A stretch of DNA of 64,000 bases from Ignisphaera aggregans DSM 17230 (lineage in GTDB: Archaea; Thermoproteota; Thermoprotei_A; Sulfolobales; Ignisphaeraceae). This document shows, one piece after another, positions 1 to 64,000 of the stretch. The notes beneath the pieces were generated by a model. That model did not search any database. It saw only the letters and a list, made by a program, of their open reading frames with translations, and had not been told where the DNA came from. Location: the NCBI GenBank assembly GCA_000145985.1, contig CP002098.1, forward strand, positions 1,406,501 through 1,470,500, written 5' to 3'. Each line of letters begins with the position of its first letter. The stretch's first letter is position 1. The position numbers and the translations under genes are program-made.

Positions 1-918
1 CCTAGCGAGGTTATTGAGAACGCCATCAGACTTGCTATGGAGGGAATAAGGATTTATACCTATGGTGATGCTTATAGAGTTCCAATATTAAAGCGAGGCT
101 TGCCAAGAAGTTTAATGGAGGCAGAAAGCTTTGGAGGTAATGTAAAGAGTGTCTATAGTTTTCTTGATGCTATAAAGGATTCTCGTCTATATGGAAAAGA
201 ATCGGTCTTTCTTGGTATAGGATTTGAGACTACAGCTCCCGCCTATGCCATTCCATTTGCCCATAATATTGTTCCTAAAAATCTTTCTTTTCTAAGTTCA
301 CTAAGACTTACTCCACCGATTATGAGATATACCTTAGATTTATATATGAAGAAAGGAATAAAGAGTATTGATGGAGTTATAGCCCCGGGGCATGTATCAA
401 CAATTATAGGAGCTGAAAGTTGGGAGTTTCTTCCAAGAGAATTTAGTATACCAACTGTTGTTGCAGGCTTTGAGCCTTTAGATGTTTTATTAGCTATAGT
501 GGAAATCCTTAGAATGATAAATGAAAATAGACCTGGGATTATAATAGAATATAGAAGAGCTGTGACCTGGCATGGCAATTTACAGGCTAAAAAGGTGATA
601 TATGAAGTATTTAGTATTATTGATGCCGGATGGCGTGGAATAGGTTTTGTACCTAGAAGTGGCTTAGATCTTCAACAAAAATATAGAAATTATAATGCTT
701 ATGAAATTTATGGACTTAGTAATCATGGTAATAACCATGATGATTTACCACCACTATGTAAATGCAGCGAAGTTGTTCTAGGGATTTTAAAACCAATTGA
801 TTGTCCACTCTTTATGAAGGTATGCACTCCTGAAAGGCCTTATGGACCATGTATGGTTTCAGAGGAGGGTACGTGTCTAATATGGGCTAAATATGGAGGA
901 TTTGGAGAAGTTATATAG
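1..918 (+). CDS. hypD: Hydrogenase maturation factor HypD (5'-truncated by window edge)
   Basis: The frame is open from base 1, so the gene starts outside the window; about 305 codons are visible, while HypD proteins are usually about 360-380 residues. HypD works with HypC to build the Fe(CN)2CO group of [NiFe] hydrogenases and carries a [4Fe-4S] cluster. Visible support is the GFETTAPA motif, the VAGFEPLD motif and the cysteine-rich C-terminus (CKCSEV, DCPLF, KVCTPE, YGPCMV, GTC), which is where the family holds its cluster ligands. The N-terminal conserved cysteine region is missing only because of the window edge. It implies a [NiFe] hydrogenase elsewhere in the genome. It runs convergently into adk with 8 bases between stops. 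Confidence 0.93.
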   Translation, partial: PSEVIENAIRLAMEGIRIYTYGDAYRVPILKRGLPRSLMEAESFGGNVKSVYSFLDAIKDSRLYGKESVFLGIGFETTAPAYAIPFAHNIVPKNLSFLSSLRLTPPIMRYTLDLYMKKGIKSIDGVIAPGHVSTIIGAESWEFLPREFSIPTVVAGFEPLDVLLAIVEILRMINENRPGIIIEYRRAVTWHGNLQAKKVIYEVFSIIDAGWRGIGFVPRSGLDLQQKYRNYNAYEIYGLSNHGNNHDDLPPLCKCSEVVLGILKPIDCPLFMKVCTPERPYGPCMVSEEGTCLIWAKYGGFGEVI

Positions 919-926
919 AGTAGTAG

Positions 927-1574
927 TTATATCTTTAGGATCCCTCTATCCTTAAGTATCTTCTCCAGTTCCTTTACAACTTCTGAAGCTTCCTTAGATG
1001 CATCAATTTCTATTAATATTCCTTTTGCTCTATAATACTCTATTACAGGGCTAAAGGTCTGTTTATATATCTCAAATCTCTTCTTAACAACTTCTGGAGA
1101 ATCATCTTCGCGTCTAACGAGTTTTGATCCACAGACATCACATATCCATGGGTTTTTAGGAGGCTTCCAACGTATATGGTAGATAGCTCCACAGTTAGGG
1201 CATATAAGTCTTCCAGAAACTCTCTCTATTATAACATCTAGTGGTGCCTCAAATACTATTGCAGCATCAATTTTAGTTATATTATCTAAAGCAATAGCCT
1301 GATTGATAGTTCTTGGAAAACCATCTAATATGAATCCTTTTTCGCAATCAGGTTTCGATAGACGATGTTTAATTACTTCAATAACGATTTCATCAGGAAC
1401 CAACAAACCTCTTTCAACATAGTACTTCACTTTTTGACCTAGTTCTGATCCTTTAGCAATTTCCTCTCTAAATATATCTCCTGTTGATATATGTGGTATA
1501 CCATATTTTTGATTGAGTATTTTAGCATATGTACCCTTCCCAATACCTGGAGGACCTATGAAGACGATTCTCAT
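927..1574 (-). CDS. adk: Adenylate kinase with zinc-type LID
   Basis: This enzyme interconverts ATP plus AMP with two ADP in the cytoplasm. The protein starts MRIVFIGPPG with the P-loop GPPGIGKGT at about residues 7-15, followed by the NMP-binding region (STGDIFREEI) and DGFPRT. The LID carries two CxxC pairs (CPNCG and CDVCG), typical of zinc-stabilised adenylate kinases from thermophiles. The reading frame extends four codons upstream to another ATG at 1586, but starting at 1574 puts the P-loop at the usual distance from the N-terminus. Length (about 215 aa) is normal. It is a bacterial-type long adenylate kinase rather than the short archaeal AdkA type. Confidence 0.94.
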   Translation of the reverse strand: MRIVFIGPPGIGKGTYAKILNQKYGIPHISTGDIFREEIAKGSELGQKVKYYVERGLLVPDEIVIEVIKHRLSKPDCEKGFILDGFPRTINQAIALDNITKIDAAIVFEAPLDVIIERVSGRLICPNCGAIYHIRWKPPKNPWICDVCGSKLVRREDDSPEVVKKRFEIYKQTFSPVIEYYRAKGILIEIDASKEASEVVKELEKILKDRGILKI

Positions 1575-1702
1575 TAACAGCACCAAACATAATCACAATA
1601 AAAACCTATTTATAACTTTAGATGATACATAGCCGAATTGCTTTTAGTCAGAAAAGTTAGAAGGTAATATTATTTTCAATAAATAGGAACTAGAACGAAA
1701 AA

Positions 1703-1710
1703 CTTATTAG
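1703..1710 (+). promoter_or_regulatory. TATA-like element of tRNA-Lys
   Basis: The AT-rich element CTTATTAG is preceded by an A-rich stretch and lies about 26-30 bases before the first base of the mature tRNA, the expected distance for an archaeal TATA box. Weak by sequence alone; position is the main support. Confidence 0.4.
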
Positions 1711-1733
1711 TAGATCAATCTGAAATGTGAAAA

Positions 1734-1826
<93 letters not shown>

Positions 1827-1882
1827 CATATATTTCATTTAATGTTTTAGAATATCAATAATATGTTAGTGATTAAATAAAG

Positions 1883-2851
1883 TTAGCCTAAGGGAGTTAA
1901 TACAAATCCCTTTCCCGGCTCTATTTCTACTAGAAAAGCTTTTCTCACATGGTTTGTCATTCTCATTTTCTTTATGATCATATATCGTTTTACTTCCTTA
2001 GTTTTCTCAACATCATCCATCCATAGATGAAAAACGCCATCAGCTATATGCTCAAGTCCAAATCCAAATGTACTCTTGGTTGTCATAGCATATTGCGATA
2101 CTAGATAAGCTGTAACATTTTCTCGATGTGTAGCTACCTTAAGATCATAGCTATATCTTCTAGCCATGGCAGGCTTATCCGCCCAAAAGGCACTTATAGA
2201 ATCGATTATAAGTCTTACATGTTTTTGAGGAGTTTTTGAACCTTCTCTTAATACTCCAAGTATTTTGTATGCCTCATTTATAGATGCAATAAGAGTTTCT
2301 ATAGAAAGTGCATAATGAAATCTCTTCTTTCCTTCTTCATCTGTAGATGATATTTGACGAGCAATTTTTAATAATCCAAAGATATCTATTACAACTATAT
2401 GTGGAGGATTAGCTTCTTGGTATTGTTTAGAGCTTGAAATATCTAAAATCCTATACTGCTCAAAGTCCATTCCAAACATTTTTGCTTGTTTTAACACATC
2501 TCTAAATTCTGCCTCTGTTGTAACATATACTACAGGGTCTCCTGCTTTTATTCCGGCCCATGCAAAATGCATACATAGGATAGACTTACCTGTACCTGGT
2601 TCACCTGTTATAGCAACCCAACTACCCTTTGGTATACCTCCTTCAAGTGCTCGATCTAATTCAGAAACGCCTGTAGATATACGATGAATAATTTCCTTTT
2701 TAGGAATTTTTGTAGTACTACCCTCTCTAGATTTTATCATCTGTTCTTTTTGCTTATTTACTTGTTCTAATTCCTGAAGTTCTTCCTCGATTCTTCTCAA
2801 TTCTTCCTCGCTCACCTCATAATCTTCCTCCATCATTGTTACTATAACCAC
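1883..2851 (-). CDS. KaiC/RadA-like RecA-superfamily ATPase (single KaiC domain)
   Basis: A 322-residue protein with an N-terminal charged coiled-coil segment (about residues 8-45) followed by one RecA/KaiC-type ATPase domain. Visible motifs are STGVSELDRALEGGIPKGS, the Walker A GEPGTGKS at about residues 82-89, a Walker B-like RLIIDSISAFW, and the domain end IEIEPGKG-type sequence. Crenarchaeal genomes carry several single-domain KaiC paralogues, some implicated in regulation of motility or stress, but the role of this one is not known. The real start may be the ATG three or six codons into the frame (MMEEDYEV). It is divergent from the gene at 2945, with both promoters in the 93 bases between. 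Confidence 0.8.
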   Translation of the reverse strand: MVIVTMMEEDYEVSEEELRRIEEELQELEQVNKQKEQMIKSREGSTTKIPKKEIIHRISTGVSELDRALEGGIPKGSWVAITGEPGTGKSILCMHFAWAGIKAGDPVVYVTTEAEFRDVLKQAKMFGMDFEQYRILDISSSKQYQEANPPHIVVIDIFGLLKIARQISSTDEEGKKRFHYALSIETLIASINEAYKILGVLREGSKTPQKHVRLIIDSISAFWADKPAMARRYSYDLKVATHRENVTAYLVSQYAMTTKSTFGFGLEHIADGVFHLWMDDVEKTKEVKRYMIIKKMRMTNHVRKAFLVEIEPGKGFVLTPLG

Positions 2852-2913
2852 CTCTAGGTATATCTAATACTTCTAAAACTAAATAACTCTATAACATGCA
2901 TATACCGTAGAAC

Positions 2914-2925
2914 ACTTTTTAAATA
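2914..2925 (+). promoter_or_regulatory. TATA box for a leaderless transcript (gene at 2945)
   Basis: CTTTTTAAATAA is centred about 25 bases before the ATG at 2945, so transcription should start at or next to the start codon. No Shine-Dalgarno sequence precedes the ATG. Confidence 0.55.
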
Positions 2926-2944
2926 AGGATATACATTAGGGATT

Positions 2945-3445
2945 ATGAGAAGAATCATTGTATTGTTATCATTTATAGGATTAGTAATAGTGTTTAGCAT
3001 AATATTAAATAAGTCTCTATTCCTTAATAATTCAACCCCTAATAACAGTTATACTCTAGCTACCACAACTATAATATATATAGATCTTAGAAATAAATCC
3101 TCAATTTCGACAATAGATTACAATAATACGGAGATATCAATTGTTTTAAATCCTAAGGATCTATATATCAGACCATTCATTGTACCGAGGATAGAAATTT
3201 TGGAGATAATTATAAAATCAGCTAGAGGTAATAATAATGATGTTACTGGGCTCATTCTCTATATAGCATTACAAAGTAGTAATGGTTCACTAATTCATGT
3301 AATACCAAAACCCATAAAAATAGACACCGATAAAATTGTTTACCAAGTGCCTTTAGTACAAGGTATAGGTTCTCTGGTAATATTTAATAATGATATAAAT
3401 GAGAAAAGATTGAATATTTTATTTCTTAGTAAAGAACTCTATTAG
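2945..3445 (+). CDS. Unknown secreted or membrane-anchored protein
   Basis: I do not recognise this 166-residue protein. It begins with two arginines and one hydrophobic segment (about residues 4-22), then a Ser/Thr/Asn-rich stretch, so it is probably exported and either anchored by the N-terminal helix or cleaved. The remainder is rich in beta-prone Ile/Val/Leu with many Asn-X-Ser/Thr sequons (for example NKS, NST, NNT, NGS), which are glycosylation sites in archaeal surface proteins. It has its own TATA box and appears leaderless. It converges with the unknown gene at 3452-3754. Confidence 0.6.
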   Translation: MRRIIVLLSFIGLVIVFSIILNKSLFLNNSTPNNSYTLATTTIIYIDLRNKSSISTIDYNNTEISIVLNPKDLYIRPFIVPRIEILEIIIKSARGNNNDVTGLILYIALQSSNGSLIHVIPKPIKIDTDKIVYQVPLVQGIGSLVIFNNDINEKRLNILFLSKELY

Positions 3446-3451
3446 TTAAAA

Positions 3452-3754
3452 TCATTGAATTAACTTTATCTTCTGAAGAACTTTATCTATCAGAGATTCA
3501 ATATTTTGAGCAAATGTGTAAAGTCCATTTGGAATATATTTTAGGTATTCACATTTCCAATATAGTGATGATATATTAGCAGAGTCTAATAGCTTTGAAT
3601 ACATTGCGATATCTCCTTGGTAGAAAGCAATTAAATAATTTCTATCGTTATATACACATAGAAAAAGAATACATTGCGGATCTTTCTCAACAACATAAAC
3701 TTTCTGAAATCCTTTCGATATAAGCATATTCTTAATGTCTTCAGGATTTAACAT
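3452..3754 (-). CDS. Unknown small protein (100 aa)
   Basis: No family recognised. The composition (mixed alpha/beta, two Cys around residues 28-33 and one near 68, no membrane segment) and codon use similar to neighbours argue for a real gene. It ends 7 bases from the stop of the convergent secreted-protein gene. The 213 bases upstream of its start hold its promoter and that of the DUF2070 gene. Confidence 0.5.
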   Translation of the reverse strand: MLNPEDIKNMLISKGFQKVYVVEKDPQCILFLCVYNDRNYLIAFYQGDIAMYSKLLDSANISSLYWKCEYLKYIPNGLYTFAQNIESLIDKVLQKIKLIQ

Positions 3755-3967
3755 TGAATATCCCAGAGAGCTTTGTTATTTTAGACAGTTATAGCATTAC
3801 ATATTTAACCTTTTCATAAATTTGGCTACATATATTTTTCCTTATTATGACCGTAGATATATGATTAAATTAGCTAAAGATCACTAGACTTAAATAGCTC
3901 TTACACGGCGTATAGCTGGTAATAGACAATATGTTGTTTATGAATAGTGATGAGGTTTATATTATAG

Positions 3968-5683
3968 ATGGTGCCATCAATGTTAGAGGATATAGCACTG
4001 AAATATTATCGAATGTTAGGGATACCATCTAGAATCTCAAGACATGTAAAGTGGATTTATCCAGTAACTATTGTGACCGTTATTGGAATAGAATTGTTAA
4101 TACTTTTTGGCAAGGGGGTTGCACTTAAGAACATTATTAATTTGGTAATGCTCCATATAATATTATCATCATTATTACCTATCATTATTAAATTAATGGT
4201 ATCCTATATCAATTTAAGACAGGCACTTAACACATCTTTTTTCCTGATATTACTTGGCGTGCTTCTAGAGATTATCGGTGTTTTTGCTAAGATCTATGGT
4301 GTTATGTATGTTGCAATACCTTTACTTGGAGTACTAATTTTAAAAGGAATGTCTAATGATAATAAAAACATCTTTGTATTGATTATATATTCTATACTAG
4401 CAGAAATAATATTTACTATTATAGTTGATTTTTCTCTTATACAAAGAATTGCAAGAATTTGTTTATTATTATTTTCTATTTCAGTATCAATATTCTTTAT
4501 ATTAACTTTATCTAAAAGAGGAAAGGATATTGATGTATTTAGATTTTCATCAGCTTGGGCTAAATTTATATTAACAGGATTTGAAAATGATATGGAGGAT
4601 GTGTTTGAATCTTTTGGTACAGAAAGAGAAATTGATATAAGGATGTTGTTATTTCAAAGAGACAAGGATAATATTGCTATTGTAATCCCAGGAATACATT
4701 TTGGTCCTTTTAGAACTATTGGGAGTACCCTTGCACCCTATCTTATAGAGGAAGAGCTCAAAAAATACAATATAAAGTCTATAATCTTCCATGGTGCAGG
4801 ATCTCATGAAAGAAATTTAGTTTCTAAGAAAGAGATTAATAAGATAGTTAATGCTATTAGAGATTTACTTCAGAAACCAATGGAAAAAACATTTTTATAT
4901 GAACCATTTAGAGTATTTAATGGTTATCATGAAGCATTAGTATTACCTTCTTCAATGGTCTTGATAGCTATTTCTACACCTACTGTTGGAGGAGATGATA
5001 TACCTTATGGGGTTCAAGAACTTGCTGAAAAATATTCTAAGGTTTATGGATATGAAGATGCCGTAATAGTTGATTGTCATAATCTAGAAGGACCTATGAT
5101 AAGAGATCTTAGTAGATATAAAGACATAGTGATAGCAGCTATTTCAAAGCAGAGCAGACAGTGTTCCAGGGTCAGAATTGGTTATAGTGAAGATGAAGTA
5201 AGAGGATATGTACGAGGGCTCTGTAGTAACACTATCAAGGCTATGGCCATAGAATGCGATGGAAATGTATATTCTCTACTATATTTATATGGAAATAATG
5301 CTGATATTGGTGTTAGAGAAGCATTGCGACGTCTTGCACTTTCTCTAGGTTATAAAGATGCAGAAGTATTCACATTAGATGATCATACTTGTTCAGGTGT
5401 TGCTTTTGACTCTCCATACTATTCAGTTAGAATTAATGCATCATTACTAAGATCGGCTGAGAAAGTATTGAGGGAGGCTCTCACAGATCTTAAGGAAGCT
5501 ACAATTAGTTTTACTAAACATAGTATAAAGGTTAGAACCATGGGTGAAAAGATATATGAGTTATTAGAGCTTGCTAAGGTTATTGGAAGAGATGTATTAA
5601 ACTATTTAAAAACTACACTATTATTGCTATATAGTTCTGTAATAATATTAGCACTCTACGAACATTTTATATCTATTCAATAA
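3968..5683 (+). CDS. DUF2070 family archaeal membrane protein
   Basis: A 571-residue protein with about six to seven hydrophobic helices in the first 180 residues, a large soluble domain (about 200-530), and a C-terminal hydrophobic helix (about 547-566). The soluble part has the conserved DUF2070 sequences IPGIHFGPFRTIGS, FHGAGSHERNL and VDCHNLEG. The histidines, aspartates and glycine turns of these motifs suggest a metal-dependent or hydrolytic centre, but no activity is established. The family is found widely in archaea. The gene lies 93 bases upstream of cdvA, with a separate cdvA promoter between, so a link to cell division is only positional. A GTGATGA sequence before the start is not part of a C/D RNA because no D boxes follow. 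Confidence 0.85.
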   Translation: MVPSMLEDIALKYYRMLGIPSRISRHVKWIYPVTIVTVIGIELLILFGKGVALKNIINLVMLHIILSSLLPIIIKLMVSYINLRQALNTSFFLILLGVLLEIIGVFAKIYGVMYVAIPLLGVLILKGMSNDNKNIFVLIIYSILAEIIFTIIVDFSLIQRIARICLLLFSISVSIFFILTLSKRGKDIDVFRFSSAWAKFILTGFENDMEDVFESFGTEREIDIRMLLFQRDKDNIAIVIPGIHFGPFRTIGSTLAPYLIEEELKKYNIKSIIFHGAGSHERNLVSKKEINKIVNAIRDLLQKPMEKTFLYEPFRVFNGYHEALVLPSSMVLIAISTPTVGGDDIPYGVQELAEKYSKVYGYEDAVIVDCHNLEGPMIRDLSRYKDIVIAAISKQSRQCSRVRIGYSEDEVRGYVRGLCSNTIKAMAIECDGNVYSLLYLYGNNADIGVREALRRLALSLGYKDAEVFTLDDHTCSGVAFDSPYYSVRINASLLRSAEKVLREALTDLKEATISFTKHSIKVRTMGEKIYELLELAKVIGRDVLNYLKTTLLLLYSSVIILALYEHFISIQ

Positions 5684-5730
5684 TTATGTTGGATTTAAGA
5701 GAAATAATATGAGGAAAATATATGTCACAC

Positions 5731-5740
5731 TTTTTATACA
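5731..5740 (+). promoter_or_regulatory. TATA box of the cdvA gene
   Basis: TTTTTATACA lies about 41 bases before the cdvA ATG, placing the start of transcription near 5761 and giving a short leader that contains the Shine-Dalgarno-like GTGAGGTAG (5764-5772) a few bases before the ATG. This gives cdvA its own promoter. Confidence 0.5.
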
Positions 5741-5776
5741 TATTCTTCACAAAGCTATAATAGTGAGGTAGATATT

Positions 5777-6463
5777 ATGAATATCGAAAATGTTGCTAAT
5801 TACCTTGGACAGACAATAACAGATATCTATGGAAGAAAGATAGGTGTTATCACAAGTATATATAGTGATGTTGATGGAAAAGTTACATCAGTTGAAATTA
5901 TGACTAACGATGCTATATATGAGACTATTCCAGCTGAGAGACTAGAGCTTGGAGTTGATGGTCTAAAACTATTACCTGAATGGCTTGTAGCAGCTAGAGC
6001 ATTAGAGAGGAAACTAGATGTATTAAGGAAGAGAATTAAGGCTATGGAGGAGCTATATAAGAAAGGACAAATACCAACTCATGCATATAGAGAGATAAAG
6101 GAGAAGCTATCTAAGGAACTCGATAAAGCAAAAGTTGATGTTAAGAATCTAAAAGAGGTACTAAGGAAGAGAACATATGAATTAGAAAACTTTGTCATAC
6201 ATATAGAGAAAGCATTGACACATTTATTAATTAGTTATACCAGTGGTGAACTACCTGAAAATGGATTTAAAATTTCATCAGATTTCATGAAGTTTGCTAG
6301 ACAGATGGCATTAGATGAGAAGAAGGATATAGATAAACATATGGCACTTATAGAGAAATTAGAGCAAGAGCTAGTTACAGCAATATCAACAACTACTGAG
6401 GAACAGACAGCAGTAAATATAGCTTCCCAGACCCAACCTCTAGCTGTGAAGGTAGTTACATAG
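5777..6463 (+). CDS. cdvA: Cell division protein CdvA
   Basis: CdvA is the crenarchaeal membrane- and DNA-associated scaffold that recruits the ESCRT-III protein CdvB to mid-cell. The 228-residue protein has an N-terminal PRC-barrel-like beta domain (about residues 5-68, with IYGRKIGVITSIYSDVDG) followed by a long heptad-rich coiled coil (about 70-140) and a helical region. The C-terminal tail should carry the short element that adds a strand to the CdvB winged helix. The ATG is preceded by a good Shine-Dalgarno sequence. It is followed after 32 bases by cdvB and then cdvC, the classic cdvABC order. Confidence 0.95.
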   Translation: MNIENVANYLGQTITDIYGRKIGVITSIYSDVDGKVTSVEIMTNDAIYETIPAERLELGVDGLKLLPEWLVAARALERKLDVLRKRIKAMEELYKKGQIPTHAYREIKEKLSKELDKAKVDVKNLKEVLRKRTYELENFVIHIEKALTHLLISYTSGELPENGFKISSDFMKFARQMALDEKKDIDKHMALIEKLEQELVTAISTTTEEQTAVNIASQTQPLAVKVVT

Positions 6464-6495
6464 TAATGTTATGATTAGATTAGGTGTTAATAGTA

Positions 6496-7389
6496 ATGTC
6501 TACACCAGCAGGGGTTTTTGATTCTTTTGTTAAATTAATAGGTATAACCTCGAAGCGTGATCCTCAAAAAGGTGCAATTATATACATTACTACATCTTTA
6601 ACAGATTTAAAAATGAAGCTTGAAGAAATAAAGAGAAGACTTAAGGATCGTGATGATGAACTTCTAACTAATGCTGTAAAAGCTTTGAGTAGTGGTGATA
6701 AGGATAGGGCTTCAATCTATGCCTCAGAGATAGCTGAGGTAAGGAAGCTCATAAAAATAGTACATATAGCACTATTAGCAATAGAAAGGCTGCTTGAAAG
6801 AAGCAAAACTATGAATATTGTCAACGACTTAAGAGCTTTAGGAACAACGCTTGGGATACTCAATGAACTAAAGACCATGTTTGCAAATACAATGCCAGAG
6901 TTAGCATCAACATTAGATACAATAGTAAGTAATGTTAATATGTTGGTATCAGCAACAAAGAGTCCTGAGGTTAGCATAAATGTTGTTACAAAGACTAAAG
7001 AAGTAGAGGAGATTCTTAAAGAAGTAGAAAAACAAGCAGAAGAGAAGATGAGAAGTTCGCTAACGCCCATCCCCGTTCAATTAGAAGATATGGTTAATGT
7101 TGCACAGAAAACGGCATTAGAGAATACAATGACATTTATTGATAGGAAAAGCCTTGTGGAATCAGTTACACCAACTTCATATAGCCCTCATGCTATACAA
7201 ACAGTTTCATATTCATCTCTAACACATGGTATTGATAGTGGTCTTGAGTTTCAGATATATAGCTATATAGTAAATAGTAAGGGAATTATAAACATAAGAG
7301 AATGTGCTAATAAATTTGGTATAAGCGATAAAGATGTGTTAATGGTTTTAAAAAGATTGGAACAGAAGGGACTTATAAGAATTTCATAA
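6496..7389 (+). CDS. cdvB: ESCRT-III homologue CdvB
   Basis: CdvB polymerises at the division site and constricts the membrane in concert with Vps4. The N-terminal basic/helical ESCRT-III core covers about residues 1-170 (starting MSTPAGVFDSFVKLIG). A proline-containing MIM2-like segment (LTPIPVQLEDM, near residue 190-200) should bind the CdvC MIT domain. The C-terminal 60 residues (FQIYSYIVNSKGIINIRECANKFGISDKDV) form the winged helix that binds CdvA. An in-frame GTG occurs four codons upstream at 6484; the ATG at 6496 gives the usual N-terminus. This is the long form with the winged helix, i.e. the CdvA-binding paralogue. It lies between cdvA and cdvC. Confidence 0.95.
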   Translation: MSTPAGVFDSFVKLIGITSKRDPQKGAIIYITTSLTDLKMKLEEIKRRLKDRDDELLTNAVKALSSGDKDRASIYASEIAEVRKLIKIVHIALLAIERLLERSKTMNIVNDLRALGTTLGILNELKTMFANTMPELASTLDTIVSNVNMLVSATKSPEVSINVVTKTKEVEEILKEVEKQAEEKMRSSLTPIPVQLEDMVNVAQKTALENTMTFIDRKSLVESVTPTSYSPHAIQTVSYSSLTHGIDSGLEFQIYSYIVNSKGIINIRECANKFGISDKDVLMVLKRLEQKGLIRIS

Positions 7390-7429
7390 ATTTTTAGTTA
7401 CATTCAATCACTTGTATAAGGTTATCTTC

Positions 7430-8578
7430 ATGAGTAGTAAAGAATATCTAGAAGCATTAGCTAGAAAGTATCTAAATGAAGCTCTTATAAATGAACGTAC
7501 TGGAAATAAGATTGATGCAGCAAAAAACTATAGAAAAGCTGCAGAAATAATGATGAGAATTTTTGAATACTATAGAAATTCGCCGATGAGTGATATGTAT
7601 AGAAATATAGCTGAAAGCTATATTAAACGTGCTCAAGAGCTTGAGGAGGAATCGAAAGAGTCAATATCTATAGGTAGTGGTAATAGAGATGAAATAAACA
7701 CTACAAATCTTGAGGAAGCAGTTAAATCATATATTGTTGTAGAGAAACCTAATATAAGATTTGAAGATATTGTAGGTCTCGATGAAGCAAAACAAGCTAT
7801 AATGGATAGCATTATATATCCTGTTAAAAGACCAGATTTATTTCCACTAGGTTGGCCAAGGGGAATATTATTATATGGTCCTCCAGGCTGTGGAAAAACA
7901 ATGTTAGCAGCAGCTGTTGCTAATGAAATTGATGGTATATTTATGAAGATAGATGCTTCAAATATTATGTCGAAATGGCTTGGAGAAGCAGAGAAGCGTA
8001 TTGCTACAATATTTCGGTATGCAAGAAATGTAGGCGAAAAGAAACCAGTAATAATATTCATTGATGAAGCTGACTCACTACTTGGGGCATATGAGCATGA
8101 GATTGGTGGTGAAGCACGTGTTAGAAATCAATTATTAGAAGAGATTGACGGTATTAACGAGAAAGGTAAAAAACATTTTATATATGTTATAGCTGCTACT
8201 AATAAGCCGTGGAAGTTTGATATAGGTTTTCTAAGGAGATTTCAAAAGAGAATATATATACCACCGCCAGATAAAGAAGCTAGAAAACAGCTTCTAGAGT
8301 ACTATACAAAATTTATTAGACTTGCACCTAATGTGAATCTCGATGAAGTCGCTGAGAAAACAGAGGGTTATTCTGCTAGTGATATTAGAGATATTGTATT
8401 AGAAGCTTATTTAAGAACTATTAGAGAATTATTTAAATCAGGAAATATAAATGGAGAGCCAAGGCCTGTAGATATGAATGATTTTATTGCTGTAATAAGT
8501 AAGAGAAAGCCGAGTATATCTAAAGAATTAGTAAAGTTATATGAGCAGTGGGCTCAAAACTATGGAGCTACAGCATGA
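7430..8578 (+). CDS. cdvC: Vps4-type AAA ATPase CdvC
   Basis: CdvC remodels and disassembles ESCRT-III polymers during division. An N-terminal MIT three-helix domain (about residues 1-72) is followed by a linker and one AAA domain. Counting from the ATG at 7430, the Walker A GPPGCGKT is near residues 150-157 and the Walker B IIFIDEAD near 209-216; the arginine finger region FLRRFQKRIYIPPPDKEAR matches Vps4. A TTG six codons upstream (7412) is also in frame, but the MIT domain begins at MSSKEYLEALARKYL. Length is typical. It is the last gene of the cdv cluster and converges with the CBS-domain gene. Confidence 0.96.
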   Translation: MSSKEYLEALARKYLNEALINERTGNKIDAAKNYRKAAEIMMRIFEYYRNSPMSDMYRNIAESYIKRAQELEEESKESISIGSGNRDEINTTNLEEAVKSYIVVEKPNIRFEDIVGLDEAKQAIMDSIIYPVKRPDLFPLGWPRGILLYGPPGCGKTMLAAAVANEIDGIFMKIDASNIMSKWLGEAEKRIATIFRYARNVGEKKPVIIFIDEADSLLGAYEHEIGGEARVRNQLLEEIDGINEKGKKHFIYVIAATNKPWKFDIGFLRRFQKRIYIPPPDKEARKQLLEYYTKFIRLAPNVNLDEVAEKTEGYSASDIRDIVLEAYLRTIRELFKSGNINGEPRPVDMNDFIAVISKRKPSISKELVKLYEQWAQNYGATA

Positions 8579-8607
8579 TAATTATGACTATTTTAATTAA
8601 TATCTAT

Positions 8608-9024
8608 CTATTTTATTTCTGCTAACTCTAAGAGTTCTGGTACAAACTTTAGTATATCGTCTATGGTGACTATTCCTATGGCTTTACCAGCTTTATTCAC
8701 TACAGGTATATGTCCATGACCTGTACCTATCATCATATTGACAACATCTTTTAACAATGTATCGGGTTCGACTACGGTTACAGGTTTAGATACAATCTCT
8801 ATAATCTTTGTTGTTTTTATATCTAGTCCCTTAGCTAAGACTCTGATTACTATATCTTTTGCTGTGATTACTCCAAGAACTACATCATTTTCATCTGTAA
8901 CGATAAGTGATGCTATGTTATGACGCTCCATTAGTTTTATAGCATCATATACTGTGGCAAGAGCTCTAATCTGGATTGGATTTGGTACCATTACATCAGA
9001 GGCTTTGAGCATTGGTATCCCCAT
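8608..9024 (-). CDS. Two-CBS-domain protein
   Basis: A 138-residue stand-alone pair of CBS domains. The first begins VMVPNPIQIRALATVYDAIKLM and the second MIGTGHGHIPVVNKAGKAIGIVTIDDIL. Tandem CBS pairs usually bind adenine nucleotides or SAM and act as energy-sensing modules; the partner of this one is unknown. Its start overlaps the end of the upstream NFACT/RqcH gene on the same strand by 29 bases, or 17 if the ATG at 9012 (MLKASDVM) is used, so the two are probably co-transcribed. Confidence 0.88.
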   Translation of the reverse strand: MGIPMLKASDVMVPNPIQIRALATVYDAIKLMERHNIASLIVTDENDVVLGVITAKDIVIRVLAKGLDIKTTKIIEIVSKPVTVVEPDTLLKDVVNMMIGTGHGHIPVVNKAGKAIGIVTIDDILKFVPELLELAEIK

Positions 9025-10999
9025 TACTACTATCTCTTGTAACTAGTTTAATTACTTTACTTTTTCCTGGAATTTCCTTTATAATTTCATCTTTAATTAT
9101 AGATGGGGATTCTATATTAATGTTCTTCTTTACATATTCTAGAAATGTATTAACAATTTTTTCTGGAGTTTCATCACCAGGGACTATAACCATGTAGGCT
9201 ATAGACTTTCTCGATACTAGATTTTCAGACCCTAGAACTATCTTCACATTTTTATTTTCATCAATAGCTATACCTAGTGCTAATTTTAGTGAAACATTTT
9301 TAATATAATTCTTCTTTCCATAGACCATATATGAACCTTTAGGAAGATATTCTCCTGTTGGAGGTGAAAGAGAGATTTGAGATCCATATACCCAGAAAAC
9401 ATCTATGGCTAGTAAGCCGCTTTTCCATGCTTTGCTATAACAAGCAGCAATAGTTGCAGCCTCCATAAGAGTTTCTTCATCTACATCTCTTCCACCAGTT
9501 TTTATAATTACAGTACTAGCACCATGTATATCAGCATGTAGAACTATATCATTTGGCTCTAGAAATCTTCTAATTAATTGTATGTTTTGACTTGCATCCC
9601 TACCACCAATGACTAAAAAACCTGTAGGAGTGATTGTCCAATGGTATTTTTCGTACCATTCCTTTTTTAAACTTAATTTTACTTTAACTTTCTGTTTTTC
9701 TTCTAAAATTCTATTATTCATTTCATTGATTTTTTGCATAAGTTTTACTTTTTCCTCTAAGGCTCTTTCAATAGATTTCTCAATATCTGATATATTCTTC
9801 CTTAATTCATTATATTGATGTATAAGTGAATATCTTACATTCAAGTTTATAGAACATCCATTAATCGATACAGTGTAGCTTCCTGTTGAAGGCTGAAATT
9901 GAACTATATTTCCACATTTCCTTATATAATCCCAACCAATCTCTTTAACAATATTTGCAACACATTTATGAATTGCTTCAAGTTCGGTATAATGATTCTC
10001 GTAGCATTGTAACCTTAGTTTTAGATCTCCTAGGTTTTTCTCAAAATCGACAATTTTCTTATCAATATCTTCTATACTTTTCCTTAACTTCTCAACTTCC
10101 TTAACCATCTCATTAATTGTTCTTTTAGTTAACAATTCTTCAGTATACTGTAAAAAATAACGTTCTATAGCTTCATTAAATGATGATGTTATTACTACAT
10201 TATAATTGGGAGTATTATAGAATGGTGGTATGAAAGGATAGAATCCTATTGCATTATTATCCTTGTAAACTATACATGGAGTAGGCTGATTTAATATTGT
10301 ATTAATCCATTTGTTTATTGATGAAAAAAGACATTCAATTCCCACTCTATCTACAAGTTGTTTTTCTGTAATTGAACATTCAATTGCTGCAGAATTTACA
10401 ATTTCTGCTGGAAGACCAAGTTCTTTTATTATTGTTCCTATGGATACATTCTTGATAAACTTATCTATTAAGTCTCGATCCAGAGGATATAGGGTTCGAG
10501 AAGGTGGAAACATATATTCCATTCCCAACTTTATACTCCTATCCTTCATCTCTTTGTATTCAGATGCTAGTAATATTCGCTTTGATTCATCTAGAATAGC
10601 TATAACACCTCTTGGTAAAAGCTCAACTACTATAGTCTTTGCACGAGAATTTCTGCAAAAAAGATGAATCAAAATAATCCTTTCATTATCATATTGCTCT
10701 ATATCATCTATACGACAATCCTTTAGATTTTTTCTCCATAGAGAAGTCTTCGGATCCTCTTCAGACACAGGCTTTATGCTTGTTGATAAAAAATTAATCC
10801 TCTTACCAGGTTCTATAATAAGCCAGGAGTCTAGATTTTTAATAGAATTCTTAATTCTCATTATCAATGCCTTCTCTATGTAATAAACATTATCAATATA
10901 AGATCGCAAGATATTGTTTTTCTGCTCATTTAACCAAACTTTTATATCTATCCAGCTCATAGAATTTTTCTTAGTAGGTTCGTAAGATGTCGAGTTCAT
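8996..10999 (-). CDS. Archaeal RqcH/NEMF-type NFACT protein
   Basis: This family (Rqc2/NEMF/RqcH, Tae2) binds obstructed large ribosomal subunits and recruits tRNA for C-terminal tailing in ribosome-associated quality control. The protein has an NFACT-N fold (about residues 14-250), long charged coiled coils (about 285-460) and the NFACT-R domain (DUF814) with HADIHGASTVIIK and related sequence. Length (about 660) is typical. The in-frame ATG at 10960 (MSWIDIKVWL) matches the usual family N-terminus better than 10999 and would also remove the head-to-head overlap with the gene at 10987. Downstream it overlaps the CBS gene. Confidence 0.88.
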   Translation of the reverse strand: MNSTSYEPTKKNSMSWIDIKVWLNEQKNNILRSYIDNVYYIEKALIMRIKNSIKNLDSWLIIEPGKRINFLSTSIKPVSEEDPKTSLWRKNLKDCRIDDIEQYDNERIILIHLFCRNSRAKTIVVELLPRGVIAILDESKRILLASEYKEMKDRSIKLGMEYMFPPSRTLYPLDRDLIDKFIKNVSIGTIIKELGLPAEIVNSAAIECSITEKQLVDRVGIECLFSSINKWINTILNQPTPCIVYKDNNAIGFYPFIPPFYNTPNYNVVITSSFNEAIERYFLQYTEELLTKRTINEMVKEVEKLRKSIEDIDKKIVDFEKNLGDLKLRLQCYENHYTELEAIHKCVANIVKEIGWDYIRKCGNIVQFQPSTGSYTVSINGCSINLNVRYSLIHQYNELRKNISDIEKSIERALEEKVKLMQKINEMNNRILEEKQKVKVKLSLKKEWYEKYHWTITPTGFLVIGGRDASQNIQLIRRFLEPNDIVLHADIHGASTVIIKTGGRDVDEETLMEAATIAACYSKAWKSGLLAIDVFWVYGSQISLSPPTGEYLPKGSYMVYGKKNYIKNVSLKLALGIAIDENKNVKIVLGSENLVSRKSIAYMVIVPGDETPEKIVNTFLEYVKKNINIESPSIIKDEIIKEIPGKSKVIKLVTRDSSNGDTNAQSL

Positions 11000-11292
11000 A
11001 TATAAACACCCTCGATTTAAAAATAAAAATATTTATTGCTAGAGGGATCTATGGTATCATATGTGGATCACTACTTGTTTTTATTAATCACTATATAGCT
11101 CAAATTCTAAGTAAATTAATTGGTGAATATTACTTATATTTGCTTTGGTTACCCCTAATATTGTTATACCTTTTTAGTATACCTATAGCCATATTTCTAG
11201 GTGCTAAAACCAAATATGATAAATATTTAAGGGGATTTACAATATATTTTTCTTCAGCAATACTCATCCATATAATTATTAGTAGTTTGTAA
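10987..11292 (+). CDS. Small three-helix membrane protein, unknown
   Basis: A 101-residue protein with about three hydrophobic helices (near residues 14-35, 45-72 and 83-100). No family recognised. It sits between the divergent NFACT gene and the convergent SPOUT methyltransferase, whose last 39 bases it overlaps. Small membrane proteins of this kind occur near RNA-processing genes in crenarchaea, but I cannot assign a role. Confidence 0.55.
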   Translation: MSSSYINTLDLKIKIFIARGIYGIICGSLLVFINHYIAQILSKLIGEYYLYLLWLPLILLYLFSIPIAIFLGAKTKYDKYLRGFTIYFSSAILIHIIISSL

Positions 11293-11898
11293 CATTCTTG
11301 ATTCATAGGTAGTGGTATAACGGTATACTATATCTATATAGTTCTCAGGGAGTACAATATTATTATGTTCATCTAGTGGAAATGCATAGGGTAGCTCTAT
11401 TTCAATTATTATTTCGTTTGATAATTTCTTTTCTATTTTTAATCCATAGACATATCTTATATCCTTAAGATCTAAGCCTCGTTCAATTTGTTTAAGAATA
11501 TATGCTGTACCTGCTATTGTAAATTGGTATGGTCCTATGTTTCTCGATATAGCATTTCTAAGTCTACTTGTTATAAATTTCCATGTTCTTCCTTTAGGTG
11601 GGTGATCACCCATTATACCCCCAATGATTACATATTTTGCATTTGTTAGATCTTGTCTTTTTAATGGCTCAGAGGCTTTTGGATCAAGAACTATAACTTC
11701 TGGTAAATCCTTTAGATATTCTATTACTGATTGTGAAATAATCTGACCTAGTTTTGATAGAATTGCTTTATGGTTTTCCTTTTTAACATTTGTAAATATA
11801 AGTCTTTCTCTAAATAGATCTGATACATATTTATATTCTGTCAATAGCCATTGATTAAGACATGGTTCTAGATGTTCAATGACAACTTTAAAGCTCAT
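11254..11898 (-). CDS. Sfm1-like SPOUT methyltransferase (DUF431)
   Basis: The 214-residue protein aligns by eye along its length with yeast Sfm1, the SPOUT-fold protein arginine methyltransferase acting on ribosomal protein uS3. Shared features in order are IEHLEPCLNQWLLTEY, VLDPKA, the glycine-rich SAM-binding knot GGIMGDHPPKGRT, and a C-terminal PYAFPLDEHNNIVLPE segment. In archaea this family is called DUF431, and whether it methylates a protein or RNA is not settled. It sits next to Lsm and AdoMet synthetase genes on the opposite strand, a translation/RNA neighbourhood. Start is the ATG with MSFKVVIEHLE. Its end overlaps the membrane-protein gene at 10987. Confidence 0.78.
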   Translation of the reverse strand: MSFKVVIEHLEPCLNQWLLTEYKYVSDLFRERLIFTNVKKENHKAILSKLGQIISQSVIEYLKDLPEVIVLDPKASEPLKRQDLTNAKYVIIGGIMGDHPPKGRTWKFITSRLRNAISRNIGPYQFTIAGTAYILKQIERGLDLKDIRYVYGLKIEKKLSNEIIIEIELPYAFPLDEHNNIVLPENYIDIVYRYTTTYESRMLQTTNNYMDEYC

Positions 11899-11958
11899 TT
11901 GATTCTCACAACTTGTACCTTTTAACCTAAAACTTTATTAAAGTCTCTTTCTAGAAGC

Positions 11959-11967
11959 ATAAATTTA
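11959..11967 (+). promoter_or_regulatory. TATA box of the lsm gene
   Basis: ATAAATTTA is centred about 31 bases before the lsm ATG at 11994, predicting a leader of only a few bases. Confidence 0.45.
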
Positions 11968-11993
11968 GATAGGAATTAAAGGGTTCAAATCCT

Positions 11994-12278
11994 ATGTCAA
12001 CAAATCAGCAAAAACCTTCAATAACACCTATGAGAATATTAAGAGGCTCTATGAATAAATCAATATTGGTGAAGGTAAAGGAAGGTTCTGAGTATATAGG
12101 AAGACTTGTAATGACTGATGCTACAATGAATGTAGTACTAGAAGATGCAACAGAATTTAGTGATGGTGGTAAGGATGTTGTAGCTAAGTATGGAAGAATA
12201 CTTATTAGAGGAAGCCAAATTCTATTTATATGTGTTGATTATACCGAAGCAAAATTGAGACAAGCTTCAGGTGTATAG
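11994..12278 (+). CDS. Sm-like RNA-binding protein (LSm)
   Basis: A 94-residue protein with the two Sm motifs: Sm1 (about residues 22-58, SILVKVKEGSEYIGRLVMTD to MNVVLEDATE) and Sm2 (about 68-80, YGRILIRGSQILFI). Archaeal LSm proteins form heptameric rings that bind U-rich RNA. The N-terminal 12 residues are a flexible extension. A 56-codon gene for a four-cysteine protein starts one base after the stop, so the two are surely one transcript. The upstream bases GGGTTCAAATCC resemble a tRNA T arm but no tRNA is present. Confidence 0.92.
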   Translation: MSTNQQKPSITPMRILRGSMNKSILVKVKEGSEYIGRLVMTDATMNVVLEDATEFSDGGKDVVAKYGRILIRGSQILFICVDYTEAKLRQASGV

Positions 12279-12279
12279 A

Positions 12280-12450
12280 GTGAAAGCAAAGGGTAAGGGA
12301 AGGAACCTAAGAGTACCTTCATCATGTCCTATAAACTTTGACTTCTCAGTAAATAGGATAGAATGTAAAATATGTAGATACTTTGACATATGTCTAAAGA
12401 TAAATAACAAGGCTATGAGCTTAGCAAAAGGTATTTCGCCTAAAAGATAA
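12280..12450 (+). CDS. Small four-cysteine protein downstream of lsm
   Basis: A 56-residue reading frame starting GTG at 12280, one base after the lsm stop, and ending TAA at 12450. It begins VKAKGKGRNLRVPSSCPI and has four cysteines at residues 16, 29, 32 and 38 (C-x12-C-x2-C-x5-C), plus basic ends. The pattern suggests a zinc site or iron-sulfur site in a small RNA-binding protein. Codon use matches its neighbours. The tight coupling to lsm implies a shared role in RNA metabolism, which is inference. I do not recognise a named family with certainty. Confidence 0.7.
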   Translation: MKAKGKGRNLRVPSSCPINFDFSVNRIECKICRYFDICLKINNKAMSLAKGISPKR

Positions 12451-12547
12451 CTTTCATATTGATTTAGTATAGAAATATAAGCAATAAAAATATATACAGG
12501 AGTAATGTGTATAGCCTAAAATAGATAAAGAGATTGAGGTGCAAAAT

Positions 12548-13762
12548 GTGCGAAATATCATAGTAAATGAGTATCTGTGGAAGGGTATAGAAAATCTCAA
12601 TGTTGAAATGGTTGAAAGGAAGGGATTGGGTCATCCAGATCATATAGCTGATGCAATAGCTGAACATGTTAGTAAAGAACTTAGTAAATATTACTTAAAG
12701 TATTTCGGAGTTATATTACATCATAATGTGGATAAGGTATTAGTAGTTGGTGGTCAATCCAAGCCACAATTTGGTGGGGGAGAGGTACTTCATCCTATAT
12801 ATATAATAGTTTCTGGTAGAGCTACAGCATATGTTAAAACCAGTGAGGGAATAGAATTCGTACCTATAGGTAGACTTGTTTTAAAAGCTTCAAAAGAATG
12901 GATAAAGAATAACTTTAGATATCTTGATCCAGAGCAGCATGTTATTATAGATTATAAGATTGGTCAAGGGAGTGTAGATCTAGTAGGAATATATGAGCTA
13001 GGTGTTAAAAAGATTCCTTTGGCTAATGATACTAGCTTTGGTATTGGATATGCACCTCTATCGACATTAGAGAATATTGTTCTCCAAACAGAGAAATTAC
13101 TTAATTCAACAGAAATTAAACAAAAGATACCTGCCGTAGGTGAAGATGTAAAGGTTATGGGTCTTAGAATTGGAAAGAAGATAAAGCTTACTATAGCTAT
13201 TGCAATGGTTTCAAGGCACATCTTAAATAAAGAGGAATATATATCAGTTAAGGAAGAAGTTAAAGATGTAATCCTTGATAGGATTTCAAAATATTCACTA
13301 GATTATGATATTGATGTCAATATAAATGTTGCTGATAAGCCTGAAGAAGGAATATTCTACTTAACTGTAACAGGTACATCAGCAGAACATGGAGATGATG
13401 GTGCCACTGGCAGGGGGAATAGAGTTAATGGACTTATAACACCTATGAGACCTATGAGTTTAGAGGCAGCAGCAGGAAAGAATCCTGTTAGTCATGTTGG
13501 TAAGATATACAATGTGGTTGCACGTATTATTGCAGAGAAATGCTATGCTGAAGTTAAGGGCATTAAGGAGATATATGTAGGTTTATTGAGCCAAATAGGT
13601 AGACCTATTGACGATCCATTGATAGTCGATGTAAAGGTTGTACCAGAAAAAGCTCTAACACTTGATATGGTTAATGAGATACAGAGTATTGCTGATGAAG
13701 TTATGTCAAAGATTACGAATATAACGGAAGATATATTAGAGGGAAAAGTCTCATTATATTAA
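12548..13762 (+). CDS. mat: Archaeal-type S-adenosylmethionine synthetase
   Basis: This enzyme makes S-adenosylmethionine from ATP and methionine; archaea use a distinct family of about 400 residues. Support includes [19 protein letters not shown] near the N-terminus, [30 protein letters not shown] and [13 protein letters not shown]. Two in-frame GTG codons exist, 12539 and 12548. The Shine-Dalgarno-like GAGGTG (12536-12541) is correctly spaced only for 12548, and that start yields an N-terminus beginning MRNIIV, like other members. It converges with the DUF460 gene, overlapping by 4 bases. Confidence 0.94.
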
Positions 13763-15768
13763 TGAGATCCATTTAAAAGCTGTTTTCTATACTCATCAAT
13801 TATTTCTAATAACCTCTTACTATCTATATATCTTAGTTTTCTAAGTTTTTCTCTATATAGGTTAACTTCTTTCAATGCTTCACTTATCTTGGAGTCTAGA
13901 TCCAGTTTAGAAGTAAATACTATACTGTTGATTTCGCTAATTTTATCTAGGTTACAGGCTGTAGGAATTTCATGCTCTAATAGGAAGCTTTTTAGGTTTT
14001 CCTCACATTTCTGTAAAATGATTATGCAGTTCAACTCTTTTACTAGCTTTAGAGCATCAGGTTCAATTATAGGTTCTTCTAGGAGTATAACCTTAGTTGC
14101 TCTTACTAAGTCTATGACGTCCATAATACCTGATACTGAGAGAATTCTTAGTTTTGGTATACCCACATATTCTGATAACACAAGCTTGTTTATCATAGTC
14201 TCAAGAAATTGAGTTCTTTTCTTATTTTCCTCTATTTCTTTTAATAGAGTATCAATAGTATTTTGGAGCTGTTTTATTCTTTCTCTCAACTTGTTTAACT
14301 CTATATCATCTATATTAATAGGCATACCTTTGAATTTACTCTCATATTCTAGTTTGCTCAACTTTTGCTCCAATTCATGGATTCTATTTCGAAGCACCTC
14401 TCTCTCCTTAAGTAATTCTTTAACTCTATTCTCTAAATTTCTTATCTTTCTATCCTTTTCTTCATCTTCAATAGCATTGACAATATAATTATACCGAGCT
14501 CTTTCTTCTCCATATCCATTTAACGTAGATTCAATATATGTTTCAATTACATGTTCTAGTATTTCATTGATAGTTTTCCCTTGGAGAAGTAGTAATTTCA
14601 TTTCATCTATGTCTATATCTATGTCTAAATCCATAAGCTTTCTCTCAAGTTCTATAAATTTCTTTTCATATGTTTTATATGCCTTTAATGCAGCAGCTAA
14701 GGCATCTCTCTCATGTACTGTTTTTATATCAATATCTAATCTATTTTTAACTATCTCTACAAGTCTCTCCTTCTCCTCTATAGATAGTGAATGTGATGGA
14801 ATATATAAAGGTACTCCAATTGTTGATGCAATTTTTTTAACGCTTTCTGGAGGAGGGTTCTTATCTGTAGCTATTAATGCTGGTATGCCTATATTATAAA
14901 TGAGATTAATTATTTCCATTCTGTCTAGTTCTTTAGATGATGTTAGAAAAACGTTTTGTAGTGATAAATCAATTATTGCTATTCCTGTTTCCATTCCTGG
15001 ATCTATTCCAACAATAATTGGTCTCTTACGAGAGTCTTTTTCATTAACAAATTCTATTGTTGTATATTCTGGCTTTATAATTATTCTTACATCATTACCT
15101 TCAAAGGGCTTTATAACTTTCCTTACAGTTTTATAATCGGAATATACAATAAATACCGCGCTATCCAATCCTCCGCTTCCTCGCCTAAAGACTAAATCAT
15201 AGTTGAGAGAGGCCTTATCCAATAGATACTTTATCTCTCTAGTAGCTCTTAAAATAGCTGTTCTCATACCCCTAGCAAATCTATTGGCACTACTACCCCC
15301 AGATCCAACAGATCTTGCTTTAGAAATTATTATTTTAGTCTTTCTCTCCTTTCCTCTTATAATAGTTCCAATACCATTTAGTGCTAGTAATGCACATATA
15401 TAGGCTGTTTGGAGAGGTCTAGGCTTTTTTGTTATATCTAAGCCTATTTTCAGTGCTTGATTAACCAAGCTCACAAAGTTTTTATCTTCAATCGTAACTT
15501 GATATATCTCAACATCTGCTGGAAACATCCCTAATATTCGAGCTATGCTTTTACTTGTTGGTGCAATTTCGTATATATTATCTAGACCTATTCTATTTAC
15601 TTTGTATTCAAGAATTAACCTAATAATACTCTTTAGCGGAATCTCAGGTGCTTCATAAACTAATCCATTTTCATCAATTATAACTGCAGAGTAGTATGGA
15701 GGAGTGGTTCTAGATAGAGGACTTCCACGAACTATATCAATACCTAGTACACGCATGCTTTTAACCAT
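13759..15768 (-). CDS. DUF460 family protein (RNase H-like fold plus coiled coil)
   Basis: A 669-residue archaeal DUF460 protein. The N-terminal part (LGIDIVRGSPLSRTTPPYYSA) and a second segment (IIVGIDPGMETGIAIIDL, about residues 247-265) look like RNase H/RuvC-type beta strands with conserved acidic residues, so a nuclease or nucleic-acid role is often predicted but unproven. A long coiled coil covers about residues 440-535, followed by a C-terminal alpha/beta domain. The family is specific to archaea. It lies downstream of rio2 on the same strand with 32 bases between. Start may be MVKSMRV or the internal ATG at MRVLGIDI. Confidence 0.82.
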   Translation of the reverse strand: MVKSMRVLGIDIVRGSPLSRTTPPYYSAVIIDENGLVYEAPEIPLKSIIRLILEYKVNRIGLDNIYEIAPTSKSIARILGMFPADVEIYQVTIEDKNFVSLVNQALKIGLDITKKPRPLQTAYICALLALNGIGTIIRGKERKTKIIISKARSVGSGGSSANRFARGMRTAILRATREIKYLLDKASLNYDLVFRRGSGGLDSAVFIVYSDYKTVRKVIKPFEGNDVRIIIKPEYTTIEFVNEKDSRKRPIIVGIDPGMETGIAIIDLSLQNVFLTSSKELDRMEIINLIYNIGIPALIATDKNPPPESVKKIASTIGVPLYIPSHSLSIEEKERLVEIVKNRLDIDIKTVHERDALAAALKAYKTYEKKFIELERKLMDLDIDIDIDEMKLLLLQGKTINEILEHVIETYIESTLNGYGEERARYNYIVNAIEDEEKDRKIRNLENRVKELLKEREVLRNRIHELEQKLSKLEYESKFKGMPINIDDIELNKLRERIKQLQNTIDTLLKEIEENKKRTQFLETMINKLVLSEYVGIPKLRILSVSGIMDVIDLVRATKVILLEEPIIEPDALKLVKELNCIIILQKCEENLKSFLLEHEIPTACNLDKISEINSIVFTSKLDLDSKISEALKEVNLYREKLRKLRYIDSKRLLEIIDEYRKQLLNGSH

Positions 15769-15800
15769 TACTATAACATTCTACCTATAGATATCAAACA

Positions 15801-16706
15801 CTAAGATTTCTCTAAGACATATTTAAGTGTTTGATCTAAATCAGCATTTAAATTAAACCTTTTGTTAAAGAACTTTATAATATTATGTAAATCCTTCTTA
15901 AGTATTTCTATTGCAAGTGGATTTACACTAGGAACATATTGGGGCCAGTCTATGATAATAGGTCTCTCAACATTTTTACTATAGTCTATCATAATATTAT
16001 ATGGGCTTAGATCTCCGTGAACAATATTACCATATTGAAATGCTTTTTTAATAGTGTCAATTATCTCATTAAAGCAATCTTTAGGACTTTCCAACGATTT
16101 TACTTCTATAAGTAAAGGACCCTCTATATACTCTATAACTATAGTATGATAGATTCCTCCATAAAGCTTCGGAATACCATTAATATTAAATCTATTTAAA
16201 GCTTCTAATGCTGCCCTTTCTCTATTTCCAGCTAATATACTTCTAAGAATCCATCGACTACCTTCAGCTTCCGAACCATAGTCTCTCACCCTAGCTATAT
16301 TCCTAAAGCTACGTCTTCCAATTCTATAGAACTTGACTACAACATTAGAATCGTCTCCAGCAATCCCCCTATATACATCACTCTCCTTCCCTACACCAAT
16401 TTTATCCCCTATAGCCTTAAGTATATCCTTAGAAGCGAGTTTCTTAAGAGCATAACAATCAAGTCCTAAAAATCTTAATCTATAACTATCACTTGAACTA
16501 TGTTTTTCTATAAGCTTAAGCATTACCAATTTCTTTATTCTTGCCATAATTTCTTTCTGAGTATAATCCTTATTAAAATATTCAATTAGAGTTTGAAGCG
16601 GAATATATTCATACCTCTTAATCCTACGCACAAAGAACTCTAGTATCTTAAAATCATCATCAACGAGTTTTCTATATATCTCGCCAATTTTCACCATGTA
16701 TAACAC
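15801..16706 (-). CDS. rio2: Rio2 family atypical protein kinase/ATPase
   Basis: Rio2 acts in late maturation of the small ribosomal subunit. The N-terminal winged helix (about residues 8-85) identifies Rio2 rather than Rio1. The kinase part has a glycine loop IGVGKESDVYRG, a catalytic loop VHGDLSPYNIMID and the metal-binding IIDWPQYV. An internal ATG at 16697 (MVKIGEIYRKL) matches the usual start better than 16706. The 250 bases upstream contain a GC-rich C/D-like RNA candidate on the same strand. Confidence 0.93.
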   Translation of the reverse strand: MLYMVKIGEIYRKLVDDDFKILEFFVRRIKRYEYIPLQTLIEYFNKDYTQKEIMARIKKLVMLKLIEKHSSSDSYRLRFLGLDCYALKKLASKDILKAIGDKIGVGKESDVYRGIAGDDSNVVVKFYRIGRRSFRNIARVRDYGSEAEGSRWILRSILAGNRERAALEALNRFNINGIPKLYGGIYHTIVIEYIEGPLLIEVKSLESPKDCFNEIIDTIKKAFQYGNIVHGDLSPYNIMIDYSKNVERPIIIDWPQYVPSVNPLAIEILKKDLHNIIKFFNKRFNLNADLDQTLKYVLEKS

Positions 16707-16770
16707 TATACAAAATCTATTATGTTTATCGCTTATTAAAATATCTATAATAAATCTTAATTAAATATTT

Positions 16771-16837
16771 TTGATCCGTGGCGGCCGCGATTCTCTTCAT
16801 CCAGCATGCTGTCAAGAGCGCGGGACTCTTCATCCAA
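16771..16837 (-). ncRNA. Candidate box C/D-like sRNA with variant boxes
   Basis: A GC-rich island in AT-rich DNA. Read on the minus strand: terminal stem TTGG/TCAA, C box ATGAAGA (16833-16827), an 11-nt guide, D'-like TTGA (16815-16812), a spacer containing a CAG-CATG-CTG hairpin, C' box ATGAAGA (16800-16794), a 15-nt guide and D-like CGGA (16778-16775). All boxes keep the UGA/GA bases needed for k-turns, and ATGAAGA is also the C' box of the stronger sRNA at 47508-47567. Against it: neither D box is CTGA. A hairpin CCGCG/CGCGG with CTCTT/AAGAG is an alternative fold. Confidence 0.45.
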
Positions 16838-16959
16838 CTTATCTAATAATCTTGTAGCTATTATACTTATTTATATTTCAATATGAACAATATGAATTAC
16901 CATTTTATCTGATTGGTAATAAAATTTAAATATTTTATTAAAACTCTTGTTATATTTTG

Positions 16960-17430
16960 GTGAAACTTTTGAAGATTCTAAAGTTGCCCCCTAGGATAAA
17001 GGTGCTTGAGGCACTGGGTGCAGTTGCAGATGGTAGAATAAATATTCTTAGTGATAGAAGAGCTATAGTAAAATCTTCTGATGGAACGAGGAGTTATAAT
17101 GTTTATATAGATTTACAAAATAATGAGGTTTTTAGTGATGATAATGGGACAAAATTTCGTGGATATATAGGTTATCCAATTATAGCATTTCTAATTGCTA
17201 AAGGTGTATTACCTTATGATGAGAAGCTTGCAAAGGCTTTATCCGGTATACCTTGGAGAGAGTTAAATGAGAGGTATAAGAATTATGCTGTTGTTGAAGA
17301 AATAGTTAAAGGCATTGTAAGAAAGCATGGAATAGAGGAATCCTATGTAGATAATTATATTTCGGTAGTACTAAGAAAATTATCGGAAAGAAAATTCTTT
17401 TTTAAGTTCACGGATATAGCTATGGTTTAA
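16960..17430 (+). CDS. Conserved-looking unknown protein (about 156 aa)
   Basis: I do not recognise a family. The protein starts VKLLKILKLPPRIKVLEALGAVADGRI, contains a beta-rich part (about residues 20-75, resembling a small barrel) and a helical C-terminal half. No membrane segment or cysteine motif. Start could be GTG at 16960 or the adjacent TTG at 16957; a TATA-like TTTAAATAT at 16925-16933 is about 30 bases upstream, so the transcript is nearly leaderless. Its stop overlaps the end of the convergent alaX gene by 11 bases. Confidence 0.65.
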   Translation: MKLLKILKLPPRIKVLEALGAVADGRINILSDRRAIVKSSDGTRSYNVYIDLQNNEVFSDDNGTKFRGYIGYPIIAFLIAKGVLPYDEKLAKALSGIPWRELNERYKNYAVVEEIVKGIVRKHGIEESYVDNYISVVLRKLSERKFFFKFTDIAMV

Positions 17431-18139
17431 CTGTGTAGTAGAGTCTTTTTCTATTCCTACCTTTGTTTTCAGCCTTTATAAATACTATTTCTCCAATTTC
17501 TTGAGTATTTCTTACATGGGGTCCTCCATCAGCTTGTATATCTACACCAGGAATTTCAACTATTCTAAGTTTTTCTACATTCGGGGGTAGACGTGAGGCG
17601 AGCTTGACTATGCCTGGAATCTTCATAGCCTCATCTCTTTCTAGCCAATAGATCTTGACCTCTAGATTCTTTTTTACAATCTCATTTGCTTTAGCTATAG
17701 CATCTTCAAATATTTTCCTGTCGAATACCTCTATACTATAGTCATCATAAGCATATTCAGGATATATATTACCTCCTGTTATCAAAGCATTATAATCTCT
17801 ATACATTATTGCTGATAGTATGTGTGCTGCTGTATGTAATCTCATTAATCTATATCTTCTATCCCAATCCAATATTCCCATAACTTCATCACCTTCTTTA
17901 ATGTCTATAGGTGAGGATTCCAATTCGTGTACTACATCTCCACTCTCTTTATCAATTCTAACTTGTACAACTCTATATTTTTTGTCCCCCTTTACTATGT
18001 ATCCAGTATCACTTTCTAAGCCACCAGTCTTTGGATAAAAGGCTGTTCTATTTAGAACAATGATATTCTGGTTTATTTTTACTACTTTTGCATTGAATTC
18101 CCTTATATAACTATCTATCTGATAGAGGAGTTCTGTCAT
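17420..18139 (-). CDS. alaX: Alanyl-tRNA editing protein AlaX (AlaX-M type)
   Basis: A free-standing editing domain that deacylates Ser-tRNA(Ala) (and Gly). The 239-residue protein has the N-terminal beta domain seen in AlaX-M (NRTAFYPKTGG) and the catalytic editing core with HTAAH at about residues 101-105. The second metal-binding segment reads VDIQADGGPHV, in which the position that is cysteine in many members is aspartate and the following Thr is Pro; the metal site may therefore be different. It is divergent from the DUF4443 regulator gene, with a perfect palindrome in the shared promoter region. Confidence 0.88.
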   Translation of the reverse strand: MTELLYQIDSYIREFNAKVVKINQNIIVLNRTAFYPKTGGLESDTGYIVKGDKKYRVVQVRIDKESGDVVHELESSPIDIKEGDEVMGILDWDRRYRLMRLHTAAHILSAIMYRDYNALITGGNIYPEYAYDDYSIEVFDRKIFEDAIAKANEIVKKNLEVKIYWLERDEAMKIPGIVKLASRLPPNVEKLRIVEIPGVDIQADGGPHVRNTQEIGEIVFIKAENKGRNRKRLYYTVKP

Positions 18140-18173
18140 AAGGTTTTTCCCAGAACGGGATTTCCTCTACAAT

Positions 18174-18200
18174 ACTTTAAATATTTTAAATATTTAAAGT
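18174..18200. promoter_or_regulatory. Perfect 11-bp palindrome over the alaX/DUF4443 promoter region
   Basis: ACTTTAAATAT, 5 bases, then ATATTTAAAGT: an exact inverted repeat. It lies 35 bases upstream of the alaX start codon and overlaps a TTTAAATA TATA-like core readable on both strands. A palindrome placed over a TATA box beside a regulator gene (18262) is a good candidate operator, although AT-rich TATA sequences are partly self-complementary by nature. Confidence 0.5.
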
Positions 18201-18261
18201 AATTTTACGTTTAAACTTTTTGAATAAATGTTGTGAGCCATAATTTCTATGGGGAAGGAAA

Positions 18262-18903
18262 ATGGTTGAGGAAAATTTGAGAGAAGTTTTATCAGCAATT
18301 ACATCACCAAGAAAAGGCGTTAAACCTTCTTTTGAATTATATCATGTCATTAAATTGTTTTTATTACTCGACTTAAAGGAACCTATAGGTAGAAATTTAC
18401 TTTCTAAGGAATTGGGTTTAGGTATTACATCTATAAGAACATTAATAAAAAGGTTGAGGCAATACAGACTTATTGATGTTGATATTGTAGGAGGATGTTT
18501 TCTAACAGAAAAAGGAAGAGAAATTGTCTCAAAAATTAAGAAGAACATTAATAAAATTGCTGATGTATCAACAATTATTGATAATGATTTAAAGATATGT
18601 AATTACGCTTTTGCAGCTCTCCTAACAAAGTTTAGGCTTAGAGCAGAGAGTATAGGAATTGCAAATATTAGAGATATGGCAATTAGGAATGGTGCTAAAG
18701 CAGCTTTAGTTATCTTTATTAAGAATTCCAAGGCCTATTTACCACCAGATGAAAGTATTAATGAGGAACGCTATAAATCTTTGTATAGAATTAAAAATTT
18801 CCTAGATGCCAGCGAAGATGATGTAATAATAGTTACGTTTTCAGATGATAGAATTACTGCTGAGAAAGCCTTATATAATACTATAGTAGAACTTATTTCC
18901 TGA
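18262..18903 (+). CDS. DUF4443-type winged-helix transcriptional regulator
   Basis: A 213-residue protein with an N-terminal winged helix (about residues 25-90, PIGRNLLSKELGLGITSIRTLIKRLRQYRLIDV then a wing VGGCFLTEKGREIV) and a C-terminal alpha/beta ligand-binding-like domain (about 110-213) matching archaeal DUF4443 proteins. Ligand unknown. The ATG follows a Shine-Dalgarno-like GGGGAAGG. It sits next to a palindromic promoter element and 49 bases upstream of HMG-CoA reductase on the same strand, so it could control itself, alaX or the mevalonate gene. Confidence 0.75.
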   Translation: MVEENLREVLSAITSPRKGVKPSFELYHVIKLFLLLDLKEPIGRNLLSKELGLGITSIRTLIKRLRQYRLIDVDIVGGCFLTEKGREIVSKIKKNINKIADVSTIIDNDLKICNYAFAALLTKFRLRAESIGIANIRDMAIRNGAKAALVIFIKNSKAYLPPDESINEERYKSLYRIKNFLDASEDDVIIVTFSDDRITAEKALYNTIVELIS

Positions 18904-18952
18904 TTAACTTATAGAAAATGAATAAATTATAGATTGATGTAGGTGTATATAA

Positions 18953-20236
18953 ATGGAGCAAGAAGGTATAAAAACATCTAGAATACAAGGATTCTATAAG
19001 CTCTCCATAGATGAACGATTGAAAATAGTCAAAGAAATAGCAAATTTGACAGATGAAGAAGTTAATTTATTGAGAAATTTTGGGAATCTTGATCCAAAAA
19101 TAGCTGATTCTATGATTGAAAATGTTATAGGTGCAATGTCTTATCCATTTGCTGTTGCAGTTAACTTTAAAATAAATGGAAAGGACTATCTAGTTCCAAT
19201 GGTTATTGAGGAACCCAGTGTAGTAGCAGCAGCAAGTAATGCTGCTAGAATGCTACGTGAAGGTGAAGGTATAAGAGCATTAGCTGATAAACAGTATATG
19301 ATTGGTCAAATCCATATACTAAACCCCAAATCTCCTTATACTGCTATAAATGAGATTCTACTTCATAAGGAGGAGATACTTGAAGCAGCTAATGCAACAA
19401 ATAATACTCTTAGAAAACTTGGTGGTGGTGCTAAAGATATTGAGGTTAGAATTGTAGAGACTAGGAGGGGTATATCTATCATTGTTCATTTAATTGTCGA
19501 CGTTCTTGATGCAATGGGCGCTAATACGGTGAATACTATGGCAGAAGCTGTCGCTCCAATGATAGAGAGAATAACTGGTGGAGAAGCTAGGCTAAAGATA
19601 GTTTCAAACTATGCTATATACAGGTTAGTAAGAGCATGGGTAAGGGTTTCACCAGATGCTATAGGCGGAAGAGATGTAGCGGAAAAAATAGTTGATGCAA
19701 GTGCCTTAGCAGAAGCAGATCCATTTAGAGCTGTAACACATAACAAAGGCATTATGAATGGTATTATAGCAGTTGCACTTGCAACGGCACAGGATCATAG
19801 AGCAATTGAGGCAGGAGCCCACGCATATGCCGCTCGTAGTGGTACATATAAACCCTTAAGTAGATGGGATATAGATAGTGATGGCTATCTCACAGGGTTT
19901 TTAGAAATACCACTACAGGTTGGAATAGTTGGAGGAGCAGTAAAGACTCACCCGATAGCTAGAATTGCTCTTAAAATACTAAATATTAAATCAGCTAAAG
20001 AGTTGGCAGAGGTTATGGCAGCAGTAGGTTTAGCTCAGAATTTTGCTGCTCTAAGGGCTTTAGTAACAGAAGGTATTCAGCGAGGCCATATGAAGTTGCA
20101 TGCTAGAAATCTTGCTATTTTAGCAGGTGCAACAGGAGAGCTCGTAGAAATTGTTGCTGAGCAAATGATAAAGGAGGGTAAGATAAGCTTTGACTATGCA
20201 AAGGAGTTAGTAGAGAAGTATACTAGCCATGGTTAA
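18953..20236 (+). CDS. hmgA: HMG-CoA reductase (class II-like)
   Basis: This enzyme reduces HMG-CoA to mevalonate, committing carbon to archaeal isoprenoid lipids. Motifs include ENVIG with catalytic Glu (about residue 59), EEPSVVAAASNAAR, DAMGANTVNT, and the lysine-containing THNKGIMNG. The N-terminal FYKLSIDERLKIV and the absence of a membrane domain, together with overall sequence, resemble the Pseudomonas/Archaeoglobus class II enzymes more than the class I enzyme of Sulfolobus. Length 427 is normal for class II. Gene order regulator-hmgA suggests co-transcription. Confidence 0.93.
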   Translation: MEQEGIKTSRIQGFYKLSIDERLKIVKEIANLTDEEVNLLRNFGNLDPKIADSMIENVIGAMSYPFAVAVNFKINGKDYLVPMVIEEPSVVAAASNAARMLREGEGIRALADKQYMIGQIHILNPKSPYTAINEILLHKEEILEAANATNNTLRKLGGGAKDIEVRIVETRRGISIIVHLIVDVLDAMGANTVNTMAEAVAPMIERITGGEARLKIVSNYAIYRLVRAWVRVSPDAIGGRDVAEKIVDASALAEADPFRAVTHNKGIMNGIIAVALATAQDHRAIEAGAHAYAARSGTYKPLSRWDIDSDGYLTGFLEIPLQVGIVGGAVKTHPIARIALKILNIKSAKELAEVMAAVGLAQNFAALRALVTEGIQRGHMKLHARNLAILAGATGELVEIVAEQMIKEGKISFDYAKELVEKYTSHG

Positions 20237-20278
20237 CAGCTCTATTTCCTTAAACATATTTTCTAAGAGGTTCTATAA

Positions 20279-21004
20279 ATGGAGATAGTAGTAGATGCTA
20301 TATATGATTATAGATATCTTCTTACACGGGGCTATCCCATAGAACATGCACTCAATATAGTTTCATTAAAATATTCTCTTGATAAAAAGCAAAAACTATT
20401 CCTATATCGTTGTGTACACTCTAAGCAGCATGCCTATGAAACCAAGTCAAAGATAGTTAGGGATTCCTCAGAGATTGAGGGAATAGTAATGGATTTTTAT
20501 AATATATTGTTAACTAGTATTGAAGTATTTATGAAGAAAGAGGTTTTTCTCTGTGATGATTGTTTAATAAGAGATTTAAGGGGATCTAAAATTCACGCAG
20601 ATGAAGTTCCATTTATATCAACAATATTTTCAAGAATAGCAAATGCTATAAAGTTAATAGGATTTAAAAAAGTAATAGTGGTTGCTGATAAAAATATTAG
20701 CTATAGCATGGAATATCTAAGACTATTCACTGAGATTATGAATAGCTATGGAATTAATTGTTATGGAATATTATCTAAGACTACAGATAAAGATGTGATA
20801 GCTATTTCATCAGAGAATAGAAATATAGCTGTTGCAACTACAGATATAGTGATAATCAGAAATGCTTTAAGAATATATCCATTAATTAACTGTATGATTT
20901 CAATATATAGAGATGAATATAGAATATTTGATGTATCTACAATACTAGGTGAAGACTGTTCTTCTTACATAGATAAGAAGTGTATAGATGCCATAGATAA
21001 GTAG
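20279..21004 (+). CDS. DUF434 protein with DUF5616-like C-terminus
   Basis: The first 60 residues (DYRYLLTRGYPIEHALNIVSLKYSLDKKQKLFLYRCVHS) match the archaeal DUF434 domain, a small predicted RNA/nucleotide-associated domain. The remaining 180 residues (IEGIVMDFYNILLTSIEVF, CDDCLIRDLRGSK) resemble the companion domain, with alternating beta strands and an HAD- or PIN-like pattern of acidic residues; I cannot identify catalytic residues with confidence. It follows hmgA by 42 bases. Its last 60 bases overlap the convergent membrane-protein gene. Confidence 0.75.
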   Translation: MEIVVDAIYDYRYLLTRGYPIEHALNIVSLKYSLDKKQKLFLYRCVHSKQHAYETKSKIVRDSSEIEGIVMDFYNILLTSIEVFMKKEVFLCDDCLIRDLRGSKIHADEVPFISTIFSRIANAIKLIGFKKVIVVADKNISYSMEYLRLFTEIMNSYGINCYGILSKTTDKDVIAISSENRNIAVATTDIVIIRNALRIYPLINCMISIYRDEYRIFDVSTILGEDCSSYIDKKCIDAIDK

Positions 21005-21460
21005 TATAAATGATAATAGCAATGGAATGCTAAAAGATATTGTATAAAATTCTGAACAATTTTGAGGAATAGAACAACTGATGAATATTAGTGATGGTGG
21101 TATAATGAAAAAATATCCTGATTTTAGATGTTGTATCTCCCTCAATGCTCCAAAAATCATATATAGAGAGGTCAGAAATAGGATTAATATAAAAAGATAT
21201 GTTCTTAATCCATAATGTCTAGGAATAATTTCAAAGATTATGAGCAGTATTAGTATTGAGTAGAACGAGTATATGAAGACATTATTCATAGTACTAGATA
21301 CTTGATATACCATACTAATATCTATAAACATGGCAATAATGTATAAAGTTATAACAATTATAGAAGGTATTAAAGCAATCATTATTTTTATTATATCTAT
21401 AATATTATGTGATTGTCTTAGCTCATTAGATAGCCCCACTTCACTATCTGTAGCATCCAA
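20945..21460 (-). CDS. Unknown polytopic membrane protein
   Basis: A 171-residue protein with about five hydrophobic helices (near residues 20-47, 60-79, 88-107, 115-130 and 145-165) and short charged loops. No family recognised. It converges with and overlaps the DUF434 gene by 60 bases, which reduces confidence slightly, but the regular alternation of helices and the ATG start (MDATDSEVG) favour a real gene. Confidence 0.5.
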   Translation of the reverse strand: MDATDSEVGLSNELRQSHNIIDIIKIMIALIPSIIVITLYIIAMFIDISMVYQVSSTMNNVFIYSFYSILILLIIFEIIPRHYGLRTYLFILILFLTSLYMIFGALREIQHLKSGYFFIIPPSLIFISCSIPQNCSEFYTISFSIPLLLSFILLIYGIYTLLIYVRRTVFT

Positions 21461-21493
21461 TGATCATCACATTAATTATGACTCAAAATTTTA

Positions 21494-21567
<74 letters not shown>

Positions 21568-21593
21568 TTCACGTAGTATTTTATGGGTTAGGA

Positions 21594-21601
21594 TTTTATA
21601 T
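21594..21601 (-). promoter_or_regulatory. TATA box of the CAU tRNA
   Basis: On the minus strand, ATATAAAA is centred about 30 bases upstream of the first base of the tRNA (21567), a good match to the archaeal consensus. Confidence 0.6.
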
Positions 21602-21730
21602 CTTACGCAAAATTATTTATATAATTAGGAATTGAATGTAATTATAATAATTTAGCGCTAAAAATTGGTGATTTAAATCAATGAGTAATATATTTGATAC
21701 TCTCTATAGCTCGTTATTTACCTCTATAAG

Positions 21731-21850
21731 TTATTTTCTTTTAGCATATTTACTAGATTTCTTTGTACCTTCAATACCAAACATTATATGGGCTATATAG
21801 CTATTCCATGATTTAAATACCCTTCCACATCTTTTACATATATATACCAT
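21731..21850 (-). CDS. Mini zinc-finger-like protein (39 aa)
   Basis: The reading frame extends upstream to 21991, but the ATG at 21850 gives a compact basic protein starting MVYICKRCGRVFKSWNSYIA with a CxxC pair and a following His spaced as in the first half of a C2H2 finger; no second His follows at the usual spacing. A TATA-like TATATTTAAA (21871-21880) is centred 26 bases before this ATG, so it would be a leaderless transcript. This also avoids overlap with the divergent PAC2 gene at 21955. Small CxxC proteins like this are common in crenarchaea as predicted DNA- or RNA-binding factors. Confidence 0.55.
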   Translation of the reverse strand: MVYICKRCGRVFKSWNSYIAHIMFGIEGTKKSSKYAKRK

Positions 21851-21954
21851 GAATCCCTTACTATAGGAGATATATTTAAATGGTTCTGAACCATTATTTA
21901 TATTACACAAATATTTATAACTATTCTGGGAATATGTATTAGATGTGAGACATA

Positions 21955-22722
21955 ATGTGGAAGCTCTATTTGTATGAAGAGATTGAACCAAGTGAGAATT
22001 CTATAGCTATAGTAGGATTTCCTGGTATGGGGTTAGTTGGAAAGACATCAGTGGATTATATTATAAAGTCGTTGAATTCTCGTCATGTTGCAAGTATTTA
22101 TGGTACTAGATTTCCTGCCCATCTCTTGATTAAACATGGTGGTATTGGTGATATGTATAAGGTTGATCTATTCTATGCAAAGAAGAATGGCTTAGGAATA
22201 TACATTGTTACAGGTGATACTCAACCACCTAGTGATTCTGATCAACATAGTTTAGCTAGATTCATTGTTTCTAGGCTAAAGAGATTTGGGGTTAAGGAGG
22301 TTATAGCTGCAGCTGCATATGTTTCAGATGCTATTGTACCTACAAGAAAGATTTATGTTGTTGGTAACAACAGCAAGGAGATACAGAAATATGTTTTAAG
22401 AGGTGCTGAAACATTGAATGAGGGAGTGATAAGCGGTATAAATGGTATTATTGTCGGATGGGCAACACTATATAAGATTAATAGTGTATGTCTTCTTGGT
22501 GAAACATGGAGAAGCATAGTAGAGCTAAACTATATAGATTATAAAGCTGCAAGTCTTATAGTAAATATCATTAATGATGTCTGGAATCTGAATATAGATT
22601 TAAGAGACCTTATTGAAAAGGGCGATATGGTTGAAAAAGAGGTTATCAACATAGTTGAAAGATATGCACAACAAAGACAAGGAAGAGAAGGGTCAGAAAG
22701 AATGCCATATTATATCACTTAA
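21955..22722 (+). CDS. PAC2 family (proteasome assembly chaperone-like) protein
   Basis: A 255-residue protein of the PAC2/DUF75 ATP-grasp-unrelated family. Support: SIAIVGFPGMGLVGKTSVDYII at about residues 17-38, ASIYGTRFPAHLLI, VTGDTQPPSDSDQH and the GINGIIVGWA stretch. Archaeal homologues are related to eukaryotic proteasome assembly chaperone 2 and to PbaA/PbaB; a chaperone role for the proteasome is plausible but not proven for this protein. The last 25 residues are charged and helical. Confidence 0.85.
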   Translation: MWKLYLYEEIEPSENSIAIVGFPGMGLVGKTSVDYIIKSLNSRHVASIYGTRFPAHLLIKHGGIGDMYKVDLFYAKKNGLGIYIVTGDTQPPSDSDQHSLARFIVSRLKRFGVKEVIAAAAYVSDAIVPTRKIYVVGNNSKEIQKYVLRGAETLNEGVISGINGIIVGWATLYKINSVCLLGETWRSIVELNYIDYKAASLIVNIINDVWNLNIDLRDLIEKGDMVEKEVINIVERYAQQRQGREGSERMPYYIT

Positions 22723-22761
22723 CATTGTAAAACAATTTCATTATATGTGATGGAAGGTTTA

Positions 22762-23754
22762 TTATCTATGTAGATTAGATGAGATTTTCTTAAGCATATC
22801 TTTATACATAGCTATACTTTTTGTTTGTAGAGGGTCAATACCTCTTATATTTGCTAGCTTAATGCTAGTTAATCCTACTACTAATGAGCCATATAGATAT
22901 CTTTCAAGGAGACTACCTCTAAGCTGTAGTCTATATGTTTCAACACCATTTTCTTTAAGGTAATTCTCATAGAATTCTAGTAATTCATTTTCATAATCGA
23001 TATCTGAATTGATGATAAGCGTCTTATCTTTTATCTGTGTACCCTCCCATCCAACAATATCATTATGGAAGAGCTCAGGTGCTATTTCTACTCTTGCAAG
23101 CATTTTTGCATTTTCATTAAGCTCATTCTTTGTTCTAATAGCTAGTGCCTGATATCGTGTTGTAGCCACAATTGTAGGTATTTTAGAGTTCTTGAGAAAT
23201 TCAAAAAGTTTATCACTATCTCTCTGAGCTTCATCAATATTGTTAAGAATGTTTAATGCCTTAACGATATCCCCTTCCTCAAGTAGCTGAATACCACATG
23301 ATGATAGAAGCTTGAGAGAGGCTGTGAGCATCATTGGAAAAGCTGCTCTAGGCGCTAATCCCCCCACAACTGTTATATATGGCAATGAATTATCTTTAGC
23401 TATTTTTAGAAGCTCTCCTCCTGATGCAACAACACCTACTTTATCTGTTTTAGTTAGAGCTATTCTAGTTGCATTAATAGTTTCTAGGGTATTACCAGAA
23501 TAGCTTATTGATAAAACAAAGGTTTTTTCATCAATAATATTCTCTGGGATATAGAAATCCTTAACCACATTAACGCTAACCATCTGGTTATCAATAGATA
23601 GAGCTGATAGTACATCTCCAACAATACCACTACCACCCATACCCAATACAACAACCTTCTTAATATCTGTATATCTCTTTATATTAATAACCTCTTTCTT
23701 AAGCATCTCTATACTATATTCATACCACCTTAGATACATATCCAACATACTCAT
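22762..23754 (-). CDS. Bifunctional phosphoglucose/phosphomannose isomerase
   Basis: A 330-residue SIS-domain enzyme that interconverts fructose-6-P with glucose-6-P and mannose-6-P, the PGI/PMI type of crenarchaea. Motifs are VLGMGGSGIVGDVLSAL (about residues 34-50), SISYSGNTLETI (first SIS phosphosugar site), a glutamate in ELNENAKMLARVEIAPELFHND and the C-terminal histidine/lysine region near IDPLQTKSIAMYKDML. Length is normal. Convergent with the PAC2 gene. Confidence 0.92.
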   Translation of the reverse strand: MSMLDMYLRWYEYSIEMLKKEVINIKRYTDIKKVVVLGMGGSGIVGDVLSALSIDNQMVSVNVVKDFYIPENIIDEKTFVLSISYSGNTLETINATRIALTKTDKVGVVASGGELLKIAKDNSLPYITVVGGLAPRAAFPMMLTASLKLLSSCGIQLLEEGDIVKALNILNNIDEAQRDSDKLFEFLKNSKIPTIVATTRYQALAIRTKNELNENAKMLARVEIAPELFHNDIVGWEGTQIKDKTLIINSDIDYENELLEFYENYLKENGVETYRLQLRGSLLERYLYGSLVVGLTSIKLANIRGIDPLQTKSIAMYKDMLKKISSNLHR

Positions 23755-23874
23755 ATCCCTTATCCTATGACAATCTCAATGATCTGGTATAAAAGTTTTT
23801 ACTAAGATATAAAAACCCTAAAACTAGCTCCTAATACTACTGTCTTAGAAATATTGATTAGCGGGGTCTCTAAT

Positions 23875-24087
23875 ATGCCCATATTCGTATCAGACGAAAA
23901 AGAGTTTTTAGATGTAGCAAAGCGGGCTATTGAATGTAGAGTTAAAAAGAATGAAAAAGAAGGTATAGCTAAGGTAAAGGCCAGAACAAAGAGATATCTA
24001 TACACATTCGTAATAGGTTTAGACAAATTGAATGACTTTCTAAATAAATTAAAAAATGTGTGTAGCAATATTAAAGAGATAGAGTGA
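23875..24087 (+). CDS. rpl38e: Large-subunit ribosomal protein eL38
   Basis: A 70-residue protein starting MPIFVSDEKEFLDVAKRA, followed by a basic central segment and VKARTKRYLYTFVI, and ending NIKEIE. This matches eL38, a ribosomal protein shared by eukaryotes and part of the Crenarchaeota. An upstream in-frame ATG at 23854 adds seven residues not seen in eL38, so 23875 is preferred. The TGA stop lies inside the C box of a box C/D sRNA (24080-24140), so mRNA and sRNA share sequence. Confidence 0.88.
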   Translation: MPIFVSDEKEFLDVAKRAIECRVKKNEKEGIAKVKARTKRYLYTFVIGLDKLNDFLNKLKNVCSNIKEIE

Positions 24088-24140
24088 TGTATCTATTAAC
24101 CCCAGCTGATACTGTGATGATGGCTGGCGCGACTGAATAC
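24080..24140 (+). ncRNA. Box C/D guide sRNA overlapping the eL38 stop codon
   Basis: Elements in order: C box GTGATGT (24084-24090), a 15-nt guide, D' box CTGA (24106-24109), 4-nt spacer, C' box GTGATGA (24114-24120), a 12-nt guide TGGCTGGCGCGA, and D box CTGA (24133-24136). Three boxes are canonical and the C box differs in its last base. C/D sRNAs guide 2'-O-methylation of rRNA or tRNA five bases upstream of D or D'; the targets cannot be identified here. The RNA is downstream of and overlaps eL38 on the same strand, so processing from its transcript is likely. Confidence 0.8.
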
Positions 24141-24349
24141 AAAATATTTTTATCTTAAGATGAGTTCCTATCTATATAGAACCTCATATATAATTTATTA
24201 TATAGCTTAGAGTTACTAATATGTCTTTGTATATCTGTAGCATACTAGTTAGCTTGCAACAGAATCTTATGTATATAGCAAGAAAATGTAGCATATAAGC
24301 TTAAAAGGTAATAATATCAACATATAGGTAGTGGTATAAGTGAACACGT
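24141..24349. other. Intergenic leader region of the JAMM-like gene
   Basis: AT-rich. A TATA-like AAGCTTAAAAGGT lies near 24297-24309, about 45 bases before the start at 24350. No further RNA boxes or reading frames were found. Confidence 0.4.
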
Positions 24350-25042
24350 ATGGTTGTGATTAAAGAAGACATTATGGCTGCAATGTTATCAACAGCTTAT
24401 ACCATTCCCTCGCTTCTTGATCTCCATAAAAAGTTACCTCTGTTAGATCTAAGTTATGTAGAAAAATTTACTGGGATGTATGTGGATGAAGTACATAGTA
24501 TTTTAAAAGAAATGAATATTAAGCCATTACCAATGAGATATCTTAAAGAAGATATTTATACCTTATGTAGTGATATCCTTATCCATATTGGTCGATTTAG
24601 TGGAGGTTTAATACCTTCAGAGATACTATTATCTCAAGAGAGAGGCTGTAAAAAGATTCTTATGCTACATAGCCATCCAGTTCCTCTACCACTGCCAACA
24701 ATTGAGGATCTCATATCATCGAGTCAACTTGGCTATAGCATTGAGTGTGTTATAAGTAGAACTGATTATGGATTTGCAGAAATGTTATGTATTGAACCTA
24801 GAAACTCGTGGAACGATGTTATAAAGAATATGGAGAGTCATATTATGGAATTCTATAGCATTTTTAAGAAATATGTAGTACTAGAAGAAAAACAAGATAT
24901 GCTCTTTGTACCTTTTCCAAATAGATATGAGATTAAATCAGCTATTGATCTAATAAACAGTATAGTTGATAGTAAGGCTGAGATTATATATGCAGGATTT
25001 AACATGATAGATAAAACCTATATCTCCTATACCCTCTCATAA
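24350..25042 (+). CDS. JAB/MPN (JAMM) metalloprotease-like protein
   Basis: A 230-residue protein with the metal-binding JAMM signature LHSHPVPLPLPTIED at about residues 106-120: His107, His109 and Asp120, with a Thr at the usual Ser position. The spacing is that of the bacterial/archaeal HSHPxxxxxPSxxD type. Glu91 in LIPSEILL is a candidate catalytic Glu. The N-terminal 75 residues are helical and unusual for minimal JAMM enzymes. Such proteins cleave ubiquitin-like modifiers or act on thiocarboxylate carriers; which applies here is unknown. First codon is ATG in GTATGGTTGTG context; an ATG at 24374 is an alternative. Confidence 0.6.
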   Translation: MVVIKEDIMAAMLSTAYTIPSLLDLHKKLPLLDLSYVEKFTGMYVDEVHSILKEMNIKPLPMRYLKEDIYTLCSDILIHIGRFSGGLIPSEILLSQERGCKKILMLHSHPVPLPLPTIEDLISSSQLGYSIECVISRTDYGFAEMLCIEPRNSWNDVIKNMESHIMEFYSIFKKYVVLEEKQDMLFVPFPNRYEIKSAIDLINSIVDSKAEIIYAGFNMIDKTYISYTLS

Positions 25043-25137
25043 TAGTATATAGTCATAGTTTTCTACAGATACATTCCTGAGTAGATGTAGAGAATTGATG
25101 AATAGATCAAAATTCTTGTTCTTCAGCCTATAGAGGA

Positions 25138-25764
25138 TTAGTATGCTATAAGAGATTGATATAATGCTATAAGTGACTCTATTGTGTGCAACAATACTTC
25201 GTAAACCTTACCCATTGAAAAATCAAATATGTATACCGCATGTATGTGCTGCATCTTTAGTAATTCATCAGCATCTTCTTCAATAGAGTAGTACTTTCTT
25301 GCTATAGCTAATAATTCCTGTATCCGCTTCTTAGATCTATAATGACTAGGTCTAATAAGTTCTATAGGAATTAAAGGTATTATGCCATACGGATATGCAA
25401 ATGCTGCAGCCTTTATACCTGCTTTAGCTATTTGATACAACTTTTTTATATGTCTAGCTATTATGAATTCAGTCCAATTGCCTAAATATTCCATGGGAAT
25501 GGTATAGAATTCTATCTCTATACATATATCATGATTTCTGTGTCTAAGATATACATCACATTTGACATTATTGATTGTTTCTTCAATCAATATATATTCA
25601 TATCCTCTATTTCTAAAATAGGAATATAGAAGAATTTCAGCTAAGACATGGTTAAGAGGTATGTTTTTATCTTTCATAAGTCTAATTATCTTAATTATAG
25701 TGGGATCATGTAATGATATGTTGATCTTTGTGATAAATTCAGATATCTGTGTCAGTATATCCAT
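25138..25764 (-). CDS. Unknown protein with PD-(D/E)XK-like core
   Basis: A 208-residue protein. Near residues 55-85 it shows EETINNVKCDVYLRHRNHDI followed by CIEIEF, a beta-hairpin with Asp and a Glu-x-Glu that resembles the restriction-endonuclease fold, but the usual catalytic lysine is Glu. The helical C-terminal half lacks recognisable motifs. It may be a degenerate or non-catalytic nuclease fold. It converges with the JAMM-like gene and is divergent from the deacylase gene, 63 bases away. Confidence 0.55.
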   Translation of the reverse strand: MDILTQISEFITKINISLHDPTIIKIIRLMKDKNIPLNHVLAEILLYSYFRNRGYEYILIEETINNVKCDVYLRHRNHDICIEIEFYTIPMEYLGNWTEFIIARHIKKLYQIAKAGIKAAAFAYPYGIIPLIPIELIRPSHYRSKKRIQELLAIARKYYSIEEDADELLKMQHIHAVYIFDFSMGKVYEVLLHTIESLIALYQSLIAY

Positions 25765-25827
25765 ATCGACAAACCTTTAAAGTAGCTCTAGAGTTAGAGG
25801 TATTAAAATTGTATAGTGTGAATCTAT

Positions 25828-26679
25828 ATGGATATACTAATGGTGTATTCAGTTAATGATGTTGCTGGTGCGGGAATGGCTAAAAGACTTAGAGAGTATT
25901 TTAATTGTAGACCTCTTTCTAGTAGTCCTATCTCATTCAATGATATTAAACCTATAGAGATATTCTCATGTTCTGATTACGATACATTGTTACTGGGATT
26001 CAATGAGGATACCATCTACTTTGATTTTCTTTCAAGTATCACTAAATCTAAATCTATTATTGTATTATCAAAACATAGTTCTCAATCAGGTTTACCATCT
26101 CTAACTACACATCCCACTGGAAATCCTTGGGGTAGAAATGATTTTGGTGGAAGACCATGGGAGTTATCATTATCTAATCCAATATTTATGTGGCTATTCC
26201 TTAAAAATATAAAGAAGTTTAGTGATATATTACCACGATTTGAAATAAGTTATGAAGTTACACACCACGGCCCTACATCAATAAGAGTACCGCTAAGTTT
26301 TGTAGAGATAGGTAGTACTGAAAGTGAATGGAAAAATGAAATTGTTCAAGATATAATGGCTAGGGGTATAATGAAGACTATTGAGGATATGACTAATATT
26401 AATGATAAGCCATGCATAGCGACAGTAGGGTTTGGAGGCCCTCATTATGCCCCCATATTTACAAAACGTGCATTTGAATATTCTGAGTGCTATGGCCATA
26501 TGATACCTAACTACGTAATAAGAGAGTTGAGCGATATGGAGATTAAAAAGGTTGTAGAGTTAGCTTTATCATATACACCATATGTTGATAGAATAGTGAT
26601 TGAGAAGATTAGAAGTGATGCTAAGAGAATTATAACTGAGGTTGCTAGATCTAGAGGAATTGAGGTAGTAAAAATATAG
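25828..26679 (+). CDS. dtdA: D-aminoacyl-tRNA deacylase (archaeal DtdA/GEK1 type)
   Basis: The enzyme removes D-amino acids mischarged onto tRNA, preventing them entering translation. The 283-residue protein has LSKHSSQSGLPSLTTHPTGN, EVTHHGPT and VGFGGPHYAP, the conserved zinc-site motifs of the archaeal/plant family. Length is typical. It converges with the beta-CASP ribonuclease, with two bases between the stop codons. Confidence 0.93.
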   Translation: MDILMVYSVNDVAGAGMAKRLREYFNCRPLSSSPISFNDIKPIEIFSCSDYDTLLLGFNEDTIYFDFLSSITKSKSIIVLSKHSSQSGLPSLTTHPTGNPWGRNDFGGRPWELSLSNPIFMWLFLKNIKKFSDILPRFEISYEVTHHGPTSIRVPLSFVEIGSTESEWKNEIVQDIMARGIMKTIEDMTNINDKPCIATVGFGGPHYAPIFTKRAFEYSECYGHMIPNYVIRELSDMEIKKVVELALSYTPYVDRIVIEKIRSDAKRIITEVARSRGIEVVKI

Positions 26680-26680
26680 T

Positions 26681-27955
26681 TTACTTTATCAGGATTGTCT
26701 GACCATTTGCTGGAGCTTCAAACTCTATCCCAAGTTCATCCTTTATACGATATCCAAGAGTATAGATAGAATCATCGTTTCCATGTACCAATAAAACCTT
26801 CTCAACATTCTTTATGCTTTTTACAACATTAAACAATCCTGTTGATCCTGCATGGCTAGAGAAATCAAACCAATACAGCTTTGCTCTTATTCTAGATCCC
26901 CCTTCTTCAATTACGCCATTTGTTAACAATTTTCTTCCAGGTGTAGAAGGTGCTTGATAGCTTACAAGGATTATTGCATTTCTAGGGTTATCACCAAGTC
27001 TTCTAATGTAATATAGTGCTGGTCCTCCCTTTAACATACCTGCAGGTGCTACTATTATATTTCCACCCTCTTTACATATCTTCTTCCTCAATGTGGTTTT
27101 ATCGACAGCTATAAACCTTTCATAGACTTTGAGAAGAAGGTCATATCTATTAATATATTCTCTATGTTCTAGAAGTATATTGAGAATTTCTTTTGCCATA
27201 CCATCGTAATACACATTTGCATTAGGCAATCTCTCTATTAATAGAGTCAATATCTCTTGAGCTCTCCCAAGTGAGAATGCTGGTACTAAAACATTTCCAC
27301 CATCTTCAATAACACTTTTTACAGTATCTATGAACAATTCCTCAACTCTACTTCTTTCTGGATGGTCATAAAGTCCATATGTAGATTCTATTATTAATAT
27401 ATCTGCATCTATATTCTGAGGCTTTAAACCTTTGATAAGCCTTGTATCTATCGTATTTATATCACCTGTGTAGAGTATTGATTTCTCGCCCATGGTTATC
27501 TTAAACATTATGCTTCCAGGTATATGTCCAGCATTTATTGACTCTATTCTTATGTTGTCAATTTCCAATGTCTCTCCTATCTCTATAGGTTTAACATTTT
27601 CTAACATTGCTATAAGTTCTGGATATTCATAGGGTAGAAAATATCCAGAAATCTTTATCATATCTTCTATCATTAGTTTACTTAACTTAGCTGTAAGTCT
27701 AGACATTATCAATAGTGGTCTCGCTGAAATGTATAGAAATGGTACAGCTCCTACATGATCTAGATGTGCATGTGTTACTAAAACTGCTTTTAGTTTCGAT
27801 GGAGATACTGCTAATGGAAACAAGGGTCTATCTTCTTCATCGAAGGAGACTCCATAGTCTAGTAGAACTGCTGATTCATCTTTAAGATTCTTAACATGTA
27901 TAGCAGCTCTACCAACCTCTCTACCAGCACCAAGGACTGTAATCTCTATTGGCAT
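26681..27955 (-). CDS. Beta-CASP metallo-beta-lactamase ribonuclease (aCPSF2 type)
   Basis: A 424-residue RNase of the metallo-beta-lactamase/beta-CASP family. Zinc motifs: THAHLDHVGA (about residues 60-69), AGHIPGS, YTGDIN; the beta-CASP part has VPAFSLGRAQEIL and the C-terminal VLLVHGND. It lacks the N-terminal KH domains of aCPSF1 (FttA), so it is the short aCPSF2 type, an RNA-processing nuclease. The start MPIEITVLGAGREVGR is standard. Confidence 0.9.
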   Translation of the reverse strand: MPIEITVLGAGREVGRAAIHVKNLKDESAVLLDYGVSFDEEDRPLFPLAVSPSKLKAVLVTHAHLDHVGAVPFLYISARPLLIMSRLTAKLSKLMIEDMIKISGYFLPYEYPELIAMLENVKPIEIGETLEIDNIRIESINAGHIPGSIMFKITMGEKSILYTGDINTIDTRLIKGLKPQNIDADILIIESTYGLYDHPERSRVEELFIDTVKSVIEDGGNVLVPAFSLGRAQEILTLLIERLPNANVYYDGMAKEILNILLEHREYINRYDLLLKVYERFIAVDKTTLRKKICKEGGNIIVAPAGMLKGGPALYYIRRLGDNPRNAIILVSYQAPSTPGRKLLTNGVIEEGGSRIRAKLYWFDFSSHAGSTGLFNVVKSIKNVEKVLLVHGNDDSIYTLGYRIKDELGIEFEAPANGQTILIK

Positions 27956-28043
27956 GGATATTCACATCCATTTATATACTCCATTTTCTACATAGCTATA
28001 CCTAGAGCATCTCACTCTAATATTTTATCTTGGTGAAAAATAT

Positions 28044-28442
28044 ATGTTACCTATAAATCCTCGTGAACTTCAAAAACAATTAAAACAGCTAAAGAGGATG
28101 GGGGTTAAAATAGAATCTATTGAAAATGTAGAGAGAGTTTCTATAGAAATGAAGGATAAGATCTTAGTGCTAAATGAGCCAGAGGTTATAGTGTTTGAAA
28201 TGGGCAATCAAAAGATATTCTATGTAACCTCTCAAGATATACATGAAGAGGCGAAAACTCAAGAAATTGTTAGTAAGCCTAGTGAGAAAATTGAGGTAGG
28301 CATAAAAGATGAGGATGTAAGTTTCATTGCTGAATATGCTGGTGTTAGTATGGATGAAGCTAGAGAGGCATTAATAGAGGCTCAAGGTGATATAGCTAGA
28401 GCTATAGAGCTTATACAGCAGAGGCGGAGGACTAGTGAGTAG
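28044..28442 (+). CDS. nac: Nascent polypeptide-associated complex protein (archaeal NAC)
   Basis: Archaeal NAC is a homodimeric ribosome-associated factor that contacts nascent chains. The 132-residue protein begins MLPINPRELQKQLKQLKRMGVKI, has the beta-barrel NAC domain (about residues 20-80, KILVLNEPEVIVFEMGNQKIFYV) and a C-terminal UBA domain (about 92-128, VSFIAEYAGVSMDEAREALI). A TATA-like element is about 30 bases upstream. It converges with the small gene at 28432, overlapping by 11 bases. Confidence 0.94.
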   Translation: MLPINPRELQKQLKQLKRMGVKIESIENVERVSIEMKDKILVLNEPEVIVFEMGNQKIFYVTSQDIHEEAKTQEIVSKPSEKIEVGIKDEDVSFIAEYAGVSMDEAREALIEAQGDIARAIELIQQRRRTSE

Positions 28443-28782
28443 TATCTTTATCAATGATTAAGAATTCCTTAATACATGGACAAACCTCTCTTAGAACCCC
28501 TAGTATATAGTTATCATCAACAATACTATAATATCCATTTAGAAACTCCTTACCCAATCGATAAATTTCGCTAATCTCACATCTCATTCTTGGTTCAGGT
28601 CTATTTTTGGAGTATTCTAGGAGTAGTCTATAGAGTGCTATAACTATGTATCTAAGGAAGTAGTATCTCCTTCTATCTCTATAGCTATTATCGTTTAGTA
28701 GCTTGATGCATAGTGCTGTATAGAGCTTTAATCTATATAGAATATTTCTAATAATATCTTCACCCATCTCTTTTCTCCTCAC
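28432..28782 (-). CDS. Unknown helical protein (116 aa)
   Basis: An all-helical, Arg/Tyr-rich protein starting MRRKEMGEDIIRNILYRLKLY. No family recognised. The DNA replication GINS proteins and small helical subunits have a similar look, but I see no diagnostic motif. Two late cysteines (VCPC, near residues 101-104) may bind metal or form a disulfide. Convergent overlap of 11 bases with nac. Confidence 0.55.
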   Translation of the reverse strand: MRRKEMGEDIIRNILYRLKLYTALCIKLLNDNSYRDRRRYYFLRYIVIALYRLLLEYSKNRPEPRMRCEISEIYRLGKEFLNGYYSIVDDNYILGVLREVCPCIKEFLIIDKDTTH

Positions 28783-28889
28783 GCAATGAATATCACTTTC
28801 AATTATAGGTAAGCTTAGCTCTCAAGGTACTATGTATCAATATCAGTTTATAATCTTTTGCTAAGAATGATTCAAATAGGGATTAGAAT

Positions 28890-29432
28890 ATGGATTTAAG
28901 GCATAGGCTTATTTTCACCATAGAGAAATATCTACCGTTGTGGTTTGCTATAGTATTGCCATGGATCTTAAGTGTAATATTCATAGCCATATATACAGCC
29001 CCACCTCAAGAAATAGAAGAACAAATTTTGAATACTGTTAATGAATTGAATACTATTCTAGCTAATAAGAGCTTCCATGAGTTAATACTAACTATATTTC
29101 TCAACAATGCTTCTATAAATTCAATGCTTCTCATACCATTCCTCAATATAGTAATAGCAATTGGGATGACGCTATAGACTGCATGGGTATTAAGGATGTA
29201 TCTAGTTATTAATAATATCGATCTCTATACCTCATATACCCTACTCCTTATGCCGCATACATATATAGAGTTTCTAGCCTATACAATAACCCTTACAACA
29301 TCTCTGAGAATAATGTTTAATCTCTTTAGGAGGAAAACAGAGAAAGCAGATATTCTAATAGATGTTATAATAGTCTTACTATCTTATCTATTGCTATTTA
29401 TATCATCGGTTATAGAGAGTATGGGTATCTAA
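28890..29432 (+). pseudogene. SpoIIM-like membrane protein interrupted by one in-frame TAG
   Basis: Codons 28890-29174 and 29178-29432 lie in the same frame and are separated only by a TAG at 29175-29177. The first part has a hydrophobic helix (WFAIVLPWILSVIFIAIY) and FLNNASINSMLLIPFLNIVIA; the second has the SpoIIM-like LLLMPHTYIEFLAYTI and two more helices. Together they give about 180 residues, the usual length of archaeal SpoIIM/DUF95 proteins. TAG is used as the normal stop of many genes here, so recoding is unlikely; a recent nonsense mutation or sequencing error is simplest. Reinitiation at the ATG at 29196 could make the second half. Confidence 0.6.
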
Positions 29433-29459
29433 TACCTTGATATATGGAAAATATTATTG

Positions 29460-29514
29460 GGATCAGACATCCGATTATAGATCATCAATCACCCTGCCAG
29501 CTCCTCATCATAAT
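29460..29514 (-). ncRNA. Second, weaker box C/D sRNA candidate of a neighbouring pair
   Basis: Minus strand order: C box ATGATGA (29511-29505), 12-nt guide GGAGCTGGCAGG, D'-like GTGA (29492-29489), C'-like TTGATGA (29488-29482), 15-nt guide, D box CTGA (29466-29463). C and D are perfect; the D'/C' pair is degenerate and has no spacer. It lies just downstream of a strong C/D sRNA on the same strand, so the two may be processed from one transcript. Confidence 0.45.
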
Positions 29515-29528
29515 TCTTTCTAGAGCTC

Positions 29529-29587
29529 AAGCTCAGAGAGAGGATACGTTCATCATTCTTCAGAACCCCTTCCCCAACATCATAGCA
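29529..29587 (-). ncRNA. Box C/D guide sRNA
   Basis: Minus strand order: C box ATGATGT (29583-29577), 13-nt guide TGGGGAAGGGGTT, D' box CTGA (29563-29560), 3-nt spacer AGA, C' box ATGATGA (29556-29550), 13-nt guide ACGTATCCTCTCT, D box CTGA (29536-29533). Spacing is textbook for archaeal C/D sRNAs. It begins about 20 bases downstream of the stop of the winged-helix gene on the same strand and is probably released from that transcript. Targets not determinable here. Confidence 0.82.
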
Positions 29588-29604
29588 GAGATAACATAGT
29601 GTTT

Positions 29605-30132
29605 CTAGCTCTCTGCTACTATGTATTTAGAGATTTTTGAATTAATATGCTCTTCAATTATCTTTAACAGTTTTTCTCTCAATTCCTCGGGCCTCATATG
29701 CATCACTATAAGATCATTTATTTTATTTGCTAACTCATTTTCATTAAGTACATCAGTAAGCCACTTCTGTAGATATCCATTGTAAACACTGTAGACAAGT
29801 GATGTAGAATCAACAATATCATACTTTAAGATTGCCCATAACTGAATTACATTTCTTATAGCTAAGAATTTTGGTTTATCACTAGTTACATAGAATACAA
29901 AATTCTTAGCCTCTTCACAACTCCTAAAGAGTTTCTGTAGTATGTCTTCAATATATATGTACATATTATCCTTCTTAATAACTATCCCTAACATACGTAG
30001 ATTATCGAGATACTTTCGCGCTGTACTTATCGATATATCAAGTCTCTTGGAAATATCTTCAGGGGTAGCATAACCTATCCTTACAAGCTCCAAAACACGT
30101 TCAAGATATTTAGGCAAATAGTATATAACCAT
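29605..30132 (-). CDS. Winged-helix DNA-binding protein
   Basis: A 175-residue protein with an N-terminal winged helix (about residues 9-55, LVRIGYATPEDISKRLDISIST then ARKYLDNLRMLGIVIKK). The C-terminal two thirds are helical and unrecognised. Probably a transcription regulator; its targets are unknown. Two C/D sRNA genes follow on the same strand. About 230 bases upstream, including a GC-rich island, separate it from the SAM hydrolase gene. Confidence 0.65.
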   Translation of the reverse strand: MVIYYLPKYLERVLELVRIGYATPEDISKRLDISISTARKYLDNLRMLGIVIKKDNMYIYIEDILQKLFRSCEEAKNFVFYVTSDKPKFLAIRNVIQLWAILKYDIVDSTSLVYSVYNGYLQKWLTDVLNENELANKINDLIVMHMRPEELREKLLKIIEEHINSKISKYIVAES

Positions 30133-30265
30133 TGCAATTCCCTGTTATCCTCTTGTGTAAAGAGAGAATATTAATTATTCTCCTTATATAGTGTAACACT
30201 CTTTCTCTATAAGTAGAGTATTATGTGTTGTAATAAGCTTATATATTCTCACCAGAATAATATCT

Positions 30266-30345
30266 CTGTGCCCCGGTTGCCCGTGTAAAAGGACCCCGTG
30301 TCCCGGGGCTATATGTGCACGGAGCGGGTCACCCCCGGCATCCCT
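30266..30345. ncRNA. GC-rich structured island, possible non-coding RNA
   Basis: About 80 very GC-rich bases in AT-rich surroundings, in the gap between two minus-strand genes. GCCCCGG (30270-30276) pairs perfectly with CCGGGGC (30303-30309), and CCCGTGT occurs twice between them. On the minus strand that stem is directly followed by ACA, as in H/ACA RNAs, but the interior does not form a convincing guide hairpin. No tRNA, SRP, RNase P or C/D features fit. Strand and class are uncertain. Confidence 0.4.
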
Positions 30346-30362
30346 ATAATTTTATCTATCTA

Positions 30363-31199
30363 CTATCTACAGATAAGAACTGTATCACCAGGTTCAGCAC
30401 ATAAGAGATGTTTAGCAGAACCCTTATTAACAGCTAGTTCAGCAAGCCAAAAACTATTCTCATATAGAACCAGTGTCCCCTCTGGATAAACTGAAAATAC
30501 CTCACCAATGACAGCATTATGCGATCTACATTTTGAGTATATAGTTACAGTATAGTTAAGACCTACTTCCAACATATCTAATATATCTTTAACACTAGAC
30601 GATAAAACAATATTTCCAAATTTATCTATTGTAAGAATCTTTAGCTCAATACAATTCTCTTTAATCTTCCTAATATACCTTCCTCTCTCTAGCCTTACCA
30701 AAGTATTCTGATCAATTTCTCTACCTATCAACTCTATAGGAATACCACATGCAATATGTGCTGCTATAGGAGCAAATATGTCCCTTCCATGGAAAGAACG
30801 AGAAACAGGAACTCTAAACAATTTCTGATTTTCAATTAGAAAAACTTTCTTTATACCATCATCCTCTGCAGCCATAGTCATCAACCCGTTATCAGGTCCT
30901 ATAAATATGTAGTTATTTGTCAAAATAGCTATAGGTCTTCTAGAACTTCCGACACCAGGATCAACAACACATACAAAGATAGCTCCCCTGGGGAAATATT
31001 TATATGAAACATAGAGGACAAAAGCACCATGCTCTATATCAAAACTACGAACACTATGAGTCAAGTCAATAACTTTAACCTTTGGACAAATACTCAATAT
31101 AACACCTTTCATCATACCTACATATGGATCTTCTATACCAAAATCAGTTAGGAGCACTATAACATCTGAGGTAAAATTCATTATACTCTCCCAACACAT
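30363..31199 (-). CDS. SAM hydrolase of the DUF62 (SAM hydroxide adenosyltransferase) family
   Basis: Members hydrolyse S-adenosylmethionine to adenosine and methionine and share the fold of the chlorinase/fluorinase enzymes. Support: VIVLLTDFGIEDPYVGMMKG, IDLTHSVRSFDIEHGAFVL, VDPGVGSSRRP, IGPDNGLM and SFHGRDIFAP, with the conserved Asp and Arg-Asp-x-His-type triad region. Length 278 (272 if the ATG at 31181 is used) is normal. A TATA-like TATATAATC on the minus strand near 31230 can drive it. It is flanked by a GC-rich island on one side and a 47-bp inverted repeat on the other. Confidence 0.88.
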   Translation of the reverse strand: MCWESIMNFTSDVIVLLTDFGIEDPYVGMMKGVILSICPKVKVIDLTHSVRSFDIEHGAFVLYVSYKYFPRGAIFVCVVDPGVGSSRRPIAILTNNYIFIGPDNGLMTMAAEDDGIKKVFLIENQKLFRVPVSRSFHGRDIFAPIAAHIACGIPIELIGREIDQNTLVRLERGRYIRKIKENCIELKILTIDKFGNIVLSSSVKDILDMLEVGLNYTVTIYSKCRSHNAVIGEVFSVYPEGTLVLYENSFWLAELAVNKGSAKHLLCAEPGDTVLICR

Positions 31200-31286
31200 T
31201 AAATATGCTTTAGCTGTACATAGAGATTATATAGCTAGGGAGAAAAGCATATATGTCAATAAATCCATCTTGAGAAAAGTATAGCC

Positions 31287-31430
31287 CCCTCTAGGGGTAT
31301 AAATAGTATATGTCTAGTATATGATAACCATACCAGCGGATAAGGACCCCAAGGGCTTTAACACCCTTGAGGCCCCTCCACCAGTATGGTTATCATATAC
31401 TAGACATATACTATTTATACCCCTAGAGGG
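31287..31430. repeat. Perfect 47-bp inverted repeat with 50-base loop
   Basis: Arm 31287-31333 is the exact reverse complement of 31384-31430 (47 of 47). Each arm holds GGGGTATAAATAG, a strong BRE/TATA-like promoter, so two identical promoters point toward each other through the loop. The loop (31334-31383) is GC-rich and contains a nested CAAGGG/CCCTTG stem. No target-site duplication was seen at the outer ends. It lies between divergent genes (SAM hydrolase and a nuclease-like protein). It may be a MITE-like element, a duplicated promoter or a structured RNA gene; nothing decides. Confidence 0.9.
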
Positions 31431-31623
31431 TTTGGCCCAAACTATATATTTCTGTCCTGTATTAGATTAAGGTTATGTTGCTTAAGTTATGGTGGAAGTA
31501 TGTAGTAATACCTACATCATGTTTGTCTATGGTTCAATGTTAGTACTACTTAGTATCAGTTTTTAAATATGTTTAAATATTCGATAATAGGTTAACCATG
31601 TGATATTTTAGGCTCTATTTTCT
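31431..31623. other. AT-rich upstream region of the nuclease-like gene
   Basis: Contains ATGTAG-6-CTACAT (31498-31515), a small inverted repeat, and TATA-like GTTTAAATAT at 31571-31580, which would start transcription about 20 bases before the ATG at 31624. No gene seen. Confidence 0.4.
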
Positions 31624-32088
31624 ATGGGTTTTAGGTGTAGGTATCTTGTGATTAAAGAGAATCAATTATTATCATTATTTGTTAGGAAGATGAAAATGTT
31701 GGGGCTGGATGTATTTACTAATGTTTATCTTCATAATACTGAAATTGATGCTGTTGTATTTGAGTATATAGATAGTAGGAGACCCTATGTTCATCTATTT
31801 GAAGTCAAAGCTAGAGCAAAATTAAAGGTTATTGACCAAATAGAGAGGAGGAGAACATTAGCAGACTATCTTTATGTAGTTATTCCATACAATATATATC
31901 CTTGGATTATTAGGAGAGTTAGAGATGATATTGGCATTGTAATATATATTAACGGTGAGTTCTATTTATTTAGAAAACCTAGATATATTGGAAATGGAGA
32001 TAAATTTTTAAGTATTGCTAGAATAGATAAGATAAAAAATAGTGATGTGATTATAGCGCTGAGCTATGATGATAGCGAATTGCGCTGA
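31624..32088 (+). CDS. PD-(D/E)XK nuclease-like protein
   Basis: A 154-residue protein with the restriction-endonuclease-like catalytic pattern: TEIDAVVFEY (Asp near residue 42) followed by VHLFEVKARAKLKVIDQIERR (Glu-x-Lys near residues 59-61). Small stand-alone proteins of this kind are conserved in crenarchaea, and some function in DNA repair or defence, but no activity is assigned to this one. The ATG at 31624 is preceded by a TATA box; it stands 193 bases from the 47-bp inverted repeat. Convergent with peroxiredoxin. Confidence 0.7.
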   Translation: MGFRCRYLVIKENQLLSLFVRKMKMLGLDVFTNVYLHNTEIDAVVFEYIDSRRPYVHLFEVKARAKLKVIDQIERRRTLADYLYVVIPYNIYPWIIRRVRDDIGIVIYINGEFYLFRKPRYIGNGDKFLSIARIDKIKNSDVIIALSYDDSELR

Positions 32089-32108
32089 TATCTTCTAATG
32101 TTTATTGG

Positions 32109-32804
32109 CTATAACCCAGCAACTCTCTTTAGAAATGCTCTAGCTCTCTCTGCTTCCTGCTCTGGTATCTCTTTATAGCAGAACCACCAGTCATAGCATT
32201 TGTACTGCTTTAACCTCTCTGCAGCATCAATAACATTACTCGCTGGAGGAACTATAGCGTTCTGCCCTATCAATTCATTATTTGGCCAGTTAGCTGGAAG
32301 AGCAACTTTATACTGTGTATTTACTTGAAGAGCTTTTAATAGTCTTAGAATCTCATCAATATTTCTTCCAACTTCTTGTGGATAATAGAGTATAGCCCTT
32401 ATAATACCATCTGGATCAACTATGAATACAGCTCTAACAGTATGGCTTGCACTCTGTGCATGTAGGAAGCCAAGTTTTCTTGCTACATCACCTGTAGGAT
32501 CTGCAATTATTGGGAATGGTATTTCGATGCCAAGTTTCTCCTTTATCCATTCAATCCATTTTATATGGCTATATACACTATCAACGCTATGACCAAGTAG
32601 CTCTGTATTTAGTTCCTTGAAATCATTGTATCTCTTTGCAAAGGCATAGAACTCTGTTGTACAAACAGGGGTAAAGTCTGCTGGATGGCTAAATAGCACT
32701 AGCCATTTGCCCTTATAGTCATCCGGTAATTTTTTAACTCCATGTGTTGTTACTACAGTCATTTCTGGAAATTTTTCTCCAATTAAAGGTATCTGTCCAA
32801 CCAT
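32109..32804 (-). CDS. Thioredoxin-dependent peroxiredoxin (archaeal Prx6 type)
   Basis: Reduces peroxides. The peroxidatic cysteine is Cys48 in [14 protein letters not shown]; two further cysteines near residues 203 and 209 ([11 protein letters not shown]) match the C-terminal pair of the well-studied Aeropyrum enzyme, in which they act in resolution. Length 231 and the long C-terminal arm are typical of decameric archaeal peroxiredoxins. Upstream on the same strand, 96 bases away, is archaemetzincin. Confidence 0.94.
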
Positions 32805-32900
32805 TTTGTATCCCAGACTAGTATATCTTGCTATAACATTTAAAAATTTTTCTAATGTAAATTTAGCACTTCTAAACTACTGATTTCAATAGATTAAGTT

Positions 32901-33458
32901 TCATAATACGAACTCCTTATTTATATTAAAACCCTTCTTCAATAGCTTCATGGAGCATTTCCTACAGAATTTAGCACTTTTTCTATCAACATCAAAAACA
33001 CTATTACTAAAATTCATAACACAGTGGGGATATGGACAATGATCTAGACCTAGGATATGTCCTAGTTCATGTAGAGATTCCTTCTTTAATCTCTCTATAA
33101 AGACTTTAGCCGTAGCATCAAGTCTTAGCCTTGGCAGAAAAACACCTGCAACTCTAATCGACGGGATTGCTAATCCAAATACAAAGTTCAGACCAGGTAC
33201 ATATGCATCAACATCTGCTAACACCAATGCAAAAGAATCTTTCTTTTTATGTCTATAAACAATGTATAGAACACCTTCAGCTAGATATTGATTACGAACA
33301 TCATCAAAAATCTCCATAGGGATATCTAGATATTGATCTCTTATATCAATATTAAAGCCAAAAGCATCCCCTATAGTTTTTGCTACTATTAACAACACAT
33401 CATTTTCAACATTCCTTGTTCTAAATATTTCAAGGAGATAGCTCTTATATAACTGCAT
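32901..33458 (-). CDS. amzA: Archaemetzincin (zinc metalloprotease)
   Basis: A 185-residue metalloprotease with the consensus HELGHILGLDHCPYPHCVMN (about residues 130-149), the three histidines binding catalytic zinc, followed by KFCRKCSMKL; the four cysteines bind a structural second zinc. This is the archaemetzincin (AmzA) signature. Substrate is unknown. Length is typical. It is separated from the ABC-transporter operon by a 359-base gap holding its promoter. Confidence 0.92.
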   Translation of the reverse strand: MQLYKSYLLEIFRTRNVENDVLLIVAKTIGDAFGFNIDIRDQYLDIPMEIFDDVRNQYLAEGVLYIVYRHKKKDSFALVLADVDAYVPGLNFVFGLAIPSIRVAGVFLPRLRLDATAKVFIERLKKESLHELGHILGLDHCPYPHCVMNFSNSVFDVDRKSAKFCRKCSMKLLKKGFNINKEFVL

Positions 33459-33817
33459 TTAAGGTTCCTTCAGCTATTCTAGTATCCATAGATTTACTCT
33501 CTATAGATTTTAATATTAATTTATAGCAATGATTAATCTAAATGGAGCTAATGAGTATAGATACAAATATGGTTATTTCATAATAAATCTTATGGTCCAA
33601 ATACAGTTTAAATCATTGGTATTAAATATACAGCTAAAATAATACTCATAACCTCACATTCAATCTATTATTAAATTGAATTTGCATACATTTTATATCA
33701 TTGCTATTTATAATGTTGATATATTTAACATGGAGAACTCTACAACTATTTAAAAATAATAAATCATAAGATAGTTAAAGATCTCTAATCCTTACTAAAT
33801 AATAAAGCTGAGAATAA
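33459..33817. other. Gene-free region between amzA and the ABC-transporter operon
   Basis: Very AT-rich. It holds the amzA promoter region and the 3' end region of the transporter operon. I found no reading frame, tRNA, C/D boxes or long repeat. Confidence 0.5.
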
Positions 33818-34513
33818 TTATACTATTCTTCTCTTATATGATACAACATAATATGAATACTTCTGTTCAATCCTTCTTGAAATCTCTGTAAGAATTATTG
33901 AAATAACTATGTATATGATGGCAATTAATGTATATATCTCTATATAGCGAAAGGTTCTACTACCTATATACATACTAATATACATTAGTTCAGGTACTGT
34001 AATGAAATATGCTATTGAGGAGTACTTAAAGAGATAGACAGCTTCATTAGTAAGTGCTGGAATTGCTATTCTTATACACTGAGGAATAACTATACTTAGT
34101 ATTGTTTGTGTTTTAGTTAGTCCAAGAGAATATGAAGCTTCAATCTGAGATGATGGTATAGAGCTAATGGACACTCTTAAGTATTCTGATTGGTATGCTG
34201 CAGAATTAAGACTTATGGCTATTAGAGCAGAAAGTAATGGAGATAGCTTAATACCTAGGTATGGAAGAGCATAGTACACAAAGAATAGCTGAACCATCAT
34301 TGGCGTTCCACGAATAAGTTCTACAAATGTTGTAAATATCATTCCTATAAATTTTGGGCCAAAAACACGTGTAATAGCTATGATAAGACCTAGAAGAAAT
34401 CCTAAGATAAATGATGATAATGTTATAAAGAATGTCATAGCTAAACCAGCTATGATCATATTCCCATAGTTTTCAACAATAAGCAAAATATTATTTAATA
34501 TCATTATGTACAC
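33818..34513 (-). CDS. Polar amino-acid ABC transporter permease (second copy)
   Basis: A 231-residue HisM/GlnP-type permease with about five membrane helices and the EAA loop around LEASYSLGLTKTQTILSIVIPQCIRIAIPALTNEAVYLFKYSS. It forms a heterodimeric channel with the permease at 35298. It is the last gene of a four-gene operon (binding protein, permease, ATPase, permease) importing a polar amino acid. The start gives MYIMILNNILL; an internal ATG (MILNNI) is possible. Confidence 0.9.
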   Translation of the reverse strand: MYIMILNNILLIVENYGNMIIAGLAMTFFITLSSFILGFLLGLIIAITRVFGPKFIGMIFTTFVELIRGTPMMVQLFFVYYALPYLGIKLSPLLSALIAISLNSAAYQSEYLRVSISSIPSSQIEASYSLGLTKTQTILSIVIPQCIRIAIPALTNEAVYLFKYSSIAYFITVPELMYISMYIGSRTFRYIEIYTLIAIIYIVISIILTEISRRIEQKYSYYVVSYKRRIV

Positions 34514-34532
34514 CTGCTACTGCAATCCTGGG

Positions 34533-35288
34533 TCATATTTTATAAACATATAGAAGTTTTTCCATGAATTTTTTAACTCTTTCATTCTTTGGATTAAATA
34601 TAATACTCCTAGGATCTCCTCTCTCAATTATAACACCATTATCCATAAACATAATCTCATCAGCTACTTTTATCGCAAAACCTATTTCATGAGTTACAAC
34701 AATCATTGTCATTCCTTTTCGTGATAGATTCTCCATAACATTTAGAACTTCTGAGACTAGTTCAGGATCTAAAGCAGATGTAGGCTCATCAAATAATATA
34801 ATTTTGGGCTCCATTGCAATAGCTCTTGCAATAGCAACTCTTTGTTGTTGTCCACCTGATAGTTGTGAGGGATATTTATGCCATAGATCCTCTGTAATTC
34901 CTACAGATAGAAGTGCTTCTTTAGCAATATTATAAGCCTCACTCCTACTCTTCCTTTTAACCTTTATAAGTCCAAGAGCTACATTATCAAGTGCTGTAAG
35001 ATGATTAAACAAATTAAAATGTTGAAAAACAAATCCTATTCTACTTCTAATCTCTGAGATATTAGATTTCAACTTAGTTATATCAATACCATCAAATACT
35101 ATGCTACCTCTATCAGGTTTTATCAAAAGATTTATACATCTTAGTAAAGTGGATTTGCCAGAACCAGAAGGACCTATAATAACTTTTGTTTCACCTTCTC
35201 TTACATTAAATGATATGCCTTTTAAAACAATGTGATTTCCATATGATTTCCATAGATCTTCTACTATTAGAATTTCATTACTCTTCAT
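34533..35288 (-). CDS. Polar amino-acid ABC transporter ATPase (GlnQ/HisP type)
   Basis: A 251-residue ATP-binding subunit with Walker A GPSGSGKST (about residues 37-45), Q-loop FQHFNLFNH, signature LSGGQQQR (about 142-149), Walker B IILFDEPTSALDPE and the switch VVTHEIGFA. These are typical of amino-acid uptake ATPases. It sits between the two permease genes, 19 bases before one and 9 bases after the other. Confidence 0.95.
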   Translation of the reverse strand: MKSNEILIVEDLWKSYGNHIVLKGISFNVREGETKVIIGPSGSGKSTLLRCINLLIKPDRGSIVFDGIDITKLKSNISEIRSRIGFVFQHFNLFNHLTALDNVALGLIKVKRKSRSEAYNIAKEALLSVGITEDLWHKYPSQLSGGQQQRVAIARAIAMEPKIILFDEPTSALDPELVSEVLNVMENLSRKGMTMIVVTHEIGFAIKVADEIMFMDNGVIIERGDPRSIIFNPKNERVKKFMEKLLYVYKI

Positions 35289-35297
35289 TCCCCATCC

Positions 35298-35972
35298 CTA
35301 AATAAACCCCATTAGTGATAACTTTTTGTGAAGATGATTTGAGAGCTGTGATAATGGATAGCATATTAGAAAGTATATTATTGATACAAATACTAATGGT
35401 GTTAGATAATCCATTGTAGCATTGGCAACATGTATAGCTTGTGTAAAGATCTCTGTAACACCTATGGCATAGGCCATAGAAGAGTCTTTAAGAACTATTG
35501 AGAATTCATTTATCCACGCAGGCAAAGCAATTCTAAATGCTTGTGGAATTACTATATATCTAAAGGCATTCCATGTACTTAAACCTATAGAATATGCTGC
35601 TTCAAGTTGTCTCTCACTCACAGTTATTATTATCCCTCTAAATAGCTGTGCTTGATAAGCAGAATCTATTATCCCTATTCCTAGTATAGCTGAGACTATT
35701 GGTGAAAATCTTATACCTAGTTGTGGCAATCCATAGAATATTATGAATAACATTAAAACAAGTGGAATACCTCGAATAATCCTTAACATCCAGTCGATAA
35801 TCAATGAAATTATATTAGGTCCATAGATCTCTATAAACGAGAAGATAAGTCCTAGAACTGTAGCTAGAATAAATCCAGTAATAGATAGTATCAACGTATT
35901 TACGATTCCAGACATAATAACATATACATATGGTAAAAATGTATTCATTGTTACACTTAACCCATTATCCAA
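35298..35972 (-). CDS. Polar amino-acid ABC transporter permease (first copy)
   Basis: A 224-residue HisQ/GlnP-type permease with about five helices and the EAA-loop region RQLEAAYSIGLSTWNAFRYIVIPQAFRIALPAWINEFSIVLKDSS. It overlaps the end of the upstream binding-protein gene by 8 bases. The two permeases of this operon are similar but not identical, as usual for systems with a heterodimeric channel. Confidence 0.91.
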   Translation of the reverse strand: MDNGLSVTMNTFLPYVYVIMSGIVNTLILSITGFILATVLGLIFSFIEIYGPNIISLIIDWMLRIIRGIPLVLMLFIIFYGLPQLGIRFSPIVSAILGIGIIDSAYQAQLFRGIIITVSERQLEAAYSIGLSTWNAFRYIVIPQAFRIALPAWINEFSIVLKDSSMAYAIGVTEIFTQAIHVANATMDYLTPLVFVSIIYFLICYPLSQLSNHLHKKLSLMGFI

Positions 35973-36747
35973 GATACTTTCTTAATATCTGTTGCCATTC
36001 ATCAGAGTTAAGAAATTCATCTAAAGCTTTATTAAGTTTATTTAGCAATTCAGTATTATCCTTTCTAACAGCAAGACCATAACTTTCATTAGTAGTAATA
36101 ATGTTTGAGATCTTCACGTTGTATTGCTTAACAAACATATTTGCAACTGGCGAATCAACGACAACAGCATCAAGTCTTCCTGCAAGTAAATCCTGTATAG
36201 CTAAAACATAGCTCTGATAACTCACCATATTAATGTTTTTACCTGTACTACTTACGAATTCGCTAATCATCTGTTCAGCTGTAGTACCACTTTGAACCCC
36301 TACCCTAAGATTTACTAAATCATTAAGTGACTGGGGATTGATATTAGCATCTTTTCTGATAACGATTGCTTGATCAGCAGACCAGTAAGGTTTTGTAAAT
36401 GCAACAACCTTAGCTCTTTCCTCAGTTATAGTCATTCCAGAAGCTATAACATCAATCTGGTTATTAATTAATGCAGGTATTAGACCATTGAAATCTATTG
36501 ATACTATCTCCATATCACATCCAATTTTATTTGATAGTATTTTCATCATATCTATATCTATACCTACAATATTTCCCTTATCATCTATATATTCAAAGGG
36601 TGGAAAATCAGGAGAGGTTCCAACTCTAATCTTACACTTTGATTCTCTATGAAAGATATTCACCATATATGGATATAGTACTCCAATAGCTAGTGCTATA
36701 ACTAGTATCGCTACAATTACTATAATTAGAGTCTTAGTAGGGATCAT
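35965..36747 (-). CDS. Polar amino-acid ABC transporter substrate-binding protein
   Basis: A 260-residue solute-binding protein (SBP family 3). An N-terminal hydrophobic segment (about residues 5-30) anchors or exports it; the mature part starts IRVGTSPDFPPFEYIDDKGNIVGIDIDMM and has VIASGMTITEERAKVVAFTKPYW and RVGVQSGTTAEQ, the standard ligand-binding motifs. No lipobox is seen. The ligand cannot be read from sequence; Arg and Asp in the pocket region suit an amino acid. First gene of the operon. Confidence 0.93.
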   Translation of the reverse strand: MIPTKTLIIVIVAILVIALAIGVLYPYMVNIFHRESKCKIRVGTSPDFPPFEYIDDKGNIVGIDIDMMKILSNKIGCDMEIVSIDFNGLIPALINNQIDVIASGMTITEERAKVVAFTKPYWSADQAIVIRKDANINPQSLNDLVNLRVGVQSGTTAEQMISEFVSSTGKNINMVSYQSYVLAIQDLLAGRLDAVVVDSPVANMFVKQYNVKISNIITTNESYGLAVRKDNTELLNKLNKALDEFLNSDEWQQILRKYLG

Positions 36748-36883
36748 ATATACAACCTTTGATTAACTACAAAAAGGTATAACATTATTAAAAATCTTAT
36801 GTGCCAAATGTAAAAAGAGAAATACACTCTGTTTTATTTGTTACATAAGAACTAATGGATGTTATATAATTGCTATATTTTAG

Positions 36884-38548
36884 CTAAGATATAAAAATAG
36901 CACCTGTATATGCAGATGTCACTTGTTTTGAGTATCTCAATAAATAGCCCTTCAAATCCTTTCTTGGCAGACTCCATTTCTTCAATCTTTCCTCTATTAT
37001 TTCTTGTTCTACCAACAGATCTATTCTCTTTGACCTAAGATCAATTCTAATTCTATCACCATCTTCAACCACTGCTATAGGACCTCCCTCTGCAGCTTCA
37101 GGTGATACATGACCTATACATAAACCTCTTGTTGCACCTGAAAATCTTCCATCTGTAATTAGAGCAACATCTCTATCCAAACCCATTCCAGCTAGTACAG
37201 CTGTTGCTGTAAGCATTTCCCTCATACCTGGTCCACCTTTTGGCCCTTCATATCTTATTATAACAGCATCTCCTTTCTCAATCTTTCCATTCATAATAGC
37301 TTTAACAGCCTCCTCCTCAGAATTAAATACCCTAGCTACACCTTCGAAGAAGTATAAATCTTCTGAAAGTGCTGAAATCTTTATTACAGCTCCCTTAGGA
37401 GCTAAACTACCCTTTAAAATCATTATACCTCCTCTACTAAGCCAGGGCTCCTCAATAGGTCTTATCACATCCCTCCTAAATACTGTAGCACTTTCTATCA
37501 ATTCACCTACAGTCTTTAGCGATACAGTAATTCTATCTCTATGTATAAGATTCCTCTTAGACAATTCCTTCATTATAGCCAATACCCCTCCTGCCTCATG
37601 AAGATCTTGAACATGATATGGACCGGCAGGACTAAGTTTAGCAAGCGTTGGAGTTTTTTCACTTATCTCATCAAAATCATCTAAAGTGAGATTTACTCCA
37701 GCCTCATGGGCTATAGCCATTAGATGTAGAATTGTATTTGTTGATCCACCTAAAGCCATATCTACAGCTATTGCATCGAGAAAAGCCTCTCTATTCATTA
37801 TATCACGAGGTCTTATACCCCTTTTAACAAGTTCTACTATCATCATCCCAGTCTTTTTAGCAATTCTAATTCTCTCTGCAGAAACCGCAGGAGCTGTTCC
37901 ATTGCCTGGAAGAGATATTCCTATAGCCTCAGTCAGTACATTCATAGTATTTGCAGTAAACATTCCTGCGCATGAGCCTACACCAGGACATGCAGCTTCC
38001 TCTATAGCCTTAAGCTCATCTAAGCTTATCTTTCCAGCATTATATGCTCCTACAGCTTCAAAAACATCATGGAGATCTATATCTCTACCTCTATACCTAC
38101 CAGCTAGCATTGGTCCACCAGAGATGAATATCGATGGAATGTTTAATCTTGCCATAGCCATAAGCATACCTGGTATAATCTTATCACAGGAAGAAATCAT
38201 TACAAGGCCATCGAATTGATAAGCTTTTGCCATAATCTCTATAGAGTCGGCAATAAGCTCTCTAGATGGTAAGGAATACTTCATTCCTTCATGACCCATA
38301 GCTATACCATCACAGATACCTATTGTGTTAAATTCTAGTGGTGTGCCCCCAGCAAGTCTAACACCTGCTTTAACAGCTTCGGCTATCTCCCTAAGATGCT
38401 TATGTCCAGGTATAACCTCATTCCAAGAATTAGCTATTCCTATCAAAGGTCTAGACAATTCTTCATCTGTAAGCCCTAAAGCCTTGAACAATGCTCTATG
38501 TGGAGCTCTCTCAATCCCAGATTTAACCAAATCACTTCTTAGATACAT
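36884..38548 (-). CDS. ilvD: Dihydroxy-acid dehydratase
   Basis: Catalyses the dehydration of dihydroxy acids in valine, leucine and isoleucine synthesis. The 554-residue protein has the iron-sulfur cysteines in [22 protein letters not shown] and [16 protein letters not shown], and the C-terminal [14 protein letters not shown]. It lies 17 bases downstream of cimA on the same strand and ends the ilvB-N-C-cimA-ilvD operon. Confidence 0.96.
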
Positions 38549-38565
38549 TCATAAACACCTAGACA

Positions 38566-40182
38566 TTAAGTATTCATATTACTTTGTAGTGAAATATTTG
38601 TATTTCGGAAAATGTCTATAGAGGGTCTTTCATATAGCCCTAGATTCTTCATGGCGATATAATACTCATATCCATCTATTAAGGCTCTCATTAAAGCATC
38701 CATCAAATTTATTGCTACACCCTGGGTCTTCCAACTATATAAACCATTACTGAACTCCATTGTAGCTCTAACCATCTTACCATCTATATTAGTTATGCTC
38801 ATAGTTGTTGGAGTAATTGTTGAGGCTTCAGGATATATCCTTTTAATTACATTATATACAGCTTTCTTTAGAGCTGTAATTGGATCTATATCAATAACTC
38901 TATCAACAATATCATTTATTTCTATAATAACTATAGAAAGTCCTGATGAGTCTACAAACATTCTCCAGCTATACCTAACAAATATATCTTTATGATACCC
39001 CAGTTCTTTTAATACTATTAGAATTGCTGATGAAGGTGCTTTATCAAAACTATATCCCTGTCTCTCTAGCTCCTTTATCCTTGATAAAGCTCTCTTAATT
39101 CTTTCATCAGTCTTACTAACATTATTAATCCCCAACTCCCTTAGAAGCCCAAGTATATTAGCAGAACCTGAGAGCTCAGAAACAACAAATTTTCTGCTAT
39201 TACCCACATACGAAGGATCTATATGTTCATATGCACGTGGATTCTTTAATACAGCATCAACATGTACTCCTGCTTTATGGGTAAAAGCATATTCTCCTAC
39301 ATATGGCTGATAAGGATTAGGTTCAAGACCTATAATCTTATATACCGTCATCGATATATCTCTCAGTCTTTTAAGATTCTCAATATTTTTTAAAGCCTTA
39401 TACCCCATCTTATATACTAGCGATGGTAAGATCTGAACTAGATCGGCATTACCTGTTCTCTCACCTATGCCATTTATAGTTCCTTGTACATGTCTTGCAC
39501 CAGCAAGAACACCCATAAGTGTATTCGCAACCGCACATCCAATATCATTATGCATATGTAGACCAACTATAGACTTCTTAGTTGTATTAACCACAGATCT
39601 AGTAATTTCGTAGACCTCATTCGGTAGTGTTCCTCCATTAGTATCACATAGAACTATAGCATGAGCGCCAGCTTCTTCAGCTACTCTAACAACATGTAAA
39701 GCGTATTCTGGATCCTCTTTATATCCCTGGTAGAAGTGTTCAGCATCAAATATGACTCTAATTCCATGTTTCCTAAGATAATCAATTGTGTCATATATCA
39801 TATTCAAGTTTTCCTCCTTTGAAGTCCTAAGTATCTCTAAAACATGTAGAGTCCATGCCTTACCAAATATTACAGCAACATCAACATCTGCTTTAATTAT
39901 GGCATTTACATTTTCATCAAGGCTTACAATACTATTCTTCCTTCTTGTACTCCCAAAAGCAGCTATCTTAGCATTGCTCAAGCCATACTTCTTTATCTCC
40001 TTAAAGAATTCCTCATCCTTAGGATTTGATCCAGGCCATCCAGCCTCGATATAATCTACACCTAGTTCATCCAGAAGCAAGGTAATTCTTATCTTATCCT
40101 CCAATGTAAAAGATACTCCTGCAGCCTGTGCACCATCTCTTAATGTTGTATCTAGTATTTCAACAGTGGATTTCTTGACCAC
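38566..40182 (-). CDS. cimA: (R)-citramalate synthase (long CimA type)
   Basis: Condenses acetyl-CoA with pyruvate, the first step of the threonine-independent isoleucine route. The 538-residue enzyme starts with ILDTTLRDGAQAAGVSF, has the HxH motif GLHMHNDIGCAVANT, IGERTGNADLV and a C-terminal regulatory (LeuA dimer) domain (about residues 390-510). The GAQ version of the LRDG motif and long length distinguish CimA-type from LeuA. It is clustered with ilv genes; a second short LeuA-like protein is encoded at 43686, so the two can be told apart. Confidence 0.88.
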   Translation of the reverse strand: MVKKSTVEILDTTLRDGAQAAGVSFTLEDKIRITLLLDELGVDYIEAGWPGSNPKDEEFFKEIKKYGLSNAKIAAFGSTRRKNSIVSLDENVNAIIKADVDVAVIFGKAWTLHVLEILRTSKEENLNMIYDTIDYLRKHGIRVIFDAEHFYQGYKEDPEYALHVVRVAEEAGAHAIVLCDTNGGTLPNEVYEITRSVVNTTKKSIVGLHMHNDIGCAVANTLMGVLAGARHVQGTINGIGERTGNADLVQILPSLVYKMGYKALKNIENLKRLRDISMTVYKIIGLEPNPYQPYVGEYAFTHKAGVHVDAVLKNPRAYEHIDPSYVGNSRKFVVSELSGSANILGLLRELGINNVSKTDERIKRALSRIKELERQGYSFDKAPSSAILIVLKELGYHKDIFVRYSWRMFVDSSGLSIVIIEINDIVDRVIDIDPITALKKAVYNVIKRIYPEASTITPTTMSITNIDGKMVRATMEFSNGLYSWKTQGVAINLMDALMRALIDGYEYYIAMKNLGLYERPSIDIFRNTNISLQSNMNT

Positions 40183-40256
40183 CTACCACCTATATCACCT
40201 AAAAGTAGTATTGTGTATAAATAGTAATGAGAGGTTTAAAAATTTTTAACAAGTTT

Positions 40257-41611
<1,355 letters not shown>

Positions 41612-41640
<29 letters not shown>

Positions 41641-43351
41641 GAAGTATCATCTCCCTTAGGCTTCCACCAGGGGGTAGGGTTGGTAGAGATAGAGCCTCTC
41701 TATTGATGGGTATTCTTATTACTGTAGCAATATTTTCCTTCATAGCCCTCCTAAATGCTATTTCTATATCCTCATATGACTGTACATCAAAACCTAGAGC
41801 ACCAAATCCTTCAGCGAGTTTTACATAGTCTGTTGCTGATCCAAAATCAACACTTATTATTCTCCCATTAAAGAATAGGTCTTGAACCTGTCTTACAAGT
41901 CCAAGAGTTCTATTATCAAAGATAGCTACAATTATTGGTAGATTCTCATCTACAGCAGTTCCAAGATTATTCATAGTCATTAGGAATGATCCATCGCCAT
42001 CAAGATCTACTACAACTCTATTGGGTAATGCTGCTTTTGCACCTATAGCAGCAGGTAATCCAAATCCCATTGTACCCATACCACCTGATGTAATAAATGT
42101 TCTAGGTTCTAATACCTCCCAGAATACTCCTGCCCACATTTGATGTTGTCCTACACCCGTTGTAATGATAGCATTACTAGGTAAAACCTCTCTAATAGTC
42201 TTCATAACCTTCCATGGAGCTAAATATTTATCTCCATCAACATAGTATAGACTAGAATAATACTCCCTATATTCCTGAACTCTTCGTAGCCACGCAGAAC
42301 GCCCGAACTTCGTACCGATCTCTAGAATAGCATTAATTAGTTCTCTCAAAACTTTCTTTGCATCGCCTATCAATCCAGCCTCTATATCTATATACTGTTT
42401 TTGTTTCTCAATATCTGTTGGATCAATGTTTATCATTATAATCTTCTTCTTAGTATCCTTAACATCTTTATACGAAGTTATAGTTCTATCACTAAGTCTA
42501 GCACCAACAACAAGAACTACATCACTTTCTAAGAATGCCATATTTGCCTCAGCTCTTCCATAGTATCCCATCATACCTAGATAAAGAGGATAGTTGTGGG
42601 GAACAGCAGCTTTTCCTAATAACGTTGATACTATTGGCATTTGAAGAAGCTCAGCTAGCTTTAGAATTTCATCTGTTGCCATAGACCATACAGCTCCCGC
42701 TCCAACTAACATCAGCGGTTTTTCAGCATTTATCAAAAGTTTTACAGCTTTTTTGAGTTCTAATGGATCTACCCTATATGGAAACTCTCTATAGCCCTTA
42801 ACAAAAGGTTTTTCAGGCCATACAATACTACTCTCATCTAGTTTTTCATTAAATAAATCTCTTGGGATATCTATCACAACAGGTCCAGGTCTTCCTGTAG
42901 TGGCTATGTAGATAGCATTCTTTAAAGCCAATGGAATTTCACTAGCATTCTTTACAAGTAATACATATTTAGTTATATTCTCCATAACGCCTACAACATC
43001 TGCCTCCTGAAAAGCTAGCTTACCCATAGCATTTCTAGGTACTTGACCTGTTATCGCGATAACGGGTGAGTTATCCCAATACGCTGTTATCAGTCCTGTA
43101 ACCAGATTCATTGCACCTGGTCCAGAGGTTGTTGTACATACACCTGGAGCTCCAGAAGCTCTAGCATAACCGTCTGCAGCATGGGCTGCTCCTTGTTCAT
43201 GTCTCATTAATATTAGTCTTATATCATTTTGCTGTACATATTCTACTAAAGCATCATATAGAGCCATATTTGATAAACCAGGAATTCCAAAGATTACCTT
43301 TATTCCTGCTCTCTTTATAGCCTCAGCAGTAAGCTTGGCACCGCTAATCAT
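41612..43351 (-). CDS. ilvB: Acetolactate synthase large subunit
   Basis: A 579-residue thiamine-diphosphate enzyme making acetolactate or acetohydroxybutyrate. Support: EAIKRAGIKVIFGIPG, RHEQGAAHAADGYARASG (with the catalytic Glu), TSGPGAMNLVTGL, and the ThDP/Mg site VVDLDGDGSFLMTMNNLGT. First gene of the ilv operon. Its ATG overlaps the TAG stop of a short upstream reading frame (43344-43427) in ATGATTAG, so coupling is possible. Confidence 0.96.
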
Positions 43352-43427
43352 ATTGTTGCACCCATTGTCTTGGTCTAAATTCTATATTTACTAATGTTGG
43401 AGTGGTACTGAGATAATGTTTGTTCAT
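43344..43427 (-). CDS. Possible short leader peptide overlapping ilvB
   Basis: A 27-residue frame starting ATG at 43427 (MNKHYLSTTPTLVNIEFRPR...) and ending TAG within the ilvB start region (overlap of 8 bases, ATGATTAG). It lies in the probable transcribed leader of the ilv operon, contains Leu-Leu-Val-Ile residues, and is a candidate coupling or attenuation leader. No Shine-Dalgarno beyond AGAG is seen. The frame is open further upstream, so it could also be chance. Confidence 0.3.
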   Translation of the reverse strand: MNKHYLSTTPTLVNIEFRPRQWVQQYD

Positions 43428-43685
43428 CTCTATATATATTTGTTTATCATCTTCTGAATTTCTTATGGATTTAGTTAACGGACTTGGAGTTCCATCTACC
43501 TCACCAGGAGAGTTAATATTACTATTGTTAGTAAGAGTTTTTAAACCTTTTGGTGTTATATACATTATTAATACATTTTTAAACAAATTATACTTTAATG
43601 GTATGGATATAAATATGTTTAATCTATATTTATATATACTTGATTCATTAAAGCTTATATACCTCTAAAATCACTATGTAGATTA
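43428..43685. promoter_or_regulatory. Divergent promoter region of the ilv operon and leuA-like gene
   Basis: On the minus strand GGTTTAAAAACTC (43536-43548) is a TATA-like element giving a leader of about 160 bases before ilvB. On the plus strand AAGCTTATATACC (near 43649-43661) is about 30 bases before the leuA-like start at 43686. No RNA gene or palindrome was found. Confidence 0.45.
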
Positions 43686-44909
43686 ATGGGGATGAGTATT
43701 GCTCCAACTCATGAAATAGTTAATTGGATATCAATTAAACCAAATAGGGATAGATATATAAGAATACTAGATACTACATTGCGAGACGGGGAACAGATGC
43801 CTGGTATAGATCTAAAGCCAGAATATAAGTTAAAAGTTGCGCTTGCTCTTGAGGATCTAGGGGTGGATTCTATAGAGGCTGGTTTTCCAATAACGAGTAG
43901 AGGGGAGTTTGAAGCAGTAAAGATGATTGCAAGAGAGATTAGTAGTAGTGAGGTTATAGCATTAGCAAGAGCTAATAAGACTGATATTGATAGAGTTATA
44001 GAGGCTGATGCAGATGCTGTACATACATTTATAGCTACATCAGATATACATATAAAGTATAAGTTGAGAATGACAAGAGAACAGGTTATTGAGAGAGCTG
44101 TTGAGGCTGTTGAGTATGCAAAATCTCATGGACTTATAGTTGAGTTTAGCGCTGAGGATGCAACTAGATCGGATAGAGAGTTTTTGGTAAGAGTGTTTCA
44201 AGCTGTTGTTGATGCTGGTGCAGATAGAATAGATATTGCTGATACGGTGGGTGTTGCATATCCTATTTTTATGTTTGATTTGGTTAGCTATATTAAGAGG
44301 AATGTAAGGGGGAACTACATATTGAGTGTTCATTGTCATGACGATTTTGGTATGTCTGTTGCAAATAGTATAACAGCTGTTGAGGCAGGTGCTGATCAGG
44401 TTCATGCAACTATTCTAGGTGTTGGTGAAAGAGCTGGTAATGCATCTCTAGAAGAGGTTAGTACTGCATTAGCATTTCTACTTGGGTATAGAGTTGGTAT
44501 AAAGTTTCAGAAGATATACAGTGTTGCTAAATTGGTGGCAGAATACTTTGGAATAGAAATTCCACTAAATAAAGCTATTGTGGGTAGAAATGCTTTTGCT
44601 CATGAATCTGGTATACATGTCCATGGAGTAATAAGCAATCCTCTAACCTATGAACCTATAGATCCATCTCTCATTGGTGTTGAAAGAAAAATAGTTTTGG
44701 GAAAGCATAGTGGTAGACATGCTGTTATATATGTGCTTAAGAGCCTAGGTATAGAGCCTAGAGATGAAATTGTAGATAAGGTTTTAGCTATTGTAAAAGA
44801 TCTAGGTGATCAAGGTATAAAGATAGATACAGATAAAATTATTGAGATTATAAGGAGTGTTGTAGGTGGTGGAAATGTGTCCCTACAGAATAGCGGTAAT
44901 CGAGGGTGA
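43686..44909 (+). CDS. leuA: 2-isopropylmalate synthase family protein (short form)
   Basis: A 407-residue DRE-TIM metallolyase: IRILDTTLRDGEQMPGIDL, LSVHCHDDFGMSVANS (metal-binding HxH), GVGERAGNASLEEV and AFAHESGIHVHGV. It lacks the C-terminal regulatory domain, as AksA/homocitrate synthase-like and some archaeal LeuA proteins do, so substrate specificity (isopropylmalate, homocitrate) is uncertain; the GEQMPG motif and adjacency to the leuB-like gene favour leucine synthesis, with citramalate covered by cimA. It overlaps the next gene. Confidence 0.8.
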   Translation: MGMSIAPTHEIVNWISIKPNRDRYIRILDTTLRDGEQMPGIDLKPEYKLKVALALEDLGVDSIEAGFPITSRGEFEAVKMIAREISSSEVIALARANKTDIDRVIEADADAVHTFIATSDIHIKYKLRMTREQVIERAVEAVEYAKSHGLIVEFSAEDATRSDREFLVRVFQAVVDAGADRIDIADTVGVAYPIFMFDLVSYIKRNVRGNYILSVHCHDDFGMSVANSITAVEAGADQVHATILGVGERAGNASLEEVSTALAFLLGYRVGIKFQKIYSVAKLVAEYFGIEIPLNKAIVGRNAFAHESGIHVHGVISNPLTYEPIDPSLIGVERKIVLGKHSGRHAVIYVLKSLGIEPRDEIVDKVLAIVKDLGDQGIKIDTDKIIEIIRSVVGGGNVSLQNSGNRG

Positions 44910-45894
44910 TGGAATAGGACCAGAGGTTACATCAGCCACTCTATTAGTACTAGAGAGAGCTATTGATAGATATGGTCTTGAGATAGAGATTACAAAGGTT
45001 GAAGCGGGGGATAGAGCATTAGCTAGATATGGCTCACCAATACCTGAAGATTCATGGAGAGTTATCGTAAATAGTGATGCAATACTAAAGGGACCTGTTG
45101 GTGAGAGTGCTGGTGATGTTGTTGTAAAGATTAGGAGAGGGCTAGATCTATACGCAAATATTAGACCTGCAAAAGTCTATCCAGGGGTTAGAGCTCTGCG
45201 AAACAATGTTGATCTGGTAATTGTTAGGGAGAATACTGAGGATGTATATGTTAGAGCAGAAAGTATGATATATGAAGGAGTTGCTGTTGCTCTTAGGGTT
45301 ATAAGTAGATATGCTAGTGAGAGAATAGCTAGAGTTGCATTTGACCTAGCTTTAAAGAGAAGAAAACATGTGACAATAGTTCATAAAGCTAATGTATTAA
45401 CACTGACAGATGGTCTATTCAAAAATACTGTATATAGTATTGCTAAGAGCTATCCAGATGTAAGCATAGATGAAATGTATATAGATGCAGCTGTTATGGA
45501 TCTTGTCAGAAGGCCAGAGAGGTTTGATGTAATAGTAACAACTAATCTCTATGGAGATATCCTAAGTGATCTTGCAGCATATGTAACTGGGAGTATAGGA
45601 CTTGCACCATCTGCAAATATAGGTGATAGAAAAGCCCTCTTTGAACCTATACATGGAGCTGCATTCGATATTGCTGGCAAGGGTATTGCAAACCCAACCG
45701 CAATGATATTTTCAATGGCATGGATGCTCAAATATCTTGGAGAGAAGAACTCTGATGAGAATATGGTTAGAGCTGGAAAAGCTATAGAGGAAGCAACAAT
45801 ATATACTCTGTCCGAAGGAAAGATATTGACTCCAGATCTTGGTGGAAATGCAAAAACAGAGGAATTTGCAAAAGCTATTTGTGATAGGCTCTAA
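44875..45894 (+). CDS. leuB: 3-isopropylmalate dehydrogenase family protein
   Basis: A 339-residue NAD-dependent decarboxylating dehydrogenase: AVIEGDGIGPEVT, DLYANIRPAKVYPGVRAL, VIVRENTEDVYVR, and the NAD site PIHGAAFDIAGKGIANPTA. The ANIRPAK segment is typical of archaeal LeuB rather than isocitrate dehydrogenase. The ATG at 44875 (MCPYRIAVIEG) gives the usual N-terminus; a GTG three codons upstream is also open. It overlaps leuA by 35 bases. leuC/leuD are not in the window. Confidence 0.85.
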   Translation: MCPYRIAVIEGDGIGPEVTSATLLVLERAIDRYGLEIEITKVEAGDRALARYGSPIPEDSWRVIVNSDAILKGPVGESAGDVVVKIRRGLDLYANIRPAKVYPGVRALRNNVDLVIVRENTEDVYVRAESMIYEGVAVALRVISRYASERIARVAFDLALKRRKHVTIVHKANVLTLTDGLFKNTVYSIAKSYPDVSIDEMYIDAAVMDLVRRPERFDVIVTTNLYGDILSDLAAYVTGSIGLAPSANIGDRKALFEPIHGAAFDIAGKGIANPTAMIFSMAWMLKYLGEKNSDENMVRAGKAIEEATIYTLSEGKILTPDLGGNAKTEEFAKAICDRL

Positions 45895-46116
45895 ATAGAG
45901 ATTTTTCATCTGTTTATATTCTCCAAAGAGATATATCCCTACATCCATAGCATCTCTTGAGGTTGGTCTTGTCAGTGCTATTTCTGATAATGTATCTATT
46001 GTTTTTATTATGATTTAATAGTATTTAGGGTGTCTAGAAGTCTTAGGATATCTATTAACACCTATAAAAATTTTATATTAGATTCTATATTAGCTGAATG
46101 GCTCACCATACTATGT

Positions 46117-46881
46117 CTATTCTGGATAAACAGCGTATAAAGCTATAGATATGATGAGACCTGTGAGAAAACCTGTAACAGCATATTCGTCATGTTCATG
46201 ACCAAATATTTCAGGTGCTATTTCATGTATAACTACATAGATCATCATACTTGCTGAAAGCGTTGACATTATTGGTAAAAGCACTTGTGGTTCAATTAAT
46301 ATTATCAATGGTATAAATGCTGATAGATACTCAGACAATCCTGATGCTACACCCATAACAAACCCCTTCATACTAGATCCACCAAATTTTGTTATAGCTA
46401 TAGCTACAGCAAGCCCCTCCGGAATATCTTGTATAGCAATGGCTATAGAAGTCATTAAACCATAATCAAAGTTATACATAGTTGTAGTACCTACAGCCAA
46501 ACCCTCTGGAATATTGTGGATAGCTATCGCCAGTGCTATCAATATAGCCCTGCTCAGTTTCTTGGCATCAACATAATTGATATTTTTCACAATGGTTGTA
46601 TGTGGTACAACAACATCAAGGGCTCTAATTATAGCTATACCTATGCCAAATCCAATCAACACAAACGCTAGTGGATATCTTTCTATAGAGGGTATCAATA
46701 GATTAGCAAATGATACATAGACCATAACACCAGCTGCAAATCCCATTCCAATATCAAGTCCCTTCTCACCCAAACGAACATTCATAAACACCAATGCAGA
46801 ACCAAATGCAGTTGCTATAAATGTTGGGAGAGCAACTAGAGAGATATTGATATAGGGATTAGCCGAATAGTTGTTGACCAT
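46117..46881 (-). CDS. ZIP family divalent-metal transporter
   Basis: A 254-residue membrane protein with about eight helices and the two metal-binding histidine/glutamate motifs HNIPEGLAVGT (about residue 121-131) and QDIPEGLAVA, the second with Asp/Gln in place of His. Archaeal ZIP proteins import zinc or iron. Start MVNNYSANPYINISLVALP is the ATG at 46881. It is convergent with leuB across a 222-base gap in which I saw no gene. Confidence 0.9.
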   Translation of the reverse strand: MVNNYSANPYINISLVALPTFIATAFGSALVFMNVRLGEKGLDIGMGFAAGVMVYVSFANLLIPSIERYPLAFVLIGFGIGIAIIRALDVVVPHTTIVKNINYVDAKKLSRAILIALAIAIHNIPEGLAVGTTTMYNFDYGLMTSIAIAIQDIPEGLAVAIAITKFGGSSMKGFVMGVASGLSEYLSAFIPLIILIEPQVLLPIMSTLSASMMIYVVIHEIAPEIFGHEHDEYAVTGFLTGLIISIALYAVYPE

Positions 46882-47507
46882 ATTATGTCACCCTCATAAG
46901 TATTCTACTCAACAAATTTGTCGAACAAAACATATATGGATTTAGATCATCTACTACAATTTGACATTTTCAACATTGAATTTTCAGCTTATATTTCTAA
47001 ATCACTATATCTATCACAGCTTATCGCCGTTCCTCCATAGCATTACAATGAATAGGGGTATTACGGTTATGATTACTACAAGTACAATGATTATATATAT
47101 ATCAATGTTCTATCTCTTAATATACTCTCCGATTTTTCGAGATAATTTGTTGCGATTGTGTTATCTGTGGTAGTATTGGTGGTGGAGAACTTTCCAACAA
47201 CTATTACAATGTTTTGATACTGTAAATGCATTCTTATCATCGGATTCGTAACCTTTATAGAATCTATAACATCTCTAAGCATATTTTCAAAATCTTTGTC
47301 TATCTCTAGAAGAAATGTTGGTAACAAATTGAAAATGCTAACCACGAATGCTATACTGTAGCTCTCGCTCATCAACGACGTTTGTCAAAAACACGAACAT
47401 CGATGCTTATAGCTATATTTTACATTGAGGTTCGCTTAAAGCAATTGCAGCTTCAACTGATGGTAATATCCTGATAGAAGTAATAAATGGATATAGAATA
47501 ATTTGAT
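46882..47507. other. Gene-poor region, possible decayed sequence
   Basis: Two short overlapping frames (46961-47173 plus and 47091-47375 minus) have weak coding character and overlap each other; I do not call them genes. The minus frame begins with a signal-like hydrophobic stretch and may be a remnant of a secreted protein. No RNA elements are seen in this part. Confidence 0.35.
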
Positions 47508-47567
47508 GTTTTCAGCGAGTAACCACTTCTTCATCTATTCAAATTCCCCGAAAAACTCATCATCTAT
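47508..47567 (-). ncRNA. Box C/D guide sRNA
   Basis: Minus strand order: C box ATGATGA (47563-47557), a 14-nt guide GTTTTTCGGGGAAT, D' TTGA (47542-47539), 4-nt spacer ATAG, C' box ATGAAGA (47534-47528), a 12-nt guide AGTGGTTACTCG, D box CTGA (47515-47512). C and D are canonical, the inner pair is slightly degenerate, which is common for C'/D'. Not near a coding gene on the same strand, so it should have its own promoter. Targets not identified. Confidence 0.78.
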
Positions 47568-47711
47568 ATCTAAGTGTTTCAGTCAGTATTCAAATTATTT
47601 TGTTTTTTAGAGTCTAACCAGACTTATATTAATTCTTGCTATACCTGTTATGGTACAGATATACTCGGTATAGATATAAACTATATATAGGATATATACT
47701 TGGGTGAAAAA

Positions 47712-48350
47712 ATGTTTAGGGGTAATGATGTTAGGAGAGATATTGTGATAGTTACACGAAATCTATATAGGAGAGGTCTTGTATCTGCTCTCACAGGTAA
47801 TGTTAGTGCTCGCTGTTTAAATAACCCAGCATGTTTCTGGATTACACCATCTGGTATTTTTAAGGGTGGGCTTAGACCTGAGTATCTGGTTAAGCTTGAT
47901 CTAGATGGCAATATTTTGGAGGGGTTCTTTAGACCTTCTATTGAGTGGAGATTTCATGCAGCTATATATAGAGTTAGACAGGATGTTAATGCTGTTATCC
48001 ATGCCCATAACCCATTAGTAAATGCACTAGCTCTCGCTGGAATCAAGCTCGATGTATCTATGCTATCTGAAGTTGAAGTGTTTGTCAAGGGCGTTGAGTA
48101 TATAGAGTATATACCTCCTGGATCAGTAGAACTAGCAAAAGCTGTTGGCGATAAGGCTAGCACTGGTGTTAATGCGATTATACTTGAGAAACACGGTATT
48201 ATTGCACTTGGTAGAGATATCTATGAAGCTGAAACAATTGCTGAAGCTCTCGAAGATCTAGCATTAGCTCATCTAATACTCAAGATGTTTGGTAGAGAGT
48301 CTTCATATAGCAAAGATATTGCTAAGAATCTTGCCAGAGTCTCTGTATAG
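47712..48350 (+). CDS. Class II aldolase/adducin family protein
   Basis: A zinc-dependent fuculose-phosphate aldolase-like protein: LTGNVSARC (near residue 30), the metal-site H-x-H in AVIHAHNPL, EKHGIIALGRDIYEA and a helical C-terminus. Specific substrate is unknown; crenarchaeal members act on phosphorylated sugars or aldol intermediates. The ATG at 47712 follows a Shine-Dalgarno-like GGTGA; a TTG four codons upstream at 47700 is also in frame. Confidence 0.88.
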   Translation: MFRGNDVRRDIVIVTRNLYRRGLVSALTGNVSARCLNNPACFWITPSGIFKGGLRPEYLVKLDLDGNILEGFFRPSIEWRFHAAIYRVRQDVNAVIHAHNPLVNALALAGIKLDVSMLSEVEVFVKGVEYIEYIPPGSVELAKAVGDKASTGVNAIILEKHGIIALGRDIYEAETIAEALEDLALAHLILKMFGRESSYSKDIAKNLARVSV

Positions 48351-48495
48351 ATATCATAATTTTTGTTATATAGATTACAACCTTGTCTATATTTCTATCA
48401 TCAACATATCTCATTTTATCATATACTGATTTCTGTCCTCTAAAGTCGTAACCCCTCAATTTTCTTGCTAATGACACTACAAACCATGTTTTCAA
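48322..48495 (-). other. Possible small CDS or gene remnant
   Basis: A 57-codon frame with TTG start (48495) and TAG stop at 48322, inside the 204-base gap before hisI and overlapping the aldolase 3' end by 29 bases. The predicted peptide is well mixed and highly charged (RKLRGYDFRGQKSVYDKMRY), unlike a chance AT-rich frame. No family recognised; it lacks an ATG or clear Shine-Dalgarno, so it may be the tail of a decayed gene. Confidence 0.3.
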
Positions 48496-48554
48496 GCTAT
48501 AATAGGTAAAAAGTAAGACTTACACAATCTGATAACTTCTACAACAAATAGATT

Positions 48555-48932
48555 CTATTTACTATCTAGAAAATCTCTATATGTTCTATAGAAACATGAA
48601 GTATTACCTGTATGGCATATTGGTCCCAGAGATGATACTTGTACAACTATAGCATCTTCATCACAGTCTATCCTTATATCTTCCACTATTTGATAATTGC
48701 CACTTGTCTCTCCCTTGAGCCACAGCTTCTTTCTTGTCTTAGACCATAGATATAGATAACCCGTTGTTAGAGTCTTTATCAATGCCTCTCTACTCATATG
48801 ACCAACCATTAAAACTTCTTTAGTCTCCTTATCCTGGACAACAACAATTATGGTATTATCCTCATGCCTAAAATTCAATTTGTTTGCTATCTCGATAGCT
48901 TTCTCTAGGGATAGTCTCAGCGTTTTAACCAC
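48555..48932 (-). CDS. hisI: Phosphoribosyl-AMP cyclohydrolase
   Basis: Third step of histidine synthesis, opening the purine ring of phosphoribosyl-AMP. The 125-residue protein has VGHMSREALIKTLTTGYLYLWSKTRKKLWLKGETSGN and the metal-binding cysteines CDEDA and GPICHTGNTSCFY. It is a stand-alone HisI, not fused to HisE as in many bacteria. Last gene of the his operon, overlapping hisH by 16 bases. Confidence 0.95.
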   Translation of the reverse strand: MVKTLRLSLEKAIEIANKLNFRHEDNTIIVVVQDKETKEVLMVGHMSREALIKTLTTGYLYLWSKTRKKLWLKGETSGNYQIVEDIRIDCDEDAIVVQVSSLGPICHTGNTSCFYRTYRDFLDSK

Positions 48933-49522
48933 CTATAGATAGATTCAAGGAATTTTAGCCCCATCTTACCACTCTTCTCAGGGTGGAACTGGACACCTAT
49001 AACTCTACCTCTAGCTATCATAGCTGGAAATTTTGCTCCATATTCACTCATGAGACAAACAATATCTTCCTCTGCTGGATATACAATATAGCTATGTATG
49101 AAATAGACATATTCATTGTCTAACAATGAACCGAGAGAACATGTTCCAGAGTTATTAGCTATGAAAACCTTATCCCAACCGATATGTGGAAGTTTGTTAG
49201 ATGTTCTAAGCTTATCTACATAGCCTTTAAACCATCCTAAACCTCTATTCAAACCACCTTCAAAACTGTATTCAAACAATATATGCATACCTATACATAT
49301 ACCTAGAAAGGCAATACCACTTCTATACAAATCATCAAGTATATCCCTATATCTTAGGATATATCTTGAGACAGCAGGAAAAGATCCTACACCTGGAAAT
49401 ACTATGAGGTCGTATCCACTCTTTGGAATACTTGATATCTCAACCTCGAAGCCTGTTCTCGATAAAGATGATGATATGCTATATAGATTTCCAACACCAT
49501 AGTTTATTACAAGACTCTTCAT
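48917..49522 (-). CDS. hisH: Imidazole glycerol phosphate synthase glutaminase subunit
   Basis: A class I glutamine amidotransferase supplying ammonia to HisF. Support: INYGVGNLYSI, FPGVGSFPA, catalytic cysteine in FLGICIGMHILFE, and IGVQFHPEKSG with catalytic His and Glu. 201 residues is normal. Overlaps hisE by 4 bases and hisI by 16. Confidence 0.95.
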   Translation of the reverse strand: MKSLVINYGVGNLYSISSSLSRTGFEVEISSIPKSGYDLIVFPGVGSFPAVSRYILRYRDILDDLYRSGIAFLGICIGMHILFEYSFEGGLNRGLGWFKGYVDKLRTSNKLPHIGWDKVFIANNSGTCSLGSLLDNEYVYFIHSYIVYPAEEDIVCLMSEYGAKFPAMIARGRVIGVQFHPEKSGKMGLKFLESIYRWLKR

Positions 49523-49800
49523 TTCATTCTCCTCCTAAGCTCTTTATATATATCATCAGGAGAAACATTGTTTATAGCCATCAACACAAGTAAATGGTAT
49601 ATTAGATCAGCAACCTCACTTACAAATCTATCCCTAGATTCAGTAAGTGAAGCAATTATTGTTTCTATAGCTTCTTCTCCAACTTTTCTAGCTATATACT
49701 CCCTCCCTTTCTCTATAAGCGAAACTGTGTAGCTATTTGGAGGTCTTCTAGCAATTCTATCTAGGATAACGCTATATAGCTCATCTATAACGCTAGCCAT
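49519..49800 (-). CDS. hisE: Phosphoribosyl-ATP pyrophosphohydrolase
   Basis: Hydrolyses phosphoribosyl-ATP to phosphoribosyl-AMP, second step of histidine synthesis. From the ATG at 49800 the protein is 93 residues: IDELYSVILDRIARRPPNSYTVSLIEKGREYIARKVGEEAIETIIAS, the MazG-like all-alpha HisE fold. A longer upstream frame to 49851 would overlap hisD more; the internal ATG is the conventional HisE start. Overlaps hisH by 4 bases and hisD by 8. Confidence 0.92.
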   Translation of the reverse strand: MASVIDELYSVILDRIARRPPNSYTVSLIEKGREYIARKVGEEAIETIIASLTESRDRFVSEVADLIYHLLVLMAINNVSPDDIYKELRRRMK

Positions 49801-50995
49801 ATCTAACACCCACACTTTTGCTATGAATAACAAAACCCTCATATTCAGCAAGAATCTTTACAGCTTCGATGAGACTCCTAGGCACAACCTCTACTTCAAA
49901 TAGTACTGAAACTGGTTTTAGGAAGTCATAGATAGTTAGACATCCTCTAGATCTAGCCCACCCCTCTGTAGGCAGTATATGGTTAGGACCTATATAATCT
50001 ATTAAAGCTGGAGGAATATCGTCAATAGATATAGCACCTACATTTCTAATCCTATCTATATATCTCTCCCAATTCCTTACATGGAGAGCTAGATGCTCTG
50101 GTGCAACCCTGTTCACAATCTCTATAGCTTCATCAATACTTCCAACAACATCGATGTAATATCTGTGAACATAATCTCTATCGAGTATAGCTGAAACCCT
50201 ATCTGCAACAATACTCGATGTTGTTAGAAGAACTATGAACGTATGGATTCCATGTTCCGCTTGTGCCATCATATCAAAAGCTATTTTCTCTGGATCAGCA
50301 TATTCATCTGCAACAACAATAAGTTCTGTAGGTCCTTCTATACCATCTATAGCAACAACATCTTGAACCAAAAACTTTGCTGCTTGTACATAGATATTCC
50401 CAGGACCAACAATTTTATCCACCTTAACAATGCTCTCTGTACCATAAGCCATAGCAGCAATAGCATGTGCACCACCAATACGATAAACTCTCTCTACACC
50501 CATCTTCATAGCTATATACGCTATAGCAGGACTTATAGAACCATTTCTTAGCGGGGGTGTAGCTACATATATCTCTCTAACCCCAGCAACCCTCGCAGGT
50601 ATACCAGCCATTAAAAGAGTTGATGGATAACCCCTAGCACCTCCAGGAACATATATACCAACTCTATCAATACCCCTCCAAACTATTCCAAGTCTAACAC
50701 CATTCACTGTAACTATATGGTCAAAGGGCTTAATAGATCTATAGAACTCTTCTAGAAATCCATAGATCTCATCTATTGCGTTCATAGTTCTCTCATCTAA
50801 TTCCCTAGATATTGACTCAAGCTCTTCTCTATCTAGCGATATCTTCTCTATGTCAACTCCATCAAACTTCTTTGTAAGTTCTATCAATGCTTTATCTCCA
50901 TATATCTTCACATGCTCTATAATCTCTCTAACCCTATCCAAAACATCTACAAGCCCAATAGATCTTCTCTCGGGCAAACCTCTTATAACAGTCAT
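49793..50995 (-). CDS. hisD: Histidinol dehydrogenase
   Basis: Oxidises histidinol to histidine in two NAD-linked steps. The 400-residue protein has [67 protein letters not shown] and [15 protein letters not shown], all HisD signatures including zinc ligands. It lies between hisE and hisF. Confidence 0.96.
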
Positions 50996-51744
50996 AACCT
51001 CACCTCTATACCCATAGACAACAGATATCTCTTAAGATCCCCAATCCTAATAACACCATCATGAAAAACACCTGCAGCTAACGCTGCATCTGCCTTCCCC
51101 TTTGTCAGAACCTCATAGAAATGCTCATAGCTTCCAGCACCACCACTAGCTATTACAGGTATGCTAACATTTTCAGCTATAAGTCTTGTCAACTCTATGT
51201 CATAGCCCATCCTAGTACCATCTCTATCAATACTAGTCAAAAGTATTTCACCCGCTCCCAGAGCCTCAACAGTTTTCGCCCATTCCAAAGCCTTTAAACC
51301 TGTATTGACAGTTCCAGAATGTGTAAATACATAGTATTCACTGCCAATTCTCTTTGCATCAATAGCAACAACAATTGACTGTGATCCAACTTCCTCAGCT
51401 GCCCTCAGAATAATGTTTCGGTCTTTCACAGCAGCAGTATTTATACTAACCTTGTCTGCCCCATTGGATAGAACAGTTAGAATATCATCTAGATCTCTTA
51501 TACCACCACCAACAGTTAGGGGTATGGTTAAAACACTTGCTGTATCTCTAACTACATTCAATAGAAGTTTTCTACCCTCTACAGTTGCTGTAATATCTAG
51601 GAAAACAATTTCATCTGCACCCTCCTCCTCATATCTAGCTGCAAGCTCTACAGGATCACCCTTATCCCTAAGACCAACAAACTTAACCCCTTTAACAACT
51701 CTACCATTTTTAACATCTAGACATGCAATAATTCTCTTAGCCAT
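50992..51744 (-). CDS. hisF: Imidazole glycerol phosphate synthase cyclase subunit
   Basis: A 250-residue (beta/alpha)8 barrel: [16 protein letters not shown] with catalytic Asp, [22 protein letters not shown] and [16 protein letters not shown] with the second catalytic Asp, and [13 protein letters not shown]. Works with HisH. Overlaps hisB by 8 bases and hisD by 4, the tightly packed arrangement of the operon. Confidence 0.96.
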
Positions 51745-52336
51745 CTAAAACACCCTTAGTACTTCTAACAAAACCTGGTTCAACTATACGTGTAGCCTCA
51801 TATATAGTCATTCCAAGACCTTTGAAAACAGCTTCAATTATATGATGTGTATTAACACCATTCAACTGTTTCACATGTATAGTTATACCAGCTCTATTTG
51901 CAAGCGTCTCTATAAAGTGGTATACATTCTCTATAGCTAAACCACCAATAGACTCGCGCCTAAGGTTAAGCTCTATATATGCACCACCCCTACCAGATAT
52001 ATCTATAGATACAAGAACTAGTGCATCATCCATAGGAATAACAACAAAACCATACCTCTTTATACCCACTCTATCACCAAGACATCTATCTAGAGCTTCA
52101 CCAACAACAATAGCAACATCTTCAACAATATGGTGATCATCAAAAGGATTTTTATCTATAGCAACAAGACTAACAGTTGAATTCATATAGCTAAACATTG
52201 TTGTTAGCATATGGTTAAAGAATGGTATGGGTGTTGATATAACAATATCTCCACGGCTATCTATATCTAGATTAATCTCGACCCTTGTCTCTCTGGTCTC
52301 TCTAGAATATGAACATTTTCTAGACATATTTAACAC
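51737..52336 (-). CDS. hisB: Imidazoleglycerol-phosphate dehydratase
   Basis: A 199-residue [33 protein letters not shown], and the second half [14 protein letters not shown] with the metal-binding HH pairs. It is the short form, without the histidinol-phosphatase domain found in E. coli HisB, so that step must be done elsewhere. The first six residues (MLNMSR) may be replaced by the ATG at 52327. Confidence 0.95.
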
Positions 52337-53018
52337 CCCTCAAAATACCTTGATATAGAGCCATACCAATTACAGCAAATCTAAATCCACAGCTCTTGAG
52401 ATATACAAGGTCTTCTATAGATGAAACACCCCCTGCATACTCCTTCAATATATCTAGCTTAGATGCATAGAAACAAATGCTTCTATCTATACCTTTAACA
52501 GTTCCTTCATTGCTGATATATGTAAATAGAGTTCCAAGAATGTTATAGTTTCTTATCATATCAAGAGCAGATGCAATAGTGGTTACACCCCTATTCCAAC
52601 CAGCAATATATACATTTCCATTGGAGTTATAGTCTATAGCAACCAATATCTTTTCCCCACCGATGCTATTTAGGATAGCTCTAAATAGATTTGTATCTGT
52701 GTAGAAAATTGTTGATATGACAATTGCTGAGACATTGTATGACAATAACCTAGATGCTTTCTCTATGCTCCTGATACCTCCCCCAACCTGAATCCATTTA
52801 AAACCTATCTTGACAATCTCCTTTATAATATTCTCATTGTCTCCACGACCTTCAGCTGCATCGAGATCGACAACATGTATATATTCATATCCATCGCTAT
52901 ATAGTTTAGATGCTATATCTATGGGATTTCCAACAACTATACCAGAGCCTCTAATACCACGTATCCTCTTAACGGCTTTTCCATCAGATATATCTATACT
53001 TGGCATAATATATATCAT
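52320..53018 (-). CDS. hisA: Phosphoribosylformimino-AICAR ribotide isomerase (HisA)
   Basis: A 232-residue (beta/alpha)8 isomerase: MPSIDISDGKAVKRIRG with catalytic Asp, HVVDLDAAEGRGDNEN, WIQVGGGIRS, LVAIDYN and a phosphate-site GGVSSIEDL. Distinguished from HisF by SIDISDGKAVK and the HVVDLDAAEG segment. Overlaps hisG by 4 bases and hisB by 17. Confidence 0.92.
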   Translation of the reverse strand: MIYIMPSIDISDGKAVKRIRGIRGSGIVVGNPIDIASKLYSDGYEYIHVVDLDAAEGRGDNENIIKEIVKIGFKWIQVGGGIRSIEKASRLLSYNVSAIVISTIFYTDTNLFRAILNSIGGEKILVAIDYNSNGNVYIAGWNRGVTTIASALDMIRNYNILGTLFTYISNEGTVKGIDRSICFYASKLDILKEYAGGVSSIEDLVYLKSCGFRFAVIGMALYQGILRGVKYV

Positions 53019-53881
53019 CTTATCACCTTCTCAATATCGATAACAACAATATCTTTAGCACCTGCAACCTTTGCCTTCGCTATAACAAGGGGGAGCATAT
53101 CTTCATCAACAACAGTTATAACCTCCCATGCATCAGATCTACTCAACTTTGTAATTGCTGGTGCAAGCATTGCTGGTAAGACAGATAATACTTTTTGTAG
53201 AGAGTTTTCAGGTACATTCATAAATAGCATCTTCTTGCCTTTTGCAGCCAAAACACCTTTTATCATAGTTACAACAAGTTCTATCTTATCGGCTTCAGCT
53301 CTCCTCATCCACTCTCTAGAAGCTATCAGAACAGCATTTGTATTCATAACAATATCTATTGGCTCAAGCCCATGTACCCTAAGGGTAGTTCCAGTACTCA
53401 TAACATCTATAACAGCATCTGCTGCTCCTAGATATGGCATAACCTCAGCAGCACCACTAATCCTCACAATCTTTGCTCTCAAATTCTTTTGAGATATATA
53501 GCTAAGAGCAATATTATAGTACTTGGTTGCAATCCTTAGCTCTCTACCACTAGCTCTCAACTCATCTATACTATCAACACCCCAGTTTCTAGGGATAGCA
53601 AAAACTATTTGGGCATTTCCAAAATCTAGAGGTAGAAGCTCCTCAACATCAGCTCCACTCTCAACTACATAGTCATGGCCAGTTATACCAAGATCTGCAC
53701 CACCACTCTCAACAATATATGGAATATCCTCAGGTCTCACCATAACAAGCTCAACACCTTCCCAATTAGTTGGAAGGATGAGAGCTCGTTCATCGATAGC
53801 TGTAGGCTTTATACCAGCCATTTGGAGAAGTGTTAGTGTTGGTTGTTGTAGTCTACCCTTATTAGGTATGGCTATCCTCAT
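53015..53881 (-). CDS. hisG: ATP phosphoribosyltransferase, long form
   Basis: First committed step of histidine synthesis. 288 residues, the long HisG form carrying a C-terminal ACT-like regulatory domain (about 215-288) that binds histidine. Support: AIPNKGRLQQPTLTLL, VRPEDIPYIVESGGADLGITGHDYV and DAVIDVMSTGTTLRVHGL. The long form does not need HisZ. Second gene of the operon, overlapping hisC by 4 bases. Confidence 0.95.
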   Translation of the reverse strand: MRIAIPNKGRLQQPTLTLLQMAGIKPTAIDERALILPTNWEGVELVMVRPEDIPYIVESGGADLGITGHDYVVESGADVEELLPLDFGNAQIVFAIPRNWGVDSIDELRASGRELRIATKYYNIALSYISQKNLRAKIVRISGAAEVMPYLGAADAVIDVMSTGTTLRVHGLEPIDIVMNTNAVLIASREWMRRAEADKIELVVTMIKGVLAAKGKKMLFMNVPENSLQKVLSVLPAMLAPAITKLSRSDAWEVITVVDEDMLPLVIAKAKVAGAKDIVVIDIEKVIR

Positions 53882-54900
53882 TGAATACCCCTCAAAATAT
53901 CTATTATCTTTCTACACGTCTCTTCACTACCAATAGTTATTCTATAGAGATCATTACCAAGACTCTTTATAGCAATACCATGCCTCATGAACATAGATCT
54001 TAAATCCCTTTTATCTCTAATGAGCAGAAAATTTGTTAGAGATCTATACACCTCTATACCAAGCCTTCTCAGCTCATTAAACATATACTCTCTAAGAGTT
54101 TTAATCATGTTAACAACTCTATCAACATAGCCCCTATTCTCTAAAGCGGCAATACCTGCAGCAATAGATGGTGTTGGTATATCAAATGGTGTAAATGGTT
54201 TTGATAACACATTGATAATCTTTTTATTAGCTATAACATATCCAAGCCTTAGACCAGCTAAACAAAAAGCTTTACTTAGACTTCTTACCACAATTAGATT
54301 TGGATATATATTGACTAGAGGTGCTGCCGTATAGCCACTAAACTCATAGTAGGTCTCATCAATAACAATAAAACCTTTTGTAGATTCACATAGAGTAGAA
54401 ATAAGATTTTTATCGCCATATAGAATAGGACTACCTGTAGGGTTATTTGGATCAACAATAATAACAAGATCAGCATCTCTAGATTTTTCAATAAGTTGCT
54501 CTATATCAACCCTCCACCACTCTCCCATAGGATAAGATCCAATAATAATCTCATTTAATCTTCTTATCCTTGCATATATCTTTACCATAGAGAATGTAGG
54601 TTCTATATACAGAACACTATTACCGGGCTCAGTAAGCATAAAGTATATAGCTCTAAGAGCACTATCAGCACCTGTAAACGGATACACATTATCTATATCA
54701 ACCTTGGCATATTCTGCAAGAAGTGTTCTAAACCTATTAAACATATCTACATTTGGATAGAAATTAACACCTTTAATACTATTAACAATAGCATTTAATA
54801 CCTCATCTGGAGGAGGAAACAGACATTCATTCAAATGCAATCTTATAGCATTTCTAACCTCACTATAGCTATAACTCTCAATATCTAGATATCTCTCCAA
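53878..54900 (-). CDS. hisC: Histidinol-phosphate aminotransferase
   Basis: A 340-residue fold-type I PLP enzyme. Support: RLHLNECLFPPPDEVL, IIVDPNNPTGSP, IDETYYEFSG and the PLP lysine in VRSLSKAFCLAGLRLGYV. The start codon is TTG at 54900 (MERYLDIESYS), a usual HisC N-terminus. It heads the nine-gene his operon. No alternative ATG is near. Confidence 0.93.
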   Translation of the reverse strand: MERYLDIESYSYSEVRNAIRLHLNECLFPPPDEVLNAIVNSIKGVNFYPNVDMFNRFRTLLAEYAKVDIDNVYPFTGADSALRAIYFMLTEPGNSVLYIEPTFSMVKIYARIRRLNEIIIGSYPMGEWWRVDIEQLIEKSRDADLVIIVDPNNPTGSPILYGDKNLISTLCESTKGFIVIDETYYEFSGYTAAPLVNIYPNLIVVRSLSKAFCLAGLRLGYVIANKKIINVLSKPFTPFDIPTPSIAAGIAALENRGYVDRVVNMIKTLREYMFNELRRLGIEVYRSLTNFLLIRDKRDLRSMFMRHGIAIKSLGNDLYRITIGSEETCRKIIDILRGIQ

Positions 54901-54961
54901 CCTATTTACAATATCTATAGATGCAATTCAAGATCCCTAATCCCTATGCTAAGCCTAGGGG

Positions 54962-54974
54962 TTAAAAACTTTTA
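54962..54974 (-). promoter_or_regulatory. TATA-like element of the his operon
   Basis: On the minus strand, GTAAAAGTTTTTAAC-like sequence lies about 65 bases upstream of the hisC start and would give a leader of roughly 40 bases. No other promoter-like sequence is closer. Confidence 0.35.
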
Positions 54975-55250
54975 CATATTTCATAACCTCAACATTTTGC
55001 TTCAAAGATATTGAAAAACATTGAAAATACTATTTAAGAATTTCAATATTAAATATGCATTGAGAGGAGATGAGAATAAAGTCTATGTCTAAGTAGCTAA
55101 GATGCCTGTGCTCAGCAGTTTTATGTTAATCTGTTGTTCTATAACAGAATTATTTTAGAGCTTCAAATAGTGATTTTGGAGGTGTTATAAGTTGTGAAGA
55201 CAAAAAGCATTTTATATCCTAAGAACAGTATTAATTACTGGGGCTAGAAT
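54975..55250. other. Gene-free region between hisC and a small plus-strand gene
   Basis: AT-rich spacer. A very short ATG-TCT-AAG-TAG frame near 55090 is noise. No RNA boxes or repeats were found; a TATA-like CATTTTATATCC (near 55209-55220) about 35 bases before 55251 should serve the plus-strand gene. Confidence 0.4.
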
Positions 55251-55544
55251 ATGTCTCTAAAACCATTTTCCAAGGATGAGCTTATAGATGTTATAGTCTC
55301 TAATAATATGGTTGAAGAATTTGCTAGATGGTTAAAAGAGAAAAAAGGTATGGATATAGATCCAATATCACTAAAAGATGTTGATTACGATCTCCTCTTA
55401 GAGTTTGTAAAACTTAGGAAACTGATAGATACTGAGACAGATATAGCAGAACACTATTATGAAGATACTGATGAACTTCCTATTGCAGATGATATAGTGG
55501 CTTCTAGACCAACGAAACCTAAAAAGATTAGGAGAAAAACATAG
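55251..55544 (+). CDS. Unknown acidic helical protein (97 aa)
   Basis: A small protein starting MSLKPFSKDELIDVIVSNNM, with a helical N-terminal two thirds, an acidic segment (TETDIAEHYYEDTDELP) and a basic tail (KPKKIRRKT). No family recognised. The tail suggests nucleic-acid or ribosome contact. It converges with the ferredoxin gene, 18 bases apart. Confidence 0.6.
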   Translation: MSLKPFSKDELIDVIVSNNMVEEFARWLKEKKGMDIDPISLKDVDYDLLLEFVKLRKLIDTETDIAEHYYEDTDELPIADDIVASRPTKPKKIRRKT

Positions 55545-55562
55545 TTAAAAGAGTTGAATATC

Positions 55563-55790
55563 TTATCCTGTGCTGTAGAATCTCGTGTATGTGGCATATA
55601 TATCTCTTGGTGTTAATCTTATAGCATTGGTGGGGCATCTAACTATACATGCTCTACATCCAACACATTTATCTGCATTTATAGGTATCGATTTTTTATC
55701 TCTTATTACAAATACCTTATTTGGGCATACAGCATAGCACTGTGCACAGCCTATACATTTCTCTTGATCTACATATACCTTATAGCTCAT
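55563..55790 (-). CDS. Ferredoxin with two [4Fe-4S] clusters
   Basis: A 75-residue protein with two CxxCxxCxxxCP motifs (CIGCAQCYAVCP and CVGCRACIVRCP). It starts 3 bases after the stop of the DUF362 gene on the same strand, so it is probably the electron-transfer partner of that protein. In many genomes the DUF362 protein carries such a domain itself; here it is encoded separately. Confidence 0.9.
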   Translation of the reverse strand: MSYKVYVDQEKCIGCAQCYAVCPNKVFVIRDKKSIPINADKCVGCRACIVRCPTNAIRLTPRDIYATYTRFYSTG

Positions 55791-55793
55791 ATC

Positions 55794-56738
55794 TCATACC
55801 TTTATCACTTCATAATCAAGGTTTCCTAAGCCTTTTCTATATGCAGCTTCAATCTGTATATAGGGATCTTTACCATGTATAACCAGAAACTTGTTGTCAC
55901 CTGGTTTAAGCCCTGCTTTTTCAGCTATTGAACTAGGGACTATCGGTGCTTGGTTTATCATATCTAGTGTCGCTTTTTCAAGAGCTACAATATCATCAGA
56001 TGCTAGTATACCTATATCTGGAACCAATGGAATATCAGACCATGGAGCACAGTCACATGTTGGAGCTACATCCATTACATAGTTTATGTGAAAAACTTTT
56101 CTAGGTTTATTTAATATAGCTGCATGTAGAGCATCAGCCAGAGCCTCCTGAAACGCTCTTCCAATTGTATCCTCCTTCTCTAGGTTATGTATAGCTGAAC
56201 GAGTATTTGGACCTGTGCATCCCATGGCTATATTCTTTATAGCACCTCCATATCCACTTGCTGGATGTCCCTTAGAATGTGCAAAATTTATCAAGACATC
56301 TGCATAGAATACAGCACTACCTATCTCAGCCTCCTCTAATCTCAATGGATTTGGAACTCTCACCCTAACAAGATCTGTCTCCTTTATACCAGATACAGGA
56401 ATTATTGGAGCTCCAACAGTTTCATAGTTATATCCATTTTCCATCCCGACTATCGCATGTCTAAGTCCCCATGTATCTGTTAAAAATGGTATTCCTCCAA
56501 GCCTTTTAACATAATCCACAAGTATTTTCACAAATATAGGTCTAATAGTTCTATAGCCTCCATGCTCCATATCACCTACATGAATCTTTATTGCAACTAT
56601 ATTTCCAGGTGCTATCATATCCTTTAGAGGGCTTTCCTCAAGCAATTTAGCAAATTTATATGGAAGACTAGCCGCCTTCTCTAATTTTTCTAGTACAGCA
56701 CTTGCGAATAATACCTTTGATTTTGTCATAGTCATCAC
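55794..56738 (-). CDS. DUF362 family protein
   Basis: A 314-residue protein: IAIKIHVGDMEHGGYRTIRPIFV, FLTDTWGL, INFAHSKGHPASGYGGAIKNIAMGC, and APTCDCAPWSDIPLVPDIGILAS with clustered cysteines. DUF362 proteins are poorly understood but are often next to or fused with ferredoxins, and a redox or radical role is proposed. The cysteine group near residues 225-229 may bind a cluster. Start may be MMTMTKSK or the internal ATG (MTKSK). Confidence 0.8.
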   Translation of the reverse strand: MMTMTKSKVLFASAVLEKLEKAASLPYKFAKLLEESPLKDMIAPGNIVAIKIHVGDMEHGGYRTIRPIFVKILVDYVKRLGGIPFLTDTWGLRHAIVGMENGYNYETVGAPIIPVSGIKETDLVRVRVPNPLRLEEAEIGSAVFYADVLINFAHSKGHPASGYGGAIKNIAMGCTGPNTRSAIHNLEKEDTIGRAFQEALADALHAAILNKPRKVFHINYVMDVAPTCDCAPWSDIPLVPDIGILASDDIVALEKATLDMINQAPIVPSSIAEKAGLKPGDNKFLVIHGKDPYIQIEAAYRKGLGNLDYEVIKV

Positions 56739-56809
56739 CAGATAGATAGTGGTATAACTTATACACTATATTATTTTGAATATAAGCTTTACATCTATGA
56801 ACATAAATA

Positions 56810-59014
56810 TTATTGTTTTTGTTCAACGAATCTCTCTGCCTCTAAAATAATTTTGCTCCCCCAGCTTTCTCCAAGAATTCTAATAATCTTTTCTCTATAT
56901 CTTAATATATCTTCAACAGACTTTATATTGTTATTCAATAGTAATCTAGCTCTAACCCTCCCTATATATCTGAGTCTAGCTAATGGAATAGCATCCTCTT
57001 TTACACCATGTTTAATCCTCTCAACAATTACCGATAATCTATTTGCATGGTTATCCATATTCAGAACTCTGCATATAGCTGAAGCTGCATATGCTAACCA
57101 TTCTCCATTCTCTCTTATCACCCTAAGATCTCCTGCCTCTATACCATACTTCTCAATTATATTTCTCTCTGGAACTTCTTCTATCCAATCACGAAGTATT
57201 AGCCCAATTATGAATCCTCTCATCCAGTTTATTCCAGGATCTCTAAAACTATGCTCAATTCTTTCTGGTGGTATTTCCCCCATAATTTCATATTCTTCAG
57301 CTAGATCACTAAACCACTCATATAATCCCTTTGGTAGACTTATATCAGAGAAATCTGGTGTCATACCTATTAATGTTAGATAGTATAAATCAGATACATT
57401 TGTCCTATCCCTAAGACCCTCAATTACTATGAAACTTGTAAGTGGATCTATATACAGCCATGATGTTGTTATTCCAAGTTTTGTTGGTGTTAATAAAGTC
57501 TTTGTATCAGTCTCCCTACTCCTAATCATGCTAAGCTCTTCAAGAAGTTCTACTGCTGAACTTAATTTATATCTAAGTACATCTCCACTTAGTCTTGAAG
57601 CACCAAAAGAATTGCTAAAGAAAGTTATAAGTTTATCAAATGTATTTACCTCCCCCGAAACAATAACTGCTAAAACATGTTTTCTTAATGCTTCATCACT
57701 CAATAGTGTTGATGTTATTGGTTCAGGTACCCCCATTATATAGCTTAGAGATTCATTCATAGATCTAGAGTCTTTTGCTACTACAACAATTCCATAAGGA
57801 TCATATTGAGGTCTTCCAGCTCTACCAGATAACTGTTTATATTCAAGAACACTTATCTTCTCCAGCGATCTACCATTAAAATACTTAGTATTTATTATTA
57901 CAACTCTTGCGGGGAGATTAACACCCATTGCAAGTGTTGGTGTTGCTGCAAGATAGCGTATAAACCTCTCTCTAAAGGCATTTTCTATAAATCTTCTTGC
58001 CTCTGGTGTGAGCCCTGCATGGTGATAAGAGGCACCACATCTAATCAAAGGTGCAAGCTTTTCATATTCAAAATCAGGTACATATTCCTCTAACTCTTCT
58101 GCTAACTTGTCTAAAAATGCTCTATCTTTATGATCAAGATTTGCACAAAGCACTATGGAGTAAATCGATGCGAGCTCTTCTACAGCTTTTCTAGAATATC
58201 TAAACTCAAGTACATTAAAACCCTCTTTAACTGCTCTTAATATCCAGTACTTGGTTATATCATCTACAACTATAGGTGATTGATCATTGAATATCTCTTT
58301 TGGGAGATACATATACCATTGTCTATCCTCACTCCTTCCACTATAATAGGCTATAACCTCATATAGCTTCACAGGCCTCCAATCAGATTTAACAAGCTTT
58401 GCATTTAACCATCTAGCAATCTCTTCTGCATTACCTATAGTAGCTGAAAGACCTACTATCTGTATACCCATTAGCTTAGCTCTAATTGCAATCATCTCAA
58501 CTATATGACCCCTACTCCTATCCCCAAGCATATGAAGTTCATCTATAACTATTGTTCCAACATTATTCATCCACAAAGGTCTTCTCCTCATGATAGAATC
58601 TAGTCTTTCATATGTTGTTACAATAATATCATAGTTCTCTAATCTCTTAAGCTCCTCCTCTGTGACCTCATAATCACCCATAGAAATACCTATACGAAAA
58701 CCATACTTCTCCCAAAATCTAAACTCCTGATACTTCTCATAGACAAGAGCTTTAAGAGGACTAGTATAGATACCCTTCTTACCCCTAAGAACAGCATTTA
58801 TAAGTGCTAATTCACCTATTAATGTCTTTCCACTTGCAGTAGGTGCAGAAACAATAACACTAATATCATCTAGAACTCCACTCCTTAATGCTTCTATCTG
58901 AGGAGGTGTAAAGCTAACTATGCCCTTCTCCCTAATACCATCTCTTATAATCTTTGGAAGACTTTCAATAGAGATATCCATACTATTAACACACTCTATA
59001 TAGCCGAATAACAC
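56810..59014 (-). CDS. hel308: Hel308/Hjm-type DNA helicase
   Basis: A 734-residue superfamily 2 Ski2-like helicase. Motifs: FTPPQIEALRSGV (Q-like), SAPTASGKT (Walker A, near residue 60), TSPLKALV, IVIDELHMLGD (DExH), GLSATIGNAEEIARWL, ATPTLAMGVNLPA and QLSGRAGRPQYDPYG, followed by a winged helix and ratchet domain and a C-terminal HhH-like segment (RLRYIGRVRARLLLNNNI). Hel308 acts on stalled replication forks. The internal ATG (MDISIESLPK, at residue 12) may be the true start. Confidence 0.88.
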   Translation of the reverse strand: MLFGYIECVNSMDISIESLPKIIRDGIREKGIVSFTPPQIEALRSGVLDDISVIVSAPTASGKTLIGELALINAVLRGKKGIYTSPLKALVYEKYQEFRFWEKYGFRIGISMGDYEVTEEELKRLENYDIIVTTYERLDSIMRRRPLWMNNVGTIVIDELHMLGDRSRGHIVEMIAIRAKLMGIQIVGLSATIGNAEEIARWLNAKLVKSDWRPVKLYEVIAYYSGRSEDRQWYMYLPKEIFNDQSPIVVDDITKYWILRAVKEGFNVLEFRYSRKAVEELASIYSIVLCANLDHKDRAFLDKLAEELEEYVPDFEYEKLAPLIRCGASYHHAGLTPEARRFIENAFRERFIRYLAATPTLAMGVNLPARVVIINTKYFNGRSLEKISVLEYKQLSGRAGRPQYDPYGIVVVAKDSRSMNESLSYIMGVPEPITSTLLSDEALRKHVLAVIVSGEVNTFDKLITFFSNSFGASRLSGDVLRYKLSSAVELLEELSMIRSRETDTKTLLTPTKLGITTSWLYIDPLTSFIVIEGLRDRTNVSDLYYLTLIGMTPDFSDISLPKGLYEWFSDLAEEYEIMGEIPPERIEHSFRDPGINWMRGFIIGLILRDWIEEVPERNIIEKYGIEAGDLRVIRENGEWLAYAASAICRVLNMDNHANRLSVIVERIKHGVKEDAIPLARLRYIGRVRARLLLNNNIKSVEDILRYREKIIRILGESWGSKIILEAERFVEQKQ

Positions 59015-59344
59015 TATACCAACTCTTACTTTTAGCTCTAATCCATAAATAAGATATGCAGTATAAGAAAGCGGAGCCTTGAATTATCTGTATTTCCTGT
59101 GGCTAATAATTCTAGCTACATTTGTATGTAGAGCTGAGGAATATTAGGTGGTAGTGTAGAGAGTAACCATAATATAGTTGAGGATCGTCGAAATGTTTCA
59201 AGTCCTGCTAAAGAGAATTAATCATGGATCTAATGATGTAGGTCTAGGTGATGCATAACCCTATTCTCTTAGTTTATTGATTATTTCAACTTTATATATA
59301 AGTTTTTTAACTCTGTCATAAGTCTATAAACATCTTGATACAAA
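59015..59344. other. Gene-free region between hel308 and the acyl-CoA synthetase pair
   Basis: Holds promoters of the two divergent units; TATA-like TTTATATATAAG (59291-59302) is about 45 bases before the plus-strand start. ATGATGT and GTGATGC occur near 59235-59260 but no D boxes are correctly placed, so I do not call a C/D sRNA. Confidence 0.45.
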
Positions 59345-60043
59345 ATGAGCTTGAGGTCTATAATACTAAAAGCTAGAGATGAGGGTAGAAAGAAACTTTT
59401 AGAGCATGAAGCTTACGAGATACTTTCTGAATACAAATTCCCTGTACCAAAATTTGGTTTAGCTAAAAGCGAAGAGGAGGCTGTGAAGATTGCTGACTCG
59501 ATAGGATATCCTGTAGTATTAAAAATTGTAAGTCCAGACATAGTCCATAAGTCTGATGTAGGAGGTGTAATAATAAATCTTAAGGATTCAAGTGATGTTA
59601 GAGAGGGGTTTAGGAAGATTATGTTAAATGTTAGAAATAGAGCTCCAAATGCTAGGATTGAAGGTGTATTAATCCAGGAAATGGTGCCCCAAGGACTTGA
59701 GATAATCGTAGGTTCAACGAGAGATACAATATTTGGGCCTATAGTGATGTTTGGGTTGGGCGGAGTCTTTGTTGAGGTTCTCAGAGATGTAAGTTTTAGA
59801 GTAGCTCCAATAACTCCTATAGATGCTGATATGATGATCCGCGAGTTAAAGGCTTATAAAATACTTGAGGGTTATAGAGGTTCACCACCTAGAGATTTGG
59901 ATGCAGTAAAAGATATTTTAATAAAGACATCAAATATTATGCTTGAAGTTGAAGAGATTCAGGATATTGATCTAAACCCTATAATGTTGTTTGAACGGGG
60001 CAAAGGAGCAAAAATAGCTGATGCAAGAATAATGCTTAGGTGA
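59345..60043 (+). CDS. acdB: ADP-forming acyl-CoA synthetase beta subunit (ATP-grasp)
   Basis: A 232-residue ATP-grasp subunit with VLKIVSPDIVHKSDVGGVIINL, in which the His is the phosphate-carrying residue of the family, and FGLGGVFVEVLRDVSFRVAP. With the alpha subunit it converts acyl-CoA, ADP and phosphate to acid, CoA and ATP, a main energy-yielding step in hyperthermophilic peptide or sugar fermentation. Its TGA overlaps an in-frame GTG of the next gene. Confidence 0.92.
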   Translation: MSLRSIILKARDEGRKKLLEHEAYEILSEYKFPVPKFGLAKSEEEAVKIADSIGYPVVLKIVSPDIVHKSDVGGVIINLKDSSDVREGFRKIMLNVRNRAPNARIEGVLIQEMVPQGLEIIVGSTRDTIFGPIVMFGLGGVFVEVLRDVSFRVAPITPIDADMMIRELKAYKILEGYRGSPPRDLDAVKDILIKTSNIMLEVEEIQDIDLNPIMLFERGKGAKIADARIMLR

Positions 60044-60048
60044 GGATT

Positions 60049-61440
60049 ATGACAGATCTCAAATATTTGTTCTACCCTAGAGGTATAGCAGTTGTAGGAG
60101 CATCTAGAGATCCAAATAAAATAGGGAGTATAATATTAAAGAACTTGATAGAATATGGTTATCAAGGCAGAATATATCCAATTAATCCTTATGCAAATGA
60201 GTTAATGGGGCTTAGAGCCTATCCATCGATTTCCTCAGTAGAGGGCCCCGTAGATGTTGCTGTAGTCTCTGTACCTGCTAAGAATGTATTAGATGTAATC
60301 GATGACGCGGGTAAAGCCGGGGTAAAGTTTGCTGTAGTAATATCATCTGGATTTAAAGAGGTGGGAAATGTAGAACTTGAAGAGGAACTTGTTAGAAGAG
60401 CTCATAAATATGGTATAAGGGTCTTAGGCCCTAACATCTTCGGATATGTCTATACCCCATCTAGAATAAATGCATCGTTTGGTCCTCGCGATGTTATACC
60501 TGGGAATGTAGCATTTATATCGCAAAGCGGTGCCCTAGGAATAGCTCTCATGGGTACAACAATACTTGAAAATATAGGTGTTTCATCAATAGTAAGCATA
60601 GGGAATAAAGCTGATCTTGAAGATGCAGACTTCCTAGAGTTTTTTGAAAATGATCCTAATACCTCAGTCATATTATTATATATTGAGGGTGTTAGAGACG
60701 GGAGGAGATTTATAGAGATTGCCGGTAGAGTAAGTCTGAAGAAACCAATAATAGCGATAAAGTCGGGTAGAACCGAGGCAGGTGCCAAAGCAGCTGCAAG
60801 CCATACCGGCTCCCTCGCTGGAGGGCCTGTGATATGGGAGACAGCCCTCAAACAGGCAGGCATACTATTCGCTAAAACTGTTGAGGATGCATTCGACTGG
60901 GTTAAAGCCCTCTCATGGAATCCTATACCAGCTGGCGATATGCTTGTTGTGATAACTAATGGAGGTGGTGCAGGAGTTCAGGCAACAGATACCCTAGCTG
61001 AAAACGGAATTATTCTAACGAGATCACCCAAAGATCTTGTTGAAGAGATAAAGAGATTTGCACCTCCATTTGCATCACTAGCAAATCCCATAGATATAAC
61101 GGGTATGGCTCCTGATGAATGGTACTATAAAGCTCTATTAGCAGCTTTAAAGAATCCAGATGTGCATGCCATAGTTGTTCTCTACTGTCAAACAGCAGTA
61201 ACAAATCCCATGGGAGTAGCTAAATCAATATTAGATGCTGTTAAAGACTCTGGTATCAAGAAACCAATAACTGTTGGTATGGTTGGTGGTGTTGAAACTT
61301 TTGAAGCAATTAAATACTTGACTAAGAATAACATACCTGCATATCCAACACCTGAAAGAGCAGCTGCAGCCATGGCCTCTATATATAGATATCTCAAGCT
61401 GAGAGACTATGTTGCAAAGCGATTAGAAGTCAGATACTGA
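60049..61440 (+). CDS. acdA: ADP-forming acyl-CoA synthetase alpha subunit
   Basis: A 463-residue CoA-ligase-like subunit: LFYPRGIAVVGASRDPNKIGS (CoA-binding Rossmann domain), FISQSGALGIALM, and the phosphorylated histidine region AASHTGSLAGG. The ATG at 60049 (MTDLKYLFYP) is preceded by the Shine-Dalgarno-like GGTGAGG; a GTG at 60040 also opens the frame and overlaps the beta-subunit stop. The two subunits are encoded separately, as in Pyrococcus, rather than fused. Confidence 0.92.
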   Translation: MTDLKYLFYPRGIAVVGASRDPNKIGSIILKNLIEYGYQGRIYPINPYANELMGLRAYPSISSVEGPVDVAVVSVPAKNVLDVIDDAGKAGVKFAVVISSGFKEVGNVELEEELVRRAHKYGIRVLGPNIFGYVYTPSRINASFGPRDVIPGNVAFISQSGALGIALMGTTILENIGVSSIVSIGNKADLEDADFLEFFENDPNTSVILLYIEGVRDGRRFIEIAGRVSLKKPIIAIKSGRTEAGAKAAASHTGSLAGGPVIWETALKQAGILFAKTVEDAFDWVKALSWNPIPAGDMLVVITNGGGAGVQATDTLAENGIILTRSPKDLVEEIKRFAPPFASLANPIDITGMAPDEWYYKALLAALKNPDVHAIVVLYCQTAVTNPMGVAKSILDAVKDSGIKKPITVGMVGGVETFEAIKYLTKNNIPAYPTPERAAAAMASIYRYLKLRDYVAKRLEVRY

Positions 61441-61534
61441 TTTTAAACAACTTTTCAATATCATCTCAATAAGAATTCTATCCTAATGTTAGCCAAGGCC
61501 TTGTCTTTTATAGTTGGAAAGAGGCTTGGTAATG

Positions 61535-62215
61535 CTAAATGATTCTAAATAGAGCTAGTGTTACTGTTGATACTAGGGTAATCAGTATATTGTCATCTAT
61601 AGGATTAAGTTCTATTCTCTCTATTATCGTAGATAGTACTGCTGAAACTATACCTGCTAGACCTGCGTATATATATCCTATAGGTATAGTTACTATGGCC
61701 ATACCTATATTTCCAATCCAATGCTTTGTTCTATATCCAAAAACAATATTTCTTATAATACCTGTTACAGCATCTCCAAAAGATATCATTAGAGCTGGTA
61801 TAACAGCCCAATATGGATCTCCAAGGAGTATCCATAGGATAGCTATAGAGATTCCCCATGCAATACAAAAGTTTACTTCATATATATTCTCCTCTACTTG
61901 AAACCAATAGAGAATTCTCTTCATCTTATGTGGAAGATATATGATTAGCGCTATAATTAGAGCAAATATCATTGGGACTAAGGGCTCTTTGAAGAATAGT
62001 GGTATTAATAGCGAGACAATACCTCCTGCAGACATATGTATAATCTTTCTATTGTAATACACAGCTACATTATGCTTAATATTTCTAGAAGTCATAAAGT
62101 TGTATAGCTTTTTAGTAAGAAGAAGTACTATAAACATTATGTATATAAGAAGTAGTATTGCTATGATAGTATCATGGATAATATTCTCAATATTTATTAG
62201 ATTAACTATGTTCAA
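61535..62215 (-). CDS. Dolichol/phytol kinase-like membrane protein (DGK1/SEC59 family)
   Basis: A 226-residue protein with about seven hydrophobic helices and the family motifs NRKIIHMSAGGIVSLL (near residues 54-70), SFGDAVTGIIR and TKHWIGNIGM. Members phosphorylate long-chain prenols using CTP or ATP; the substrate in archaea is probably an isoprenoid alcohol. The ATG (MNIVNLINIENIIHD) is followed by a first helix at about residues 15-34. Confidence 0.78.
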   Translation of the reverse strand: MNIVNLINIENIIHDTIIAILLLIYIMFIVLLLTKKLYNFMTSRNIKHNVAVYYNRKIIHMSAGGIVSLLIPLFFKEPLVPMIFALIIALIIYLPHKMKRILYWFQVEENIYEVNFCIAWGISIAILWILLGDPYWAVIPALMISFGDAVTGIIRNIVFGYRTKHWIGNIGMAIVTIPIGYIYAGLAGIVSAVLSTIIERIELNPIDDNILITLVSTVTLALFRII

Positions 62216-62385
62216 AAAATCTACACCTTATTAACAACTAGAAAAGTAGGGATATATAAAGGTGTCGTAACTTATTGAGAGGATATTATTCTAGTATCAC
62301 TATAGGTTATGAGCTGTTTATACATCTCTATAGGGGGTATATATATAATATATGTCTCACTCTTCTTTGAATTGGACTGAATATA

Positions 62386-62637
62386 ATGTCTATAGCAATT
62401 GAATGCAATGGTATTGGTATACTAGCTCATAGTATTAGGAGAGAACTTAGAGATCTTATATCTAGATATCCATGGATAAGGAGATCGCTGAGAATAGTCA
62501 TTTTGACGCATAGAAAATTGTTAATAGTGATAGATAATGTTGTTGAGAATAATGTTGCTGTAAAGCTCATTACTGAGATACTAGATAGACATAGCATAAA
62601 ATATGCTCTCCATATGCAGGCTCCACTAAATACATAG
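62386..62637 (+). CDS. Unknown small protein (83 aa)
   Basis: A compact protein with an alpha/beta pattern (VILTHRKLLIVIDN) and no membrane segment or metal motif. Family not recognised. A TATA-like GTATATATATAA (62337-62348) lies about 45 bases upstream. Lies 57 bases before the Lrp-type regulator on the same strand and may be co-transcribed. Confidence 0.5.
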   Translation: MSIAIECNGIGILAHSIRRELRDLISRYPWIRRSLRIVILTHRKLLIVIDNVVENNVAVKLITEILDRHSIKYALHMQAPLNT

Positions 62638-62694
62638 ATTTATTGTTATAAACATTAAAATTCTTGGAATGTATATATCTTTCTGGTAAATTAA

Positions 62695-63150
62695 ATGGTT
62701 GAACTAGATGAAATAGATATATTGATACTTAGGCTCGTTATCCATGACTGTAGTTTAAGTGTAAGAGAGATTTCTAGATTATTACAGAAGTCTCCCACTA
62801 CCATAGCTAAGAAGATTCAAAGGCTAAGAGATTCGGGAGTCATAGAAAGATGTGAGGCTATACTGGATTATAAGAAACTTGGATACAATATAATGGCATT
62901 GATATTGATAAATGTTGAGGGAGCTCATATAGAGGATGTAGAGAAGATGCTCTCTAGTGAACCAAATGTAAGAGCCGTCTATGACATTACAGGTGAATTT
63001 GATGTTGCTATAATTGCTCTCTTTAGAGATGTAGATGAGCTTGATAGATTTGTTAAGAGATTGTTAAAGAATCCATATGTTAAGAGAAGTGTAACTAACG
63101 TAATATTTAAAGCTGTTAAGGATGGAGTTAATATAGATGTGTTTGGTTAG
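62695..63150 (+). CDS. Lrp/AsnC family transcription regulator
   Basis: A 151-residue regulator with an N-terminal HTH (LRLVIHDCSLSVREISRLLQ then SPTTIAKKIQRLRDSGVIERCEAILDYKKLGY) and a C-terminal RAM (ligand-binding) domain (INVEGAHIEDVEKMLSSEPNVRAVYDITGEFDVAI). Ligand and regulon unknown. A canonical C/D sRNA starts about 15 bases after its stop, on the same strand. Confidence 0.92.
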   Translation: MVELDEIDILILRLVIHDCSLSVREISRLLQKSPTTIAKKIQRLRDSGVIERCEAILDYKKLGYNIMALILINVEGAHIEDVEKMLSSEPNVRAVYDITGEFDVAIIALFRDVDELDRFVKRLLKNPYVKRSVTNVIFKAVKDGVNIDVFG

Positions 63151-63161
63151 CAAATAGATTA

Positions 63162-63218
63162 AGATATGATGATTGTGGTGGGCTCTGAATAGTGATGACA
63201 CGAATCCTCTCTGATGAT
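63162..63218 (+). ncRNA. Canonical box C/D guide sRNA
   Basis: C box ATGATGA (63166-63172), 12-nt guide TTGTGGTGGGCT, D' CTGA (63185-63188), 3-nt spacer ATA, C' box GTGATGA (63192-63198), 12-nt guide CACGAATCCTCT, D box CTGA (63211-63214). All four boxes and the 12-nt guides are consensus. It fills the gap between lrp and the next helicase gene on the same strand. Targets are not known; each guide should direct 2'-O-methylation at the fifth base upstream of its D or D' box. Confidence 0.9.
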
Positions 63219-63225
63219 AAAACTT

Positions 63226-64000
63226 ATGGTGTATAGAGATGAGATTATGAATATCATAGATACAGAATCTATTCTAACTAGTCTAGGCTATGAATATTTA
63301 AAACGTATTGAACCTCCAATAGAACCTGAGAGAGTTTCACTAAGATTTATCGATATAGTTCCAGAGCTAAAGAATTTTGAGATAGCAAATTATAATATCT
63401 ATAGACATCAGCTCGAGTCTTTAGAAGGGCTTGAAAATGGTTACAACATTATTCTAAGATCTGGTACGGGATCTGGTAAGACTGAGGCATGGTTCTTCTA
63501 CTTCTTTAACAAAGCTAAGAGAGATCCTAGTTATAGGGCTATAGCTCTATATCCAACACTAGCTCTAGCCAATGATCAGATAAATAGAATATCACGGTAC
63601 TCATCTACAGTAGGAATAAAGGTTATGAAGCTTGATGCACAGTATAGGGATCTTATAGTTAGGGAGAGTGGTGTTGCAGGTCTAAGGAGGAGTATTGCAT
63701 CATCACAGCTCATCATAACAAATCCTGCATTTCTATTGAATGAAGTTAAAAAGTTATTACTAAAACCACAAGCTTCACATCTTCAGAGCTTCTTTAAGAA
63801 ACTCAATCTATTAGTTATAGATGAGATGGATTTTTATGGACCTAGAAGTATTGCTTTGATACTAGCTATGATGAAAATACTAGTTGATTATAGTGATGTA
63901 AAGCCTCAGATAGCTATTCTTACAGCAACTCTAGCTAATCCTGAAGATGTTTGTATTTACCTAGAGAAGTTAACTGGTAGAAAGTGTCTAGTAGTTGATG
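63226..64000 (+). CDS. DEAD/DEAH-box helicase, C-terminally truncated by window edge
   Basis: Open from the ATG at 63226 (MVYRDEIMNIIDTESILTSL) to the window end, about 258 codons. Motifs: NYNIYRHQLESLEG (Q-like), RSGTGSGKT (Walker A), YPTLALANDQ, LLVIDEMDFYG (DExD-like, DEMD), and ILTATLANPEDV (SAT-like). The arrangement resembles the large DUF1998-type (MrfA/Lhr-like) helicases of archaea, but the C-terminal half is not visible. It starts only 12 bases after the D box of the C/D sRNA. Confidence 0.85.
   Translation, partial: MVYRDEIMNIIDTESILTSLGYEYLKRIEPPIEPERVSLRFIDIVPELKNFEIANYNIYRHQLESLEGLENGYNIILRSGTGSGKTEAWFFYFFNKAKRDPSYRAIALYPTLALANDQINRISRYSSTVGIKVMKLDAQYRDLIVRESGVAGLRRSIASSQLIITNPAFLLNEVKKLLLKPQASHLQSFFKKLNLLVIDEMDFYGPRSIALILAMMKILVDYSDVKPQIAILTATLANPEDVCIYLEKLTGRKCLVVD

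Follow-up and report, generated by a model that had tools for sequence, protein, structure and literature searches.

A predicted long-hairpin RNA gene linked to a PD-(D/E)XK nuclease gene in Ignisphaera aggregans and related archaea

What is encoded by a perfect inverted repeat that lies between two divergent genes (30363-31199, minus strand, and 31624-32088, plus strand) of Ignisphaera aggregans, and does it have to do with either of its neighbors? The window, as we call the whole stretch of 64,000 nucleotides that was analyzed, corresponds to bases 1406501-1470500 of a genome consisting of a single contig of 1,875,953 bases. An earlier note on this DNA described two perfect 47-base arms, a loop with a CAAGGG/CCCTTG stem of its own, the string GGGGTATAAATAG in each arm, and the position between divergent genes, and in these descriptive points it proved accurate: 31287-31333 is the perfect reverse complement of 31384-31430 (47/47), a spacer of 50 bases (31334-31383) separates the two, the inner stem lies at 31350-31355/31364-31369, and both arms carry GGGGTATAAATAG. 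When 0.8 Mb of the same genome was added to the window as background for ranking by arm score, the repeat came out on top of the resulting 864 kb with a score of 52, the runner-up (28.2) being a low-complexity coding repeat. The repeat is real, lies far beyond chance, and is by a wide margin the strongest hairpin of these 864 kb, with a folding energy 17.6 standard deviations below that of shuffled sequences. The runner-up of the scanned part, at G000:C1:496616-496735, is unrelated to the window hairpin and encodes a low-complexity Thr/Val-rich linker in a 705-aa solute-binding-like protein; within the window itself, an inverted repeat at 4361-4653 ranks second (arm score, 23.4).

The repeat is best read as encoding a structural long-hairpin RNA of ~165 bases, predicted on the minus strand and accompanied by the following features.

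31270-31443, minus strand: predicted long-hairpin ncRNA gene, from about 31443 (5') to about 31275 (3'), 72 bp in the RNA
31287-31333, minus strand: outer 3' arm of the hairpin, with perfect pairing
31384-31430, minus strand: outer 5' arm of the hairpin, with perfect pairing
31334-31383, minus strand: DNA spacer, forming a wobble-rich inner duplex and the apical loop in the RNA
31350-31369, minus strand: CAAGGGUGUUAAAGCCCUUG, which contains the apical loop GUUAAA
31431-31438, minus strand: conserved 5' basal motif of the RNA, GGGCCAAA (family: GGSGCCARA)
31281-31286, minus strand: conserved 3' basal motif of the RNA, GGCTAT (family: GGCKARRCC)
31275-31278, minus strand: U-run UUUU 3' of the basal motif, possible terminator
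31458-31474, minus strand: putative TATA region CTTAATCTAATACA, weak here and clearer in relatives
31501-31516, no strand assigned: TGTAGTAATACCTACA, near-palindromic upstream element
31624-32088, plus strand: UPF0102/YraN-like PD-(D/E)XK nuclease gene, 154 aa, start codon uncertain

Evidence for an RNA comes from the mismatches between the arms. Similarly laid out hairpins are present in 20 genomes, which belong to two families of one archaeal order. The orientation of each hairpin was fixed from its apex and end motifs before mismatches were counted, and its arms were aligned with a score that disregarded wobble pairing. For the 20 hairpins together, the strand bearing the apex AGGGCTTTA shows 123 A.C versus 38 G.T arm mismatches, which on the complementary strand read as 123 G.U versus 38 A.C (P of 1e-11, a nominal value given that the sequences are related). 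This is the pattern to be expected of an RNA that is read from the G.U-rich strand and has to pair, and because a double-stranded DNA cruciform would give no such strand bias, the pattern disfavors that structure. As exceptions, G158 shows the opposite bias and G154 and G155 show little. Likewise, 19 of the 20 hairpins are more stable on the RNA strand, by a mean of 17 kcal/mol, with values of -127.3 (minus strand) versus -104.9 kcal/mol (other strand) for the window hairpin. The minus-strand RNA of the window forms 72 base pairs (45 to 74 across the family), the DNA spacer pairing almost fully in the RNA strand. Family-wide, the share of G.U among the pairs is 17.6% for the inner half versus 6.8% for the outer half. 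Since the RNA would thus be paired with hardly a break, in contrast to the DNA palindrome with its broken center, cruciform extrusion should be limited, a conceivable benefit. The suggestion that the locus might hold an RNA gene is plausible, and the strand-biased mismatches and folding energies favor one strand over the complementary RNAs, transcribed from both sides, that had been envisaged with it.

Besides strand-specific tolerance of G-U, compensatory changes, also a feature of structured RNAs, were found between close relatives. Of nine pairs that differ between G005 and G006, five have changed in both bases, three differ via wobble, and one is broken; between G008 and G009 the corresponding changes number 7, 10, and 5, and among G005 to G007 double changes affect 22 of 69 pairs. 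For G005 and G006 (loci L064 and L063), four of five double-changed outer-arm pairs are clustered within 6 bases, the adjacent gene has a dS of 0.08, and flank identity is 93%. In this pair of genomes, selection may be joined by a template switch or by conversion between the arms. No Rfam family matched the window element at gathering score, and ARAGORN detected no tRNA there. A known RNA was thus rejected, the best sub-threshold Rfam match (mir-4776, 33.5 bits where the cut-off is 97) being a resemblance in shape only.

The ends of the RNA were placed from conserved motifs, TATA spacing, and the U-run; a covariance-model match spans 31278-31439. Members of the family share the layout 5'-GGSGCCARA-(long arm)-loop-(arm)-GGCKARRCC-3', with variants, and in the clearest of them a three-base bulge on either strand flanks a short basal GCC/GGC helix. 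TTTRGCCC-like ends that recur near both arms, considered as candidate target-site duplications, vary by subgroup and fit this basal motif, and U-rich sequence is common downstream of the 3' motif. An AT-rich peak lies 33 to 44 nt upstream of the first base of the arm and about 25 to 30 nt upstream of the likely start GGSGCC, the place at which an archaeal TATA box would be expected. Several members carry clear TATA-like boxes (CGTATATATC, CATATATAATC, and AAAGATATAC). In place of the two promoters that had been suggested inside the repeat, one is predicted to lie outside it, near 31458-31474, and to point leftward. Further upstream, most members have GTATTAY/RTAATAC versions of the element TGTAGTAATACCTACA. 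A role of TGTAGTAATACCTACA as the operator of a regulon was considered and dropped, as the near matches inspected were mostly coding and revealed no regulon.

How is this RNA distributed? The inner stem of the window spacer recurs in congeneric genomes, where it always sits in the middle of a further long inverted repeat; the arms of these repeats have essentially no sequence in common with those of the window repeat. Across the family, the arm sequences have almost nothing in common between species, and what is kept is the pairing, the basal motif, and the apical loop, the latter being conserved within genomes of family f1 and differing between subgroups. Apex-pattern matches outside f1 that were folded proved to be coding sequence or to lack a comparable hairpin, except for G148 of family f2, which was reached by this pattern and is a true member. 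A covariance model was seeded with three members, because a MAFFT alignment of nine misaligned the arms; on the loci in hand it recovered the window copy and nothing else in the 864 kb. It missed a known locus in a genome-wide search, and its genome-wide negatives were therefore set aside.

The gene at 31624-32088 has a homologue alongside all of the first seven hairpin examples (7/7). A search of 214 genomes of the order with its product yielded 21 close homologues, 20 of which adjoin a long hairpin; the most diverged one, in G011 (27% identity), has no hairpin beside its gene. Such a hairpin accompanies none of the distant homologues examined, 0/9 from the class search and 0/7 from the phylum search; several genomes in the survey are incomplete MAGs. 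The hairpin is located about 300 to 450 nt upstream of the nuclease gene in f1, where the gene lies on the opposite strand from the RNA. G148, G158, and G159 also have it upstream, in the reversed orientation, and in genus g59 it is found downstream, overlapping the final ~27 nt of the gene. These three arrangements are spread over several unrelated neighborhoods, one with SAM hydroxide adenosyltransferase and archaemetzincin genes (G000, G003, G004, G008, and G009) and other, differing ones (G001, G005 to G007, G013, G014, G148/G159, G158, and genus g59). A candidate second ncRNA, the CCGGGGGTGACCCGC element at 30214-30378 (minus strand), lies between the HTH and SAM hydroxide adenosyltransferase genes, and near copies adjoin the same gene in G003, G004, G008, and G009.

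The invariant residues, modeled fold, and low dN/dS of the product of 31624-32088 make it very probable that this protein is a PD-(D/E)XK nuclease that is active and under selection. The window protein itself has no Pfam match, while 11 of 18 members match UPF0102 (PF02021) weakly (best E value, 4.3e-4) and one matches Hjc. Residues invariant in the 18 sequences include E12, E40, D42, E60, K62, and Q72, so that invariant acidic residues and E-x-K, together with the helix-strand order, agree with the PD-(D/E)XK core. The AlphaFold model (pLDDT, 87.8) has 3dnx as its sole convincing PDB match (E value, 1.6e-5), followed by weak ones that include several nucleases. Ratios of dN to dS of 0.09 to 0.23 in four pairs indicate purifying selection on the gene. 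Its 3' end is overlapped by a likely C/D-box small RNA (32038-32093, plus strand) with the order TGATGTG, CTGA, TGATGA, CTGA, which several C/D families of Rfam match below threshold.

Taken together, comparison of sequences directly supports a hairpin family, RNA-type pairing specific to one strand, constant gene linkage, and purifying selection on the nuclease, and the identity of the RNA and its linkage to the nuclease gene appear well supported. Gene linkage alone is no proof that the nuclease binds the RNA. Because the linkage is constant through rearrangements, it argues for a joint function, and we infer that the RNA most likely serves the adjacent nuclease as a ligand or a regulator. 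Whether the repeat is an ncRNA gene with its own leftward promoter that forms a two-component module with the nuclease is, in our judgment, evenly balanced. With slightly less confidence than that, we tentatively propose a new archaeal RNA-protein module in which the 45- to 74-bp hairpin RNA would be a dedicated inhibitor, scaffold, or cofactor of the nuclease. The RNA would be transcribed leftward from its own promoter, starting at about 31443, and would fold into one near-perfect hairpin with a conserved bulged base and a subgroup-conserved apical loop. The nuclease, or its complex, might recognize the conserved base and/or the loop. Given that the arms are free in sequence while ends, loop, and length are fixed, the long duplex may act via shape and length rather than sequence, as a DNA-mimicking ligand, and the RNA could in this way restrain, stabilize, or position the nuclease.

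Possibly, the hairpin is an independent structural RNA, for instance one that binds polymerase or the ribosome, and its linkage to the nuclease gene is merely historical. An apparent promoter of its own and an orientation that is not fixed relative to the nuclease gene would suit such an RNA, but the linkage survives several neighborhoods and three arrangements, and the stretches scanned contain no unlinked copy, which makes this explanation improbable. Somewhat less probable still is a real RNA that serves as substrate, its duplex being cut by the nuclease or another RNase into small double-stranded RNAs. This idea is suggested by a near-perfect duplex of 45 to 74 bp adjoining a nuclease gene, yet, from general knowledge and the fold, DNA is the expected target of PD-(D/E)XK enzymes in this group, and with unconserved arms and no second strong match in the genome itself, no shared target is evident.

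The Hjc/UPF0102-like fold of the nuclease, together with perfect outer arms and an independence of position and orientation, could also indicate a DNA element that the nuclease binds or cuts as a cruciform or a single-strand hairpin, for self-regulation or mobility; a hairpin formed by one strand is a possible version of this. We think that this is quite unlikely in view of the strand-biased wobble pattern, which is unexpected for a double-stranded cruciform, the interruption of the palindrome at its center, and the single copy. Neither phage or plasmid records (for the hairpin) nor viral contigs (for the nuclease) gave a match, and a virus or plasmid origin was rejected on these grounds. Even less chance can be given to a cis-acting leader or attenuator of the neighboring gene. 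The minus-strand RNA does point at 30363-31199, whose start lies about 75 nt past the RNA 3' end, but the flanking genes on this side vary from genome to genome, in f1 the nuclease gene occupies the opposite strand, and in g59 the element is downstream of it. Finally, there is scarcely any chance that the repeat is a recently duplicated or MITE-like element or a pair of facing promoters, as the earlier note had proposed from its perfect, terminal-repeat-like arms with their TATA-like string: the search of related and own genomes that it called for shows different arms in relatives and a single copy at home, with no second strong match, and TATAAA is found in the arms of only 1 of 20 homologous hairpins, that of the window genome, being missing from those of the other 19, one of which has it in the apical loop.

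The RNA-and-nuclease pair thus remains our preferred reading. In the limited open-access literature searched, we found no description of such a pair. No conserved archaeal gene for so long and near-perfect a double-stranded RNA is known to us, nor is any such RNA paired with a PD-(D/E)XK nuclease, and to our knowledge the host organisms generally lack RNase III. The occurrence of the hairpin next to this one nuclease gene in 20 genomes points to a pair that was previously undescribed. If functional, it would represent a new way of controlling or guiding a nuclease by RNA shape, possibly with a role in defense or DNA repair. The test of G-U versus A-C in the arms is a simple discriminator between RNA hairpin and DNA palindrome that also names the strand and works without alignment between species.

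Among known systems, MITEs are likewise short noncoding inverted repeats, but the window element is single-copy, has arms that are unconserved between genomes, and has a fixed companion gene. With miRNA-type precursors it shares a long imperfect hairpin, a likeness in shape only (mir-4776 is below cut-off). Bacterial 6S RNA is a long hairpin of ~160 to 180 nt that acts by a shape mimicking DNA; in contrast, the window RNA is a continuous duplex without a central bubble, has no Rfam match, and is linked to a nuclease. The partner protein has the fold of UPF0102/YraN and archaeal Hjc, with weak matches to these families, for which we know of no RNA partner; unlike these nucleases at large, the hairpin is restricted to one clade of close nuclease homologues. 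Type III toxin-antitoxin systems (ToxIN, CptIN, and TenpIN) share with the window locus a structured RNA gene that directly adjoins a nuclease gene, and in both cases the RNA may act by its shape. In these systems, an endoribonuclease with a different fold cuts and binds an RNA built of tandem pseudoknots (PMC8860590, PMC5086642). The window locus falls outside this type, with a single hairpin, no direct repeats within the element, and no match to a ToxN/CptN/TenpN-type endoribonuclease in Pfam, NCBIfam, or PADLOC. It would instead be an archaeal combination of a single long duplex with a PD-(D/E)XK protein whose gene usually lies on the opposite strand.
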